Below, in pieces: positions 1 through 64,000 of a stretch of 64,000 nt of DNA. The position numbers were made by a program, and so were the translations under genes. The notes under the pieces were generated by a model. The model was not told the DNA's origin. It worked only from the letters and a program-made list of their open reading frames with translations, and ran no database searches. Location of the stretch: positions 124,001 through 188,000 of the forward strand of contig JAJEJD010000032.1 of NCBI GenBank assembly GCA_022828125.1, read 5' to 3'. Each line of letters opens with the position of its first letter. Position 1 is the stretch's first letter. This DNA is from a bacterium (GTDB lineage: Bacteria; UBA8248).

Positions 1-325
1 GGCGTCTCCTGCGCCATTACGGCGGCCACGAGGGCGGGCGTAAGTCCGCTGTCGAGCGCCTGCGCCTCGTGCGCGGAGAAAGCATAAGTCGCCCCCCAGT
101 GGCGCGTGGTGATGATGATGGCGAGTTCGCGGATGTCCTCGGTGATGACGCTCTCCTCGTAATAAAACTTCATGAGACCACGAAGGGCGATGACAAGGCC
201 GGGGCTGCGCACCCAGACCCCGAATGGCCCGCGCACGCCGCCGCGCTGGTTGGCGATGAGTTCCTCATAGGCATCACGTTGGCGGGGCGGCATATTCTCG
301 GGTTCAAGCGGTGCGAGTCGGCTCA
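1..325 (-). CDS. Carboxymuconolactone decarboxylase/AhpD-like family protein, N-terminal part (runs off window start)
   Basis: Reverse-strand reading from ATG at 325 gives MSRLAPLEPENMPPRQRDAYEELIANQRGGVRGPFGVWVRSPGLVIALRGLMKFYYEESVITEDIRELAIIITTRHWGATYAFSAHEAQAL...; ELAIIITTRHW and the HE.QA pattern fit CMD-family proteins. Absent from the ORF track because it is truncated. Confidence 0.75.
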
Positions 326-413
326 TCGAGGTATCTCCTTATGGCGTCGTTCATCCGGAAATTTTGCTACAATGGCGAAAACATTCTCTTCCCTCATCCT
401 AGCGAGGTATCTC

Positions 414-839
414 ATGAACTTCGAAGATGCAAGACCGTTTATGGAGAAAAACCACAAGGGCATGGTCACTAGCTTAAGACCGGACGGCACGGCGCAATCG
501 AGCATTATCGTGTGCGGAGCGTATGAAGATTGTGCCGCTTTCGTCATCGTGCGCGGCTGGTCGGTGAAGCTCAAGAACCTGCGCAAGAACCCCCAGTGCA
601 CGGTGCTCTACGTCACTCCCGACTGGCGCACCTGGGTGAGCGTGGAGGGGAAAGCCAGGCTGTTCGATTACGAAAACACCGAAAAAGAGGAAATGCGCGT
701 GATGTTCCGCGAGGTGTTCCGCGCCTGCGGAGATTCGGACCACCCCGACTGGGAGGAATATGACCAGGCGATGATAGACCAGGGCGCGGTTGCCGTGCTG
801 GTCACGCCCGAGCGCGTTTACGGGCGTCTGCCGGCTTAA
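414..839 (+). CDS. Pyridoxamine 5'-phosphate oxidase-family (PPOX, FMN/F420-binding) protein
   Basis: Internal ATG at 414 gives MNFEDARPFMEKNHKGMVTSLRPDGTAQSSIIVCGAYED...KLKNLRKNPQCTVLYVTPDWRTWVSVEGKARL, typical PPOX split-barrel. The upstream part of the 69-839 ORF looks spurious. Confidence 0.8.
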   Translation: MNFEDARPFMEKNHKGMVTSLRPDGTAQSSIIVCGAYEDCAAFVIVRGWSVKLKNLRKNPQCTVLYVTPDWRTWVSVEGKARLFDYENTEKEEMRVMFREVFRACGDSDHPDWEEYDQAMIDQGAVAVLVTPERVYGRLPA

Positions 840-1765
840 TTCTCGAGTGATTCCACGAAAGCGGCGATGCCCTCCTCGAGCGAAAAGCTGTGCCGCCAGC
901 CGGTTTTTTTTTGAAAAGCATTCGCGTCGAGGCCGATTCTGAACACCTCGCCCGCGCGCAGAGGGGCGCGCTCGACGCTCACGGGGTTTTTCCCCATGCG
1001 GCGGGAGAGGATATCGAGCAGCGCCTCCACCTCGGTGATGACGCCGGTGCCGATGTTGTAGGCGCCGCCGTCCGCACCGCCCTTCCCCGCCGTGAGGAAC
1101 GCTTCGACCACGTCTTTCACGTAGACGTAATCGCGTCCCGCGCGTCCGTGTCCGTAGAGGGTGAGGGCTTCGCCCCGCATCAGTTTTTCCGCGAAAATCG
1201 ATATCACGCCCGCATCGAGCGTCGCGCGCTGCCTCGGCCCATAGACGTTGGCCAGACGCAGCGAGACGACGGAAAGCCCGAAATGCTCCCCGTAGAAGGC
1301 CAGATACCGCTCGCCCGCCACCTTGCTCATCCCGTAGTGCGAAGCGGGAGCGAGGGGGCAGCTCTCATCCACGATCTCCTCTTCGGGGTCCCCGTAGCAC
1401 GCTCCGCCCGTGGCGGCGTAGACGATCCTCGGCGGCGCATCCATGCTCCTGGCCGCCTCGAGAACGCTCAGTGTGCCCATGACGTTCGCCCGCGCATCCA
1501 ATGAGGGTTCAGCCAGGCTGTGCGTAACACTCGACTGGGCCGCGAGATGGTGGATGACAGCGGGGCGCGCCTCTGCTACCAGGCGGCGCATGAATTCCGC
1601 ATCCGCAATATCACCCTCGCAAAAAGCCGCGCCAGAGGGGATGTCCTTCACCAGGCCTGACGCGAGATTATCCACCACCCATACGGAATCGCCCGCTTCG
1701 AGACACGCTTCCGCTACATGGGAACCGACGAAACCTGCGCCTCCCGTCACCAACACGTTCGCCAT
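836..1765 (-). CDS. NAD-dependent epimerase/dehydratase (UDP-glucose 4-epimerase-like extended SDR)
   Basis: GGAGFVGSHVAEA Rossmann motif, YGMSK catalytic motif, YGPRQR. Confidence 0.85.
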   Translation of the reverse strand: MANVLVTGGAGFVGSHVAEACLEAGDSVWVVDNLASGLVKDIPSGAAFCEGDIADAEFMRRLVAEARPAVIHHLAAQSSVTHSLAEPSLDARANVMGTLSVLEAARSMDAPPRIVYAATGGACYGDPEEEIVDESCPLAPASHYGMSKVAGERYLAFYGEHFGLSVVSLRLANVYGPRQRATLDAGVISIFAEKLMRGEALTLYGHGRAGRDYVYVKDVVEAFLTAGKGGADGGAYNIGTGVITEVEALLDILSRRMGKNPVSVERAPLRAGEVFRIGLDANAFQKKTGWRHSFSLEEGIAAFVESLEN

Positions 1766-2008
1766 CTCGGATTCTCAATCTTTACAAGAGCCGGGTGCGC
1801 AGGACACGAAGTCCAGACACGGCCCGAGAAACATGAAACGGCTACTCCCCCAACCGCATGGAGAATATGTTCGCCCATATCAAACCAACCATTGCGGATT
1901 GCGGCGCGGATTTCAACCACGGGCCGCGTTTTGCCGGAACCACTCGCTCCTGATAGCCTTGGGCGCAAGTTCCAAGGCAAACGAGTTCGTTGCAAGGAGA
2001 AATCCGGT

Positions 2009-3001
2009 TTGGCCAGATATCTCGTCACGGGCGCTGCGGGTTTCATCGCCTCCAGGGTGTGCGAATTCCTGTTGGATGCAGATCACGCCGTCGTGGGTGT
2101 CGACAACATGAACGACGCCTACGACACCCGTCTGAAAGACTACCGCCTCGCGCGCCTGAAGGCGCGGCCCGGTTTCGTTTTTCACGAAGCCGACATCACT
2201 CGTTCCGACACCCTGCGCGCGTTGTTCACAGAAAACGCCGGAGGCAGCGGCCCGCCCTTCGGCGCCGTTTTGAACCTTGCCGCGCGTGCGGGGGTGCGGC
2301 AGTCCATCGAAACTCCCGGGGCCTATTTCGAGACCAACCTCACCGGCGCGCTGAACCTGCTCGAGTTATGTAAGGATTTCGGCGTCACCAAGTTCGTGCT
2401 CGCCTCCACCTCGAGCGCCTACGGGGCGGATACGCCCGCGCCTTTTCGGGAGGACGCCCCGAGCGACAGGCCGCTTTCTCCCTACGCGGCTTCCAAGAAA
2501 GCGGCCGAGGCGCTCTGCCACACATTTCATCATCTATACGGGATCGACGTGAGCGTGCTGCGCTATTTCACCGTCTACGGCCCGGCCGGGCGGCCCGACA
2601 TGAGCCTGTTCCGCTTCACGCAGTGGATAGCCGAGGGAAAACCCGTGCTCGTCTACGGCGACGGAAAGCAGTCGCGCGATTTCACATACGTGGACGACAT
2701 CGCCCGGGGCACGATAGCGGCCATCAAGCCGCTAAGGTACGAAATCATCAACCTGGGATCGGACGAGCCCGTCGTCTTGAGCGACGCCATCGCCCGCATC
2801 GAAGCCCTCACTGAGAAGAAGGCCCGGATTCGCTATGAGGAGAGCAACCCCGCCGACGTCAAAGCCACATGGGCGAACATCGACAAGGCGGAGAGGCTCC
2901 TGGGCTGGCAGCCGCAGGTGAGGCTCGCAGACGGCCTCGCGCATCTGGTGGAGTGGTACGCCGCCAACCGCGAATGGGCGAAAGAGGTGCGCACCGACTA
3001 G
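2009..3001 (+). CDS. NAD-dependent epimerase (UDP-glucuronate 4-epimerase-like)
   Basis: TTG start at 2009 preceded by AAGGAGA with about 8-nt spacing; LARYLVTGAAGFIASRVCEFLL, SPYAASKKAAE, RYFTVYGPAGRPDM. Confidence 0.8.
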   Translation: MARYLVTGAAGFIASRVCEFLLDADHAVVGVDNMNDAYDTRLKDYRLARLKARPGFVFHEADITRSDTLRALFTENAGGSGPPFGAVLNLAARAGVRQSIETPGAYFETNLTGALNLLELCKDFGVTKFVLASTSSAYGADTPAPFREDAPSDRPLSPYAASKKAAEALCHTFHHLYGIDVSVLRYFTVYGPAGRPDMSLFRFTQWIAEGKPVLVYGDGKQSRDFTYVDDIARGTIAAIKPLRYEIINLGSDEPVVLSDAIARIEALTEKKARIRYEESNPADVKATWANIDKAERLLGWQPQVRLADGLAHLVEWYAANREWAKEVRTD

Positions 3002-3099
3002 CGAAATCCAGGCGGTTCCCTTCCCTGCGCAATACCCCTTCCGGGCACGATGTACTAGACTCACTGAAAACTTTCACTCATACACTGTCAGGAGACGAC

Positions 3100-4140
3100 A
3101 TGAAGGCGATGGTATTGGCGGAGGCGGGTGCGCCGTTCGTTCTGGAGGAGCGGCCCATCCCCGTGGCGGGGCCGGGCGAAGCCGTGGCGCGCGTGCTGGC
3201 CTGTGGCTCGGGACTTACGATCGAGCACACCCGGGCGGGCCGCATGGGCGGGAATTTCCCGCTCGTCATAGGCCACGAAATTACCGCAGAGATCACGCAG
3301 GTGGGCGCGGGCGTGGAAGGCCTCAGCGAGGGCGCGCCCGTGACGGCGTATTATTATTTCACCTGCGGGCATTGCCGCTGGTGCCGCGTGAACCGCGAGA
3401 CGCTGTGCGAGAACCTCGCAGGCCAGGTCGGCCGCCAGGTGGACGGAGGCTACGCCGAGTACATCAAGCTGCCCGCCCGGAACTTCATCCCCCTGCCCGA
3501 AGGGCTGGACTACAAGTCCCACCCCGCCGAGGTCGGCGTCATCTCCGACGCCATTGCCACGCCGTACAAGGTGCTCCGCCACGCGGGCGTCCGCCCGATG
3601 GAGAACGTGGCCGTAGTGGGCGCGGGCGGCGGCGTGGGAATCCACATGGTGATGATGGCGCGCTGGGCGGGCGCGCGCGTCATCGCCGTCGACGTGACGG
3701 CGGACAAGCTGGGCAAGTGCCGCGACATGGGCGCGCACGACGCGGTGGACGCCTCTCAAGAGGACCTGGGCGATGCGTTTCGGGATTTGACCGGTGGCGC
3801 GGGCGTGGACGTCGTCGTCGATTTCGTCTGCACCGCCGAGGGGGTGGAGGGCGGCCTGCGCGGGCTTGGCAAAGGGGGTCGATTCCTCGCCATGGGGGCG
3901 AACAGGATAGAACGCTTCCCCTTCTCCCCGCGCGAGTTGCTCCGAGAAGAACAGCAGATCATGGGCAGCCGCTACGCCAATAAACAGGAAGTTATCGACT
4001 CGCTCGAACTCGTGGCGCGCGGCGACGTCTGGCCGCTGGTGAGCGAGACCTATCCGCTCGAAGAAGCCAACCTCGTGCATGAACGCTTGCGTGAGGGCCG
4101 AGTCACCGGACGCGCCGCCCTGGTGATGTCTCAGGAATAG
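3100..4140 (+). CDS. Zinc-binding alcohol dehydrogenase (MDR superfamily)
   Basis: ATG at 3100 after AGGAG; GHEITAEITQVG, structural-zinc region CGHCRWCRVNRETLC, GAGGGVGIHMVMMARWAGARVIAVD. Confidence 0.85.
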   Translation: MKAMVLAEAGAPFVLEERPIPVAGPGEAVARVLACGSGLTIEHTRAGRMGGNFPLVIGHEITAEITQVGAGVEGLSEGAPVTAYYYFTCGHCRWCRVNRETLCENLAGQVGRQVDGGYAEYIKLPARNFIPLPEGLDYKSHPAEVGVISDAIATPYKVLRHAGVRPMENVAVVGAGGGVGIHMVMMARWAGARVIAVDVTADKLGKCRDMGAHDAVDASQEDLGDAFRDLTGGAGVDVVVDFVCTAEGVEGGLRGLGKGGRFLAMGANRIERFPFSPRELLREEQQIMGSRYANKQEVIDSLELVARGDVWPLVSETYPLEEANLVHERLREGRVTGRAALVMSQE

Positions 4141-4163
4141 AAGACACTTTCAGGCGAGGCCGC

Positions 4164-5624
4164 TCAACCTGAACCCACCGCCTCCCTGCCGAAACGCTCG
4201 ATCGTCTCGAGCGTCTCGCGCACGTCGTCCCAGGTCGTGTTGTGGTTGATGATGCAGAACCTGAGCGCGAACTTTCCCTTGAGAAGGGTGGAGGACACGA
4301 ACGCCTTGTCGTCCCAGAAGATGCGGGCGAGGACCGTCCTGTTGATCTCCTCAAGCGCTTCCTCATCGAGGCCGGCATCCGCCGGATTCACCCGGAAGCA
4401 CACGATCCCCAGCGACACGGGTGTGAGCATCTCCAGATGCGGGCTCTCGCGAACGTACGCCTCGGCACGCTCGGCCAACTCCATGCCCCTGGAAACAGCG
4501 CGCCGGAACGCGGCCATGCCGAAGGTCTGCACCGACATCCAGACCTTGAGCGCCCGGAACGAACGACTCAGTTGCAGGCCGCGGTCCGAGAAGTTGGGGT
4601 GGTTCGCGCCCCATATCGTGTCCTGGAGAATGTCGTGGCGCACCGCGAAGGCGTCTTCGAGCGTTTTCACGTCCTTCACGAGCAGCGCGCCCGCCTCGTA
4701 GGGCTGGAAAAACCATTTGTGCGCGTCCATCCCGATCGAATCGGCGCGCTCCATGCCGCTGAGGAGTTCCTTGCCCCGCTCGGTGACGGCCGCGAAGCCA
4801 CCGTAGGCGGCGTCGACGTGCAGCCAGATGTCCTGCGCCTCGCAGAAATCCGCCATCTCCCCGAGCGGGTCGATAGCTCCCGTGCTGACTGCTCCTGCGT
4901 TGGCGCACACCGCGATGGGGTGAAGCCCCGCCGCGCGGTCCTCGGCTACGGCACGACCTAGCGCCTCCAAATCCAGGCGAAAGCGCTCATCGCTCGGGAG
5001 CAGCCTGATGCGCTCGGGCCGAACCCCGATGATACGCGCCGCACGGATGTGCGCGCTGTGGCTCTGATCGCTCATATAGACAGCGGCGCGATCGGGATGA
5101 CCCGCCGCTTCGCGCGCCGCGACGAAGGCGTCCAGGCTCGCCGCCGAACCTCCGCTCGTGAACAGACCGCCCGCGCTTTCCGGATACCCGATCCAGCGCC
5201 GGAACCAGTCGATGACGACCAGCTCCAATTGGCTCGGGCCGCTCGCAACCAGCCAGGTGCATTGATTGACGTGGAAGCCCGAGGCCATGAAGTCGGCCAG
5301 CACCCCGGGCCAGGTGGGCGAGGTTGAAACGAACGCGAGGGAACGGGGATGGTCCAGACGCAACGAAAACGGGAGAATATCGCGCGCGGCGCGCTCTAAA
5401 ACCTCCGCAGCAGGGCGGCCGGCCTCGGGCGGCGCCTCCATCAGTTGTTTTTCGAGCTCCTGCTGAAAATCCCCGTCCCAGGCGCCCTCACCGGGAAGGG
5501 TTTCGATTCGCTCCACCAGGAGTTCCGCCGCCCTGTGCGCCAGATCGAGCATCTGTTCGGGCGCCATCCGGAGCCCATCGCCCTCCGCAGCCTGCGCTTC
5601 TCTTCTTCCCTCCGATTTTTCCAT
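4164..5624 (-). CDS. PLP-dependent group II amino-acid decarboxylase (AADC-like), copy 1
   Basis: FTSGGSAASLDA, HVDAAYGGFA, DAHKWFFQPYEAGALLVKD (PLP lysine). ATG at 5624 preceded by GAGGTGGGG. Near-duplicate of the next gene. Confidence 0.85.
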   Translation of the reverse strand: MEKSEGRREAQAAEGDGLRMAPEQMLDLAHRAAELLVERIETLPGEGAWDGDFQQELEKQLMEAPPEAGRPAAEVLERAARDILPFSLRLDHPRSLAFVSTSPTWPGVLADFMASGFHVNQCTWLVASGPSQLELVVIDWFRRWIGYPESAGGLFTSGGSAASLDAFVAAREAAGHPDRAAVYMSDQSHSAHIRAARIIGVRPERIRLLPSDERFRLDLEALGRAVAEDRAAGLHPIAVCANAGAVSTGAIDPLGEMADFCEAQDIWLHVDAAYGGFAAVTERGKELLSGMERADSIGMDAHKWFFQPYEAGALLVKDVKTLEDAFAVRHDILQDTIWGANHPNFSDRGLQLSRSFRALKVWMSVQTFGMAAFRRAVSRGMELAERAEAYVRESPHLEMLTPVSLGIVCFRVNPADAGLDEEALEEINRTVLARIFWDDKAFVSSTLLKGKFALRFCIINHNTTWDDVRETLETIERFGREAVGSG

Positions 5625-5840
5625 TACGCATCCCCACCTCTTTGTGACATCAGAATAGAACATGGAGCGACTCCAAAGAGACTCATGAAGAGCCCTGCTC
5701 CAAGCACCCTGTTCTACCCAAAAGGATACACATCACACAGATAGCGAACGATATTCGATTCCTTTCAGTCCCGTTTCCGGTGACTTGACCTGCAAATATC
5801 CAACCGCTACAGGAATCGGGAAACGCAGGGAAACGACCTC

Positions 5841-7304
5841 CTAACCATTTTCCTTTACCAAAGCCTCCCTGCCGAAACGCTCGATCGTCTCGAGCGTCTC
5901 GCGCACGTCGTCCCAAGTCGTGGCGTGGTTGATGATGCAGAACCTGAGGGCGAACTTCCCCTTGAGAAGCGTCGAGGACACGAACGCCTTATCGTCCCAG
6001 AAGATGCGGGCGAGAACCGTCCTGTTGATCTCCTCGAGCGCTTCCTCATCGAGGCCGGCCTCCGCCGGATTCACCCGGAAGCACACGATGCCCAGCGACA
6101 CGGGTGTGAGCATCTCCAGATGCGGACTTTCGCGAACGTACGCCTCGGCCTGCCCGGCCAGTTCCATGCCCCTGGAAACAGCTCTCCGGAACGCGGCCAT
6201 CCCGAAGGTCTGCACCGACATCCAGACCTTGAGCGCCCGGAACGAGCGGCTCAACTGCAGGCCGCGATCCGAGAAGTTGGGGTGGTTCGCGCCCCATATC
6301 GTGTCCTGGAGAATGTCGTGGCGCACCGCGAAGGCGTGCTCGAGCGTTTTCACGTCCTTCACGAGCAGGGCGCCCGCCTCGTAGGGCTGGAAGAACCATT
6401 TGTGCGCGTCCATCCCGATCGAATCAGCGCGCTCCATGCCGCTGAGAAGCCTCTTGCCCTTCTCCGTGACGGCCGCGAAGCCGCCGTAGGCGGCGTCGAC
6501 GTGCAGCCAGATGTCCTGCGCTTCGCAGAAATCCGCCATCTCCACGAGCGGGTCGATGGCGCCCGTGCTGGAAGCGCCGGCGTTGGCGCACACCGCGATG
6601 GGGTGGAGCCCCGCCGCGCGATCCTCATTCACGGCGCGAGCGAGCGAACCCATGTCCAGGCGGAAGCGTTCATCGCACGGAAGCAGCCTGATGCGCTCGG
6701 GACGTATACCGATGATCCGCGCCGCGCGGATGTGCGCGCTGTGGCTCTGATCGGCCATGTAGACGCTCGCGCGCTCGGGATGGCCCGCCGCTTCGCGCGC
6801 CGCGACGAAGGCGTCCACGCTGGCCGCCGAACCCCCGCTCGTGAAAAGTCCGCCCGCGCTTTCGGGATAGCCGACCCAGCGCCGGAACCAGTCGATGACG
6901 ACGAGTTCGAGCTGGCTCGGGCCGCTCGCGACGAGCCAGGTACATTGGTTGATGTGGAAGCCCGAGGCCATGAAGTCGGCCAGCACCCCGGGCCAGGTGG
7001 GCGAGGAGGGGATGAAGCCGAAGAAGCGGGGATGATCGTTGCGCCCCGTGAGGGGGAGTATCTCGCGCGCGGCGCGCTCCAGAACCTCCGCCGCCGGGCG
7101 GCCTTCCTCGGGCGGAGCCGCCATCAGTTGCTTTTCGAGCTCCTGCTGGAAGTCTCCGTCCCAGGCGCCCTCCCCGGGGAGGTTCTCGGTCCGCTCCACC
7201 AGGAGTTCCGCCGCCCTGCGCGCCAGGTCCAGCATCGCCTCGGGCGCCATCCGGAGGTTATCGCTCCCTGAGTCCGACGCATCCCTTTTCCCGGAACTCA
7301 CCAT
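5841..7304 (-). CDS. PLP-dependent group II amino-acid decarboxylase (AADC-like), copy 2
   Basis: HPRFFGFIPSSPTWPG, FTSGGSAAS, DAHKWFFQPYEAG. ATG at 7304 preceded by GGAGG. Confidence 0.85.
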   Translation of the reverse strand: MVSSGKRDASDSGSDNLRMAPEAMLDLARRAAELLVERTENLPGEGAWDGDFQQELEKQLMAAPPEEGRPAAEVLERAAREILPLTGRNDHPRFFGFIPSSPTWPGVLADFMASGFHINQCTWLVASGPSQLELVVIDWFRRWVGYPESAGGLFTSGGSAASVDAFVAAREAAGHPERASVYMADQSHSAHIRAARIIGIRPERIRLLPCDERFRLDMGSLARAVNEDRAAGLHPIAVCANAGASSTGAIDPLVEMADFCEAQDIWLHVDAAYGGFAAVTEKGKRLLSGMERADSIGMDAHKWFFQPYEAGALLVKDVKTLEHAFAVRHDILQDTIWGANHPNFSDRGLQLSRSFRALKVWMSVQTFGMAAFRRAVSRGMELAGQAEAYVRESPHLEMLTPVSLGIVCFRVNPAEAGLDEEALEEINRTVLARIFWDDKAFVSSTLLKGKFALRFCIINHATTWDDVRETLETIERFGREALVKENG

Positions 7305-7782
7305 CACGCCTCCACTGTCGTCCAGAACGAGTGAAATACGTCGCAGATCCAAGACGCCGGCGCAGGGCGCCGCCTCGCTCAACCCCCTTCACCACAAGCC
7401 CGGACTCTAAACGGAGATACCGGGATTTTTCCAGTTTTATGTCCAACCAATATGGCCGACCGGCATCATCCAGTCAAGAAAATTTCCAGGACTTCCATCC
7501 CCGCCGGAGCGCCGGCGGCATCCGGCCCGAGGCGCCGAAAACAGTATTATGACAGAAATGTTACAATAAGTTGCCAAACATGAAGAAATTCTATATAGTA
7601 GCCCCCGCTTTTCTCGCAGAAGTAGTCCTGTATGACTACACTGCCTGCGCAAGAACTATTCAGGCGGGTTTGTTCAGGCAAAGAGAGGTATTGCGCTAAA
7701 CCGTTAGATTTGCTACCTATGTATACACTCTCGGGATTTTGAGACGAAGAAATAATCACGCTGTCGGGAGGCAGAGCCAAGC

Positions 7783-8121
7783 ATGGAAATCAAGACTGAG
7801 CAGGAAAGCGGGACGTTGGTCGTGCAGGTTGACGGCCGCATCGACGGCGCCACCGCCCCGGATTTCGAGAGCACCATAAAAAACGTAATCAGCGAAGACG
7901 ACCGCGCCGTCATCGTTAATTTCGAGGGGGTCTCGTATATCAGCAGCGCCGGCCTCCGCGCCGTTCTTCTCGTCGCCAAGCAGCTTAGTCAAAGCAACAC
8001 GAAGTTCGCCCTGTACGCGCTCGGAGAACTGACGCGCGAGGTTTTCGAGATATCCGGTTTCGACCGCATCATTCAGATCCACAACTCGAAAGCGGACGCC
8101 CTCGCCGCGACCGCGAACTGA
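7783..8121 (+). CDS. STAS-domain anti-anti-sigma factor (RsbV/SpoIIAA-like)
   Basis: MEIKTEQESGTLVVQVDGRIDGATAPDFES...VIVNFEGVSYISSAGLRAVLLVAKQL; conserved YISSAGLR phospho-acceptor serine motif. Confidence 0.9.
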   Translation: MEIKTEQESGTLVVQVDGRIDGATAPDFESTIKNVISEDDRAVIVNFEGVSYISSAGLRAVLLVAKQLSQSNTKFALYALGELTREVFEISGFDRIIQIHNSKADALAATAN

Positions 8122-8260
8122 CGAACGGAAGAGAGGGAGGGAAAACCGCTTTCCTCTCCGTCTGACCTCCTGGATTCGCGATTCGCGGCTCTCGCCGTGC
8201 CCCCAACAATTCTTCTTCGGTATTTTCTCGAATCTTTTTCGGGTGGGAAGTCCGCGCGGA

Positions 8261-10450
8261 TCACCGCGGCAATTCGACGATCATCTCCGTGAATTCGTCC
8301 GGCTCGGTTTCGACCCGTATGTTTCCCCCATGCTGACGAATGATGTCGCTGGAGAGCGATAGGCCGAGCCCGGTGCCCTTGTCCGTCGGCTTGGTCGTGA
8401 AGAAGGGGTTGAATATCTTCTCGACGACCTCGGGCGGCATTCCGCTCCCGTTGTCGCGAATGCGCACTTCGATGCCGTCCGGCTTGCACCTGGTAGCGAG
8501 CTTCAGTGTGGGATCGTAGCGCGGCGCATCTTCGGCGGCGGCGACTTTTTGCCGTTTCTCATGGGTGGCGTAGCAGGCGTTGCTCACCATGTTCAGGAAG
8601 ACGCGGCCCAGATCCTGCGGAATGACCTCGCATTCCACCATATCCGGATCCAAATCCCAATCGAGCGTGAGGTTGAAATTCGGGTCCGTCGCCCGTGCGC
8701 TGTGGTAGGCGAGGCGCGCGTGCTCGTCGAGCAGGGTGTTGATGTTGGTCGGCTGCGCCTCTCCCGAACCCCTGCCCATCTGGAGCATGCTCTCCACGAT
8801 GTTGTTGGCCCGCTCCCCGTGTTCGCGGATGCGCTGGAGGTTGCCGGTGAGGTCTTCTCCGATTTCGGTGATGAGTTCGATCGGATCCTCCTCGTCCTGC
8901 TTTTTCTCCTCCTTGTCCTCCTGCGGCTCCTGCCCGTTTTCCTGCCCGTTGCCGCCGGGACCCGCCATCTTCTCCAACTCTTCCATCAACTCCTCCATCA
9001 GCTCTTCGGAGACTTCGGAGAAGTTCTTGATGAAGTTCAGCGGATTCCTGATCTCGTGAGCCACGCCCGCCGTCAGTTCACCGAGCGCCGCGAGCTTTTC
9101 GCGCATGACAATCTGATCCTGCGCCTTCTCCAGATCGCCGAGCGCGCTTTCGAGTTCTTCGTTTTTGCCCTTGATCTCCTCGGCCAGTTTCTCCACCAGA
9201 TTGAGGCGCTGCACCTCCAGGGCATGGCGGCGGAAGATTTCGAGCGCGGCGGCCATTTCCGCGACTTCGTCCTGCCCGCCGATATCGACTTTCTCCTCCA
9301 GGTCGCCGTCGGCCATGCGGCGCATGCGGTCCGAGAGCCGCCCGAGCCGACGCGAAAGCACACGGCCGATGAACAGCCAGCCGATCAGCACGGCGCCGAC
9401 GAAACTGATGGCGCTCAGCGCGAGCAGGATATTGCTGCCGGTGCTGATGGCCTGGGCCGAATCCTGGGTGGCCTGCTTCGCGCTCTTGCGGGCCGTGCTC
9501 ACCAGCGTTTCGGTGGCGGCCAGAATTTTTGCTTCCTGAGATTCGTGAAACGCGAGCAACTCGCCCTGTTTCCTCTCGAGTTCTAGTTCGCGCGTGCGCA
9601 GGTTGAAGCCTCCATCCTCCCCGATGCTCAACTCGATCATCTGATCGAAGAGAGGCTCGAGGGCCGCGCGCACCGGAACATTTCCAAGCGCGTTCATACG
9701 CCGCCTGATACCGCGCGCCGTGGCCTCGAAGCGCTCGCGCAACGGCTCGAGCTGGGCGGCATCCGATACGCTGAAGGCGGTGGCGAGAAGTTGGGTCGCG
9801 ATAGTGGCGTCCGACCGCAAGCCGGCGATGTAGCGGTAGAGGTTAAACCCCTCCTCCGAGAAGTGCTTTTCACGGGCTACGGGCGCCTCGCCGATTTTGC
9901 TGTAGCCCGTCATCGCGTAGAACAACTGATCGTCGATGGCGGGAACCATGACGTTGTTCAGCTCCTTGCGCACCCATGTGAGCTGGAGTTGCAGGGTATC
10001 ACGCAGATCGGTGAGGTCGAAGCGCTGCAGCACCAATCGCTTGATGGCGTTGAGGTTCTCTATCAGCACGTCTCCGAGTTTCTTGATGCGCAAGGAGATT
10101 TCCTCGTTCCCTTCCTGGCGAATCAGCGCCGCCAGCGCCGTCTCGAACGCTTCCTGGTCCTTGGCGACCTCGGTGGCTATCTGGTCCAGAATGTCGGGGT
10201 TCACCACCGCGGCCAGGCGCGGCGCGGCGGCCACCAGGGCGGTGCTCTCCTGGGCGATTCCGAAGGCGCTCGCCAGGAACGGGACGGTGCCTTCGTTCAC
10301 GCGGTTCTGCACCTCGCCCACGAACCCGAATGAGACCCATGCAACCACGCTGGCGATAACGGTGAGAGAAGCGGCGGCGCCGATGCTGAGGTAGAGTTGC
10401 GTCGATATCTTGTAACGCTTGTCCAGGAGGTCCTTCAGCGCGCTTTTCAT
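8261..10450 (-). CDS. Membrane sensor histidine kinase (extracytoplasmic domain, HAMP, HisKA, HATPase_c)
   Basis: N-terminal TM, RRLGRLSDRMRRMADGDLEEKVDIGGQDE (HAMP), GVAHEIRNPLNFIKNFSE (H-box), VFLNMVSNACYA (N-box), KGTGLGLSLS (G-box). Confidence 0.9.
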   Translation of the reverse strand: MKSALKDLLDKRYKISTQLYLSIGAAASLTVIASVVAWVSFGFVGEVQNRVNEGTVPFLASAFGIAQESTALVAAAPRLAAVVNPDILDQIATEVAKDQEAFETALAALIRQEGNEEISLRIKKLGDVLIENLNAIKRLVLQRFDLTDLRDTLQLQLTWVRKELNNVMVPAIDDQLFYAMTGYSKIGEAPVAREKHFSEEGFNLYRYIAGLRSDATIATQLLATAFSVSDAAQLEPLRERFEATARGIRRRMNALGNVPVRAALEPLFDQMIELSIGEDGGFNLRTRELELERKQGELLAFHESQEAKILAATETLVSTARKSAKQATQDSAQAISTGSNILLALSAISFVGAVLIGWLFIGRVLSRRLGRLSDRMRRMADGDLEEKVDIGGQDEVAEMAAALEIFRRHALEVQRLNLVEKLAEEIKGKNEELESALGDLEKAQDQIVMREKLAALGELTAGVAHEIRNPLNFIKNFSEVSEELMEELMEELEKMAGPGGNGQENGQEPQEDKEEKKQDEEDPIELITEIGEDLTGNLQRIREHGERANNIVESMLQMGRGSGEAQPTNINTLLDEHARLAYHSARATDPNFNLTLDWDLDPDMVECEVIPQDLGRVFLNMVSNACYATHEKRQKVAAAEDAPRYDPTLKLATRCKPDGIEVRIRDNGSGMPPEVVEKIFNPFFTTKPTDKGTGLGLSLSSDIIRQHGGNIRVETEPDEFTEMIVELPR

Positions 10451-11634
10451 CTTTTCTCGGGCCGCCGGATTTTTTCGGTCGGGATGTAGCGGCCGCCCTC
10501 GCCGACGACGGTGAGGAAAACGGCGTCCGAACCCTGGTTGTCGCCTTTACCGTAGTGGAGCTTGAATCCGCCGAGGTCGATGGTGGCCGCACGGCGCAGG
10601 CTTTTCAGAAGACAGTCGCGGTCGGGCTTGCGCCCGCACAACTCGAGGGCGCGGATGGCCAGTCTGCCGGCCATGTAGCCCTCGAATGAGACGAAGCTGA
10701 GGGTCGCGCCGGGCTTGTGAGCCTCCATATCCCGCCGGTAGTCCGCCGCGATCTCGAGATTCTCCATCGTCGGGAACGGAACCACCTGCGTGACGTAGAT
10801 ACCGACGCCGGCGGGGCCGAGTTCACGCACGAGCGCATTGCTGCCCACGAAGGAGATCGTCACGAAAATCGGATTGAACCCCGTATGGCGCGCCCAGGCG
10901 ATGAAGGCGGCGACCGGTTTGTAGGCCCCCACGAGGACCACCGCTCCGGGGTCCGCGCGCCTGATGTCGAGCAGGGCCGTTTTGACCGCCGTCGTATTTC
11001 GCGGATAGACTCCGGTGACCGCCGGTTTCAGCTTGCGCCGCTCGAGAGCGCGGCGAACGCCCCGGTAGCCCGCCAGGCCGAAAGAATCGTCCTGGTAGAG
11101 CACGGCGATCTTCTTGACGTCCAAGTCCTTGATCAGCCGATTCACCATCTCCTCGGTCTCCTGGAAGTAGGAGGCGCGCAGGTTGATGATGTTCTTCCAT
11201 TTGGGATCGCGCAGGAAGGCGGCGCCGGTGAAGGGTGCGATATAAGGGACGCCCGCTTTTGCGGCGACCGGCGTGGCCGAGCGCGAGGTGGGCGTTCCGA
11301 CGGCTCCGATGAGCGCGAAGACCTTGCTCTCCTCAATCAACCGGCGGGTGTTCAGGATGGCGGCTTCGGGTTCATACGCATCGTCGAGGGAGGTGAGTTC
11401 GAGACGGCGGCCGTGAACGCCGCCGCGCTCGTTCACCGCGCGAAAGGCGGCTTCGACCCCGAGGCGCATCTCCTCGCCCAGAGCACTCGAGGGTCCGGTG
11501 AAGGCGGCGGACTGACCGAAAAGAATCCGCTGGTCGGATACTCCGGGCACGGCCGCTTGTGCCCCCGACGCCGAGTAGATTATCGCTGCAGCAAGAAGGA
11601 TAGACGCCCGGCGGATTCGGAGCGGGAGGCTCAT
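10447..11634 (-). CDS. ABC-type branched-chain amino acid/amide substrate-binding protein (type I periplasmic binding protein)
   Basis: Signal peptide, DQRILFGQSAAFTGPSSALGEEMRLGVEAAFRAVNERGGVHGRRLELTSLDDAYEPEAA. Confidence 0.88.
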   Translation of the reverse strand: MSLPLRIRRASILLAAAIIYSASGAQAAVPGVSDQRILFGQSAAFTGPSSALGEEMRLGVEAAFRAVNERGGVHGRRLELTSLDDAYEPEAAILNTRRLIEESKVFALIGAVGTPTSRSATPVAAKAGVPYIAPFTGAAFLRDPKWKNIINLRASYFQETEEMVNRLIKDLDVKKIAVLYQDDSFGLAGYRGVRRALERRKLKPAVTGVYPRNTTAVKTALLDIRRADPGAVVLVGAYKPVAAFIAWARHTGFNPIFVTISFVGSNALVRELGPAGVGIYVTQVVPFPTMENLEIAADYRRDMEAHKPGATLSFVSFEGYMAGRLAIRALELCGRKPDRDCLLKSLRRAATIDLGGFKLHYGKGDNQGSDAVFLTVVGEGGRYIPTEKIRRPEKR

Positions 11635-12050
11635 TCACTCCTCCGCTTTACAAGGCGCATGTGGTTCTTGTTCTCCTCCCGTCGATAGGTCACATCGTCC
11701 ATCATCGTCCGCACCAGGTGGATGCCGAGCCCGCCCACGGCGCGGTCTTCGATGCCCGAGTCGGTGTCTGGTTCAGGCGCGTCGGTCAGGGGATCGAACG
11801 GACGTCCGTCGTCGATGATATCGATGATCACCGCCTCCGCGTCCGAGATGAGTTGGATGCTGATTTCCCCCTCTCCGCCATCGCTGCCGTGGTGTACGAC
11901 ATTGAGAATCAGTTCTTCGAGCACGAGGTCGACCTGGAATTCGATGTCGGGCGGCCAGTCCTGCTCCCGGCTGAATTCCCCGATGGCGGACTGGATGCGC
12001 GGGAGGTCTGAGGCTTCGAACCCCATGGTCAAAGAAAGTTTCGCGCTCAT
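11631..12050 (-). CDS. Anti-sigma-type serine kinase (RsbW/SpoIIAB-like HATPase)
   Basis: VDLVLEELILNVVHHGSDGGEGEISIQL (N-box), IIDIIDDGRPFDPL, GGLGIHLVRTMMDDVTYRREENKNHMRL. Confidence 0.88.
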   Translation of the reverse strand: MSAKLSLTMGFEASDLPRIQSAIGEFSREQDWPPDIEFQVDLVLEELILNVVHHGSDGGEGEISIQLISDAEAVIIDIIDDGRPFDPLTDAPEPDTDSGIEDRAVGGLGIHLVRTMMDDVTYRREENKNHMRLVKRRSE

Positions 12051-13264
12051 TCACTCACTCCACGGCGAAAAAGGGTCAGGCATGTAATATCATCGAATTG
12101 AGGCGCTTTGCCCGCGAATTCCTTCACATCCTCGAAAACCTTCGTGTTAATCTCCCGGGCCGAGTGTGGAGACGAACCACCGAGGATATCCCGGAGGCGA
12201 TCGAGGCCGAACTGCTCGGTCTTCTCGTTTTCCGCCTCCGTCACGCCGTCGGTGTAAAGGACGAGGGCTTCACCGGGGGCGATAGTTGCATTGTACATGT
12301 CGTAACTGAATTCAGGCGCGATCCCCAAGGCGACTCCCGGCTCCTGGGAAAGCAGGCTCGATGAGCCGTCGGCATGAATGACGAGCGGGGGGTTGTGCCC
12401 GCCGTTGGCGTAGACGAGTTCCCCGGAGGTGGAGTCGAAAATGGCGAAAAAGACGGTGACGAACATCGCGGCGTCGTTGTTCTCCTGGAGCAGGCGGTTC
12501 ACCTCGCTCAACACGTCGCCGGGCCGGAGCAGACGGTTCACCTCGCCGAGCACGTCGCCCGGATTGGCTCGAGCGACGGCGACGCTGTTGAGCAGCGTGC
12601 GGCTCGACATCATGAAAAGGGCGGCGGGCACCCCCTTGCCGGAAACGTCGGCGACCGTGATGCCGATGCGGCCGTCGGAGAGGTCTATCACGTCGAAGAA
12701 ATCACCCCCCACGTCGCGGGCGGGCTCCATGCCCCCGAATATCTCGTAGTGGGGGCTTTCGGGGAATTTCGTCGGCAGAATCGATTGCTGCATCTTGCTG
12801 GCCAGGTCGAGGTCGCTTCTCAGAGCGACCAGCTTGTCGCGCGCTTCGAGCGCTTCGCGCAGCATGGCGAGGTGCTCCAGGGTCCGTTCTATGGTGATCC
12901 GCAAATCCTCGAAATCGATCGGCTTGGTGACGAAGTCGAATGCGCCCCTGTTCATCGCCGTGCGGATGTTCTTCATGTCCCCATACGCCGAGACGACTAC
13001 GGAGCGCACGTTGGGGTCGACCGAGGGGATTTGCTTGAGCAGCGTGAGGCCGTCCATCTCCGGCATGTTGATGTCCGTGAGCACCATGTCGATGGTGTCG
13101 CTGCCGTCGTTTTCGTTCAAGCGCTCGAGCGCCTCGACACCGTTGCGGGCGAAGACGAACGAATAGCGGCCTCTGCGAATCTCGCGCCTCATGCGCTGCA
13201 GCACGAGTTGCTCGAGATCGGGCTCGTCGTCTACCACGAGTATCCTGTGGGGCTCCTCCATCAC
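12047..13264 (-). CDS. Receiver domain-PP2C (SpoIIE/RsbU-like) serine phosphatase
   Basis: REC domain ILVVDDEPDLE...DMVLTDINMPEMDG; PP2C motifs GGDFFDVIDLSDGRIGITVADVSGKGVPAALFMMSSR and GGHNPPLVI. Confidence 0.9.
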   Translation of the reverse strand: MMEEPHRILVVDDEPDLEQLVLQRMRREIRRGRYSFVFARNGVEALERLNENDGSDTIDMVLTDINMPEMDGLTLLKQIPSVDPNVRSVVVSAYGDMKNIRTAMNRGAFDFVTKPIDFEDLRITIERTLEHLAMLREALEARDKLVALRSDLDLASKMQQSILPTKFPESPHYEIFGGMEPARDVGGDFFDVIDLSDGRIGITVADVSGKGVPAALFMMSSRTLLNSVAVARANPGDVLGEVNRLLRPGDVLSEVNRLLQENNDAAMFVTVFFAIFDSTSGELVYANGGHNPPLVIHADGSSSLLSQEPGVALGIAPEFSYDMYNATIAPGEALVLYTDGVTEAENEKTEQFGLDRLRDILGGSSPHSAREINTKVFEDVKEFAGKAPQFDDITCLTLFRRGVSE

Positions 13265-13740
13265 GGCCTCCCTTCCGCCAACATCTTGTCGCGCGCTTCG
13301 AAGGCTTCCCGCATCGACTTGAGATGCTCCAAAGACTTCTCGATGGTAAACCGCAGGTCCTCGAAATCAATCGGCTTGTTCAGGAAATCGAATGCGCCCC
13401 TGTTCATCGCCGTGCGGATGTTCTTCATGTCTCCATACGCCGAGACGATGACGCAACGGAGCTTGGGGTCGAAAGCGGGGATTTGCTCGAGCAGGGTGAG
13501 GCCGTCCATCTCCGGCATGTTGATGTCCGTGATGACGATGTCGATATCGTTGTCTCCATTCAGGCGCTCGAGCGCTTCGACACCATTACGGGCGAAGACG
13601 AACGAGTAGCGGCCGCTGCGAATCTCCCGCCGCATGCGCTGCAGCACGAGGCCTTCCAGGTCGGGTTCATCATCGACCACGAGTATCCTGTAAGTATCCA
13701 TCGTTCCTGTCTCCCCATTGCTCATGCTATGCCCGACCAA
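13261..13740 (-). CDS. Single-domain response regulator (receiver only)
   Basis: RILVVDDEPDLEGLVLQRMRREIRSGRYSFVFARNGVEALERL...DIVITDINMPEMDGLTLLEQ; close paralogue of the REC domain in the next gene. Confidence 0.88.
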   Translation of the reverse strand: MVGHSMSNGETGTMDTYRILVVDDEPDLEGLVLQRMRREIRSGRYSFVFARNGVEALERLNGDNDIDIVITDINMPEMDGLTLLEQIPAFDPKLRCVIVSAYGDMKNIRTAMNRGAFDFLNKPIDFEDLRFTIEKSLEHLKSMREAFEARDKMLAEGRP

Positions 13741-14094
13741 CGCGCAGGCATATACGAACCCCAGCTAAATGTATAAAAGACTCACGCGTTGCGCAACTCA
13801 TTTCTTGCCTCGCTTCGCCCGCGAACGGCGCGGCGCGGCGGTCTGCAACCCCTCTTAAATCCGGGCTTGACCGGTGCGTACTTGCGGTTCGATACCACCG
13901 CACCGGCGGATTTCATCCATCACGATTCTCCCTGCCGCGGGCATCCCGCACTCCCAAAACCTCCGGCAGCGCCCGCCAAACGGGAACGAAATCTCAACGT
14001 TTTCATCCGCCGCCCGCTTGTTCCGGCCCTCGCGATTGCGTATTTTGGAGAAGCCATCCGGTGACAGCCGCCACCTGAAAGAGGAAGCTCCTCC

Positions 14095-14682
14095 TTGTCC
14101 AGAAAATCCCAAAACAAAAAGAAACGTCCCCGACCTGCCGGTCGCGGCCCCTCGCGCCCGCAGAGAGCCGGAGGCTCGAAGAAGAAAAGCACCGCCTCGT
14201 TCGTGTGGGCGGTCGTCATCGCCGCGGTCGTAATCGGCATCTACTATTTTACGGGCGCATCGGCGAACAAGGCGCGCGACGTGCCTTCCCTCGGCAACCG
14301 CCACATCCGCGTGGGCACGAGCGGCGCCATCGCCTACAACACGGACCCTCCCACTTCGGGGCCCCATTACCCGACCATCGTCCCCTGGGGCGTGCACCAA
14401 AAACCGATCGACAGGGGCTTTCAGGTGCATAACCTCGAAGACGGCGGCGTGCTCGTACAGTATAACTGCGACGATTGTCCCGAACTCGTGAAAAAGCTCG
14501 AGAAAACCGTGCGCGGCTACCCGAAGTTCGTCATCCTCGCCCCACACCCGCCGATGAAACACAGGATCGCGCTCACCGCCTGGGGCAAGATAGATACGCT
14601 GGAGGCTTTTGACGAAAAGCGCATCACAGCCTTCATCGACGCCTATCGCGGCCTCGACCACCACCCGCGGGGGAGGAGATAG
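14095..14682 (+). CDS. DUF3105-like membrane-anchored protein
   Basis: TTG start; N-terminal TM; DPPTSGPHYPTIVPWGVHQKPIDRGFQVHNLEDGGVLVQYNCDDC. Confidence 0.7.
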   Translation: MSRKSQNKKKRPRPAGRGPSRPQRAGGSKKKSTASFVWAVVIAAVVIGIYYFTGASANKARDVPSLGNRHIRVGTSGAIAYNTDPPTSGPHYPTIVPWGVHQKPIDRGFQVHNLEDGGVLVQYNCDDCPELVKKLEKTVRGYPKFVILAPHPPMKHRIALTAWGKIDTLEAFDEKRITAFIDAYRGLDHHPRGRR

Positions 14683-14832
14683 GGTTTCCGGAGGGAATGA
14701 CACCCTTCGGTTGACGACTTCTTATCGCCGATCGATTCGGAGCAATGCGGGGTTGTGGAAAAGGCCTCGCTTCGCATGAGATTGACCTTCGCCTTTGTTC
14801 GTCCTTCCGGCGGCGGTCAACCTCGACCCGGA

Positions 14833-14945
14833 AGAGGTATCCGTAGGGACAGGCCCCCGTGCCTGTCCGTGGCTCTCGTGCCCTTCCTGTACGGGGTGAA
14901 TACGACCGACGGGCGGCCACAGGGGGCCGCCCCTACGGCCTCTAT
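14833..14945. repeat. Intergenic palindromic repeat of the GTAGGGRC...GCCGCCCCTACGG type
   Basis: tccgtagggacaggcccccgtgcctgtcc ... cgggcggccacagggggccgcccctacggcc: inverted GTAGGGG/CCCCTAC-like ends with internal hairpins. Confidence 0.6.
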
Positions 14946-15019
14946 TCGAGAGGACGCGCAGGCGGTTCAGAGGCGGCCGCCCAGCAAGACGCGTTCGGGA
15001 TGGCTCCCGGGCGCGCGCC

Positions 15020-16792
15020 TCACACCCCTCCGCCGCCGGTTGCGCCCGGAACCTCCACGCGCAGGGTCACGATGTCCGTGTCGTGGTATTGCTGGTGGCG
15101 CACCGAGGAGGCGAGGTGGCGCAGCAGTCTGAGCGAGACTTCGCGCTCAATCGGCGCGCCGGCGGTCTGCTCGCCGAGCAGCGCGATTTTGTCCTGGAGG
15201 TTCTCCTCCCCGCCCGCAGCGACGAACTCCAGCACCGCGCCGCCGTCTTCCTTGTGCGCCACCATGAGCAGACGCCGCCGCTTGCGGCTCTCGTCGGCTT
15301 CATCCGGGCGCAGGAGCGTCAGCAGCGTCTCCTCGCCCGCGGCGTCGAGGCGGTGCGCCATCGCCTCATCCCAGCCGCTGGTCGAGGCGAACTCACCGAG
15401 AAACTCCCTGATCTTGGGCAAGGCGGAGACGTCGAACGCCACCTCGAGGCGGCTGCGGCGCGGTTCGGTGATCTCCATGAACAAGGTCATGATCATGGCG
15501 ACGAGGCCGCCGGCCGTCATTCCGTTGTTCAAAAGGCCGCCCGCGAACGTGGAGAAATACTCAGGATATATGACGCCGTTCTGAAAGCCGACACCCGCCC
15601 AGAACGCGACGCCCGCCACCAGGCCCTTGCGGTAGTCGATCCCGTCCTGAACGACCATCCGCATGCCGACAATGAAGAGCATCGCCAGCAATACGGTCAT
15701 GTAGGCCGCGGCGACCGGACCCGGTATCGCCAGCACCACGGCGACCAGCTTGGGAAGAAACGCCAGGGCGAGGAACGCCAGCCCGGCGGCGACTCCGACG
15801 CTGCGCGCGCCGACGCCGGTGAGTTCGGTGACGGACACGCTCGTCGAATAGGTCGTGTTCGGCACCGTCGCCAAAAGACCGGAGAGCAGGTTGCCCACTC
15901 CGTCGGCGGCCACCGCTCCCTGCACCGCTCGAAAATCCACCGCCCGGGGCCGCCGCCAGGATACGCGCTGGATGGCGGCTCCGTCGCCCACGGTTTCGAT
16001 GGCGCCGATCAGGGTCACGAAAACGAATCCGGGGAGAAGCGCCCAGAAAACCGGCCCGAAGTTCAAGTCCAGTCCCGGCCACGCCCCGTGGGGAAGGCCG
16101 ATCCACGGAGTCCCGGCGACGCGGGCCGTATCGTAGATGCCGAAATAGAGTCCGACGAACGAGCCTGCGGCCACGCCGATCACGGGCGCCCACAGGCGCA
16201 GCGCCCCCGTCGCCTTGAGCGCGATGCCGACGATGACGACCACCGCCACCAGCGCGCTCAGCGGAGCGGCGATCGGCGGGCTGCCCTTCGGCACATCCTT
16301 CAGCAGGCCGAAGACGATGGGCATCACCGTTACCGCTATCAGCATGATGACGGTCCCCGCCACGGTCGGCGTCAGCACCCGCCGGAACAGCGAGAGGCGC
16401 TCCGAGAGCACAAACTGAAACAGCGAGGAGGCGAGGACCAGCGTGGCGAGCATCCCCGGCCCTCCCTTGGCGAGCGCCGCGATGCAGACGGCGATGAAGG
16501 CGCCCGAGGTGCCCATGATGAGCACGTAGCCCGCGCCGAAGCGGCCGACCCGGATCGCCTGGAGCATCGTTGTCGCGCCGCAGATCGCCACCGCGGCGAA
16601 CACCGCCCACGAGAGATAGTCCTCGGTTCCGCCGGCGGCCCGAACCACGATCGCGGGCGTAAACACCACGCCGCCCACGCACAGGACGGCGAGCTGCAGG
16701 CCCAGGCCGAACGCGAGCAGGGGCGGCGGTTTCTCGTCGGCCTCGTAGCGTACGTCGGTGTTCGCGTGCCGGTCGGCGTTTTCGGCGCTCAT
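15020..16792 (-). CDS. NCS2-family xanthine/uracil permease with a C-terminal cytoplasmic extension
   Basis: LAFGLGLQLAVLCVGGVVFTPAIVV, VGNLLSGLLATVPNTTYSTSVSVTELTGVGARSVG (NCS2 signature); ~146-aa C-terminal domain from RRSRLEVAFDVSALPK onward. Confidence 0.85.
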   Translation of the reverse strand: MSAENADRHANTDVRYEADEKPPPLLAFGLGLQLAVLCVGGVVFTPAIVVRAAGGTEDYLSWAVFAAVAICGATTMLQAIRVGRFGAGYVLIMGTSGAFIAVCIAALAKGGPGMLATLVLASSLFQFVLSERLSLFRRVLTPTVAGTVIMLIAVTVMPIVFGLLKDVPKGSPPIAAPLSALVAVVVIVGIALKATGALRLWAPVIGVAAGSFVGLYFGIYDTARVAGTPWIGLPHGAWPGLDLNFGPVFWALLPGFVFVTLIGAIETVGDGAAIQRVSWRRPRAVDFRAVQGAVAADGVGNLLSGLLATVPNTTYSTSVSVTELTGVGARSVGVAAGLAFLALAFLPKLVAVVLAIPGPVAAAYMTVLLAMLFIVGMRMVVQDGIDYRKGLVAGVAFWAGVGFQNGVIYPEYFSTFAGGLLNNGMTAGGLVAMIMTLFMEITEPRRSRLEVAFDVSALPKIREFLGEFASTSGWDEAMAHRLDAAGEETLLTLLRPDEADESRKRRRLLMVAHKEDGGAVLEFVAAGGEENLQDKIALLGEQTAGAPIEREVSLRLLRHLASSVRHQQYHDTDIVTLRVEVPGATGGGGV

Positions 16793-17028
16793 GTCGTATC
16801 CTTCGCGGCTGGAAAACAGGTCCGCGGTGGAGCGGAAACCTTCGTTCGACCCCCTCGTAATGGAGCGTAAGTTTCTCACACCCTTTTTGGCCCCTCAAGC
16901 AAAAAGGCCCGCGAAGGATATCGACGGGCGAGAACCGACAAGCCTGCGGAATTTTCAGGCGAATACCGTGGTTTCGGGGGTTTTGGGTGCGGAAATCGCA
17001 CTTTTTTCGGTGCAAGAATACATTTTTG

Positions 17029-17056
17029 TTGACGAAAGGAGCACGACATATATACT
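17029..17056 (+). promoter_or_regulatory. Sigma70-like promoter upstream of the NHLP precursor
   Basis: TTGACG (17029-17034), 16-nt spacer, TATACT (17051-17056), in a locally AT-rich stretch. Confidence 0.5.
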
Positions 17057-17214
17057 TTTATTATAGTTTCTTCGTCTTTTCTTCTTTCTCGGGCGAAGGG
17101 ATTGCTAGGCAGCCACTCTCTCCCGAGCATTGCGGCCGTGTCGCCACAGCAGTGGAGAATGGGGGGACACCACCTCCATTTCGGCCAGGGACATATTCTG
17201 GAGAACTCGAAGCA

Positions 17215-17502
17215 GTGAAAACCGTAGAGGAAGTACGCGAAGAAATTATCAAAAAAGCAAGCGAGAACGAGGCATTCCGCGCTGAATTGGTGGCCAACCC
17301 CAAGACCACCATTGAAAAGGAATTGGGGGTCACCATTCCCGAGGGGTTCAAGATCGGCGTGCACGAAGACAATATCATGAGCATCAACCTGGTGTTGCCG
17401 CCGGCCGAGTTGAGCGAGGAGGACCTGAGCGTCGTCGTGGCCGGTGCACAGGCGTGGCAGGAATTCGCCAACGCCTGGAACAGCTTGAACCAGAACTCCT
17501 GA
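17215..17502 (+). CDS. NHLP (nitrile hydratase leader peptide) family RiPP precursor
   Basis: GTG start with upstream GGAG; MKTVEEVREEIIKKASENEAFRAELVANPKTTIEKELGVTIPEGFKIGVHEDNIMSINLVLPPAELSEEDLSVVVAGA|QAWQEFANAWNSLNQNS: NHase-alpha-like leader, VVAGA cleavage-like motif, short C-terminal core. Confidence 0.85.
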   Translation: MKTVEEVREEIIKKASENEAFRAELVANPKTTIEKELGVTIPEGFKIGVHEDNIMSINLVLPPAELSEEDLSVVVAGAQAWQEFANAWNSLNQNS

Positions 17503-17633
17503 TACGATATATCCAAATAGAGCAACAGTCCATTCGGTCGGTTCGCCGAAAAGCCCCGGGAAGGGGATGGTTCGGGACGCCGCTTTGCGGGTTTGAACCG
17601 CGTTGCGGCCCGCTTCGCCGAAGGGAGGCCGGG

Positions 17634-17708
17634 ATGTCGCACTTGCTCATCGCCTCCTTGCCCCCAATGTATGCGTCCCGCCTGCAAACAGGGTTCGATG
17701 ATGTCTGA
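17634..17708 (+). CDS. Candidate 24-aa small ORF between precursor and downstream gene
   Basis: ATG preceded by GGGAGG with 5-nt spacing; MSHLLIASLPPMYASRLQTGFDDV; its stop overlaps the start of the next gene. Confidence 0.35.
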   Translation: MSHLLIASLPPMYASRLQTGFDDV

Positions 17709-18795
17709 GAATTTCGGGGACGCCTTTCCAAGGTTGCGCCGCTTCGTTCCATCGGCCTTACTCGACGGCCCGTGGTGGGACCGCCTGGTGGAACGCGTCG
17801 GTGAACTTCCGAGTTGGCTGACTCTGAATTACGCGGCCTTCGAGTTTCGGCTGGGAGACCCTGCGCCCGCCGCCGATTATTTCGTCTCGGTTGCGCCGCG
17901 GCGTCCGTCCATGGCGTATTACGTTCGTCTGGGCGAGGCCGCAAAACCCGGCTCCGCGGAGGCGGCCCTCGGCCGCGTCTATGCTCTCATGAACGGGGCG
18001 GGTCCTCCTTCCGAATCATCTCTCACCGGCTGGTTCCGGGCGTCGATGCTCGAATACGACATCGCGGAGGTCCCCCCGAACCTGCGCCCGGCCCCGGGCG
18101 TGTTCCTGGCGCTCAAGCCTCAATCCGAACTGGATGAAGCCGTCGCGGGTTCAAGAACGCCCTACCGCCTGGCCGCCACCATAGCGAACGCGGTCGGGTG
18201 GGAGGAGGACGAGGCGGAACGCCTCGCCGTGGAGCGGGCCTTCGCCGCCCTGCCCAGAAGCGGCGTGGTGGACCAGATCGGCGCCGCACCCGAGCGCGAA
18301 CAGCGTTCGGTGCGCCTCATCGTGGACGGGTTGAAATTGCGGAACGTTCCGGCGTTCCTGAAACGGCTGAAATGGAACGGCCCCGCCCAGAAAGTGATGG
18401 ACACGCTGGAGGAGATGCGCGATATGACGCCCGTCTTCCGGCTGGCGCTGGACGTCTCCGCGCGCGGCGTGGGGCCGCGCCTGGGCCTCGAGATGTACAG
18501 GCCGAAAAAAACCTCGGACCTCGACTACTGGCTGAACTCGGGGCGCAACGCCTGGCGTCCCGTCATGAACTACCTCGAAGAGATGAAATGGTGTCTGCCG
18601 CAGAAGGGGGACGGCCTGCGCGCCTTCCCGGGGATCGAGAGACTCCTGGAAGATAAAGGCATGTCCATCCTGTATAAGGGAATCAACCACTTCAAGCTTT
18701 CGATCGAGGGCGACGCCGTCGAGGCCAAGGCCTACGCCGCCCTCGCCTACTTCCGGCTCTACGCCGACCCGGAGGGTGAATCCGAACTGGGGTGA
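17698..18795 (+). CDS. Uncharacterised protein, candidate NHLP-associated factor
   Basis: ATG at 17698 (or 17701); MMSENFGDAFPRLRRFVPSALLDGPWWDRLVERVGELPSWLTLNYAAFEFRLGD...RLALDVSARGVGPRLGLEMYRPKK...; no family recognised with confidence. Confidence 0.7.
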   Translation: MMSENFGDAFPRLRRFVPSALLDGPWWDRLVERVGELPSWLTLNYAAFEFRLGDPAPAADYFVSVAPRRPSMAYYVRLGEAAKPGSAEAALGRVYALMNGAGPPSESSLTGWFRASMLEYDIAEVPPNLRPAPGVFLALKPQSELDEAVAGSRTPYRLAATIANAVGWEEDEAERLAVERAFAALPRSGVVDQIGAAPEREQRSVRLIVDGLKLRNVPAFLKRLKWNGPAQKVMDTLEEMRDMTPVFRLALDVSARGVGPRLGLEMYRPKKTSDLDYWLNSGRNAWRPVMNYLEEMKWCLPQKGDGLRAFPGIERLLEDKGMSILYKGINHFKLSIEGDAVEAKAYAALAYFRLYADPEGESELG

Positions 18796-18847
18796 ATTTT
18801 GGTGGGCAGCGACGGGCCGCGCGTCATCTCCTGAAACGCTGTGTCCC

Positions 18848-19174
18848 CTACGAAATCGCGCTATCCCCCGCCGTGAGGACGACGTGCTCGGCCCGGACGC
18901 GCTCTCGGAAGCGCGCGGGGGTGGAACCCCAGACGAAAACGTCCACGCGAAAAGGCAGGTTGCTCTCCTCGAAGGCTTCTTTCAGATCGGAAACCCGGCG
19001 GCTTTGAGCGGGATCTGCGAACACGACCATATCCAGATCGGATTTGGGACGCGCCTCTCCCTTGGCGCGGGAGCCGTACAGCCAGGCGGCGGTGTTCGGC
19101 AGATGCTTATCGAGCAAATCCAGAATGAGTGCGCGCTGCGCCTCGGTGATGTCGACCCGTCCGCTCATTTCCAA
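18848..19174 (-). CDS. Minimal nucleotidyltransferase (MNT) of an MNT/HEPN toxin-antitoxin module
   Basis: AAWLYGSRAKGEARPKSDLDMVVFAD: GSRAKG...SDLD nucleotidyltransferase motif. Confidence 0.85.
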   Translation of the reverse strand: MEMSGRVDITEAQRALILDLLDKHLPNTAAWLYGSRAKGEARPKSDLDMVVFADPAQSRRVSDLKEAFEESNLPFRVDVFVWGSTPARFRERVRAEHVVLTAGDSAIS

Positions 19175-19593
19175 CTCCGCCCGCTCATGGTTCGGTAGAG
19201 GGCCGCTGCGTCCTCCATGAAGTCGCCCACTACCTCCAGGGCGGCTCGCGCCTTCTCGCCGCTATAGGCGTGGGCGGTATCGACGCGCCCCTCCGCATAG
19301 CCCAGCCATCGCTCCACAGGGGCGGGTATCAAGTCGTTCTCGAAGGCGAGTCTGAAGATGGGCTTGGGGCTGTTCGGAGAATCCGCGACGCCCAGTTCTT
19401 CGACCAAATATCGCTTGAGCACCTTCCAGAGGCAGTCGTAGCAAGTCTCGAAACGCTGGATGACCGACTCGGCGACGGCTTCCTGGAGCAGTTGGGGTAG
19501 CGCCGCATCAAGGTTCTGGTAATTCTCGTATTGCTCCTCAAGACGTCCGAGGGACATTTGAAAATTATCGTACTCAACCATCATGCGCCTCAC
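19165..19593 (-). CDS. HEPN-domain protein, HI0074-like nucleotidyltransferase-substrate-binding family
   Basis: NFQMSLGRLEEQYENYQ..., ESVIQRFETCYDCLWKVLKRYL, RVDTAHAYSG (RX4H motif); overlaps the MNT gene by 10 nt. Confidence 0.82.
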   Translation of the reverse strand: MRRMMVEYDNFQMSLGRLEEQYENYQNLDAALPQLLQEAVAESVIQRFETCYDCLWKVLKRYLVEELGVADSPNSPKPIFRLAFENDLIPAPVERWLGYAEGRVDTAHAYSGEKARAALEVVGDFMEDAAALYRTMSGRSWK

Positions 19594-19841
19594 ACCGCCA
19601 AAAAAATCTTCATCCGCATCAAGTCTCCGCCATCATCCCAAACGGCATGGATTTGTCAACGAACCTCGCCGCGCATTTGCGGTGCGTGTCGAACGGTCGG
19701 GGCCGGGCAGGTTTCAGGGCGCGTTTCCCGGAGGTGTATGAGGAGCCGCCGAAATTCAGCCGGATTGACACCTCGGGGGGGCCTTTCTAATATGGGGCCG
19801 TTTCCGGGAAGAGGCGTCCGGACAATCGACGAGGAGTGGAT

Positions 19842-20312
19842 ATGCGAATCGGGAAACGGGTGTGCGCGCCGGCTTGCGCGGTGCTGATGGCGGTGATTCT
19901 TCTCCCCTCTTTTTCCGCGGGCCAGGACGAGCAGACGCTGCGCGGCGTGCAGAGGGTGCGCGTGCAAACGATGAAGAGCATCAGCCGCGCGATGCGCCGG
20001 GTCAAGGTCTATACGAAAAAGGCGAACTACAAGCGCGTCGCCAGCGCGGCGGAGGAAATCGCGCTGCTCTCGGCGGCGATTCCGTATCTGAGCCCCAAGG
20101 GCAGCGCCTTCGGCAAGACGCGGATCAAGGAGGAAGTCTGGAGCCGGTTCGACGATTACACGAAAATCGCCAGGGATTCGGCCCAGATCGCGAGAGACCT
20201 CGCCAAGGCGGCTCGGGCGAAGGATAAAAGCGCCGTTCTCAAGACGTTCAGCGCCTTGTCGGACAGCTGTACGCAGTGCCACAAGCCCTACCGGAAGAAG
20301 AAAAGAAAGTAG
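19842..20312 (+). CDS. Secreted cytochrome c'-like c-type haem protein
   Basis: Signal peptide; helical body; C-terminal SCTQCHKPYRKKKRK with CxxCH haem motif. Confidence 0.7.
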   Translation: MRIGKRVCAPACAVLMAVILLPSFSAGQDEQTLRGVQRVRVQTMKSISRAMRRVKVYTKKANYKRVASAAEEIALLSAAIPYLSPKGSAFGKTRIKEEVWSRFDDYTKIARDSAQIARDLAKAARAKDKSAVLKTFSALSDSCTQCHKPYRKKKRK

Positions 20313-20349
20313 GTTCTCCTCTGTTCCATCAACAGATTCGAGGACGCGC

Positions 20350-21225
20350 TTGACGACCCGGCCCACCATTCCCGGGCCCGACCCGGATACGAAACCGCCG
20401 AGTTTCAAGGTTCCCGAAGGGGCGGCGGATTGCCATTTCCACGTCTTCGGGCCCGAGGCGGAATATCCCTATGCGGAGCCCAGGCGCTACACGCCCCCTC
20501 AGGTGCTGGAGAGCGACTACCGGGAGATGGCCGGCGTTCTCGGCCTTGAGCGGGGCGTCGTGGTGCAGGCGAGCCCCTATGGCGCGGACAACGCGAGAGT
20601 GCTCGAGGCGGTCCGCGTCCTGGGGCCGGGCTATGCGGGCGTGGGCGTGGTGGATGCGGACGCCTCAGAAGAAAGGCTCGATGAGTTGAACCGGCGCGGC
20701 GTCCGGGGGGCGCGCATCAACTCGGCTTCGGGGGGCAGGAGCGGCATCGAGCGGATGAGTGAGCTTGCCGCCAAAATAAAAGGTTTCGGCTGGCACATGC
20801 AGTTTCACATACACGCCGAACAGTTGGCCGAACTGGAGCCTGAGATAAGGAAATTGCCGGTCGACGTGGTGTTCGACCACATGGGTCTTGTTCCCGCGGA
20901 TATGCCTCTGGCGCACCCTGATTTCAGGCTGCTGCTGCGTTTGCTCGAAAGGGGAAACGCATGGGTGAAACTGAGCGGCGCCGAGCGGATTTCCAGGAGC
21001 GGCCCTCCCTACCGCGACGCCGTCCCCGTCGCGCGCGCTTTGATCGACGCCGCGCCCGAGCGGGTGGTGTGGGGCACGGACTGGCCCCACACGAACGTGA
21101 AGCCCGCAATTCCCAACGACGGCGACTTGATGGACCTTCTCGCGGAATTCGCGCCCGATGAGAGGGTGCGCCGGAAGATACTGGTGGAGAACCCTTGCGC
21201 GCTCTACGGGTTCGGTGAGCCGTAA
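20350..21225 (+). CDS. Amidohydrolase family 2 protein (2-pyrone-4,6-dicarboxylate hydrolase-like)
   Basis: GAADCHFHVFGPEAEYPYAEPRRYTPPQ, FDHMGLV, VVWGTDWPHTNV; TTG start. Confidence 0.82.
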   Translation: MTTRPTIPGPDPDTKPPSFKVPEGAADCHFHVFGPEAEYPYAEPRRYTPPQVLESDYREMAGVLGLERGVVVQASPYGADNARVLEAVRVLGPGYAGVGVVDADASEERLDELNRRGVRGARINSASGGRSGIERMSELAAKIKGFGWHMQFHIHAEQLAELEPEIRKLPVDVVFDHMGLVPADMPLAHPDFRLLLRLLERGNAWVKLSGAERISRSGPPYRDAVPVARALIDAAPERVVWGTDWPHTNVKPAIPNDGDLMDLLAEFAPDERVRRKILVENPCALYGFGEP

Positions 21226-21314
21226 TACTGAGGGTTACCGGCACTGCTAAAAATGGAAAGAACCACTCCCCCTTGAGGGCCGTTGAAAAAGCCCCTCTCC
21301 TCAGGGAATAAAGG

Positions 21315-21428
21315 CAACCCCCCCTACCCCCCCTTGTCAGGGGGGTAAAAAAAGAAAAACCCCCTCAGCCCGGCGGGGGCGCATCGCCTTTTCATACCCC
21401 CCTGACAAGGGGGGGTAGGGGGGGTTGG
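21315..21428. repeat. Palindromic repeat family A, full copy
   Basis: aaccccccctacccccccttgtcaggggggta ... tacccccctgacaagggggggtagggggggtt: long near-perfect inverted repeat. Confidence 0.85.
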
Positions 21429-21510
21429 TTTTCCCGTCGAAAGGGGCGTTCCCTCTACGCCCTGAAATCAGGACTCTATCAATAGCCCCGAGGCGGATAG
21501 CCTTCGCGGG

Positions 21511-22962
21511 TCAGCTCCCCAGTTTTTCCCGGAGTATCTCCTGCAGGGCCTTGGGATTGGCCTTGCCTCCGGTGGCCTTCATCGCCTGGCCGACGAAGAA
21601 ACCCATGAGCTTCGTTCTTCCGCCCCGGTAGGCTTCGACCTCTTCGGGGTTCGACGCGATCACGTCTTCCGCGACGCTCTCGATGGCGCTCGTATCCGTG
21701 ATCTGCCGAAGGCCCTTCTCTTCCACGATCACCTCGGGGTCTCCTCCGCTCTCCGCCATTTCGTCGAACACGGATTTCGCGATCTTCCCGCTGATGGTGC
21801 CGTCGTCGATGAGCGAGAGCATCCGGGCCAGCCGCTCAGGCGTTACGGGGCATTCCTCGATGGCAATCTTCCGTTCGTTCAACAGGCGCAACACGTCGCC
21901 CATCACCCAGTTGCTCGCCGCCTTGGCCCGTTCTTTTCCGGCGGCTTCTACGACCTGGTCGAAATAGGCGGCCAGTTCCTTCTCCGCCGTCAGCACTTCC
22001 GCGTCGTAGCGGGGGAGGCCGAACTCCTCCTGAAAGCGCCTGCTTTTGGCGTCGGGCAGCTCCGGCAGTTGCGCGCGGACTTCATCGAGCCATTCCGCGT
22101 TTACGGTGAGCGGCACCAGATCGGGGTCCGGGAAATAACGGTAATCATGCGCGTATTCCTTCGACCGCATCCCCCGCGTCACGCCGCCGGATTCATCCCA
22201 AAGCCGGGTCTCCTGCTCGATGACGCCGCCGGCATCCAGGATTTCGCGCTGGCGCTTTTCTTCGTATTCGAGCGCGCGCCGGAGGTGCCTGAAAGAGTTC
22301 ATGTTCTTGATTTCCACCTTCTCGCCGAATTTCTCCGAGCCTTGCGGCCTGAGGGAGATGTTGGCGTCGCAACGCAGGCTGCCTTCCTGCATGTTGCCGT
22401 CGGATACGCCCAGGTAGCGCACCAGGGTCCTGAGTTTCCGCATGTAGGATTCGGCGTCTTCGGGGTTTCTCAGCTCGGGCTCCGAGACGATTTCGAGCAG
22501 CGGCACGCCGGCGCGGTTGAGATCGGAATAAGAATGATTCGGGTCTCCCAGTTCGTCTCCATGGATCAGCTTGCCGGCGTCTTCTTCCATGTGGATTCTC
22601 GTGAGGTTGATGCTCACGTCCCGCCCGTCCCTAGTGACGAAATGAACGCTTCCCCCCACGCAGATGGGCTCTTCGTATTGAGAGATTTGATATCCCTTGG
22701 GGAGGTCCGGGTAGAAATAATGCTTTCGGGCGAACCGGCAGACCGGCGCAATCTCCGCCCCGACGGCCAGCCCGAGCCTCAGGGTGTATTCGATGACCTG
22801 CCGGTTCAAAACCGGCAGCACGCCGGGCAGCCCGAGGTCCACCGTGCAGGTGTGTTCGTTGGGGCCTCCACCGAAAGCGGCGCTCGAGGCGCAGAATATC
22901 TTGCTTTCCGTATTCAGCTGGGCATGTACTTCAAGGCCGATAACCGTTTCGTACGCCATCAT
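21511..22962 (-). CDS. gatB: Aspartyl/glutamyl-tRNA(Asn/Gln) amidotransferase subunit B
   Basis: YETVIGLEVHAQLNTESKIFC, DLPKGYQISQYEEPIC, NRAGVPLLEIVSEPE. Confidence 0.96.
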   Translation of the reverse strand: MMAYETVIGLEVHAQLNTESKIFCASSAAFGGGPNEHTCTVDLGLPGVLPVLNRQVIEYTLRLGLAVGAEIAPVCRFARKHYFYPDLPKGYQISQYEEPICVGGSVHFVTRDGRDVSINLTRIHMEEDAGKLIHGDELGDPNHSYSDLNRAGVPLLEIVSEPELRNPEDAESYMRKLRTLVRYLGVSDGNMQEGSLRCDANISLRPQGSEKFGEKVEIKNMNSFRHLRRALEYEEKRQREILDAGGVIEQETRLWDESGGVTRGMRSKEYAHDYRYFPDPDLVPLTVNAEWLDEVRAQLPELPDAKSRRFQEEFGLPRYDAEVLTAEKELAAYFDQVVEAAGKERAKAASNWVMGDVLRLLNERKIAIEECPVTPERLARMLSLIDDGTISGKIAKSVFDEMAESGGDPEVIVEEKGLRQITDTSAIESVAEDVIASNPEEVEAYRGGRTKLMGFFVGQAMKATGGKANPKALQEILREKLGS

Positions 22963-22983
22963 CCCCCTCAGTCAAAATGCGGA

Positions 22984-24462
22984 TCACAGCGGCGGGAGCG
23001 CTTCGTGGTGCGCCGTCGCGCTTTCGAATGCCGCCGCCGCTTGAAGAATCGTTTTTTCGGCAAATGGTTTCCCCACCAGCTGAAGCCCTATCGGCAGACC
23101 TCTTGAAGTGAATCCGCAGGGCTGGCTGATGCCGGGAAGGCCGGCCAGGTTACAAGGTATGGTCAGAATATCGGAGAGATACATGCTGATGGGGTCGTCG
23201 AGGCGCTCGCCAATCTCGAAAGCGGGGGTCGGCGCCGTGGCCGAGAGCACCACGTCGACGCTGTCGAACGCGGTCTTGAAATCCTGAGAAATCAGCGTGC
23301 GGACCCTTTGCGCTTTCGTATAAAAGGCGTCGTAATATCCGGAAGACAGCGCATAGGTGCCCAGCATGATGCGGCGTTTCACCTCGTCGCCGAAGCCGTT
23401 TTCCCGGCTGGCCGCGTACATGCCGAACAGGGAACCGAACGTGGAATCCCCCTCCTTGCGCACGCCGTAGCGGACCCCGTCGTATCGCGCCAGGTTGCTG
23501 CTCGCCTCCGCGGGGGCGAGGATGTAATAGACGGGCAGGGCGTATTCGGTATGCGGGAGAGAAATTTCGAGAATTTCCGCTCCCTGCTCTTTGAAGACGG
23601 CTATCGCCTTTTGAACCGCCGCATCGACCTCGGGGTCCATCCCCTCGATGAAGTACTCTTCGGGAATCCCGATCCTGAGACCCCGGACCCCGGCTTCGAG
23701 GTTTTGCGTGTAATCGGGGACCGGCTCATCGGCCGAAGTGGAATCACGAGGGTCGTGACCGCTGACGGCGCCCAGCAAGACGGCAGCGTCCCGGACATTT
23801 TTCGCAAACGGGCCGATCTGGTCGAGAGAACTGGCGAAGGCGATGAGTCCATAGCGCGAGATGCGTCCGTAAGTGGGCTTCATGCCCACGACGCCGCAGC
23901 AGGCGGCCGGCTGGCGTATGGAGCCCCCGGTATCCGAACCCAGGGAGACGACGCAGGAGCGCGCCGCGACGGCGGCGGCGGACCCGCCGCTGCTGCCTCC
24001 CGGGATGGTTTTCAGATTCCACGGGTTATGGGTCGGCCCGAACGCGCTTTGCTCGCACGACGAGCCCATGGCGAATTCGTCCATGTTCAGTTTGCCGAGG
24101 ATGACCGCGCCCGCGTCCTTGAGCCGGGCCACGGCGGTGGCGTCGTACGGGGCTTCGAAATTCTCCAGGAACCGCGAAGCGCAAGTAGTCCTGGTGCCCT
24201 TCATGCACAGAAGGTCCTTGACGGCCACGGGGACTCCAAGGAGGGGAGAGTCGTCGTCTCCGGCGCCGATTTTTTGATCGGCATCGCGGGCGGCGCCGAT
24301 GGCCTCGTCCTCGAGAACGCTCAAATAGGCATGCACCCTCGCTTCGGTCTCGCCGATGCGTTCGAGATAGGCCCTGGTCAGCTCCTCGGCGCTGAATTCC
24401 CTCGCTCTCAGGCTCTCCATGATTTCCGCGATGCCGAGTTGAAGCAGTTCGTTCATTCGCAC
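22984..24462 (-). CDS. gatA: Aspartyl/glutamyl-tRNA(Asn/Gln) amidotransferase subunit A
   Basis: Amidase signature [51 protein letters not shown]. Confidence 0.96.
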
Positions 24463-24635
24463 TCCTCGTCCGTGTGTCCGTTAATTCGTCCTGAATCGAG
24501 AGAAAACACCACGGGCGGCCCGCTCGTCAAACCCGCCCCGCCGGAATTTTCCGCGGGCGCGGTATATGAGCCGGTTCCGCCCGGTAGCAGCCGGCCATTT
24601 ACCCGGCTCCTGCGGGCGCGGGCGTTCGGTTTCCC

Positions 24636-25388
24636 TCATGGGCTGCTCAGCAAAAAAGTGGCGTAGCCGAGAAGCTGCTTTCCGCCGCCGTCGTGGTAGA
24701 CCTCGAGGTCTTGCTGCCAGTTGTCCAGCACCTGCCGGGCTTCGCGTGAATCCGCATATTCAAGCCGGTTCTCGATAATGGAGCGCGCCTGGGGGGCGAG
24801 AAAGGATTCCCAGGCGGCTTCCGATTCGTGCTCCACGAATTCGACGCCGTATCCCTGTTCCGTAAGGTGGCCCCGGAATTCCTCCACGTCAATCGGTTCG
24901 CAGGGAAGGTAGGCGTCGAGCCATCTCACCAGCCGTTCGGAATCGACGTCTTCCTCTTCGGGTTTCCAGACCAGGCCGGAGAAGGCGACCCATCCCCCGG
25001 GCTTCACTATCCGGGTCAGGCTCCCCAGCTTGCCTGCGCTGCCCGAGGGGTAAGGGGGCCCGCACAAAAGCGCGAGATCGAAGTAGCCGTCGTCGAAGGG
25101 AAAGTCATCGCCCGAATGCGTCAGCAAATCGATGAGATGGGACAGATCTTCGAACAGAATCCGCCGCCTTCCATCTTCCACGAACTCGGGGCGATCATCG
25201 AGGCCGATCCCCGAACATCCGAACATTCGCGCGAGCGAAATGACGCTTCCTCCCTTGCCGCACGATGCGTCGAACACCAGAAGATCCGCCGACAAGCCGA
25301 CGTGCTCGCCAATCTTCTTGAGCGTGTCTACCGATATGGGAGCGAGGAAGTGATTGTGCTTGAAACGCTCGAACAGGTCGGGTTGCAT
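24636..25388 (-). CDS. SAM-dependent class I methyltransferase
   Basis: DLLVFDASCGKGGSVISLARMFGCSGIGLDDRPEFVEDG: motif I and acidic loop. Confidence 0.75.
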   Translation of the reverse strand: MQPDLFERFKHNHFLAPISVDTLKKIGEHVGLSADLLVFDASCGKGGSVISLARMFGCSGIGLDDRPEFVEDGRRRILFEDLSHLIDLLTHSGDDFPFDDGYFDLALLCGPPYPSGSAGKLGSLTRIVKPGGWVAFSGLVWKPEEEDVDSERLVRWLDAYLPCEPIDVEEFRGHLTEQGYGVEFVEHESEAAWESFLAPQARSIIENRLEYADSREARQVLDNWQQDLEVYHDGGGKQLLGYATFLLSSP

Positions 25389-25409
25389 GAAACGGGCTGT
25401 GAACCGGTC

Positions 25410-25517
25410 TTAAAAAATCGAGAGGCCGATTAAGTCGAGCATCAGGATAATCGTGCTCAAGCCCAGGATTCCACCGATGACGAGGGCCAACAATCCGAAA
25501 AGTTTTCCGTACACCAT
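25410..25517 (-). CDS. Candidate 35-aa single-TM small protein
   Basis: ATG at 25517 preceded by GGGAG; MVYGKLFGLLALVIGGILGLSTIILMLDLIGLSIF; not in the ORF track (below its length cut-off). Confidence 0.45.
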   Translation of the reverse strand: MVYGKLFGLLALVIGGILGLSTIILMLDLIGLSIF

Positions 25518-25548
25518 GACTGCTTTCTCCCAACCATTAGAACAACGG

Positions 25549-26472
25549 CTATTTCTTTTTGCCTTTTCCCTTCGTGGACGTTTTGGCAGGCTGCGACTTG
25601 CTGATCTGCATGAATACCTTGCCGTCCTTCAATATGGTAACACTTCCTGTCGATTCGCTGACAGCGAACGATATGGCCGTGCTTACTTCCGTTATACCCG
25701 CTCCGGCCATATGACGCGAACCCAGTCCCGGGGGCAAATCATTCTCGGGCGCCGCGTTCAGGTGCCTGCCGGCGGCTTCGATGATCCCGTCTCCCCGGAT
25801 GACGAATGCGCCGTCGATGGCGCTGAACTCCTTGATGGTCTCGCGCAGGGCCGGGTCCATGATGTTTCTCTGCTCTTCCGGGTATCCATGAAATGGATTG
25901 ATGACGAGTTGGCGTGAATACTGCAGCACGAGATCATGGTCTCCCAGAACGAAGAGCGCGCCGCGGGGCTTCCCCTCCCGCCCTTCGGCGCCGAGTTCGA
26001 GAGCGAGCGACAGGACCGTCTCGAACACCTTCGGGTCCACGCCATCAACGGCGCTTTGCGTTTCCGATGTCTGGAGCATTTCTTTTTCGCGGTCCAGATG
26101 GAACACCATGAGCGTGTCGATTTCTTCGTTCTCGGGCAAGCCCGAGAGGCAGACCACGGTGTCGTTCTGCGTGATGGAGCCTTCACTCAAGGCGATCACG
26201 ACGCCCATCTTGATGATGTCGATCCGGTTCAGGGACAGGGCGGGCAATTGCAATACCCTGCAATCCCGTTTTTCCAGTTCCTCGTAGAGATCGGGGGAGC
26301 AAGTGGTGGTGAAATGCTCCACGCCGACGGGGAGGTCCATCAAGGCGTCCAGATCCTTCATCGCGTCCGCGTGAATGAAAACGGCCTTGGCCTCCAGTTC
26401 GTTGCAGATTTGCGAAGCCGCGGCGATGATGCTTTCGCTGAGGCCGGCTTGTTTTTCGGCCGTTTCTCTCAC
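25549..26472 (-). CDS. Diadenylate cyclase (DAC/DisA_N domain) with N-terminal pyruvate-kinase-C-like domain (DacZ-like)
   Basis: IDGAFVIRGDGIIEAAGRHLN (DGA motif), LPPGLGSRHMAGAGITEVSTAISFAVSESTGSVTILKDG (GSRH motif). Confidence 0.82.
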   Translation of the reverse strand: MRETAEKQAGLSESIIAAASQICNELEAKAVFIHADAMKDLDALMDLPVGVEHFTTTCSPDLYEELEKRDCRVLQLPALSLNRIDIIKMGVVIALSEGSITQNDTVVCLSGLPENEEIDTLMVFHLDREKEMLQTSETQSAVDGVDPKVFETVLSLALELGAEGREGKPRGALFVLGDHDLVLQYSRQLVINPFHGYPEEQRNIMDPALRETIKEFSAIDGAFVIRGDGIIEAAGRHLNAAPENDLPPGLGSRHMAGAGITEVSTAISFAVSESTGSVTILKDGKVFMQISKSQPAKTSTKGKGKKK

Positions 26473-26474
26473 CT

Positions 26475-27947
26475 CTATCCCTTTCCTTCCAGCGCCACGT
26501 AGAACGTCGTGCCCTGTCGTTCGACCAACAGCAGGTTTCCCTTGTTTTTTCCTTTTTTCAGCGCTTCCCGCAACTGTTCCGTATCGGTGATCGCCTTGCG
26601 GTTGGCCTCGACGATGACGTCGCCCCGGCGCAGACCGGCTGCCGCCGCGGGGCTGTCGGGCAATACGTTGGTGATGACGACGCCCTTCTCCGCCTTCGCC
26701 CCGACCTGCTTTCTGATCTCGGGCGTCAGTTTTTGCCCCTTGATGCCCAGATCCTTCTGGAGCGCAGGTTTCGCCGCTTTCGCCATTTCTTCTTTCGAAC
26801 CGGGGAGCTTGGCGACTTTCAGCTTGACCTCGCGTTTTTCGCCGTCGCGTATGATGCCGACTTCGGCGATGGAGCCCGGCTTCAAGTCGGCTGCGGTCAT
26901 GGAGAGTTGGCGGGGGTTTTTAATTTTTTTCTCGTTGACGCTTACGATCACGTCGCCTCTTTTGACGCCGGCTTTTTCCGCGGGCGCATTTTCAATCACG
27001 TTGGAGACCAGGGCGCCATGCGTATCTTTCAGGCCCAATTCCTTCGCCAGGCTCTCGTTGACGGGTTGAATGGAAACGCCCAGGAATCCGCGGGTCACCA
27101 CGCCCGTGCGAAGCTGGGGGATCAGCTTTTTGGCCATGTTGACCGGTATGGCGAAACCGATGCCGATATTGCCGCCGCCTCTGCTGAAGATGGCGGTGTT
27201 GATGCCCACGACGTTTCCGTTCAGATCGAAGAGGGGCCCGCCGCTGTTTCCCGGATTGATGGAGGCGTCGGTTTGAATGAAGTCGTCGTATCGGCCCGAT
27301 CCGATGACGCGCCCCTTGGCGCTGACGATTCCGGCCGTCACCGTGTGGGACAACCCGAACGGATTGCCGATGGCCATCACCCAGTCGCCCACGCGAAGTT
27401 TTTCGCTGTCCCCGAGCTTCAGCGCGGTGAACGCATCTCCGGGCTTCGTTTCTATCTGGAGCAGCGCGATGTCGGTCTGGGGGTCGCGGCCCACGACTTT
27501 CGCGTTTCGCTTCTCCTGGTCCTTGAAGCGGACCGTTATCCGGGATGCTTTTTCGACGACGTGGTTGTTCGTGAGGACCAGGCCCTTCTCGCTCACGATA
27601 AAGCCCGACCCCTGGCTCCGCTGTCTGGGCTGCGGCTGCGAACGGCCACGGGGCCCGGGGCCGAAGGGGCCTTCATGAAAACGCCTGAAAAATTCGTTCC
27701 ACATATCACCGGGAAATCCCGGGAACTGGCTTCCTGAACTCGCTTCCACCCTGGTTTCGGTACTGATGTTCACCACCGAGGGGCTGAGTTTTTCGACCAG
27801 CCCGGCCAGAGACGGCAGCCCTCCCGCGCCGACTGCGGACTGGGCGTTCGCCGGCGCGAAAAACAGGGCCAGACCCAGGAACGTCGCGACGAGAACGCAG
27901 GTGAAACGCACCGGTTTGAATTTTGGAAGATAAAGAGTGTTCCGCAT
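26475..27947 (-). CDS. Do-like periplasmic serine protease (HtrA/DegP family, two PDZ domains)
   Basis: Signal peptide from M at 27947; LTNNHVVE, TDIALLQIE, NPGNSGGPLFDLNGNVVGINTAI catalytic motifs; two PDZ-type repeats. Confidence 0.93.
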   Translation of the reverse strand: MRNTLYLPKFKPVRFTCVLVATFLGLALFFAPANAQSAVGAGGLPSLAGLVEKLSPSVVNISTETRVEASSGSQFPGFPGDMWNEFFRRFHEGPFGPGPRGRSQPQPRQRSQGSGFIVSEKGLVLTNNHVVEKASRITVRFKDQEKRNAKVVGRDPQTDIALLQIETKPGDAFTALKLGDSEKLRVGDWVMAIGNPFGLSHTVTAGIVSAKGRVIGSGRYDDFIQTDASINPGNSGGPLFDLNGNVVGINTAIFSRGGGNIGIGFAIPVNMAKKLIPQLRTGVVTRGFLGVSIQPVNESLAKELGLKDTHGALVSNVIENAPAEKAGVKRGDVIVSVNEKKIKNPRQLSMTAADLKPGSIAEVGIIRDGEKREVKLKVAKLPGSKEEMAKAAKPALQKDLGIKGQKLTPEIRKQVGAKAEKGVVITNVLPDSPAAAAGLRRGDVIVEANRKAITDTEQLREALKKGKNKGNLLLVERQGTTFYVALEGKG

Positions 27948-28213
27948 TTTTTCCCTTCTCCATGCATCAAATGTGCCGGCGGCGACAAACACTACATCAC
28001 TGGTTTTAGATATACCAAAGTTCCATCCATGTGAAAATCGACAAATAGCTGAAAAAAGCTTGATTATTGCTTTCATCCCGCCTCATGCGGATGAAAAGAG
28101 GCAATTCCCGGCTGTTCGCATCGACGCGGGGCGGGTGGAGGGATATTCTCTCCGGCGTCTGTGAGGAAACCGCCCAGGCCTCGCACGGGAGAGTTTTTGG
28201 AAATGATGCGCGT

Positions 28214-29089
28214 ATGAGCCCGGAATCCCAAACCATTCTGCTCGCCATTTCGGCGGCCTTCGTGAGCGCGGCGACGAACATCACCTTCGCGCCTGCGCTC
28301 CGGCAGATGGGTTCGTTCGCCCTGGCCCAGTTCAACAACCTGGGCAACACCCTCATGCTGGGGGCCATCGGTTTCTGGCTCTACGAGCCGGGGAGTTTCC
28401 GCTGGGAGGCGCTCGCCTGGTTCGGCGTTCTGGGCGTGATGAACTACAGCATCAACCGCTGGGTTTTCTATACCGGCATGAACATCGTCGGCCCCGCGCG
28501 CCACATCACCATCACGAGCATGGTCCCGCTTCCCAGCCTGATACTGGCCGTCATCTTCCTGGGAGAAGAACCCGGCCGGTGGGTGGTGCTCGGCACGGTT
28601 CTCGTCGTCTTCGGCATCGCCGCCGTGAGCTACGAACCCTCGGGCGGAAGATGGTTCCGCGCAGGCGTCGGCTGGTCGCTCATGAGCATGCTCATGCTGG
28701 TCGCAAGCGCCTTCATGCGCAAGCAGGGCATGTCGTACATGGCGGCGCCCGCCCTGCTCACGGCGTGGTCGGCCCTGGTCGCCATACCGACTTCCGAGGC
28801 CTTCCGGCATTTTCTCCCGAAGCGTTATTTCGAGTGGGGCTCGAAGCGCTATCTTCCGCTGCTGATTTTCGGAACGATCATCAACGGGCTGATGCAGATA
28901 CTCATCAACCTCTCGCTCCAGGGAAAGCTCTCGCTCGCGGTTCCCATCCTGAGCAGCACGCCGATTTTCGCCTTGTGCCTTTCCGCGATTTTCCTGCGAA
29001 AGATCGAACGCCTGAACGCGCGCGTGGTGTTCGGCATACTCATCGCCGTGCTGGGCATCGTGGCGGTGAGCATCGGGCGGCACGGTTAG
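28214..29089 (+). CDS. DMT-superfamily EamA-type transporter (copy 1)
   Basis: Hydrophobic ~10-TM protein; two EamA-like halves. Confidence 0.8.
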   Translation: MSPESQTILLAISAAFVSAATNITFAPALRQMGSFALAQFNNLGNTLMLGAIGFWLYEPGSFRWEALAWFGVLGVMNYSINRWVFYTGMNIVGPARHITITSMVPLPSLILAVIFLGEEPGRWVVLGTVLVVFGIAAVSYEPSGGRWFRAGVGWSLMSMLMLVASAFMRKQGMSYMAAPALLTAWSALVAIPTSEAFRHFLPKRYFEWGSKRYLPLLIFGTIINGLMQILINLSLQGKLSLAVPILSSTPIFALCLSAIFLRKIERLNARVVFGILIAVLGIVAVSIGRHG

Positions 29090-29095
29090 GCGGCC

Positions 29096-29965
29096 ATGGA
29101 CAACACGATGGGGATCGTCTGGGCGCTGGCCGCGGCCGTCATGGCGGCGTTCACGGGCGTTCTCGCCGCGCGGCCCCTGCGGCACATGGGCCTGATGTCC
29201 GCGACCCTGCTCACCAACGTCTTCAACATGCTCGTTCTGGCCCTTTTCGGCTGGTGGGAATACGACCCTGCGGACGTGACGGTGGAGGGACTGCTCTGGT
29301 TCGCCCTGTTGGGCGTCACCGCCTACAGCTACGGGCGGCTGGTGTATTACAAGGCGATCGACTCCATCGGCCCGCCCCGGCTGATGACGCTCATGAGCAC
29401 GTCCCCCCTGCTCAGCCTGTCCCTGGCCGTCCTGTTCCTGGGCGAGCAGCCCGGCCCGGCCGTTCTGGGGGGCACGGGCCTCGTGGTGGCGGGCGTCATC
29501 CTGGTGAGCTACGAACCCGCCAGGGGGCGCTGGTTCCAGCCTGCGATTCTCTGGGGTTTCGCGAGCGCGGTCTCGCTCGGCGTGAGCGTGTTCATCCGCA
29601 AGAAGGGCCTGGACGCCATGCCGAACATCGCCCTCACGGTGGCGTGGTCGAACATGGTGAGCATCCCCATCATTTATTCCCTGCGATTCATCACCCCGCC
29701 CGCCCTGTTCGACTGGGGGCCGCGCTGGGCGGTCGTGACGATCATCGTGGTCGGCGTGCTGAACTCGGGCAACCAGCTCCTCTACAACCTCGCCATCATC
29801 AACGCCGAGGTCAGCGTCGTCGGCCCCATCATCGCCTCGATGCCGATCTTCTCGGTCATCTTCACCGTCCTCATGCTACGCGACATGACGCGCGTGCGGC
29901 CCCGCCTCGTCGCGGGCGTATGCGTCACCGTGGCGGGGATGGTCGCCGTCGCGCTGGGGCGTTGA
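29096..29965 (+). CDS. DMT-superfamily EamA-type transporter (copy 2)
   Basis: Same architecture 6 bp downstream; SYEPARGRWFQPAILWGFASAVSLGVSVFIRKKGLDAM parallels SYEPSGGRWFRAGVGWSLMSMLMLVASAFMRKQGMSYM in copy 1. Confidence 0.8.
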   Translation: MDNTMGIVWALAAAVMAAFTGVLAARPLRHMGLMSATLLTNVFNMLVLALFGWWEYDPADVTVEGLLWFALLGVTAYSYGRLVYYKAIDSIGPPRLMTLMSTSPLLSLSLAVLFLGEQPGPAVLGGTGLVVAGVILVSYEPARGRWFQPAILWGFASAVSLGVSVFIRKKGLDAMPNIALTVAWSNMVSIPIIYSLRFITPPALFDWGPRWAVVTIIVVGVLNSGNQLLYNLAIINAEVSVVGPIIASMPIFSVIFTVLMLRDMTRVRPRLVAGVCVTVAGMVAVALGR

Positions 29966-30086
29966 GGGGCGTGAACGAATCATCGCCTTCTTACGAGACG
30001 GACAAAAAAACACATCGCGGATACTCACAATGCGGATGGTTCAAGTGTAACATCTTCGATGTGAGATTCTATGATTAGGGGCATAG

Positions 30087-33000
30087 CTATCCATCCTCTC
30101 CTGATAACACTCGCCAAACACGCATGTACCCATCACCGGAAAGTGTTGCGTTTTCCGGACGAACAGTGTCCCATTCTCCCGATTCCAGATTTTTCAGGAA
30201 TCTTCTGGCCTTGCCAACGGAGAAGCGCTCCACGTTACCACCAGTTATGTCTCGGTAAAGTTCTCCGAGTGCCTCGGCCGCGCTCCTAGGAGCCGCGTTC
30301 ATGCGCATCAAGACCGCATCCTCTGTGCGCACCCCGTGATAGATCATGGCGGGAAGCGTGTTGATCCTCTGCCGCTCCGCGGCGGGGAGCGCATCAAAAT
30401 CCATTCCCGAGACGCGGCAAAGCGCCGAAACTCCCCATGTCCCATTGTTGACGATGGCACGGTAAATCGCCCTGCAAGCATCGGTGATTGCAGCAGTCGC
30501 CTTGTCATCGTCGCGGTCGCGAGCGAAATACTCCTTAGCGATCTCACCAATGCTCTTGCCGTTCACCCAGTCTCGGGTAATGTCGGAAAGCCGCGTCCGG
30601 TCGAAACCATCCCCACCTATTTCATCAAGTTGTTGCTTCAATTGTGGTACCTTGAGCATGACACCAAACAGATCAGCCATCTTGCCGCTGTCACCGAATA
30701 GGCTTTCAGGCACCCAGTCCGATGGTGTCAGTTTGTTTTCAAGGCCACCCATCCCGGTCATGGCGCGGGCAACGCCTTCAGGTGAGAATCCGGTCAAATC
30801 AGCCAGTTCGGCGCGCCCGGGGTTTTCGGCAAGTTTGTGTGCGTAGTTCCGGGTCGCGTCCAAAAGCGCATTGGCTTTTTCGCGCTGCAACGGATCATTG
30901 CGCAGCGTTGTATACCCATAGGTCTGCCGCAAGAGTAACTCGGTATCGGCTAGAACAGCCTCGAGATTTTTCTTTTCCGCATAAAGGTGAGCAACATAGC
31001 AACGAAAATCTTCCCATTGTTCCTGCCATAGGACATCGGATAGATGATTTAATTCGCCCCGTGCCACAAGTTCGTCGATCAAAGTAACAAGTCGGGAAAC
31101 GAGCGCGCCGGTGTTCCGGCTAACGAAGGAAATTAGAGCATTGCGATCCGCTCCTTCGGCAAGCCCAATGACACCGACGCTATCGTGATCGATACGCCCG
31201 GCGCGTCCAGCGAGATTCCAGAACTCGCGCGGAGCCATTTCCTGTCCGTAAGGATATTTGTAGGTCTGAAGGAATACAGAAGAGACCGGAAAATTCAGTC
31301 CCTGCGCAATAGTTGTCGTCGCGCAGAGCATCCGAAGTTTCCCAATCTCGGCCAACCATTCCATCAAAGCGCGAACATCATCGGACAACCCGGCATGATG
31401 TACCCCGACGCCTCGCTCCAGCAAAGCAATAAGCTGAAAGTCGGGGCTGATCTCGCTGCGTAGAAAATCCTGCACCAGCCGAATTTCCTCCGGAACGGTA
31501 TCGAACTCCAGTAAACTCTCGGCGGCTTCTTTGGCCATGCTCCAGACTGTTCGAGTGTTGTTAGCTACGGTAACACTGGGCCCACGCGCCGACATAATCG
31601 CGCCCATCGCGGCGGTCTGGAGACCAGTGCCCTTCTGTTTGTTTCCATCAAGAACCTTGCTCTTCGGAACATTAAGAGGTTTTACGCCACCGACACGATG
31701 CTGGCCATGCAGTTGCATCGCATTCTTCGTTGCTGTCAACGTCTCGAACTCCAAGCGCCAGCCTCCACGCACACTTCCATCGGGGCAAGCACGATACAGG
31801 CCAATAATTCGCTCGTTCGGTTTCCAGGGTGTTGTCCCCAGACTGATCGCTTGCCCCGCATCAACGTCTTGCGCAAGCCAGCGCGCGATTGTACCCACAT
31901 CCTCCACAAAGGGCATCAGAAGCAGGAAGTTCGCTCGTGGGCAATCCCGCTTCACCGTTGCAAGCAAGAGTTCGATGCGTAATCCTCGACTCTCCGATTC
32001 GATATTATGTGCTTCGTCCATTACGACGAGCGTAAGTGGTCTCGTCACTTTCTTGTTGCGGATCACTAGCGAAAGTTTCTCTGGCGTCGCCACAAGAATA
32101 TGGAAGGGCTGTTGTTCGTCCGCTAGCAACTCCTCTTCAAAGGAATCGACTTCAACCGCTGCTGTGAGTTGCTCGACGCGCAGCGAGATCGGCTCGAAAT
32201 CCTTGCGCAAACGACGGGTTATCTGAGCTGAAAGTGCTCGTGTCGGTGCTACATACGCGACCCAACCGTCTTGAGCGTCGAATTGGTTCAACGCCTGCAA
32301 CATCCGAAATTGCGCTAAAAGTGTCTTGCCACCAGATGTCGGTATATCGACCACGATCGCGGTTTTCGCTTGGTCGAGAAGTCCCTTTTCGAGGAGAGCC
32401 GCACGCTGAGGTGGCAAAAGTTCGAACATTGCCTGATGGCTGCGGTGAGTCAATGACCGAACGAAGTTCGAGGTCTTGGAATTAATGGTCCGAGTCGCCC
32501 ACCACAGCGAGTTCGTGATCATGATCCGAGCAGTGGCATGCAACCATCGGAGCACGACCTCATGCTGCGTGTCTCCAGAGCCGACTGCTGCTTTCAGCGC
32601 AGCGTCAAAATGTTTATCAATCTCGCTAAAGGGACTGTCGGGTTGACCTTGTATCATGTAGCCCGTAAGAATTTCTGTTGCCTTGGCCCAATGATAAAGA
32701 GCGGCGAGACGAAGGGCGATTGCTCGATCGGCTGCTTGCGAACCATTGTTCAGCCGGTCGGCCTCGAATGTTTTCTGGTCATCCCGCAAGCCAGCGATGA
32801 TCTCACGTATACGATCGAGATCGTCCCAACCATTCTTTCGGAACAGACGCACCCAACAATCGAATAGCCTATAAAGAAGACGTAGGTCCCAAGACACGCT
32901 GGCCACGCTCGGGGCAGCGAGCGCGGGTTCATTGTCCTTGTACCAGCGGCGCAGATCGGACCAGCGATCTCCGCAATAGGATAGGGCGGAAAGCTGTAGG

Positions 33001-33353
33001 ACGAAGAGGAGGCGGTCGCTCGTCTCCGCTGGCACGGGCATCAAACGACGGATATCGAAAGCCTTGTAGGAGGCTGATTCGGCTTGGTCGCGTAGAGCGC
33101 GATTTTCTCCGGAAGGACGACTCAACTCATCGAGACCCTCGATTGCGGCCATCTCATAGGCCAGCGCGATGCGTTCAAGGAACGGAATGTCCTCTTCATT
33201 TACGGCAAAAGAAAAGGCTATCTGCTTTCCGACGGCGCGATCGGCCAACCGCTCGTTAATCAAGCGGTCGGCTTGCTCCAAGGCTTCGGTGCCGACGGCG
33301 CTTACCGCCCAATGATCGGCAAGTGCGGCGAAGGCTTCGGCGGAAAGGCTCAT
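30087..33353 (-). CDS. hamB: DEAD/DEAH SF2 helicase, HamB-like (Hachiman-type anti-phage defence)
   Basis: VDIPTSGGKTLLAQFRML (motif I), LVVMDEAHNIESE (DEAH), GVGVHHAGLSDDVRALMEWL, LCATTTIAQGLNFPVS, FWNLAGRAGRIDHDSVGVIGLAEG. Confidence 0.8.
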   Translation of the reverse strand: MSLSAEAFAALADHWAVSAVGTEALEQADRLINERLADRAVGKQIAFSFAVNEEDIPFLERIALAYEMAAIEGLDELSRPSGENRALRDQAESASYKAFDIRRLMPVPAETSDRLLFVLQLSALSYCGDRWSDLRRWYKDNEPALAAPSVASVSWDLRLLYRLFDCWVRLFRKNGWDDLDRIREIIAGLRDDQKTFEADRLNNGSQAADRAIALRLAALYHWAKATEILTGYMIQGQPDSPFSEIDKHFDAALKAAVGSGDTQHEVVLRWLHATARIMITNSLWWATRTINSKTSNFVRSLTHRSHQAMFELLPPQRAALLEKGLLDQAKTAIVVDIPTSGGKTLLAQFRMLQALNQFDAQDGWVAYVAPTRALSAQITRRLRKDFEPISLRVEQLTAAVEVDSFEEELLADEQQPFHILVATPEKLSLVIRNKKVTRPLTLVVMDEAHNIESESRGLRIELLLATVKRDCPRANFLLLMPFVEDVGTIARWLAQDVDAGQAISLGTTPWKPNERIIGLYRACPDGSVRGGWRLEFETLTATKNAMQLHGQHRVGGVKPLNVPKSKVLDGNKQKGTGLQTAAMGAIMSARGPSVTVANNTRTVWSMAKEAAESLLEFDTVPEEIRLVQDFLRSEISPDFQLIALLERGVGVHHAGLSDDVRALMEWLAEIGKLRMLCATTTIAQGLNFPVSSVFLQTYKYPYGQEMAPREFWNLAGRAGRIDHDSVGVIGLAEGADRNALISFVSRNTGALVSRLVTLIDELVARGELNHLSDVLWQEQWEDFRCYVAHLYAEKKNLEAVLADTELLLRQTYGYTTLRNDPLQREKANALLDATRNYAHKLAENPGRAELADLTGFSPEGVARAMTGMGGLENKLTPSDWVPESLFGDSGKMADLFGVMLKVPQLKQQLDEIGGDGFDRTRLSDITRDWVNGKSIGEIAKEYFARDRDDDKATAAITDACRAIYRAIVNNGTWGVSALCRVSGMDFDALPAAERQRINTLPAMIYHGVRTEDAVLMRMNAAPRSAAEALGELYRDITGGNVERFSVGKARRFLKNLESGEWDTVRPENATLSGDGYMRVWRVLSGEDG

Positions 33354-34147
33354 GTTCCATCTCCTGTCCGTTGTGCAAGAATAGCCACACCTAGGCTGTC
33401 AATTCGTCCTTTCGGCAGATACAGCGCTAGTAGCTCGATCCTTGTTCCTTCTGGACAGTCTTCGCTGAGCTTCTTGATACGCATTCTCAGATCATCGGCA
33501 TGCGGATCAACATCGCGGATTAAAACGCCGTACAAATAAACGTCCGATTTATTCTGCAAATAACGACGACTCGCAGCCTCGAAGCGAGGACGCCACGGCG
33601 CAACTTTCGCGCGGTGGCACAAATACTTGAGAAGATCGTCGCGAATGCGTTCACAATCACGCAAGTCTTCGAGTTGCTGCTTCAGTCCCGTCCGCCCATA
33701 CATCGCGCTCGGCGGGTATTGCTCCTCCGTCGAGGTTTTCACCTCTCCAAAAACGAGAACGTCTCCGTCTTCGTCAGTTCGAAAACCAACGAGATCGGCA
33801 CCGGGCAGGCTAGATCCACGCTTGCGTTCGTCCCGGCCATCCGGCCAAGGGAACTGACAACCGCGACAATCGATTAAATAAGTTTCGGCAATCGCTTCGC
33901 CAACGCGCCAATTCTCGATATCGTCGGGATCGGCAAGAACATCGCGTAGGCTCTCCTGTGCAAACTCCGTTTCTGCGAGAGCGCCGAGCATGCTTTCGAT
34001 ATCAGCCTTACCTTCATCGTCAAACATGAGGGACGAGACGCGCTCTTGCAGTGCTACATTAAGCTCCTCGTCTGACCAAGTCAGACCGATACCTGAACAG
34101 GGAACGGTCCCATGATTGTAAACAATTTCACCGGTGGCAACCATCAC
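33350..34147 (-). CDS. hamA: DUF1837/HamA-like predicted nuclease
   Basis: LPGADLVGFRTDEDGDVLVFGEVKTSTEEQYPPSAMYGRTGLKQQLEDL (D...ExK nuclease-like motif); overlaps hamB by 4 nt. Confidence 0.78.
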   Translation of the reverse strand: MMVATGEIVYNHGTVPCSGIGLTWSDEELNVALQERVSSLMFDDEGKADIESMLGALAETEFAQESLRDVLADPDDIENWRVGEAIAETYLIDCRGCQFPWPDGRDERKRGSSLPGADLVGFRTDEDGDVLVFGEVKTSTEEQYPPSAMYGRTGLKQQLEDLRDCERIRDDLLKYLCHRAKVAPWRPRFEAASRRYLQNKSDVYLYGVLIRDVDPHADDLRMRIKKLSEDCPEGTRIELLALYLPKGRIDSLGVAILAQRTGDGT

Positions 34148-34800
34148 TCTATAGTCTCCACCACCTCTTCGACCTCACTCAAGAATATCTCACCAGTGAT
34201 GAGCTTCGGCATCAACGTATCTCGCAGAGCGGTGCGGCGGTTGAGTTCGATCTTCTCGTCCAGCGTTCCGAGGATATGCGCGATGGCGTAACGCTGAGAC
34301 TCCTCGGGTGGATATGGAATGGAAATCTGATTGAGATTCTTCTGGGAGAGCTTCGCTTGAATGGAACCGCTCATGAACGGTCGGACTTGAACTGTCGAAA
34401 GCGCATACCAGAGATACCGTGTCTCTTCGTCACTGTACCCTTTCAGAACGTGGGCGTGGTTGTTGACCCAAAACTGCCCATCTACTAATTGTAGGAATGG
34501 GATTCCCATTGATGTTTCTACTGATCCATCCTCCGCAACGAGGAGATGCAGACCCTCGAAGAGATAATCATCAACGTAATCCATTATCCCAGTGGCTCCA
34601 TAGTAGGGATACGGTCCTGATCTCGTTGATCGCATTTGCTTGGATAGAGGAACGCGGCGAGAGGCAAAGTTGCTAACGAGACCGCCGAGCGTAGCCTCCG
34701 ACCATGAGCCAGATTCCGATTCACCCACCAACACCATATGACCCCTTTCTTTCACTTTCCGAAAACTCTCGGACGCGCTCGCCCGGTCCGCGACGTCCAC
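34144..34800 (-). pseudogene. Orphan, probably truncated, type I restriction specificity subunit (HsdS-like)
   Basis: WSEATLGGLVSNFASRRVPLSKQMRSTRSGPYPYYGATGIMDYVDDYLFEG..., SQKNLNQISIPYPPEESQRYAIAHILGTLDEKIELNRRTALRDTLMPKLITGEI; only one target-recognition domain, no intact hsdM/hsdR adjacent. Confidence 0.7.
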
Positions 34801-34817
34801 TCGAAAAGGTGGACGTC
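34792..34817. repeat. 9-bp perfect inverted repeat over the HsdS-like GTG start
   Basis: gacgtccac-tcgaaaag-gtggacgtc. Confidence 0.6.
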
Positions 34818-34854
34818 AATCGGTCGCACGTTTGGGCTTGTTGAAAAACCTCCC

Positions 34855-34905
34855 GTCGGTGGGACATCGCTTCTACCCCCCTGACAAGGGGGGACAGGGG
34901 AGCTT
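34855..34905. repeat. Palindromic repeat family A, partial copy
   Basis: tacccccctgacaaggggggacaggggagc, next to gttgaaaaacc/ctttttcagcagcccc. Confidence 0.65.
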
Positions 34906-34927
34906 TTTCAGCAGCCCCATGTTTCCT

Positions 34928-35173
34928 TTAGTTGGACGTGCGGCGGAGAACCAACGCCTCGACGATCTCGGCCTCGCCCAGGGTCTTTTCCGCCGGATGG
35001 GGCGGGTCTCCGTGTCGGCCATCCCACTCATGTTTCCCCGTGTCTAGGCTGATCTTCGTTATGGATATCCGCCCCGGCGTCAGATCGTCGTAGCCATTTT
35101 CGTAGCCGTTCACCACGACGCGCAGTCCGGCGGGATATTCTTGAAGCAGTTTGATCAACTCACCGACCAACAA
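34928..35173 (-). CDS. Small hypothetical protein (~81 aa) within the decayed RM locus
   Basis: TTG start at 35173 preceded by AAGGAG with 7-nt spacing; LLVGELIKLLQEYPAGLRVVVNGYENGYDDLTPGRISITKISLDTG... Confidence 0.6.
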   Translation of the reverse strand: MLVGELIKLLQEYPAGLRVVVNGYENGYDDLTPGRISITKISLDTGKHEWDGRHGDPPHPAEKTLGEAEIVEALVLRRTSN

Positions 35174-35223
35174 GTACGTTCTCCTTCCATCGGGAATCTC
35201 AACGTCTTCAGGTTCCCGGCGAT

Positions 35224-35337
35224 AGCCGCATCCATCGCGCCGCGCAAGGCGTTGGCCATTTCCCAAAGCTCGCTCTCATAGCCCGTCGTGGCTCCGTTGT
35301 CTGGTTGCTGTTCTTTTTTCGATCCTGTTCGCGCCAT
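35224..35337 (-). pseudogene. hsdM N-terminal remnant (type I RM methylase)
   Basis: MARTGSKKEQQPDNGATTGYESELWEMANALRGAMDAA matches the usual HsdM opening ([25 protein letters not shown]...) then diverges abruptly. Confidence 0.6.
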
Positions 35338-35460
35338 GGTTCCTTTATCTCATCTGTCAGGCGTCATCGGTGGATATGTAATTTGCCGCCGGGCAGTTTA
35401 CAAACCGGGGCGACCCTTGTCATCCGGGAAATTCGGTGAGCCGGTTCGTTCTCGAAAACC

Positions 35461-35600
35461 AACCCCCCTACCCCCCCTTGTCAGGGGTCAAACGCGAGTG
35501 ATGAACGAGCGTTTGCATAAGCCATTGACGAGAAACACATCGTCTTGCAAAACCTCCCTCTTCGGTCGGTTTTGACCCCCGACAAGGGGCTGTTGAAAAA
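35461..35600. repeat. Palindromic repeat family A, degenerate copy
   Basis: accaacccccctacccccccttgtcaggggtc ... gacccccgacaaggggctgttgaaaaacccc. Confidence 0.6.
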
Positions 35601-35647
35601 CCCCTGTATGTGTCCATCAGCCCCTGGAAACCGCCGACGCCTCTTAC

Positions 35648-35755
35648 CTCACCCTGAGTAGCCGCCGAAGGCGGCGTATCGAAGGGCGAGGGGATCGCGC
35701 CGTGGCGAGAGGGCATCCTTCGATACGCGGCTCCGCCGCTACTCAGGATGAGGAA
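35648..35755. repeat. CTTCGATACGC...TACTCAGG-type palindromic repeat
   Basis: ctcaccctgagtagccgccgaaggcggcgtatcgaaggg ... catccttcgatacgcggctccgccgctactcaggatgagg: inverted pair. Confidence 0.75.
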
Positions 35756-35807
35756 GATGTGAGGACTTTTTCAACAACCCCCGACAAGAGAAGTGGGGGG
35801 TTCGGGG

Positions 35808-36227
35808 CTACGGCGCGTCCCAGGGGTTTACGACGTCGACCTCGAGGCCGTCGAAATCGCGGACGTTTCTCGTCGCAATCGAAAGCGCATGCGCCACCGC
35901 CGTGCCTGCGATGAGCGCATCCCCCATATCCAGGACGCGGCCCGCGCGGTGCGCCCGCGCCCTCAGGCTCGCGGCCCGTGCGGCTTCGGGCCGGCCCACC
36001 GGCAGCACCCGGTCCGCGTATTCCGATACGAACGCGGAGAGTACCGCCCGGATTCCCTCGCGGCGGCGTCCAGGCGGGAGCAGTTCGACGCCGAAGTCCA
36101 GCTCGTGCAGGACGACGGCGGAGAGCCACAGATCCTCAACGTCGGCGAGGAACCCCGTCACCCCCGAATCCGGCGCGTCCCTCGTCAACTCCGAGAGGAC
36201 GTTCGTGTCGAGCAGGAACCCGCTCAT
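35808..36227 (-). CDS. PIN-domain toxin (VapC/FitB-like)
   Basis: MSGFLLDTNVLSELTRD..., VVLHELDFGVELL, DMGDALIAGTAVAHALSIATRNVRDFDGLEVDVVNPW: PIN acidic residues. Confidence 0.9.
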   Translation of the reverse strand: MSGFLLDTNVLSELTRDAPDSGVTGFLADVEDLWLSAVVLHELDFGVELLPPGRRREGIRAVLSAFVSEYADRVLPVGRPEAARAASLRARAHRAGRVLDMGDALIAGTAVAHALSIATRNVRDFDGLEVDVVNPWDAP

Positions 36228-36508
36228 TCGGCATCGCCGCCCGCGAAGGGTATCTCTCTCCGGGAGCCTCTCGTCCCCGGGATATCCAGGTTCGCGCCGC
36301 GCGGCATGTTCTCGACGAGCCACCGCCCCATGGGCTTGCGGGGCGACTCCTTCGCGTACCACTTCGCGGCGGGCACGACCACGAAGGGCCGCCTCGCGCC
36401 GATATGCTGCGGCCCCTCCTCCTCGGCGAGGCGCAACACCTCGGACAGGCGCGCCTTGGCCTCGGCGACCGTCCAGACCCGGCGGGGTTTGGGATGTTGT
36501 TCGGCCAT
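36224..36508 (-). CDS. Phd/YefM-like antitoxin
   Basis: RRVWTVAEAKARLSEVLRLAEEEGPQHIGARRPFVVVPAAKWY; overlaps the PIN gene by 4 nt (ATGA). Confidence 0.85.
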   Translation of the reverse strand: MAEQHPKPRRVWTVAEAKARLSEVLRLAEEEGPQHIGARRPFVVVPAAKWYAKESPRKPMGRWLVENMPRGANLDIPGTRGSRREIPFAGGDAE

Positions 36509-36525
36509 GGCTCCCTCAAGCGAAA

Positions 36526-36550
36526 AATATAGTCCAATATAGACTATATT
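36526..36550. promoter_or_regulatory. Palindromic operator-like site upstream of the Phd/PIN module
   Basis: AATATAGTC-caatata-GACTATATT, perfect 9-bp inverted repeat starting 18 bp upstream of the antitoxin start. Confidence 0.65.
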
Positions 36551-36595
36551 ATCGATCGGCGTCAAGGGTCGGAAAACCACATACGGAGGGATCGC

Positions 36596-36919
36596 ATTTC
36601 CCCGCATTTGCGGCTAGGCGCTCATTACCCCCTCCCGGGGTCCGCGCGAAATTCTTAACGTCTCGTTCGAAATCGACCCGCATTTGCCCGCAATTGCCGT
36701 CGCGCTGCCCGGGACGCGAGCGCGTATGATGGCGGAGCCGGTCGCTTCGCTCGAAAATATCGAATTCCCGAAAAATTCAATAAATATCGATAAATTAACG
36801 GGGTTTTTCCGTAAATTTCTGTAAATTGTTTTCCTGGGAAATGGCGCGCTTGAACCAAGCGCAGGGGGATTCTGCCACAATCCGCCGGCCCCGCCGTAAC
36901 GGCAAATGCGGGGAAATGC
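36596..36919 (+). repeat. Repeat family C (~320 bp), copy 1
   Basis: cgcatttccccgcatttgc ends, AT-rich centre ttcgctcgaaaatatcgaattcccgaaaaattcaataaatatcgataaattaacggggtttttccg; inverted counterpart at 48615-48921. Confidence 0.8.
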
Positions 36920-37010
36920 GGAGTCGAAACGCGCGGCAAGGCCTGATGCGCTTTCCCCGAGGGGTCAAGAATGTTCTTTGTTAAATAATTGTAATTTAAT
37001 GCGTTATCGA

Positions 37011-38177
37011 TTACACGACTTTCCCGGCTCGCAGGCGGGCGATTTCCTCCGGTCCGTAGCCCAGCTCTGCGAGAATCTCATCGGTGTGCTCGCCCAGCAT
37101 CGGCGCAGGCCTTGAAAAATCAAGCGTTTCGCCCTCGAACGCAACCGGCGGGGCGGGCATGAGGCCAGGCCCCGCAGCGGGGTGGTCGACCTCGACGAAG
37201 GCTTCCGGGAAGCGCTCCTTGACTTGCGCCACGTCGTTGATGGCGCTCACCGTAACCCCTTGAGGGATAAGGAGTTCCTCCCATTCGGCGGTCGTCTTTT
37301 CGGTGAGGACCTCCTCCAGGATCGCGCGCAGGGCGGCGTCGTTCGCCACGCGATCCTTGTTCTCGCGGAAGCGGGGGTCGTCCGCAAGCGCAGGCTTTTC
37401 AATGGCTTCGACGAATACGCGGTAGCGGTTCGTGTTCGATATGGCGACGTACAGGAGGCCGTCCCTGGTGCGGTAGCCCGAGAAGGGGGAGACCACGGGA
37501 TGGGAAAGTCCTTCCGGTTCAGGCACTTGGCCGGTAAACGTGTGGCGCGCCACCGGGTTCTCCATGATGTTCACGGTCGCGCCCATCATGGAGGCGTCCA
37601 CGCGGGCGCCCTCGCCGGTGCGCTCCCGGCGCAGGAGGGCGGTGAGGATTCCCGAGAGCAGGTAGAGGCCGCTCGTCACGTCGACTATCGAGACCCCCAC
37701 GCGCACGGGCGCCCCGCCCACCGGCCCCGTCACGCTGATGAGGCCGCCCGCCGCTTGCAAGAGGCTGTCGAAAGCGGGGCGTCGCGCGTGTTCGCCGGTC
37801 TGGCCGAAGCCGGATACCGCGCCGTATACGAGCCGGGGGTTTTCCGCCTTCAGGACCTCCCAGCCGACGCCCAGGCGGTCCATGACGCCGGGGAGGAGGT
37901 TCTCCACGAGAACGTCCGCTCCCCGGCAGAGTTTCCTGAAAACCTCGACGCCATCGGGGTTTTTGAGATCAAGCGCGATGGAGCGCTTGCCCCGGTTCAA
38001 GCTCATGAAGTAGCTGCTCTCGCCGTTTTTGAACGGGCCGATGGCGCGGCTGTCCTCCCCGCCCGGGCGCTCCACCTTGATGACCTCGGCGCCATAGCCC
38101 GCCAGATAGAGCGATACGATGGGGCCGGCGTTGAACTGGCTGGCGTCGATGACCTTCAGGCCCTGGAGGAGTGGCAT
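37011..38177 (-). CDS. CaiB/BaiF-family (class III) CoA-transferase
   Basis: MPLLQGLKVIDASQFNAGPIVSLYLAGYGAEVIKVERPGGEDSRAIGPF...SYFMSLNRGKRSIALDLKNPDG. Confidence 0.95.
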   Translation of the reverse strand: MPLLQGLKVIDASQFNAGPIVSLYLAGYGAEVIKVERPGGEDSRAIGPFKNGESSYFMSLNRGKRSIALDLKNPDGVEVFRKLCRGADVLVENLLPGVMDRLGVGWEVLKAENPRLVYGAVSGFGQTGEHARRPAFDSLLQAAGGLISVTGPVGGAPVRVGVSIVDVTSGLYLLSGILTALLRRERTGEGARVDASMMGATVNIMENPVARHTFTGQVPEPEGLSHPVVSPFSGYRTRDGLLYVAISNTNRYRVFVEAIEKPALADDPRFRENKDRVANDAALRAILEEVLTEKTTAEWEELLIPQGVTVSAINDVAQVKERFPEAFVEVDHPAAGPGLMPAPPVAFEGETLDFSRPAPMLGEHTDEILAELGYGPEEIARLRAGKVV

Positions 38178-38195
38178 CGGCTGAGAAAATGCTCT

Positions 38196-39095
38196 CTAGC
38201 GGCGTTTCGGGGTGGTTTTGGAGGCCGTTTTCTTCTGCGAGGTTTTGGAGGTGGAGGTTTTCACCGCTGTTTTCGTCGTCGCCCTCGCCCCGGCCGCCTT
38301 GCCTGCGGCGGCTTTCCTGGCGGCGGCGCTCCTGTTCGTCGTATTCGCGGCCTTGGCGGCGCTCGTTTTCTTGTTGGCAGGCGCTTTCGCTTTGGCACTG
38401 GCCGTTTTACTCTTCGCCGCCGTTGTTTTCCTGGGGGCGGCAGTTGTCATCTTCTTCGCAGTGGAGGCTTTCCCCCTGGCTTGCGTTCGCGTTTTCTGCG
38501 CCGCAGCTTTCGGGGGGGATTTTTTCCGCCGAACCTTTTGTTTTTTCGCATGTTCCTCATTTCGCCCACGCGAGGCCTCGGCCGCCTGCATTTCTTCTTC
38601 GGTGGGCGGAAAAACGGGTTTTCTGCGTCCCGTTATCAGGCGAAAGGCATATCCCACCTGCGTTTCACGCCATTCATTCTCTCCGAGGTCCTGCAACACG
38701 AGTTCCACCGGGGAACCGGGGATAAGCAAGTCCCGATAGCCTTCCCAGCCGATCAGGTGGGAATTTATCTTTATCCCCTCATCCAGCAGTATAACCGCGG
38801 AAACATGCTCTGCATTCCCATCTACGGAGGAATGCGTGATGGTGGCCGAAAGAAGTTTACCCTTCCCGCTCAAAAGCACCTCGCTCGTGCTGCGCGGACA
38901 GACCGGATTATCGCAAGTCGTTTTCGAGCCGGTTTTCGGGAAAAAATATTCCTCGCATTCCCTGCAAACGGAACCGATGAGTTTGGGCCTATGTCGAACA
39001 TTCCTGGGAATCGTAAAAACATCACGCATAAATGGAACGACAACTTTATTCTTTTCAGGAACGAAAATCGAAGGCTCATTTTGAGGGGAAATCAT
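38196..39095 (-). CDS. DUF35-like Zn-ribbon/OB-fold protein with Lys/Ala-rich histone H1-like C-terminal tail
   Basis: IGSVCRECEEYFFPKTGSKTTCDNPVCPRST (Zn ribbon) followed by OB-like region; C-terminal ~110 aa is KK/AA/TT low-complexity. Confidence 0.75.
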   Translation of the reverse strand: MISPQNEPSIFVPEKNKVVVPFMRDVFTIPRNVRHRPKLIGSVCRECEEYFFPKTGSKTTCDNPVCPRSTSEVLLSGKGKLLSATITHSSVDGNAEHVSAVILLDEGIKINSHLIGWEGYRDLLIPGSPVELVLQDLGENEWRETQVGYAFRLITGRRKPVFPPTEEEMQAAEASRGRNEEHAKKQKVRRKKSPPKAAAQKTRTQARGKASTAKKMTTAAPRKTTAAKSKTASAKAKAPANKKTSAAKAANTTNRSAAARKAAAGKAAGARATTKTAVKTSTSKTSQKKTASKTTPKRR

Positions 39096-39379
39096 GCACT
39101 ACCCTACTTTTCAAGTTTCGAAGAACCAAATCTAATGGAACGAAATGCAAACGGCTAGTAAAAATTCATAGGCATGCCGGGATTAGTGCGCGAACACTAC
39201 CAAGGGGTCGGGCGGGTGTCAAGATGAATTCAAACCGGAGAAATCCCCCCATCCGCCTTAAGAGAGATGACCTCCATTCATGATACATTGACTCCCAAGC
39301 CAACCTTGATACTGACGACTTGACCATTCAAAACCTGCAATCTTATAGTCGACAATCGTATTCATATAAGGGATGCGGC

Positions 39380-40822
39380 ATGACTTCTCCAGACGCTCGA
39401 AATCTTCCATCCAAGCTGCTTCGACTATTGCCTTCGGTGGATGAAATCGTTACCCGCCTCAAAAATGACGGTGTCAACGGCTCATCAGACACTGCCCTAT
39501 CCGATGCCGTCAGAAAAGCAATCGGAAAAAAAAGACAGCTTCTGCTCGAGCAAACGAAACAAGAACTTCCGAACGTAACGGAAACCGCATCGCTGTGCGA
39601 GCAAACGCTTCGGGATATCGTTCTCGATGAGGCAAAACAAATCCTTTCCTCGAATAAACAACTTGGGCTAAAAAAAGTCATCAACGCCACAGGAATCGTG
39701 CTGCATACAAATCTGGGTCGCGCCCCATTAAGTGACGCCGCAAGGTCCGCCCTCAATGATGTTGCTCAAGGATATTCAAATCTGGAATTCGATTTGAACC
39801 TCGGGCAGAGAGGGAAAAGAGGTTCTGATGTGGAATCTCTCCTTTGCCAACTCACAGGGGCGGAGGCGGCCCTAGTCGTCAACAACAATGCTGCAGCCGT
39901 GATGTTCGCGATTCACACGATGGCCAATTCCGCCGAAGTGCTCGTTTCCAGAGGCGAGTTGGTCGAAATCGGCGGTTCTTTCCGAATCCCGGATATCATG
40001 CGCCAAAGCGGCGCAAAATTAGTTGAGGTAGGGACGACGAACAAAACGAGAATATCCGACTACCGCAACGCCATCACCCAAGATACGGCCTTGCTGCTCA
40101 AAGCGCATACAAGCAATTACAGGATTGTCGGCTTTACGGAAGAAACATCTCGCGATGAACTCTCGGAAATCAGCAGGGAAACAAACATACCCACGCTGGA
40201 AGATCTCGGGAGCGGTTCATTTCTTCATGTCGATGGTCTGCCGCATGAACCCACCGTCATTGAGTCAATTCAGGCAGGAATCGATGTCGTTACCTTTTCC
40301 GGGGACAAGCTTCTCGGTGGCCCGCAGGCCGGCATTGTCGTAGGCAAGGCAATATGGGTGGAAAAAATGAAAAAACACCCGCTTATGCGCATTCTCAGGC
40401 TCGACAAGCTTACGCTCGCCGCCCTAGAGGCGACACTCAGGGCATATCTCGATCCTGATGCCGCCCATACTCAGATTCCGACACTTCACATGTTATCCAC
40501 CAACCGGGAAAAACTGAAAAAACAGGCCGAATGTCTGATGGATCTCATAGGGGAAAATACCTGTTCCGTACTTGGCGCCAGGGTGGAGGAAACGTCGGGT
40601 ATGGTAGGCGGCGGGGCCATGCCCCTGGCGGAACTGGATAGCTACGCTGTCACCTTATCTCCTCAAAACTCTTCCGCCAAATCGTTGGAGACCAAGCTGC
40701 GGAATGCTGTTCCACCTGTCGTGGCACGCATTCATGAGGATAAAGTAATACTGGATCTGCGTTGTATTCGAGAAGATGAAATGAATCAGCTTGCCGTGAT
40801 TCTCAACGAATTCGTCAAGTAG
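39380..40822 (+). CDS. selA: L-seryl-tRNA(Sec) selenium transferase
   Basis: LLRLLPSVDEIVTRL, KVINATGIVLHTNLGRAPLSDAA, VVTFSGDKLLGGPQAGIVVGK (PLP lysine). Confidence 0.95.
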   Translation: MTSPDARNLPSKLLRLLPSVDEIVTRLKNDGVNGSSDTALSDAVRKAIGKKRQLLLEQTKQELPNVTETASLCEQTLRDIVLDEAKQILSSNKQLGLKKVINATGIVLHTNLGRAPLSDAARSALNDVAQGYSNLEFDLNLGQRGKRGSDVESLLCQLTGAEAALVVNNNAAAVMFAIHTMANSAEVLVSRGELVEIGGSFRIPDIMRQSGAKLVEVGTTNKTRISDYRNAITQDTALLLKAHTSNYRIVGFTEETSRDELSEISRETNIPTLEDLGSGSFLHVDGLPHEPTVIESIQAGIDVVTFSGDKLLGGPQAGIVVGKAIWVEKMKKHPLMRILRLDKLTLAALEATLRAYLDPDAAHTQIPTLHMLSTNREKLKKQAECLMDLIGENTCSVLGARVEETSGMVGGGAMPLAELDSYAVTLSPQNSSAKSLETKLRNAVPPVVARIHEDKVILDLRCIREDEMNQLAVILNEFVK

Positions 40823-40878
40823 TCACTAACCATCTGTGCAATATTTTTTTGCCATCACGAAAAAGGGACAATATTCCG

Positions 40879-41682
40879 ATGCCAACCGTTAATTCCGATG
40901 GTGTTGCCATAGATTATGAAGTCATCAATCCCCAGCATACCGATACGCCCGTATTCTTAATCACCGGGCTCGGAGGCATTCGCGGGATATGGGCAAAGCA
41001 AATCGACGCTTTTTCCGCTACGAGACCGCTTATCCTTCATGACCATAGGGGAACGGGAAAAAGCGACAAACCGAGTGGGGTTTATAGTGTCCCTAACATG
41101 GCGAAAGACGTCATTGCCATCATGGATGATCTTGAAATAGAAAAGGCGCACCTCGTCGGCAGTTCAACGGGGGGCGCAATTATCCAAGTGATGTGTATCG
41201 ACTATTCTGAGCGTGTCAAAAGCGGGTCTATCGTAAGTTCCTGGCCCAAGAGCGACGCATATTTCACCCGCCAGTTCAGTGTGCGCAAAGAAGTTCTACT
41301 TGAGATGGGCTGGGAGACCTATACGAGATTTTCCACATTCACCTTGCATAGCCCGAAGTTTTTCACAGACAATTTTCAAGAAATTCAAATGCAGGAAAAC
41401 CAATCGATCGCAAACGCGCCGCCCGCCGAGATCATGGCCGAGAGAATCGACTGCATTATTGCGCACGATCAGTTGGATCGCTTGGGTCAAATCACACGTC
41501 CGGTACTGGTGGCCGTTGCAAGAGACGATGTCGTCACTCCGCCGTATTATTCCCATCAATTGAGTGAAGCCATTCCTGGAGCCGAATTGAAGTTTTTTAA
41601 CGAAGGCGGCCATTTCGTTTATATCGAGAAGCCGGGTGAATTCAATGAGTCCATCCTGGAATTCATCCATCGCCATGACTAA
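40879..41682 (+). CDS. Alpha/beta hydrolase
   Basis: TDTPVFLITGLGGIRGIW, LILHDHRGTGKSDKP, HLVGSSTGGAIIQVM, GGHFVYIEKPGEF. Confidence 0.88.
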   Translation: MPTVNSDGVAIDYEVINPQHTDTPVFLITGLGGIRGIWAKQIDAFSATRPLILHDHRGTGKSDKPSGVYSVPNMAKDVIAIMDDLEIEKAHLVGSSTGGAIIQVMCIDYSERVKSGSIVSSWPKSDAYFTRQFSVRKEVLLEMGWETYTRFSTFTLHSPKFFTDNFQEIQMQENQSIANAPPAEIMAERIDCIIAHDQLDRLGQITRPVLVAVARDDVVTPPYYSHQLSEAIPGAELKFFNEGGHFVYIEKPGEFNESILEFIHRHD

Positions 41683-41730
41683 TCGATATTTTCATAACTC
41701 GCCTACCAACCATAAAGACGAAACCACTTT

Positions 41731-43641
41731 ATGAAACACGTTGTCATCGGAACCGCCGGCCACATTGATCACGGCAAAACCTCTCTCGTCAAAGCATTGA
41801 CCGGCACAGACACCGACCGCCTCAAAGAGGAAAAAGAACGCGGCATCACCATCGAGCTCGGGTTCGCCGAGTTGATTCTCGATAACGTCCACGCAGGTAT
41901 CGTGGACGTTCCGGGCCATGAGCGATTCGTAAAAAACATGCTGGCGGGGGTCGGCGGCATCGATTTGGTCATGCTGATCGTTGCTGCCGATGAAGGCATC
42001 ATGCCGCAAACGAGGGAACATTTGTCCATTTGCCGACTTCTCGGTGTTAAAACCGGACTCATCGTGCTCACCAAGACAGATCTGGTTGAGCCGGAATGGG
42101 TCGAACTTGTCACGGACGACATACAGGACTTCGTAAAAGATACTTTCCTGGAAGAAAAACCCATTGTGCCGGTTTCAGCTCAAACCGGCGATGGTCTGGA
42201 TAATCTCAAAAAAGCCTTGAGCGAAATCGCTAATCAAACGCCTGTAAAAAGCGAAACGGGTATCTTTCGGATACCGATTGACCGCGTTTTCACGATGCGG
42301 GGCTTCGGGGTCGTGATTACAGGAACCTTGTTCAGTGGAAGTGTGGCTGTGGGTGAACAGGTTGAAGTTTACCCCAAAGCTCTTCAGGCGCGCGTTCGTG
42401 GCCTGCAAGTACATGGGGAGTCCGTGGAAAAATCGACCGCCGGCCTCAGAACCGCCGTGAATCTTCAGGGCCTCGAGCACACCGATGTGTTCAGAGGAGA
42501 CATCATCGGTCATCGAGATGAACTGAAAACGACGTACATGCTTGACGTCCATCTGGAACATCTCTCCGACGCGCCCCGCCCGCTGAAAACCCGCAATCGG
42601 ATACGGTTCCATGCAGGGACCGCCGAAATCATGGGCAGGATATCTCTCATTGGACGAGACGTGCTGGAACCGGGAGAAAATTCATTTGCCCAAATACGGC
42701 TGGAGGAACCTATCGTTGTACTACCCAGAGATCGATTCGTCATCCGGAGTTATTCGCCAATCATCACGATAGGTGGTGGAGAAATCCTGGATATCATGCC
42801 TCGCAAGCATAGGCGACTGCGGAGTTCATCCCTGGCTCACCTGAAATCACTTTATCAAGGGGATGAAACGGAAAGACTGCTCATATTGCTTCGGGACTCA
42901 CGGTTGAACGGGGTTGAACTCGAAGACATCACAGGCCGTCTCACGCTAAAGCCGAACGATATAAAAAAAACCATTCAAGAATTATCAGCCCATGGAGAAG
43001 TGCAAATAATCGACCCAGCCAATTTCTTCTCCATGACTACAGCGCATTTCAACTCCGCCCAGAAAAATATTCTCTCTTTTTTGAGTGACTATCATACGGA
43101 TAACCCTCTTCGAACAGGCGCGCCCAGGGAGGAAGTTCGCGGTAAAGCAGGTGACCTCAACGAAAAAATCTTTGCCGCCGCACTCAAACACCTAAACGAA
43201 TCAAATAAAATCGTTGAAGATGGCGCCATCCTAAGGCTCGCCTCCCATTTCATAGAAATTGATGAAGCACTAGGTGAGGTAAAAACAAAGTTGGAGTCGG
43301 TTTTCAACAGTGCCAAATTTCAACCGCCATCCGTCGAAGACGCATTCTCACAAAGCGGCGGCAAAGGAAATGCAAATCAAAATGCCTTGCAAATTCTTAT
43401 TGATGAAGGAGTCCTGTTGCGACTGAAAGACAACATTATTTATCATCAGCATGCTTTAACCGAAGCAGAAAATCATCTCAGAGAGCATCTATCGATCAAC
43501 AGTGAAATTACGGCGGCGGAATTTCGGGATCTTTTGGGCATTACCAGAAAACATGCCATACCCTTGCTTGAATATTTTGATACTGCGCGAATTACCCTGC
43601 GAGTGGGAGATAAAAGAGTGCTTCGACCAGACGCAAGATAA
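41731..43641 (+). CDS. selB: Selenocysteine-specific elongation factor
   Basis: [57 protein letters not shown]-terminal winged-helix repeats. Confidence 0.96.
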
Positions 43642-43663
43642 ATCCCTTTACAAGGAATGAAAA

Positions 43664-44848
43664 ATGCCTCTCGATCAGAGTAAAATCAAACGGCTGCGTT
43701 CAGACTTCCCGGCCCTGAAAAATCAAATTTACGTGAATTGGGGTGGCGGGGGACCATCGTCGAAATCAATTCTTCGTGAAATGAACAAGTTCACAAAACG
43801 CGATTTGGAACTCGGCTCGTTTCACCCGACCATCAGGAATGAAACTACTGCGGCCCTGCAGCGCACCCGAGAGAGCTGCGCGAAACTCATTGGCGCAGAC
43901 ACCTCGGAAATAGCACTGACCAACAACACAACGGTAGGAATCAACATCGCCGCTGCCGGATTAACCTGGGGTGCAGGAGACGAAGTGCTCGTCTCGGATT
44001 TGGAGCATCCGGGCGGCTACCTGCCCTGGTTGGTCTGGCGGAAGAGATATCCCATCAAGGTGAAACTGTTCAAAACCGGTCAAAATGATGATCAGCTCCT
44101 CCGAAACTTGGAAAAGGCCATCACCCCAAAAACAAGGGTGGTTTGCGTGAGCCATATTTCGTGGCTGAATGGCAGGAGACTCCCTCTCGAATCAATCGGC
44201 CAAATATGCGTCTCCGCAGGCGCCCTCCTCATCGTGGACGGCGCCCAGTCCGTAGGACACATACCAGTCAAAGTCAAAGACACCGGCGTAGATGTCTACA
44301 CCATATCAGGCCAGAAATGGCTGATGGGTCCGGACGGCACGGGCGCCGTGTATATCAGGCGTGGCGCAGGCAAAACGATTCAGCTTTCATCCGCAAGCTT
44401 TCGTTCAGCTCAAAAAAAGAGATTAAAAACTCTCTCGTTTACCCCCGAGCCTAGCGCGATGCGCTATGAAGTCGGCACTCTCAATACAACTGGTTTCCTG
44501 GGATTCCGGGCCGCTGTCGAACACTTCAAGAGAACTGGGCCCGTATCCATCGAAAAAAGGATTCTGTCGCTGGCGAATCGCCTGACGTCGCAAATCCGCG
44601 GACTCAAGAATGTTGAAGTCATTACGCCTGAAGGCGAGGCCCAGTCTGGTCTGGTTTCTTTCCGGATTAAAAACGTCGAAGCTCAAAGCGTGGTGGACAG
44701 GCTCTACAGGAAACACCAAATCATCCTCCGGGCAGTGGTAACGGAGCCTCCCGCAGTGAGAGTTTCCATTCATTATTTGAACACGGAAGAAGAAATGGAC
44801 TCGATCGCAAATGCGATAGCCACAATAGCGGCTGGAAAAAAACGATAA
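43664..44848 (+). CDS. Class V aminotransferase (cysteine desulfurase/selenocysteine lyase-like)
   Basis: YVNWGGGGPSSKSIL, EIALTNNTTVGINIAA, LLIVDGAQSVGHIPV, YTISGQKWLMGPDGTGAVYIRRG. Confidence 0.85.
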   Translation: MPLDQSKIKRLRSDFPALKNQIYVNWGGGGPSSKSILREMNKFTKRDLELGSFHPTIRNETTAALQRTRESCAKLIGADTSEIALTNNTTVGINIAAAGLTWGAGDEVLVSDLEHPGGYLPWLVWRKRYPIKVKLFKTGQNDDQLLRNLEKAITPKTRVVCVSHISWLNGRRLPLESIGQICVSAGALLIVDGAQSVGHIPVKVKDTGVDVYTISGQKWLMGPDGTGAVYIRRGAGKTIQLSSASFRSAQKKRLKTLSFTPEPSAMRYEVGTLNTTGFLGFRAAVEHFKRTGPVSIEKRILSLANRLTSQIRGLKNVEVITPEGEAQSGLVSFRIKNVEAQSVVDRLYRKHQIILRAVVTEPPAVRVSIHYLNTEEEMDSIANAIATIAAGKKR

Positions 44849-44867
44849 AATGTCGCTCTAAGCCACA

Positions 44868-44899
44868 AAAAAGCGGCGGTCATATGGCCGCCGCTTTTT
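44868..44899. terminator. Bidirectional intrinsic terminator
   Basis: AAAAAGCGGCGG-tcatatgg-CCGCCGCTTTTT, perfect 12-bp arms, between convergent genes. Confidence 0.9.
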
Positions 44900-44915
44900 C
44901 ACGTTCGGGTCGCAG

Positions 44916-45656
44916 TTATTTTTTCAGCGTTACGTTCACCGCAGTAGCAGCACCACCTTTTACAGACACTTTCATGGACTTCTTGCCCAAAACCTCGTGC
45001 CAAATCTCGAGGGTGTAAGAGCCTGCGGGAACATCTTTTATCTCGAATTTCCCCCCGGCTCCCGTGATGCCGACATAGGGATTTTCCGCCACGACGATAT
45101 AGCCCCTCATCCAGTCATGAACGTCACAGGTCACTTTCATGATGCCGGGCTTCTTGAAATAGCGGGTCGACATTCTCAGTTTTTTCTTGAACTTGGGCTG
45201 CGCGATATTGGCTACCGAGTTTCCCGTTTTGCCGGGATGGGTATGAACGTTGTGGAGAATCTTGTCACTGTTCTTCATCAACAGTTTCGTCTTTTGCTTC
45301 ATTACGACCACGCGGGGAAGGTACACGCATCCCTTTTGGTCCATAGTCGCCTTTTTCTGGCTCTTCGACCATTTCTTGCCGGATTTCACGCCCCTCAAGG
45401 ACACGACGGCCCATGCCACGCCGCCGTCTTTCACGACCAGACTCTCATCCTTGATCGGTTTTTTTGCGCAAACTTTCTTGTCTTTGTTCACGGACAACGT
45501 TTTTGCCTTCGGGGCCGCGCCATCGAACTTGATTGCCCCTGCAATCGAACCGCCGCCGCTTACCTTGCCTTCCTTGTAAGCGTCCGCGGAGCCGGCCAAT
45601 GCGATGCTCAGCAACACCGCAAACATCCAGCACAATTGAAAGCGTTTGGGAACCAT
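44916..45656 (-). CDS. Secreted cupredoxin/methylamine-utilisation-like protein with carboxypeptidase-regulatory-like domain
   Basis: Signal peptide; HNVHTHPGKTGNSVANIAQP, CDVHDWMRGYIVVAENPYVGITGAGGKFEIKDVPAGSYTLEIWHEVLG. Confidence 0.75.
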   Translation of the reverse strand: MVPKRFQLCWMFAVLLSIALAGSADAYKEGKVSGGGSIAGAIKFDGAAPKAKTLSVNKDKKVCAKKPIKDESLVVKDGGVAWAVVSLRGVKSGKKWSKSQKKATMDQKGCVYLPRVVVMKQKTKLLMKNSDKILHNVHTHPGKTGNSVANIAQPKFKKKLRMSTRYFKKPGIMKVTCDVHDWMRGYIVVAENPYVGITGAGGKFEIKDVPAGSYTLEIWHEVLGKKSMKVSVKGGAATAVNVTLKK

Positions 45657-46063
45657 GCCTACTCCTCTCGAATAATTTTTCAGGTTGGCAGCAACTGTTT
45701 TCAAAAAGCGTGCGCGCAATCATTCGCACACGATATCGGTGACTTCAGATGCAGGACCTCTAAAATTGACTTCTAATCAAATCGGAACCGCCAGGAAATC
45801 AAACCTGCTCCATTCAAGTAATCCACCTTTCAAATTAAGTCAACCCTCTGGGTGGTCGACCCGCCAATTCGCCTGGATTCATTGTGTCATCTGGTCGAAC
45901 CCTGCTATGAAAGAAAGCGCAAATCCAGCCGCCAGAAGACACAAACCTTTCCCGACGGATCGAACGACTCCGAAGCCGCGATGTTTGCAACACGGCGGAC
46001 TCTGGGGTATCTCTTTGGAAAAGCGGCGCTTAGCCGACACACGTCATCCTGCGGGAGCAAACT

Positions 46064-46912
46064 GTGAATCCGAACCTGAAAGACGCCAAAATGCCCGAAA
46101 CGCTCGATGGCTGGGCCATTCTGCACCACATCTTCCGGGTGAACTGGCCCGCCTGGAACCGCCTGGAGAGCGCCCAGCAACACCGCATCCTCGATGAAGC
46201 GACGGAATTTTTCACTTCGGTCGCCCGGCCCGAGTACGGCGAGAGCGCACTCTTCAGCCTGCTGGGGCACAAGGGAGATTTGCTGTTTCTGCATTTCAGG
46301 CCCACGCTCGACGCGCTGAATGAGGTCGAATTGGGGCTGCGGCGGCTGGCGCTGGCGGAATATATGGACGAGACCACCTCCTACCTCTCGTTCCTGGAAC
46401 TAGGCCTCTACGAAATGACCGTGAAGCTCCACGCCCGGTTCGTGGATGAGGGCCTGGAACCCGGAAGCGATGACTGGAAGTCCAAATGGGCCGAAGAGAT
46501 GGACAGCCAGCGCGAGCGCATGAAAGAGCGCCTCTACATGGACATCCCCCAGACGAGATATCTGTGCTTCTACCCGATGAACAAGCGCCGGGGCGAGGAG
46601 AAGAACTGGTACGGCCTGCCCATCGAGGAGCGCCAGCAGATGATGCGCGAACACGGCTTCGTCGGCAGACGCTACGCCGGCCGCGTCCAGCAAATCATCA
46701 CGGGCAGTATCGGCTTCGACGACTGGGAGTGGGGCGTATACCTGTTCGCCGAAGACCCGCTCGTCTTCAAGCGCCTCGTATACGAGATGCGCTTCGATGA
46801 GGCCAGCGTCTGGTACGGCGAGTTCGGCCCCTTCTACGCCGGTCTGCGCGTCATGCCGCACCATTTGAAGAGCATATTCCGCGGCCAGGTTCCCTCGCTC
46901 GAATCGCCCTAA
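46064..46912 (+). CDS. Chlorite dismutase-family/HemQ-like haem protein
   Basis: LGHKGDLLFLHFRPTLDALNEVELGL, RYLCFYPMNKRRGEEKNWYGLPIEERQQMMREHGFVGRRYAGRVQQIITGSIGFDDWEWGVYLFAEDPLVFKRLVYEMRFDEAS. Confidence 0.9.
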   Translation: MNPNLKDAKMPETLDGWAILHHIFRVNWPAWNRLESAQQHRILDEATEFFTSVARPEYGESALFSLLGHKGDLLFLHFRPTLDALNEVELGLRRLALAEYMDETTSYLSFLELGLYEMTVKLHARFVDEGLEPGSDDWKSKWAEEMDSQRERMKERLYMDIPQTRYLCFYPMNKRRGEEKNWYGLPIEERQQMMREHGFVGRRYAGRVQQIITGSIGFDDWEWGVYLFAEDPLVFKRLVYEMRFDEASVWYGEFGPFYAGLRVMPHHLKSIFRGQVPSLESP

Positions 46913-46942
46913 GTCGAGCGATATCAAGGGTTAAGGACCGTC

Positions 46943-47803
46943 ATGGCGAGCGTTCTCATCGTGGGTTGCGGCTATGTCGGCGTTGCCCTCGGGGCGGTCC
47001 TCGCCGCCGAGGGCCACCTCGTCCGGGGCATGCGCCGAAACCCCGATAATCTCCCTGATTCCATCACGCCGTTAAGGGCCGACGTCCACGCCAAGGACCT
47101 GAGCAACCTCCTCCCGGATGGCCTCGATTTCATCTTCTACACCCTCTCCTCGGGAGGCGGCGGCGAGGCCGGCTACCGGGCGGCGTATGCCGACGGCCCG
47201 AAAAATCTCCTTAAAGCCATTGATAAGAAAGGAGAAAAGCCCGGGCGCATCTTCTTCACATCGAGCACGGCCGTCTACGCGCAAACAGACGGCGGCCTGG
47301 TGGACGAGGAATCCCCCGCGCAGCCCACCCATTACTCGGGCCGCATCCTGCTCGAAGGCGAGCGCGCTTTTCTGGAGAGCGGCCATCCCGCCACAATCCT
47401 AAGACTTTCAGGCATTTACGGCCCCGGCCGGACGCGCCTGATAGACGCCGTCCGTTCGGGCAAGGCCGAAGTCCAAGAGGGTCCCCCCCGCTTCACGAAC
47501 CGCATCCACCGCGATGACTGCGCGGGCGTACTCGCCCACCTCATGAAGATGGACGCGCCCGATGAGATATACGTCGGCGTCGACGATGAGCCTGCGGACC
47601 GCCGCAAGGTATTGAATTGGCTGGCCGAGCGGCTGGGCGTCCCGCAGCCGCGCGAAGCCGCGGGCGGCGAAGCCCCCTCCGCGCGCACCGCAACGAACAA
47701 GAGATGCTCGAACGCAAGGCTCAAGGCGACAGGCTACCGCTTTCTCTATCCGTCCTACCGGGAGGGTTACGCCGAGATGATCGCAGAGATGGAAACCACG
47801 TAA
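46943..47803 (+). CDS. NAD-dependent epimerase/dehydratase (YeeZ-like SDR)
   Basis: MASVLIVGCGYVGVALGAVLAAEGHLVRGMRR, FTSSTAVY, RLSGIYGPGR. Confidence 0.85.
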   Translation: MASVLIVGCGYVGVALGAVLAAEGHLVRGMRRNPDNLPDSITPLRADVHAKDLSNLLPDGLDFIFYTLSSGGGGEAGYRAAYADGPKNLLKAIDKKGEKPGRIFFTSSTAVYAQTDGGLVDEESPAQPTHYSGRILLEGERAFLESGHPATILRLSGIYGPGRTRLIDAVRSGKAEVQEGPPRFTNRIHRDDCAGVLAHLMKMDAPDEIYVGVDDEPADRRKVLNWLAERLGVPQPREAAGGEAPSARTATNKRCSNARLKATGYRFLYPSYREGYAEMIAEMETT

Positions 47804-47815
47804 CCGGCAAACAAA

Positions 47816-48514
47816 TCAACTGTTTAGCAGGACCCTCAAATCCTTCCTCAGCTTCTCGAGAGATTCCGCGTCGTTGCTGTGGTAATAGCCTCTAATGGTG
47901 AAGTTCCTGTCGATGAGCACGAAGCGCGAGCTGTGGGAAATCAGGATTCCCGGCGTCTTCCCCCCCTCCTCATGCCCCGGGTGATGCGCGTGCGCGGCGG
48001 GCAGAAGAAGCCGGAAAACCCGCCCGCCGACCGAACCGGGGGGGAGCCCAGCGCGTTTGGTGGCGTAGCTCAGGCGGAAGCCCTTGAGCGCCAAGTCCTT
48101 GATTTCTTTTTCCTTGCCCGTCAGGAAGAACCACCGCGCCCTGTCCGCGCCGAACTTTTGCGCATAGGCCGTGAGGCGCTCCACCTTGTCGTGCTCGGGG
48201 TCGGTGGTGATGGATATCTGTCGGAAGTCCTCTGAGCCCGAGAACGCTCGCTGAAGCCTGCGCATCTCGCTCGTCTGGAGGGGGCAGGTATCCTCACACC
48301 GCGTGTAGATGAAGTCGGCCACCCAGACTTTTCCCTTCAGGCGCTCTCTCGCGAACGCCCGGCCCGATGCGTCAACCAGCTTAAAATCAGGCAGTTGCGA
48401 GTAGACGGGCAGGCTCTCGAAAAGGCTCCGCTCGAGCCAGCGCCACGCGGGCGCGGCCATCAGGCCGGCGAGAACGCCCAGGGTCAACACCAGAATCATG
48501 CGCCGCGCCATCAA
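47816..48514 (-). CDS. SCO1/SenC-family protein (copper-handling/thioredoxin-like)
   Basis: LKGKVWVADFIYTRCEDTCPLQTSEMRRLQ (CxxxC), SITTDPEHDKVERL, SSRFVLIDRNFTIRGYY. Confidence 0.9.
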   Translation of the reverse strand: MMARRMILVLTLGVLAGLMAAPAWRWLERSLFESLPVYSQLPDFKLVDASGRAFARERLKGKVWVADFIYTRCEDTCPLQTSEMRRLQRAFSGSEDFRQISITTDPEHDKVERLTAYAQKFGADRARWFFLTGKEKEIKDLALKGFRLSYATKRAGLPPGSVGGRVFRLLLPAAHAHHPGHEEGGKTPGILISHSSRFVLIDRNFTIRGYYHSNDAESLEKLRKDLRVLLNS

Positions 48515-48614
48515 AGTCTCTCCCTGTAAAACCCCTTGCGAATCAGGCCCTTCCGCCCGCCTGCATTCTTACAATACCTGTGCGCCCATGAAAAGCGCGC
48601 CGGGAGAATTCCGC

Positions 48615-48921
48615 CCCCGCATTTCCCCGCATTTGCCGTCACCGCGGGGCCGGCCGACCGTGGCAGAATCCTCCTGCGCCCGGATTCCGCGGCGCCTCAT
48701 CCCAGGTAAAAAATTTATCGTTTTTTATCGAAAAACCCCGTCAATTTATCGATATTTATGGAAATTTATGGAAATTCGATATTTTTGAACGAAGCGACCG
48801 GCTCCGACATCATACCGGAATCCCCCGAATCCGCGCGGACGGCAATTGCGGGCAAATGCGGGCCGATTTCGAACGAGACGCAAGGAATTTCGTCCGGATT
48901 GCCGGGAGGGAGTGATGGGCG
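48615..48921 (-). repeat. Repeat family C (~310 bp), copy 2 (inverted relative to 36596-36919)
   Basis: Reverse complement shares ccctcccgg...cgtctcgttcgaaatcg(g/a)cccgcatttgcccgcaattgccgtc and cggagccggtcgcttcg...aatatcgaattcc...aaatatcgataaatt..acggggttttt with copy 1. Confidence 0.8.
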
Positions 48922-49143
48922 CTCCGCCGCGTGAACAACCAAAAGCAAACGGGCGGCCTCTCCAGCATACCCCATCAACGCGAACACCCGGCGACGGCAA
49001 TTGCGGGGAAATGCGATCCCCCCGCGCGAGGGATGAATACCCGGACGGAAGGTGCGGAATCGAATCCGGCCGAAGAGGGGTTGCCTAAAAAGCCGGTATG
49101 CGGCCCCTACGAAGATCATTCTTCACCAACGAGAATATCAAAT

Positions 49144-49300
49144 CAACTCCCCCCTTGAGGGGGAGTCGAAGAAGCCGAGCGTTTTGTGCGAAGGCTGATG
49201 CGGTGGGGGGAGGTTTGCTCTGTGGCATGTCCCCCCACCGATTCGGTTTCGGGTTTACACCCTCACCTCATCGACTCCCCCTCAAGGGGGGAGTGAATTT
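49144..49300. repeat. Palindromic repeat family B, copy 1
   Basis: aactccccccttgagggggagtcgaag ... cgactccccctcaaggggggagtgaatt inverted ends. Confidence 0.85.
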
Positions 49301-49346
49301 CTTTTTTCCCCGGGCAGGGGACGACCGCGCCGGCTGTTACAGAAGG

Positions 49347-49446
49347 GATTGCCGGGGTTCGGTTTCGTCCGTCATGCCGGCGCCCTCTCATCCGGCATCC
49401 CGTAGGGGCGGTTCGCGAGCCGCCCTGCTTTGGGGGCGGGGAAAGA
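49347..49446 (+). repeat. Left direct repeat flanking the AAA/DUF4276 cassette
   Basis: gattgccggggttcggtttcgtccgtcatgccggcgccctctcatccggcatcccgtaggggcggttcgcgagccgcc...; counterpart at 51375-51474. Confidence 0.75.
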
Positions 49447-49558
49447 GGGGACGCGGCGATTGTGAACCGCGCGGCGGGTGGGGTATACGTTCGCGTATGC
49501 TATCCTGTTCCTGAAAATGCTCCTGATTCAGTTGTGACGAACCTGGGGAGAGCAGACC

Positions 49559-50749
49559 ATGGAAGGCAGGAGGTTCATTCGAACGATCCGCCTGGAGAAC
49601 GTCCTCTCCTATGGCCCTTCGTCCGGGGAGTTTCCCCTGGAGCCGCTGAACGTCCTCATCGGCCCGAACGCATCGGGCAAGTCGAACCTCATCGAAGCGC
49701 TCTCCCTTCTCGCGGCGGCACCCGGGGATCTTCAAAAACCAATTCGGGAAGGGGGAAGCGTCCGTGATTGGCTCTGGAAGGGAACTCACGGGTCCAACAT
49801 AGCGACCGTGGACGCTGCCGTCGAATACCCGCAAGGACAACAGCCGCTCAGGCATCGCCTGTCGTTCACGGAATCCGAGTCGCGTTTCGAACTCAAGGAC
49901 GAGGCTATAGAGAATGAGAAATCGGTAAACGACGAAAAAAAACCGTTTTTCTACTACCACTATCGAGGCGGCAATCCGGTGCTCAACGTTCTTACCGAGG
50001 AGAAATCCCGAAAAAGACGACTTCCTAGAAACATGAAGCATGATCAGTCGATCCTCTCGCAGCGGCGAGACCCCGACTCCTATCCGGAGTTGACCTATCT
50101 GGCCAAAAAATACGAACGTATGCGCTTTTACCGCGAATGGAGTTTCGAGCAAGGCAAGCCGCCGCGCCACCCGGGGCGAACCGATCTGCAAAAGGATGGC
50201 CTTCTGGAGGACGCCTCGAACCTCGCCTTGGTGCTGGACGATCTGCTGAACCGCCCGCCGGTAAAACACCAGATACTGGAGCACTCGAAGACATTCAATC
50301 AATCCGTCAAGGACATCACCACCTCCATAACCGCCGGCGAGGTGCAGATATTCTTCCACGAAGAAGGCCTGGAACATTCCGTGCCCGCCACGCGACTCTC
50401 CGACGGGAGCCTGCGCCATCTCTGCCTGCTCGCCGTGCTCTGCCACCCCGAACCGCCGCCCGTCGTCTGCATCGAGGAGCCCGAGATCGGCCTGCACCCA
50501 GACATCATCCCGAAAGTGGCGAAGCTACTCATCGAGGCGTCATCGCGCAGCCAGATTTTCGTAACGACGCACTCCGACGTTCTCGTGGATGCGCTCACGG
50601 ACACGCCGGAATCCATCGTCGTCTGCGAGAAGTCCGAAGGCGTAACGCAGCTTCGCCGCCTCGATAAGTCCGAACTCGAACCTTGGCTCGAGCGATACCG
50701 GCTCGGAGAACTCTGGACGAGTGGCGAGATCGGGGGAAACAGGTGGTGA
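49559..50749 (+). CDS. AAA/ABC-type ATPase (RecF/OLD-like, AAA_21)
   Basis: ATG after GGGGAG; IRLENVLSYG, LIGPNASGKSNLIEAL (Walker A), RLSDGSLRHLCLLA (signature), VVCIEEPEIGLHPDIIPKVAKLL (Walker B), IFVTTHSDVLVD. Confidence 0.9.
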   Translation: MEGRRFIRTIRLENVLSYGPSSGEFPLEPLNVLIGPNASGKSNLIEALSLLAAAPGDLQKPIREGGSVRDWLWKGTHGSNIATVDAAVEYPQGQQPLRHRLSFTESESRFELKDEAIENEKSVNDEKKPFFYYHYRGGNPVLNVLTEEKSRKRRLPRNMKHDQSILSQRRDPDSYPELTYLAKKYERMRFYREWSFEQGKPPRHPGRTDLQKDGLLEDASNLALVLDDLLNRPPVKHQILEHSKTFNQSVKDITTSITAGEVQIFFHEEGLEHSVPATRLSDGSLRHLCLLAVLCHPEPPPVVCIEEPEIGLHPDIIPKVAKLLIEASSRSQIFVTTHSDVLVDALTDTPESIVVCEKSEGVTQLRRLDKSELEPWLERYRLGELWTSGEIGGNRW

Positions 50750-51348
50750 GCATCAAGCTCTACGTGGAAGGCGGCGGCGACAGCAAGAGCTTGAGAACGG
50801 CGTGCCGCGAAGGTTTTGGGGCTTTCATCGAGAAAGCGGGGTTGAGCGGGCGGATGCCCCGCATCGTGGCCTGCGGCGGTCGTGACAAGGCATACGACAA
50901 ATTCAAGATAGCGCACGCCAACCAGGATGGGATCAGCCTGCTCCTGGTGGACGCCGAGAGGCCGGTGGAGCAAGCCGGGACATGGGAACATCTTCAAGGG
51001 GCTCCCGATGAGTGGCCCCGCCCCGCCGGCGCAACGGACGACCAATGCCACCTCATGGTGCAGATCATGGAGTCATGGTTTCTGGCCGACCGGGACGCGC
51101 TCCGCGAATTTTACAGCCAGGGCTACCGGGAGAACGCGCTCCCGCAAAATCCGCAGATCGAACGGGTCGCCAAAGATGATGTCCTGAACGGCCTTGATAG
51201 GGCTGCCCGCGACACCTCGAAACGCGGCTATCACAAGGGAGCGCACAGCTTCGAGATTCTGGCGAGACTGGACCCGGAGAAAGTCCAGAACGCATCCCCA
51301 CATGCGAAACGCTTTGTCGAGGTTCTTTTCAGGCTGGTACAAAGTTAG
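50743..51348 (+). CDS. DUF4276-like protein (candidate TOPRIM-related effector)
   Basis: GTG start overlapping the ATPase stop; SIKLYVEGGGDSKSLRTACREGFGAFIEKAGL...RIVACGGRDKAYDKF...GISLLLVDAERPV...CHLMVQIMESWFLADRDAL. Confidence 0.78.
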   Translation: MVSIKLYVEGGGDSKSLRTACREGFGAFIEKAGLSGRMPRIVACGGRDKAYDKFKIAHANQDGISLLLVDAERPVEQAGTWEHLQGAPDEWPRPAGATDDQCHLMVQIMESWFLADRDALREFYSQGYRENALPQNPQIERVAKDDVLNGLDRAARDTSKRGYHKGAHSFEILARLDPEKVQNASPHAKRFVEVLFRLVQS

Positions 51349-51374
51349 GTTTCTGGTTTCCTCACCTACTCCCC

Positions 51375-51474
51375 GATTTGCCGGTTTTGGTTTCTCCCGT
51401 CACACCGGAGCCATTTCATCCGGCATCCTGTAGGGGCGGTTCGCGAACCGCCGTGCATTGAGGGGCGAGAAGAA
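51375..51474 (+). repeat. Right direct repeat flanking the AAA/DUF4276 cassette
   Basis: gatttgccggttttggtttctcccgtcacaccggagccatttcatccggcatcctgtaggggcggttcgcgaaccgcc... Confidence 0.75.
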
Positions 51475-51547
51475 CAACACTGATCTTAAGGCAGAATACC
51501 CAAAGCGTATTGTGGAATGGGTGGATGTTGGGGTGAATACGTGCAGG

Positions 51548-54040
51548 TTAATCGCCCTCTCCCCAAACCCTCCCGATGACTGCCTCAATCTTCTTCTCGA
51601 ATCGATCGATCAATTTGCGGTTGGATTCGACCATGGATTGTTCGATATCAAGTTCGGCGACAATGGCTTCTTGGGTTTCGAGGGGTGGGAGGGGGATTTT
51701 GAATCCCTTGACTTGATGGGTTGTGAGATTCCTGAAAATCGCGCCCACTGACTGCGAGCTGTTGACTTGATGCTGAAACATAAGATTCCAATAAAGATAT
51801 GCAGACTTGACGTTTTCGTCTAGATCTCGAAGGCCAACAAAGCCGTCATGAATGCAGGCATCGACTGCGAGTATTGTTGGCAGTCCAGGATTCCCACTTA
51901 CAGTAATGATTACGTCACCTTTTTCCATTGGGCGGCTTTTCGTAGCACCTTCTTCAGTCAAAGTGTCAATCTTTGGGGTCGAGTACATTCCATCTCTTGT
52001 AATATCAGCGACCATGAGACGAGGAATCGAACCACCATAATAACGTGAATCTCCTTTGGGTCTTGGCGAACTCCCTCTGACAACAGTACACACCTCCCCC
52101 AACGCCACCATCGGCCATTCGGGATCGACCGCGATATGCGGGCGGTAGTTGTCGACCACCGCACGCGCTCCGTCGATGACTTTTTGGTAGCCCTCGATTT
52201 CGGAGACGCTCTCTTTTTGGACATCAAGTGGCGGGAGGGGGATTTGGATTGCTTTTATGTCCTTCGGGTAGATATGTATACCTTTGACTATGGATTTGAA
52301 TTCACTCTTCATCACTTGGGACAAAAGCAACTTATTCAGGAACAAAGGCATTATTTCATTACCAGCTCTGAATATCGTTATCTCACCACTGGGCAATGAT
52401 TTGGTTGGCGGGTCTATGTTGAGATAACCAATTTTTGAAGCAACATGACTTGCGTTGTGCGCCGCATTGATCATTAGAGTGTCGCCACGTTGTAGATATT
52501 TCGGCGTATTTATTTCGGTATCAATCCAACCCCTCTCGTTTTTATCAAAATATACGCCAAGTTCATCAAAATCTTTTACCTTTATTACCTTTATCCGCCC
52601 ACTATCTTTATATTCTGACTTTCTGGAAGTAATTCCATTGAAGACTTCAGCGACACCACCAATTTCAACCCTTGGCCAAACGGTTTGTCTCGTATCACTT
52701 ACCCGATACTTCTCCCCGCTCAGGTTGTACTCCCCGTTCTCCGCGATCCTCTCCTTCTCGACGATCAGCCCCAGCGTTGACTCGAAACCATTCAGTGATT
52801 CCCCTGCTCGCTGGCGTCTCAGATATTCGATGATTTCGCTCTTCACGTGCGGCAGGTCGTTCGATTCGATGGGGCGACGCTGCGCTCCCAGGTCGTAGCC
52901 ATCGTTCTCGATTTTGAAAAAGGCGACGTTGTTCGTACTTCTCGCCAGAGCCCTGTCCAGAATAAGAACGGAGGTCTTGACCCCTGCATAGGGGTTGAAT
53001 ACGCCCGCCGGAAGTGAGACCACGGCGACGAGGTATTCCTCCACCAGCATCTTGCGAAGCAATCTATGAGCGTTTTGGCTCTGGAAGATGATGCCCTCGG
53101 GCACGATGATTCCCGCGCGGCCCGCAGGCGTCAGATGGGTGGCCATGTAGTCCACGAAGAGCACCTCGCTGCGTTTGGATTGAACCGAAAAGCGATTGTG
53201 CGGGCGGATACCTCCTTTGGGCGACATGAACGGCGGGTTTGCCAGAATCACATCCGCGAAATCATCCCACCGCTCCTCGCTGGTGAGCGTGTCGTATTCG
53301 AAAATATGCGGGTCTTTGAGATCGTGCAGGTACATGTTCACCAAGGAGAGGCGCACCATGTCGGGAGAAATGTCGTAGCCCTTCAAGTTGTCCGCCAGCC
53401 GCTTTCTCTCCTCGGGAGTCAACGCGCTCCCTCCGTTTTCGCCGGTGTTCTCCTTGACGTGCTTGTAGGCGGAGATGAGAAAACCGGCTGTGCCGCAGGC
53501 GGGGTCGAGTATCTTCTCGTCCTTTTTTGGGTCGACTATCTCGACGATGAAGTCGATGATGTGGCGCGGCGTGCGGAACTGCCCGGCGTCTCCCTGTGAG
53601 CCGAGAACGGAGAGCAGGTATTCGAAGGCATCGCCCAGCCGTTCGGAGTGTTCGTAACTGAACTCGTCGATGACCTTGAGAAACATGCGCAGTGTTTCGG
53701 GGTCTCGGTATGGAAGGAAGGCGTTTTTGAAAATATCCCGAAACAACTGAGGAATACCCGGGTTCTCCGGCATTTTGATGATGGCTTCGGCGTAGAGGTT
53801 CATGGTCTCCTGGCCGCCCAGACCCGCGCGCATCAGCTTCGCCCATCCGTAGCGGGCGAAATCCCCGCCGAAGAAGCTGCGCTCCCCACCCAATTCCTCT
53901 ATCTGCGCGTCCATGTCATCCATGAACTTGTAAATCAAGGCGATGGTGATCTGCTCGACCTGGCTTTTGGGGTCGGGCACCTTCCCCACGAGGATGTCGC
54001 GGGCGGTGTCGATGCGGCGTTTTGTTTCGGTGTCGAGCAT
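51548..54040 (-). CDS. Type I RM fused methylase-specificity protein (HsdM-HsdS fusion)
   Basis: HsdM motifs ILDPACGTAGFLISAYKHV and VILANPPFMSP; C-terminal half has two TRD segments each ending in HsdS-type IPLPPLDVQKESV / IPLPPLETQEAIV helices. Confidence 0.9.
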   Translation of the reverse strand: MLDTETKRRIDTARDILVGKVPDPKSQVEQITIALIYKFMDDMDAQIEELGGERSFFGGDFARYGWAKLMRAGLGGQETMNLYAEAIIKMPENPGIPQLFRDIFKNAFLPYRDPETLRMFLKVIDEFSYEHSERLGDAFEYLLSVLGSQGDAGQFRTPRHIIDFIVEIVDPKKDEKILDPACGTAGFLISAYKHVKENTGENGGSALTPEERKRLADNLKGYDISPDMVRLSLVNMYLHDLKDPHIFEYDTLTSEERWDDFADVILANPPFMSPKGGIRPHNRFSVQSKRSEVLFVDYMATHLTPAGRAGIIVPEGIIFQSQNAHRLLRKMLVEEYLVAVVSLPAGVFNPYAGVKTSVLILDRALARSTNNVAFFKIENDGYDLGAQRRPIESNDLPHVKSEIIEYLRRQRAGESLNGFESTLGLIVEKERIAENGEYNLSGEKYRVSDTRQTVWPRVEIGGVAEVFNGITSRKSEYKDSGRIKVIKVKDFDELGVYFDKNERGWIDTEINTPKYLQRGDTLMINAAHNASHVASKIGYLNIDPPTKSLPSGEITIFRAGNEIMPLFLNKLLLSQVMKSEFKSIVKGIHIYPKDIKAIQIPLPPLDVQKESVSEIEGYQKVIDGARAVVDNYRPHIAVDPEWPMVALGEVCTVVRGSSPRPKGDSRYYGGSIPRLMVADITRDGMYSTPKIDTLTEEGATKSRPMEKGDVIITVSGNPGLPTILAVDACIHDGFVGLRDLDENVKSAYLYWNLMFQHQVNSSQSVGAIFRNLTTHQVKGFKIPLPPLETQEAIVAELDIEQSMVESNRKLIDRFEKKIEAVIGRVWGEGD

Positions 54041-54052
54041 GGAGTTTCCTTC

Positions 54053-56608
54053 CTAAGGGTACGGCGCGAACCGGTTCAAGGAAACGTAATCCTTCACATA
54101 GTCCGGAATGAGAGCACGGTATTTCTCCGGCACGTTGCGGAAGTCATCAAGGGAAAAAGCCGAGTTCGTGACGAGTTCACCGTATCGTCTCTCGTCGATG
54201 ACGGCGCGAATCCTGTCGCTCGTAAGGTACGCCTCGAAGTAGCTCCGCACCGCCGGAATAGCAGCGGCCTCCTCCGGTTCGTGATCGGCGATGAATTTGG
54301 CGAATTCCTCCTCCAGGAGGTCGCCCTTCGACTTGAACTCGGGGATGAGGTCGAAGACTCTCTCCAGAATCTCACGGAGGGTGAGGCGTCTGTCCGTTTT
54401 GACCGCCTTTCGCAGCTTGTCGAGGTTGTAATACTCCTCCGGCTTGTCGAACACCTCGCGGTTCACGTGGTCGATCACGCGCTCCCATTCGCCAGCCCGG
54501 ACGGCGGCGGCGATGGCCGCATCCCCCCGAACGGTTTCGCGGAACCTGTCGAACAACATGCGGTCCACCTTCATCCCCCGGTATCCGATGGGCACTTCCT
54601 TGACGCCCGCGAGGATGTCCTCGCCCGTATACTCGTAAGCGTCTCCTATCGGAGTAGGCCCATCGCCCTCACCAGGATCGTTCCCGCCGTGCCTTCGGAT
54701 CTGCGGCAGTTTCAATACTTGCTCGTAGTCGTATTCGGTCTCGAAGTATTCGTAGTTGCCGAAGAAATCGAAGAGCATGAACGCCGATTTTTTCGTCTCA
54801 TCCGATTCGGGAAAATCCCGCAAGAGCCGCTCGTCGATGATCTCCCGCCTGAAATCGTGCTTGCGGGTGCCGCGCCCTTTGATCTGCACGAAATCGGTGG
54901 GCGAGAAGATGGGGCGGAACAGGCCAAGGTTCAAGACGTCGGTACAGTCGTAACCCGTCGTCATCATGCCCACCGTCACGCATACACGGGCCTTGCTCGT
55001 CCGGTAGCCATCCAAAAAGTTGGCCGAGCCGAGCAGGTTGTTGTTCGCGAAATTGATGGTGAACTGCTGCGCGTCGGCGACCTGGGAGGTTACCTGCACG
55101 GCGAAATCGGACTGGTATTTACCCGGAAACATCCTGTCGGCGATCTCGTTCAATATCTGAGCGAGCTTGGCCGCGTGGTTCTGGCTCACGGAGAAGACGA
55201 TAGATTTTCCGACCTCCCCGCTTACGGGATCGCGCAGGGCCTTCTCCAGAAAGGTCTTGCAGAAAAGCTGGTTCGTGGCTTCCGAGTAGAAACGCTTTTC
55301 GAACTCGCGCTTCTTGTAGATTTCCTCCCACTCCTCGCCCTCCTCGTCGGTGAACGCGGCGACGAAGCCCTCCTCCGAAAGAAGCTGCGTGGTAACGTCG
55401 GTGCGCGCGTCCATCACGGTCGCGTTGATCAGGTATCCGTCCCTCACGCCGTCGAGCAGCGAATAATGAAAGGTGGGCTGATCTATCTCGCACCCGAAGG
55501 TGTGGTACGTGTCTCGTTGCAAGCGGCGCTCCACCGCGCGCGGGTCGCGGATGGTGGCGTCGATCTCGTCGAAGTTCTTGAGGTAGGCGCGGGGCGTGGC
55601 CGTCAAACCCAGCTTGTAGCCCACGAAGAAATCGAACACCTCGCGCGCGTTGCCGCCGATTGAGCGGTGCGCCTCGTCTGAAATCACGAGGTCGAAATCC
55701 GTCGGTGAAAAAAGCCGCTCGTATTTATCGTCGAACTGAAAGGATTGTACGGTGGTAACGACGATTTCGGCGCGCCGCCAGTCATTAGGGTTGTGCTTGT
55801 AGACGACGGTATCGTAGTCATTCGAGAGCAATTCCTTGAACGCCTTGTGCGCTTGCTCTTCAAGTTCGAGCCTGTCTACGAGGAAAAGCACGCGACGGGC
55901 GTTCCCCGTTCTCAAAAACAGCTTGATGACAGCGGCGGCGGTGAGCGTCTTGCCCGTGCCGGTCGCCATCTCGAACAGGAAGCGGTCGCTACCCTCCTTT
56001 ACCGCCTTTTGCAGCGCGTGGATCGCCCGCAGTTGATATGGACGCAGAAAGCGCAGCTTGTTGGCCCGGATGAATTCTGCTCGCTCGTTCTCATTCTTCC
56101 AGGCGGCCTGATTGGCGTAGTTCGGCTGCTGGGTGAGGACGATGTAGTCCTTCTCCACCCGTTCTTCTATCAGACACTTGGGGTCAGGAGGCGAAACGTC
56201 CCTGCGAGCGGATGCCGCATCAGGTGTCGGAAACGTGGTGGCGGGGTTGGGGTTTCCGTGCTCCAGATCCCAGAAGTAGTGCCGGTTGCCGTTCGAGAGG
56301 ATGACGAAGCGGCAGTCCTGAGAACGCGCATATTTGCGGGCCTGCTCCTTGCCGACGAGCGGGTTCTTATCCTCGGACTTCGCTTCCAGGACGATGAAGG
56401 GGAATCCATTCTCGTCTAGCAGGAGAAAGTCGATGAAGCCTCTGGATGTTCGCTCGAAGTCATCGCCCAGGTCGTCCAGGTCGGACGCCTTGATGGTGAC
56501 GCTCGGTTCCAGGCAGATGTTGGCGGGCTTGCCGTCTTCCGCGAAGAACCGCCAGCCCGCCTCTTCGAGCAGCCTGTTTATCTTGACGCGCGCAGCCGCC
56601 TCGCTCAT
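54053..56608 (-). CDS. hsdR: Type I restriction endonuclease R subunit (HsdR)
   Basis: PFIVLEAKSEDKNPLVGKEQARKYA (nuclease region), FEMATGTGKTLTAAAVIKL, LVISDEAHRSIGGNAREVFDFF, GMMTTGYDCTDVLNLGLFRPI. Confidence 0.92.
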   Translation of the reverse strand: MSEAAARVKINRLLEEAGWRFFAEDGKPANICLEPSVTIKASDLDDLGDDFERTSRGFIDFLLLDENGFPFIVLEAKSEDKNPLVGKEQARKYARSQDCRFVILSNGNRHYFWDLEHGNPNPATTFPTPDAASARRDVSPPDPKCLIEERVEKDYIVLTQQPNYANQAAWKNENERAEFIRANKLRFLRPYQLRAIHALQKAVKEGSDRFLFEMATGTGKTLTAAAVIKLFLRTGNARRVLFLVDRLELEEQAHKAFKELLSNDYDTVVYKHNPNDWRRAEIVVTTVQSFQFDDKYERLFSPTDFDLVISDEAHRSIGGNAREVFDFFVGYKLGLTATPRAYLKNFDEIDATIRDPRAVERRLQRDTYHTFGCEIDQPTFHYSLLDGVRDGYLINATVMDARTDVTTQLLSEEGFVAAFTDEEGEEWEEIYKKREFEKRFYSEATNQLFCKTFLEKALRDPVSGEVGKSIVFSVSQNHAAKLAQILNEIADRMFPGKYQSDFAVQVTSQVADAQQFTINFANNNLLGSANFLDGYRTSKARVCVTVGMMTTGYDCTDVLNLGLFRPIFSPTDFVQIKGRGTRKHDFRREIIDERLLRDFPESDETKKSAFMLFDFFGNYEYFETEYDYEQVLKLPQIRRHGGNDPGEGDGPTPIGDAYEYTGEDILAGVKEVPIGYRGMKVDRMLFDRFRETVRGDAAIAAAVRAGEWERVIDHVNREVFDKPEEYYNLDKLRKAVKTDRRLTLREILERVFDLIPEFKSKGDLLEEEFAKFIADHEPEEAAAIPAVRSYFEAYLTSDRIRAVIDERRYGELVTNSAFSLDDFRNVPEKYRALIPDYVKDYVSLNRFAPYP

Positions 56609-56819
56609 CGGGTCCTCTTCCTCGTGCGCTGCAACCGAATTTATGGATACCCCTTTTTATCCCCTTCACCCCGCAAGAGCAACCTTCACCCCCCCCTTCC
56701 CTCTCCACGCATTCGGGTTCATAATCCGGCTATACTCGTTCCCGAAGCCATCGACCAAAAGCCGGGGCCGCGCGGGCGACCTCCCCCCGGCTTTACCGGA
56801 CCCCCCATGAGGAGAAACC

Positions 56820-58091
56820 ATGAAGCGCGTGATCGCTCCTGCAGACTGCCCGGCCTCCCCGAAAGCGCAGTCAGAGGCCATCGAGACCGAACACCTGCTG
56901 TTTTTCGCCGGACAGATGGCGACGGACTACGCCGCCGGCGTCGCGCCCGAGGCCGCGGTGGACCCCGGCAACCCGTTCGCGGGTCCTCCGCCGATGGCGC
57001 GGCAGACCCACGTCATCCTCCGGCGGATGGGGAAAATCCTCGAATCGGCGGGCCTCGGTTTCGAGGACCTGATCCGCATCGAGCAGTTCATCACCGGCCG
57101 CGAGGAGGCCGCGTGGTATTCCGCGACGCGGCAGGCCTACATGTCGAAGGCGCACCCGACCAGCACGCGGGTGGTGGCGCGCGCCCTGGAGGTGCCCGGT
57201 GCGCTCATCGTGTGCGACGGCTTCGCGCTCAAGCCCGGCTCGGGATGGGAGAAGCGGACGCACGACCTGGAACTCGTGCCCAAGTCCCTCACGGGCTACC
57301 CCGCGGCCCAGTCCGCAGGTCCTTTCGTGCTGATGCCGGGCATGATCGCCACCGACTACGCGACCGGGATTCACCCCGACGCCCGCGTCGACCCGACTTT
57401 CTGGCACCAGTCCGCCATCAAGCGCCAGACCGAGTACATCCTCCGCACCAAACAGAAGGTGCTGAACGAACTCGGTCTCGACCTGGGCGACATCGTCCAG
57501 ACTTCCGTGTACCTCACCCACATGGAGGACCTCCCGGCGGTGGACCTCGTGTGGCGCGAGTTCTTCGGCGACGCTCCGCCCGCGCGCAGCGTCATCCCCT
57601 GCGACGATCTGGCCATCGGCGGCGCGCGAATCGAGGTCAGCTCCATCTCCCTGCGCCCGGACGGCGGACTTGCGCGCCAGACGATTCACGCGCCCGACGC
57701 CCCGCCATCCCCCTTCCACGAACCGCACGCCGTCAAGACGGGGCCGTATCTGTGGCTATCCACGCAGCTCGCAGCAGACGAAAGCGGCCTGGCGCCCGAG
57801 GTCCGCGTGAACCCGGGCCTCCCCTGGCATTCCTCGCCGGTCAAGCGCCAGACCGAATACATACTCGGAAACGCGGACGCCATCTGCCGGGCGGCGGGAG
57901 GGAGTCTCGCCGACGTGATAAGAAGCCAGACCGTGTTCGGCGACATGGCCGATCTGCACGGCGCGTTCGAAGTCTGGAGCGGCGCATTCGCCGACGCGCC
58001 GCCGGTGAACATGAGCGCGCAGACCGCCACGCCCATGCCCGTGCCCGGATGCCGGATACTGGCGTCGCTCGTGGCCTACATCCCGGATTGA
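56820..58091 (+). CDS. RidA/YjgF/L-PSP-family protein with three tandem RidA-like domains
   Basis: Repeated pattern GxMATDYAAG.. / PGMIATDYATGI.. / STQLAADESGLAPEVRVNPG, each followed by KRQTEYIL-type and helix-strand units. Confidence 0.78.
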   Translation: MKRVIAPADCPASPKAQSEAIETEHLLFFAGQMATDYAAGVAPEAAVDPGNPFAGPPPMARQTHVILRRMGKILESAGLGFEDLIRIEQFITGREEAAWYSATRQAYMSKAHPTSTRVVARALEVPGALIVCDGFALKPGSGWEKRTHDLELVPKSLTGYPAAQSAGPFVLMPGMIATDYATGIHPDARVDPTFWHQSAIKRQTEYILRTKQKVLNELGLDLGDIVQTSVYLTHMEDLPAVDLVWREFFGDAPPARSVIPCDDLAIGGARIEVSSISLRPDGGLARQTIHAPDAPPSPFHEPHAVKTGPYLWLSTQLAADESGLAPEVRVNPGLPWHSSPVKRQTEYILGNADAICRAAGGSLADVIRSQTVFGDMADLHGAFEVWSGAFADAPPVNMSAQTATPMPVPGCRILASLVAYIPD

Positions 58092-58187
58092 GGGGAGGAG
58101 TCGAGCCCTTCGGGGGTGGAGGAGTCGCCCCGCTCGACTGAAAAACCAACCCCCCCTACCCCCCCTTGTCAGGGGGGTAGAAAAAGT

Positions 58188-58463
58188 ACCCCCCCTCGCC
58201 GGGGGGGCTTTTTTGTTTTTACCTCCCTCGCCGTGGGCGCCGCTTTTGTCCCCCTAAGGAGCGTCCGGGCGTAGACGACGGAAAGCGAATTCCTGCCGAG
58301 GGGTTTTGACTTTACCCCCCTGACAAGGGGGGGTAGAAAAAGAAAACCCCCCTCGCCGGGGGTGCCGCTTTTATCCCCCTGAGGAGCGTCCGGGCGTAGA
58401 CAACGGAAAGCGAATTCCTGCTGAGGGGTTTTGACTTTACCCCTCTGTTAAGGGGGGGTAGGG
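58188..58463. repeat. Tandemly duplicated palindromic repeat family A element
   Basis: Two copies of gcgtccgggcgtagac(g/a)acggaaagcgaattcctgc(c/t)gaggggttttgactttaccc, each with flanking C8/G8 blocks; outer family A end starts at ~58147. Confidence 0.8.
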
Positions 58464-58714
58464 GGGGTTGCCTTTCAAGCTTCATAAGGCCAGGCGCCTC
58501 CGCGTGGTTTAACCCGCGCATGGATTATGCTAGTGTCAGTTACATACAGAATATAAAGCGCGCTTGAGATCGCGAGCGAGCGATGCGGAATCGGGGTGGG
58601 CCCGCGATTTTTCACGTCGTTTCCGCTTCATGCGATACGGCCCCGCCTTCCCCGTCATCTCTTCGCGGTCCGTGTTCGCCGGGCCCCGGCCCGGCCAGGA
58701 GAGGGAGTGGATAC

Positions 58715-60070
58715 ATGGAACAGGCGGCGGGTATGTCCGAACATCGGGAGAAGGTCTGGGCGGCGATCGACAAGGGGCGTCTCAAGAAGCTGGGGATGGA
58801 CCTGGTCGACATCTGGAGCCCCACCGGAGAGGAAGAGGAGATCGCCCGCTTCCTGGGCGATCGCTACGAGTCCATCGGGCTCGCCTCGCGCCTCCAGGAG
58901 TTCGAGACGGACAGGTTCAACGCGCTGGGCACCCTGAACGGCGACGGCACCGGCATCGAGTTCCTCTTCTGCGGACATATCGACACCTCCTACTCGGGCA
59001 AGGAGCCCGGCCTGCCCAAGCTCCCCGCCTACCAGCCGAACGCCTGGAGCGAAACGGACCCCGCCACGGGCGAAGAATGGATATACGGCCTGGGCATCTA
59101 CAACATGAAGGGCGCTATCGCCTGCTACGTCGAGGCGCTGAACGCCATCCAGGACGCGGGCGTCAAGCTCAAGGGGAACGTCACCGTCGGGGCGGTGGGC
59201 GGCGAGATCGAGATGGGCGCGATCGACCAGTACCAGGGCAAGCACTACCGGGGCGGCGGCTGCGGGGCCTGCTACCTGGCCACCCACGGCGGCAGCGCCG
59301 ACATGGCGGTCATCGGCGAGCCGTCCGAGATGCGGGTGGTGCTCGGCCACATGGGCTACGTCTACCACAAGATCACCGTCTACGGGACGCCGGCCCACAC
59401 GACCTACGCGCACAACGCGGTCAACGCCATCCTGAAGATGAAGAAAATCCTCGACGCCCTGGAGCGCTGGGCGCCCAAGTACCGCGAAGCGCACCCCTAC
59501 GGAAACTCGAACGCCAACGTGAACATCGCGGCCATCGAGGGCGGCTGGCCCTGGCGGTGCAGCCGCACCCCCGTTTTCTGCAACCTCTATCTGGATACGC
59601 GCCTCCTGCCCAGGCAGCACCCCCTGGAGATCAAGCGCGAGATTCAGGACATCATCGAGGAGATCGTGGCGGGAGACCCCGACCTCAAGGTGGACCTCGA
59701 GATGTACATGTCCAACCCGGGGGCCGAAATCGAGGATGACGAATACATCTACGGCGCCATCAAGCGCGCCCACAAGTCGGTGCACGGACAGGACCCGGAA
59801 ACGGTGACCGAGGGCTGGATTTCGGACGCCTCCCACATCACGCGCTACGGCATTCCCGCCCTCAACTACGGACCCTCGGGCAGGACGCGCTCGGGCGTAC
59901 CGGGGTGGGACCCGAACATCGGCGAGCACGTGAGCCTCGAGGACCTCTACCACACCACGAAGGTCTATGCGAGCCTGGTGCTCGACGTTTGCGGCAGGCC
60001 GAGGGATGAAATCCTCCCCCACATCAAGCGGAAGATCGAAGAGCAGCGCCACAGCACGGTCACGCTCTAG
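58715..60070 (+). CDS. M20-family metallopeptidase/deacetylase (ArgE/DapE-like)
   Basis: ATG after GGAGAGGGAG; EFLFCGHIDTSYSGKEPG, YGLGIYNMKGAIACYVEAL, GHMGYVYHKITVYGTPAHTTYAHNAVNAILKM. Confidence 0.9.
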   Translation: MEQAAGMSEHREKVWAAIDKGRLKKLGMDLVDIWSPTGEEEEIARFLGDRYESIGLASRLQEFETDRFNALGTLNGDGTGIEFLFCGHIDTSYSGKEPGLPKLPAYQPNAWSETDPATGEEWIYGLGIYNMKGAIACYVEALNAIQDAGVKLKGNVTVGAVGGEIEMGAIDQYQGKHYRGGGCGACYLATHGGSADMAVIGEPSEMRVVLGHMGYVYHKITVYGTPAHTTYAHNAVNAILKMKKILDALERWAPKYREAHPYGNSNANVNIAAIEGGWPWRCSRTPVFCNLYLDTRLLPRQHPLEIKREIQDIIEEIVAGDPDLKVDLEMYMSNPGAEIEDDEYIYGAIKRAHKSVHGQDPETVTEGWISDASHITRYGIPALNYGPSGRTRSGVPGWDPNIGEHVSLEDLYHTTKVYASLVLDVCGRPRDEILPHIKRKIEEQRHSTVTL

Positions 60071-60162
60071 GCGGCGGGAGGAGAAGGCGACGGACAGCCG
60101 GGGTTGTTGAAAAAGACCCCTTTTCAGGGAGATAGAGGGAATGCTCCTCCCGGCTGGAAAGG

Positions 60163-60275
60163 CAACCCCCCCTACCCCCCCTTGACAGGGGGGTATGAAA
60201 AGGCGAAGCGCCCTCGCCGGGCCGAGAGGGTTTTGATTTTTCTTGCCCCCCTGACAAGGGGGGGTAGGGGGGGTT
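60163..60275. repeat. Palindromic repeat family A, full copy
   Basis: caaccccccctacccccccttgacaggggggta ... gcccccctgacaagggggggtagggggggtt. Confidence 0.85.
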
Positions 60276-60374
60276 ATTCCTCCTGAGGAGGGAAATCCGG
60301 GTTTCACTTGGACGTTTGAGGAAGTTCCTGAAGAAGTTCGCTTTTCGAGGCAATCACTACAGGGAGGTTGAGCT

Positions 60375-61364
60375 ATGCGTCACACGGCAAACAGGATGTT
60401 CGGATTCGTGCTGATTCTACTGGTAGCGTTCGCCCTGGTTGCGGCCGTTCCGGCAGAGGCGGCGCCCAAGAAGTCCTCGTACACCTATCTCATCGGCTCC
60501 ACGCCCCAGTTCGCTCCGATAGTGGCGGCGGTCCACAAGGGGTTCTACAAGAAGCTGGGACTCAACGTGAAACTCAAGCACTTCACCTCGGGCGGCGTCG
60601 CCGCGCAGTCGTTCATCGCGGGACGCGGAGACTTCGTGAACACGGGGGACTGGCCCGCCGTGCGCACCTGGCTCCAGACCAAGGGCAAGATCGTCGGGGT
60701 CCACCCCTCCGCGCACTACACCGAGCTTTCGGTGGTGGTCGCCAAGAAAGGGATCAAGAGCGCCAAGGATTTCATCGGCAAGACGATGGGCGTGTGGCTG
60801 GGGACGACGTCGGAGTTCTTCGCGGCCAAGTATCTCGACGCGAACGGCGTCAAGCTCTCCGACGTGAAGTACAAGAACGTCAAGCCGGCCGAGATGGTCG
60901 TCGCCCTCGACGGGGGCGACCTGGACGGCTTCACCATCTGGCAGCCCTTCGGCTGGCGGTCGGTCGAGGTGTCGGGCGCGAAAAAGGTGCACATCCTGAG
61001 CACGGGTAAGGGCTTCTTCACCGAGTACATGGTCACGTCCGCCCGCAAGGACCTCATCGACAACGACTTCGACGCCGTGACGGCGCTCATCAAGGGGACG
61101 ATGCAGGGCGCCGAGTTCTCCGCGAAGAACCTCGACGAAGCGTCGAAGATCGTGGGCAAGGAGTTCAAGGTCCCCGCGGACAAGGCCAGGCGGATGATCG
61201 CGGTCATGAACATGGACGTGTCCTATACGGCGCAATTCCGGAAGGACATGGACTCCCTCAACAACTTCATGATCTCGAAGGGCAAGTCCAAGGCCAAGGT
61301 GGACTGGGGCAAGCTCTTCGATTCGAGGGGCCTGAAGTCGGTGAGCCCCGGGCTCATCAAGTAG
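60375..61364 (+). CDS. ABC transporter substrate-binding protein (NMT1/SsuA/TauA-like)
   Basis: Signal peptide; YLIGSTPQFAPIVAAVHKGFYKKLGLNVKLKHFTSGGVAAQSFIAGRGDFVNTGDWPAV. Confidence 0.9.
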   Translation: MRHTANRMFGFVLILLVAFALVAAVPAEAAPKKSSYTYLIGSTPQFAPIVAAVHKGFYKKLGLNVKLKHFTSGGVAAQSFIAGRGDFVNTGDWPAVRTWLQTKGKIVGVHPSAHYTELSVVVAKKGIKSAKDFIGKTMGVWLGTTSEFFAAKYLDANGVKLSDVKYKNVKPAEMVVALDGGDLDGFTIWQPFGWRSVEVSGAKKVHILSTGKGFFTEYMVTSARKDLIDNDFDAVTALIKGTMQGAEFSAKNLDEASKIVGKEFKVPADKARRMIAVMNMDVSYTAQFRKDMDSLNNFMISKGKSKAKVDWGKLFDSRGLKSVSPGLIK

Positions 61365-61462
61365 GCAAGGGACGAAAACGCGGTTTGGCCAGTTGAAAGA
61401 GTCCCTTGAGGGTCGGGGTTCTCCTCCTTGAGAAACCCGGCGCCAAGACGAGCAAAGGCGAG

Positions 61463-61632
61463 ATTCACTCCCCCCTTGAGGGGGAGTCGAAGAGCTAAGG
61501 GCGTAAGCCCGCAAGCGATTCGGTGGGGGGTATAATTCGGAATGGCGATAAAACGCATTTTACCCCCCACCGCATCAGCCTTCGCAAAAAACGCTCGGCT
61601 TCTGCGACTCCCCCTCAAGGGGGGAGTGAATT
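61463..61632. repeat. Palindromic repeat family B, copy 2
   Basis: attcactccccccttgagggggagtcgaag ... cgactccccctcaaggggggagtgaatt; central cggtggggggtataatt / ccccccaccg. Confidence 0.85.
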
Positions 61633-61819
61633 TTCTCTCTCGTCGGTCGGTTACATACGACAAATCTAGAGTTCTGGGCTTTTTCAATAACCCCTCAAAG
61701 GGGGGAGTGGATTTGAAACCTGACCGAGGAGAGAGGGGTCGTTCCCCCTCAAAGGGGGTTTTTCAACAACGCGGTTTCCCCCGTCTCCGGCCGGCCGGGG
61801 GCGGGGACGAGGAGGCGGA

Positions 61820-62605
61820 GTGAGCTGGCGGGTCTTACGCCTGGAGGGCGTGGGTAAGGATTTCACCCGCGCCGACGGGGGCGTCGCGGAGGTTCTGCGG
61901 GACGTCACCCTGACCGTGGAGCGGGGAGCTTTCTTCACCCTCCTCGGACCGAGCGGGTGCGGCAAATCCACCCTCCTCAACATCGTCGCCGGCTTCGAGG
62001 GGGCGACGACGGGAGGCGCCTCCCTCGACGACAGGCCCGTCGCCGGACCCGGAACGGACAGGACGGTCATCTTCCAGGACGTGAGCAACGCCCTCTTCCC
62101 GTGGATGAACGCGCGCGAAAACGTGGAGTTCGGCCCGAAGATGGCCCGTCTCGGCGCGGTGGAGCGCAATGAGCGGGCCGAGAAGTACCTTCGGCTCGTG
62201 GGCCTCGACGCCGACGGCGGGAAGTTCCCCTTCGAGCTCTCGGGCGGGATGAAGCAGCGCATCCAGATCGCCCGCGCGCTGGCGAACGACCCGGACATCC
62301 TCCTCATGGACGAGCCTTTCGCGGCGCTCGACGCGATCACGAAGAAACACCTCCAGGTCGAATTCCGCAAAATCTGGTCCGAGACGGGCAAGACCATTTT
62401 CTACATCACCCACGACATCTTCGAGGCGCTCCTGCTGAGCACCCACCTTGCGGTGATGACGGCAGGTCCCAAGGCGGGGATCAAGGAGGTCTTCCAACTC
62501 GACCTGGAAGAACCCCGCTCTCCGTCGAATCCCGATTTCGCCGCCATGTACAGCCGGGTCGAGACGCTCATCGACGAAGAAGTGCAGAGGATGCGCGCCC
62601 GGTGA
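61820..62605 (+). CDS. ABC transporter ATP-binding protein (nitrate/sulfonate/taurine type)
   Basis: LLGPSGCGKSTLLNIVAGFE, LSGGMKQRIQIARALANDPDILLMDEPFAALDA. Confidence 0.95.
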   Translation: MSWRVLRLEGVGKDFTRADGGVAEVLRDVTLTVERGAFFTLLGPSGCGKSTLLNIVAGFEGATTGGASLDDRPVAGPGTDRTVIFQDVSNALFPWMNARENVEFGPKMARLGAVERNERAEKYLRLVGLDADGGKFPFELSGGMKQRIQIARALANDPDILLMDEPFAALDAITKKHLQVEFRKIWSETGKTIFYITHDIFEALLLSTHLAVMTAGPKAGIKEVFQLDLEEPRSPSNPDFAAMYSRVETLIDEEVQRMRAR

Positions 62606-63369
62606 GCCGCCGGATGGTATTCTGGAGAACGCTCTCGGTCGCCGGAGCGCTCTCCCTGTGGTGGCTGAGCAGCGGCACCCTCTTCAACCCGATCCTGGTG
62701 CCCGCGCCCCACAAGGTCGCCGTGCACCTCTGGGAGATGACGGCCGACGGCGAGATACTCTTTCACGCCTGGGCCAGCCTCCGGCGCGTGATCGTCGGTT
62801 ACGCCTTAGGCTCCGTCCTGGGGATTCTCACGGGCGTCGCCGTCGCGCGGATCCGGATTGCCGAAGACATGCTGGAGCCGCCCCTTCAGTTCGTGCGCAA
62901 CATCACGCCTGTCGCCATCATCCCGCTGGCGGTGAACGCCTTCGGCCTGGAAGAGCCCAGCAAGTATTTCGTCATCATCTATTCGACCATCATTCCGGTC
63001 GTCTTCAACACCGCGGCGGGCGTGGCTTCGACCCCGCAGATTCGCGTCCGCGCGGCCATGTGCCTGGGCGCGGGGCGCTGGGACATCTTCGTGCGCGTGG
63101 TGCTGCCCTCGGCCTGGCCGTTCATCCTCACAGGGCTCAGGGTCGCGCTCGGCTTCGCGTTCATGGGTGTGGTGGCCGCGGAGATGATCGCGGCCGAGTC
63201 CGGCGTGGGCTACCTCATCATGCAAAGCCGGAACATGCTGCTGCCCGAGCAGATGTTCTCGGGGCTGTTCCTGCTGGGCCTGATCGGTCTCGTGACGGAT
63301 CGCGCCTTCCAGTTCACCATCGGCAGGCTCATGCGGCGCTACATGCTGCAGACGGCCGCGTTCGACTGA
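62602..63369 (+). CDS. ABC transporter permease (SsuC/TauC-like), copy 1
   Basis: VASTPQIRVRAAMCLGAGRWDIFVRVVLPSAWPFILTGLRVALGFAFMGVVAAEMIAAESGVGYLI (EAA loop). Confidence 0.93.
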   Translation: MSRRMVFWRTLSVAGALSLWWLSSGTLFNPILVPAPHKVAVHLWEMTADGEILFHAWASLRRVIVGYALGSVLGILTGVAVARIRIAEDMLEPPLQFVRNITPVAIIPLAVNAFGLEEPSKYFVIIYSTIIPVVFNTAAGVASTPQIRVRAAMCLGAGRWDIFVRVVLPSAWPFILTGLRVALGFAFMGVVAAEMIAAESGVGYLIMQSRNMLLPEQMFSGLFLLGLIGLVTDRAFQFTIGRLMRRYMLQTAAFD

Positions 63370-63392
63370 TACGCAACGGGAGACGGGAAAGG

Positions 63393-64000
63393 ATGAATGC
63401 GGGCAAACTGGCGAGGCTTTCGGTTTCGATCCTGGTGTTCACAGGGGTCTGGTGGACGTCGAGCGGAACCTTCTTCGAGGAGGCGATCGTCCCCTCTCCC
63501 GTCTCGGTGGCCGGGAAACTCGGCGAGATGATCTGGAACACCCAGCTGTTCGCCCACCTCGGAGCGAGCCTGAGGCGCATCGTCCTGGGCTACGCCCTGG
63601 GCTGCGTCATCGGGGTCGTGGTCGGCGTGGCGACCGGGGCGATTCGCCTGGCCCGCGACCTCATCGAGCCGCCGCTCGAGTTCTGCCGGAACATCCCGCC
63701 GGTGGCCCTCATTCCGCTGGTCGTCTCGATCTTCGGCATCGGCGAGATCGGGAAATACTTCATCATCTCCTACGCCTCGGGGATCGCGGTGCTGTTCAAC
63801 ACCGCGGCAGGCGTCGCCTCCACCCCGCAGATTCGCGTCCGGGCCGCCCTGTGCCTGGGCGCGCGCAAACAAGACATCTTCGTGCGGGTCGTCCTGCCTT
63901 CGGCCTGGCCCCACATCCTCACCGGGCTCAGGCTCGCGCTGGGCTTCTCCTTCATGGGCGTCGTGGCCGCGGAGATGCTCGCCGCCGACCAGGGCATCGG
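63393..64000 (+). CDS. ABC transporter permease (SsuC/TauC-like), copy 2, truncated by window end
   Basis: ATG at 63393; MNAGKLARLSVSILVFTGVWWTSSGTFFEEAIVPSPVSVAGKLGEMIWNT...ASTPQIRVRAALCLGARKQDIFVRVVLPSAWPHILTGLRLALGFSFMGVVAAEMLAADQGIG; open at end. Confidence 0.92.
   Translation, partial: MNAGKLARLSVSILVFTGVWWTSSGTFFEEAIVPSPVSVAGKLGEMIWNTQLFAHLGASLRRIVLGYALGCVIGVVVGVATGAIRLARDLIEPPLEFCRNIPPVALIPLVVSIFGIGEIGKYFIISYASGIAVLFNTAAGVASTPQIRVRAALCLGARKQDIFVRVVLPSAWPHILTGLRLALGFSFMGVVAAEMLAADQGI

Follow-up and report, generated by a model that had tools for sequence, protein, structure and literature searches.

The sponge RiPP proteusin (srp) cluster was reportedly defined by Nguyen et al. in JACS in 2021. 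As described in PMC10858898 and PMC10286304, the srp cluster of sponge microbiomes combines an LCCCW core with a YcaO enzyme and a Trp brominase (SrpE, SrpC and SrpI). SrpI needs the L(X)4L motif (PMC10858898) and a Trp at or beside the C-terminus, LCCCWAAA being left unprocessed (PMC10286304). The L(X)4L motif is also needed by the prenyltransferase MppC of the cyanobacterial mpp lanthipeptide, an ABBA enzyme that depends on a Nif11-like leader and geranylates Trp (PMC12715784). NctPC, a fusion of a prenyltransferase with a terpene cyclase, attaches a C20 group to Trp and cyclises it afterwards (PMC13290415). The cyanobactin F-family, for instance PagF (5tu6) and LimF (7vmw), has the ABBA fold and peptide substrates, and PagF/LimF-type enzymes work after leader removal.

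The locus compared here lies in a window of 64,000 nucleotides, the whole stretch analysed (C30:124001-188000), in a 3.9 Mb assembly of a Nitrospinota lineage, whose nearest named relatives are Nitrospinota MAGs. By our reading of the isolate names these MAGs originate from marine sponges, and the host bacterium is by the same names a sponge symbiont. We read the locus as a two-gene RiPP module, in which a proteusin precursor would be prenylated under the guidance of its leader by its own enzyme of predicted ABBA fold, P365 (Table 1), and give this reading a probability of about two in three. It resembles the mpp system in the predicted fold class of the enzyme, the long structured L(X)4L leader, the core Trp and the encoding of the enzyme with the precursor, MppC (PMC12715784) being set beside P365 by description. 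It differs in having an NHLP leader and a Cys-free linear core, whereas mpp has a Nif11-like leader, a macrocyclic lanthipeptide core and a LanM. With the cyanobactin F-family P365 would share the fold and the use of a peptide substrate, but no sequence similarity was detected and the structural match is weaker than that to bacterial indole enzymes.

Table 1. Features of the locus, in positions of the window.
Feature	Position	Strand	Description
Promoter-like element TTGACG-N16-TATACT	17029..17056	+	conserved island, 6/6 species aligned
NHLP (proteusin) RiPP precursor	17215..17502	+	95 aa, GTG start, GGAG ribosome-binding site; TIGR03793
L(X)4L recognition motif LSEEDL	17410..17427	+	leader residues 66-71; from sequence
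Predicted core AQAWQEFANAWNSLNQNS	17446..17499	+	18 residues, after VVVAG; putative cleavage site
Trp88 codon	17476..17478	+	invariant 7/7; putative prenylation site, by analogy with MppC and NctPC
P365, predicted ABBA-fold prenyltransferase, srp family	17701..18795	+	364 aa; AlphaFold2, Foldseek, srp homologues

Within the NHLP family the precursor is unremarkable. It matches TIGR03793 (leader_NHLP) with an E-value of 8.5e-19 and 67.2 bits, the NCBIfam cut-off being 50.9, which bears out the NHLP leader recognized in the first-pass annotation; the proposal of a RiPP locus, here a proteusin one, with an unusual core is likewise supported. The leader ends in VVVAG, of the GG/AG type found in proteusins. 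TIGR03793 scores above the cut-off in 7/7 genomes of the genus versus 0/14 control genomes. Among the species of the genus the GGAG site and the GTG start are conserved, the precursor evolves with an omega of 0.28-0.44, and the TTGACG-N16-TATACT element forms an island around which the aligned upstream DNA diverges; a scan with the promoter consensus found 1 occurrence against 0.4 expected in shuffles. With its genus-wide conservation, an omega below 1 and the promoter island, the precursor is not a chance open reading frame. Weak additional matches to TIGR03793 are explained by a fusion of nitrile hydratase/thiocyanate hydrolase type on contig C5 (L006:1402-2223, minus strand), probably a genuine enzyme with the metal motif CTLCSC.

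The core was earlier placed after VVVAGA and given 17 residues; a length of 18 is likelier, because alignment with SrpE-type precursors (AG|LCCCW) favors cleavage after ..VVVAG. Its end, AWNSLNQNS, is identical in 7/7 species of the genus, and its first half varies (QAWQEF, QTWQQF, GSMLDL). The two Trp residues pointed out before are both present in the window, but only the second, Trp88, is invariant, the first being replaced by Met in 2/7 species. Cys is absent from the core, and its last residue is not Trp: Trp88 lies 8 residues from the C-terminus. Lanthionine and azole chemistry on this core was rejected, as already suspected, there being no Cys in the core and no LanC domain in the whole genome. 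Bromination by SrpI was likewise set aside as unlikely, since that enzyme requires its Trp at the C-terminal end or immediately beside it (PMC10286304).

The second gene begins 198 nt downstream of the precursor gene in the same direction; its start is the ATG at 17701, or alternatively an overlapping one at 17698, and its stop codon ends at 18795, so that the coordinates given in the first pass (17698-18795) are right to within one codon at the start. P365 found no match in Pfam, NCBIfam or the PDB by phmmer or hmmsearch, and hhalign against NphB gave no signal (probability 0.6%). Because sequence homology to known prenyltransferases was not found, the predicted function rests on the predicted fold. 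The AlphaFold2 model, built with 56 relatives, has a pLDDT of 87.9 and a pTM of 0.87, and consists of five alpha-alpha-beta-beta repeats in a ten-stranded barrel. When the model was searched against the PDB with Foldseek, the best 35 matches were all ABBA prenyltransferases. Each of the 28 matches at E<=1e-3 belongs to this class, with AmbP1 the best (2.3e-7) and AmbP3, FAMD1, NphB, EpzP, CymD, CloQ, AnaPT, CdpNPT, DMATS1 and FgaPT2 among them; PagF follows at 5.7e-3. The TM-scores are moderate (0.41-0.55), with an rmsd of 7-9 A. The neighbor, left without a family in the first pass, thus has the predicted fold of an ABBA prenyltransferase and not a housekeeping one, and P365 would represent a divergent ABBA prenyltransferase family recognized from its predicted structure. 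The viral Foldseek library also gave two uncharacterised cyanophage proteins that share this fold, A0A0E3HAV3 (E 8.5e-6) and A0A1D8KJE1 (E 9.5e-5).

A domain search of the window found no YcaO, LanC-like, radical SAM or C39 domain, in agreement with the first-pass annotation. A radical SAM maturase was among the candidates looked for, and no radical SAM match falls inside C30:124001-188000. The earlier proposal of a new RiPP locus without a canonical maturase is not supported if it is taken as a stand-alone system, since the lack is an effect of the window: YcaO, brominase and NHLM exporter are all encoded in an srp cluster of the same genome, and the enzyme family belongs to the srp type. The only YcaO and the only C39 peptidase of the genome are both on contig C19, where a 370-aa paralogue of P365 (31% identity, E 9e-38) adjoins the YcaO, a 772-aa protein fused to a leader-binding domain. 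Near the paralogue are a second NHLP precursor with the core LCCCW, a Trp halogenase, an NHLM HlyD protein, an NHLM C39 peptidase/ABC protein (ABC1; 854.4 bits vs 853.3), a second NHLM ABC protein (ABC2), a fusion of an NHLP leader with a squalene-hopene-cyclase-like domain, and a fatty-acid-desaturase/GlnE-like fusion. This is a complete srp cluster, with SrpE core, SrpC, the Trp-6-brominase SrpI and the NHLM exporter. The desaturase domain is joined to a GlnE-like nucleotidyltransferase domain in one gene (L009:1360-3756, minus strand). The window itself has a member of the 370-aa srp family in P365, but not the LCCCW core beside SrpC and SrpI: its core is AQAWQEFANAWNSLNQNS, the srp genes are on C19, and the module consists of precursor and P365 only, with no YcaO, brominase or cyclase adjoining. 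A link between the two loci is seen in the sister species G001, where a window-type pair and MNT/HEPN genes are followed by srpI-HlyD-ABC1-ABC2 (L028), the rest of the srp cluster being on another contig (L039). ABC2 is split between them, with residues 1-781 on the L028 contig and 770-977 on the L039 contig, so that the second piece takes up where the first stops; as judged by eye, the contig ends share 36 bases, one of them mismatched. The two contigs are inferred to be neighbors.

When 84,980 species genomes were scanned, 132 relatives of P365 came to light, and 80 of these were fetched for study of their loci. They come from Nitrospinota, Acidobacteriota, Alpha- and Gammaproteobacteria, Gemmatimonadota, Latescibacterota, Nitrospirota and Myxococcota. 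An NHLP precursor is found within 2.5 kb of 68/80 and a YcaO within 300 bp of 62/80, so the relatives occur mostly near such precursors and not away from them. The srp-cluster clade accounts for 73 of the 80, usually touching the YcaO; in this clade a YcaO lies within 300 bp in 61, an NHLP precursor within 2.5 kb in 62, and a leader-fused cyclase is present in 56 loci, some of the gaps in these counts being due to truncated contigs. In a quick tree the window-type proteins form a separate clade with long branches between. The family is new to Pfam and NCBIfam and is tied to proteusin leaders, its activity as ABBA prenyltransferases being predicted. A 368-aa protein of G085 (L126:991-2097, plus strand) has a C-terminal motif similar to that of the family (RLHHIKI...AKAY) and matches the profile weakly (E 1.3e-4); it may be a remote member of the family in a non-srp context with no RiPP context visible.

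The two-gene module would work as follows. The precursor would be expressed from its own conserved promoter, and its folded NHLP leader, with the L(X)4L motif, would dock on the prenyltransferase. With a diphosphate as donor, P365 would then attach an isoprenyl group of C5 to C20 to one of the core's side chains, the indole of Trp88 being the likeliest; there is no cis-linked gene for the prenyl donor. The srp-encoded C39 peptidase/NHLM exporter, the only one of the genome and on the other contig, would act in trans, cutting after ..VVVAG and exporting the lipidated 18-mer. The earlier suggestion that the neighbor is the modifying enzyme gains from its predicted fold and from the precursors near its relatives, which make this the best reading of the neighbor. 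Trp88 is the best acceptor candidate because it is the sole invariant aromatic residue of the core and because MppC and NctPC both act on Trp; given activity, the odds that it is the acceptor are about even.

Alternatively, P365 may be an ABBA prenyltransferase that does not act on Trp88, prenylating instead a different position, such as Ser or the N-terminus of the core, or working in trans on the SrpE product; the precursor would then be left unmodified or receive its modification elsewhere. The acceptor could be a residue other than Trp, since deep-branching relatives are paired with Trp-less cores, LCCCGI in L077 and L098 and LSCCL in L096, and ABBA enzymes of the cyanobactin type are known to prenylate Ser, Thr, Tyr, Arg, His and Trp (PMC12715784). 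Nevertheless, precursor and P365 are adjacent and conserved together in 7/7 species, and a dedicated paralogue for SrpE is already present in the genome, so this alternative is unlikely. Such cores belong to a second srp-like precursor type (LCCCGI, MCCCGI, WCCCGQ/N, LSCCL) without a C-terminal Trp, observed in L077, L096, L098, L035, L036, L048, L075 and L093; in the fetched DNA of the first three no brominase or leader-fused cyclase was found.

Among the positions at least 95% conserved across 56 relatives, 46/48 are kept by P365, including the near-invariant D59, R199, R205, H330, K332, K343 and Y345. The conserved charged and aromatic residues are compatible with a functional diphosphate-binding barrel, as judged from the sequences. 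They also weigh against the proposal that P365 is a catalytically dead ABBA-fold partner, which would bind the leader or serve as a chaperone for a trans-acting maturase, either the YcaO or SrpI. Such a role would agree with the lack of sequence relation between P365 and active prenyltransferases, and non-catalytic peptide-binding proteins are known from other RiPP pathways, such as that of crocagin (title and abstract of PMC10070186). However, the charged and aromatic residues on the barrel strands are nearly invariant in the relatives and retained in P365, the core offers no Cys to a YcaO, and Trp88 is too far from the end for the C-terminal Trp that SrpI needs (PMC10286304). A dead partner is improbable.

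The precursor-P365 pair occupies one syntenic place, after a permease gene, in 7/7 genomes of the genus, and is followed in several, contig permitting, by genes for cytochrome c', an amidohydrolase and gatB/gatA. P365 was not found in other genera of the family. In a second sample of 386 genomes, around the lineage of the window and across the domain, the P365 family was found in the genus and in two genomes of one other genus, with one very distant match besides. A pair of MNT/HEPN type, nucleotidyltransferase and substrate-binding protein (18848-19593, minus strand), separates P365 from the cytochrome c' gene; it is present in G000, G001 and G003 and absent or degraded there in G005, G006 and G002. 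That the precursor-P365 pair is a decayed, functionless srp remnant is hardly credible: it is detached from the srp cluster in most species, and a broken C-terminal fragment of a P365 gene lies elsewhere in the sister genome G002 (C35), but the pair is intact in 7/7 species with a P365 omega of 0.22-0.28, and its promoter, ribosome-binding site and core end are conserved.

The leader-guided prenylation proposed for the module may extend to the srp cluster, where a gene on C19 (L009:3838-5139, minus strand), with counterparts in L031-L100, joins an NHLP leader to a domain resembling class II terpene cyclases. The DLDS motif is kept in 30/30 aligned leader-fused cyclases, and an AlphaFold2 model of moderate confidence (pLDDT 73) leads in Foldseek to drimenol synthase, MstE and squalene-hopene cyclase. 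Like NctPC (PMC13290415), srp clusters bring together an ABBA prenyltransferase, here predicted, and an MstE-like class II cyclase; unlike it, they have them as separate genes with the cyclase fused to an NHLP leader, and the window module has no cyclase. Because srp encodes both, its peptides may, by analogy, be terpenoid-peptide hybrids, which would account for two srp genes left unexplained in the available parts of the srp literature. Prenylation is not mentioned in those parts, and no report of a prenylated proteusin was found in the literature searched, which left the defining 2021 paper out; priority for the assignment of the family's function is uncertain. Tentatively, at somewhat less than even odds, the family would be an undescribed one of leader-guided ABBA prenyltransferases serving proteusin pathways across the sponge microbiome; together with the leader-fused cyclase it would turn the srp product into a brominated terpenoid-peptide hybrid containing thiazoline, and the module in the window would be a minimal proteusin system, only prenylated, that this Nitrospinota genus has spun off.

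Our analysis bears on srp clusters, which are widespread in sponge microbiomes and whose peptides are still unseen; the kinship with P365 suggests that these peptides carry lipids. The assignment of a prenyltransferase and a cyclase predicts a lipidated or terpenoid srp peptide and can guide the hunt for mass shifts. The module in the window, in which a single enzyme accompanies the precursor and no further chemistry is encoded in cis, would be the simplest test bed for the leader-guided prenylation predicted for the P365 family.
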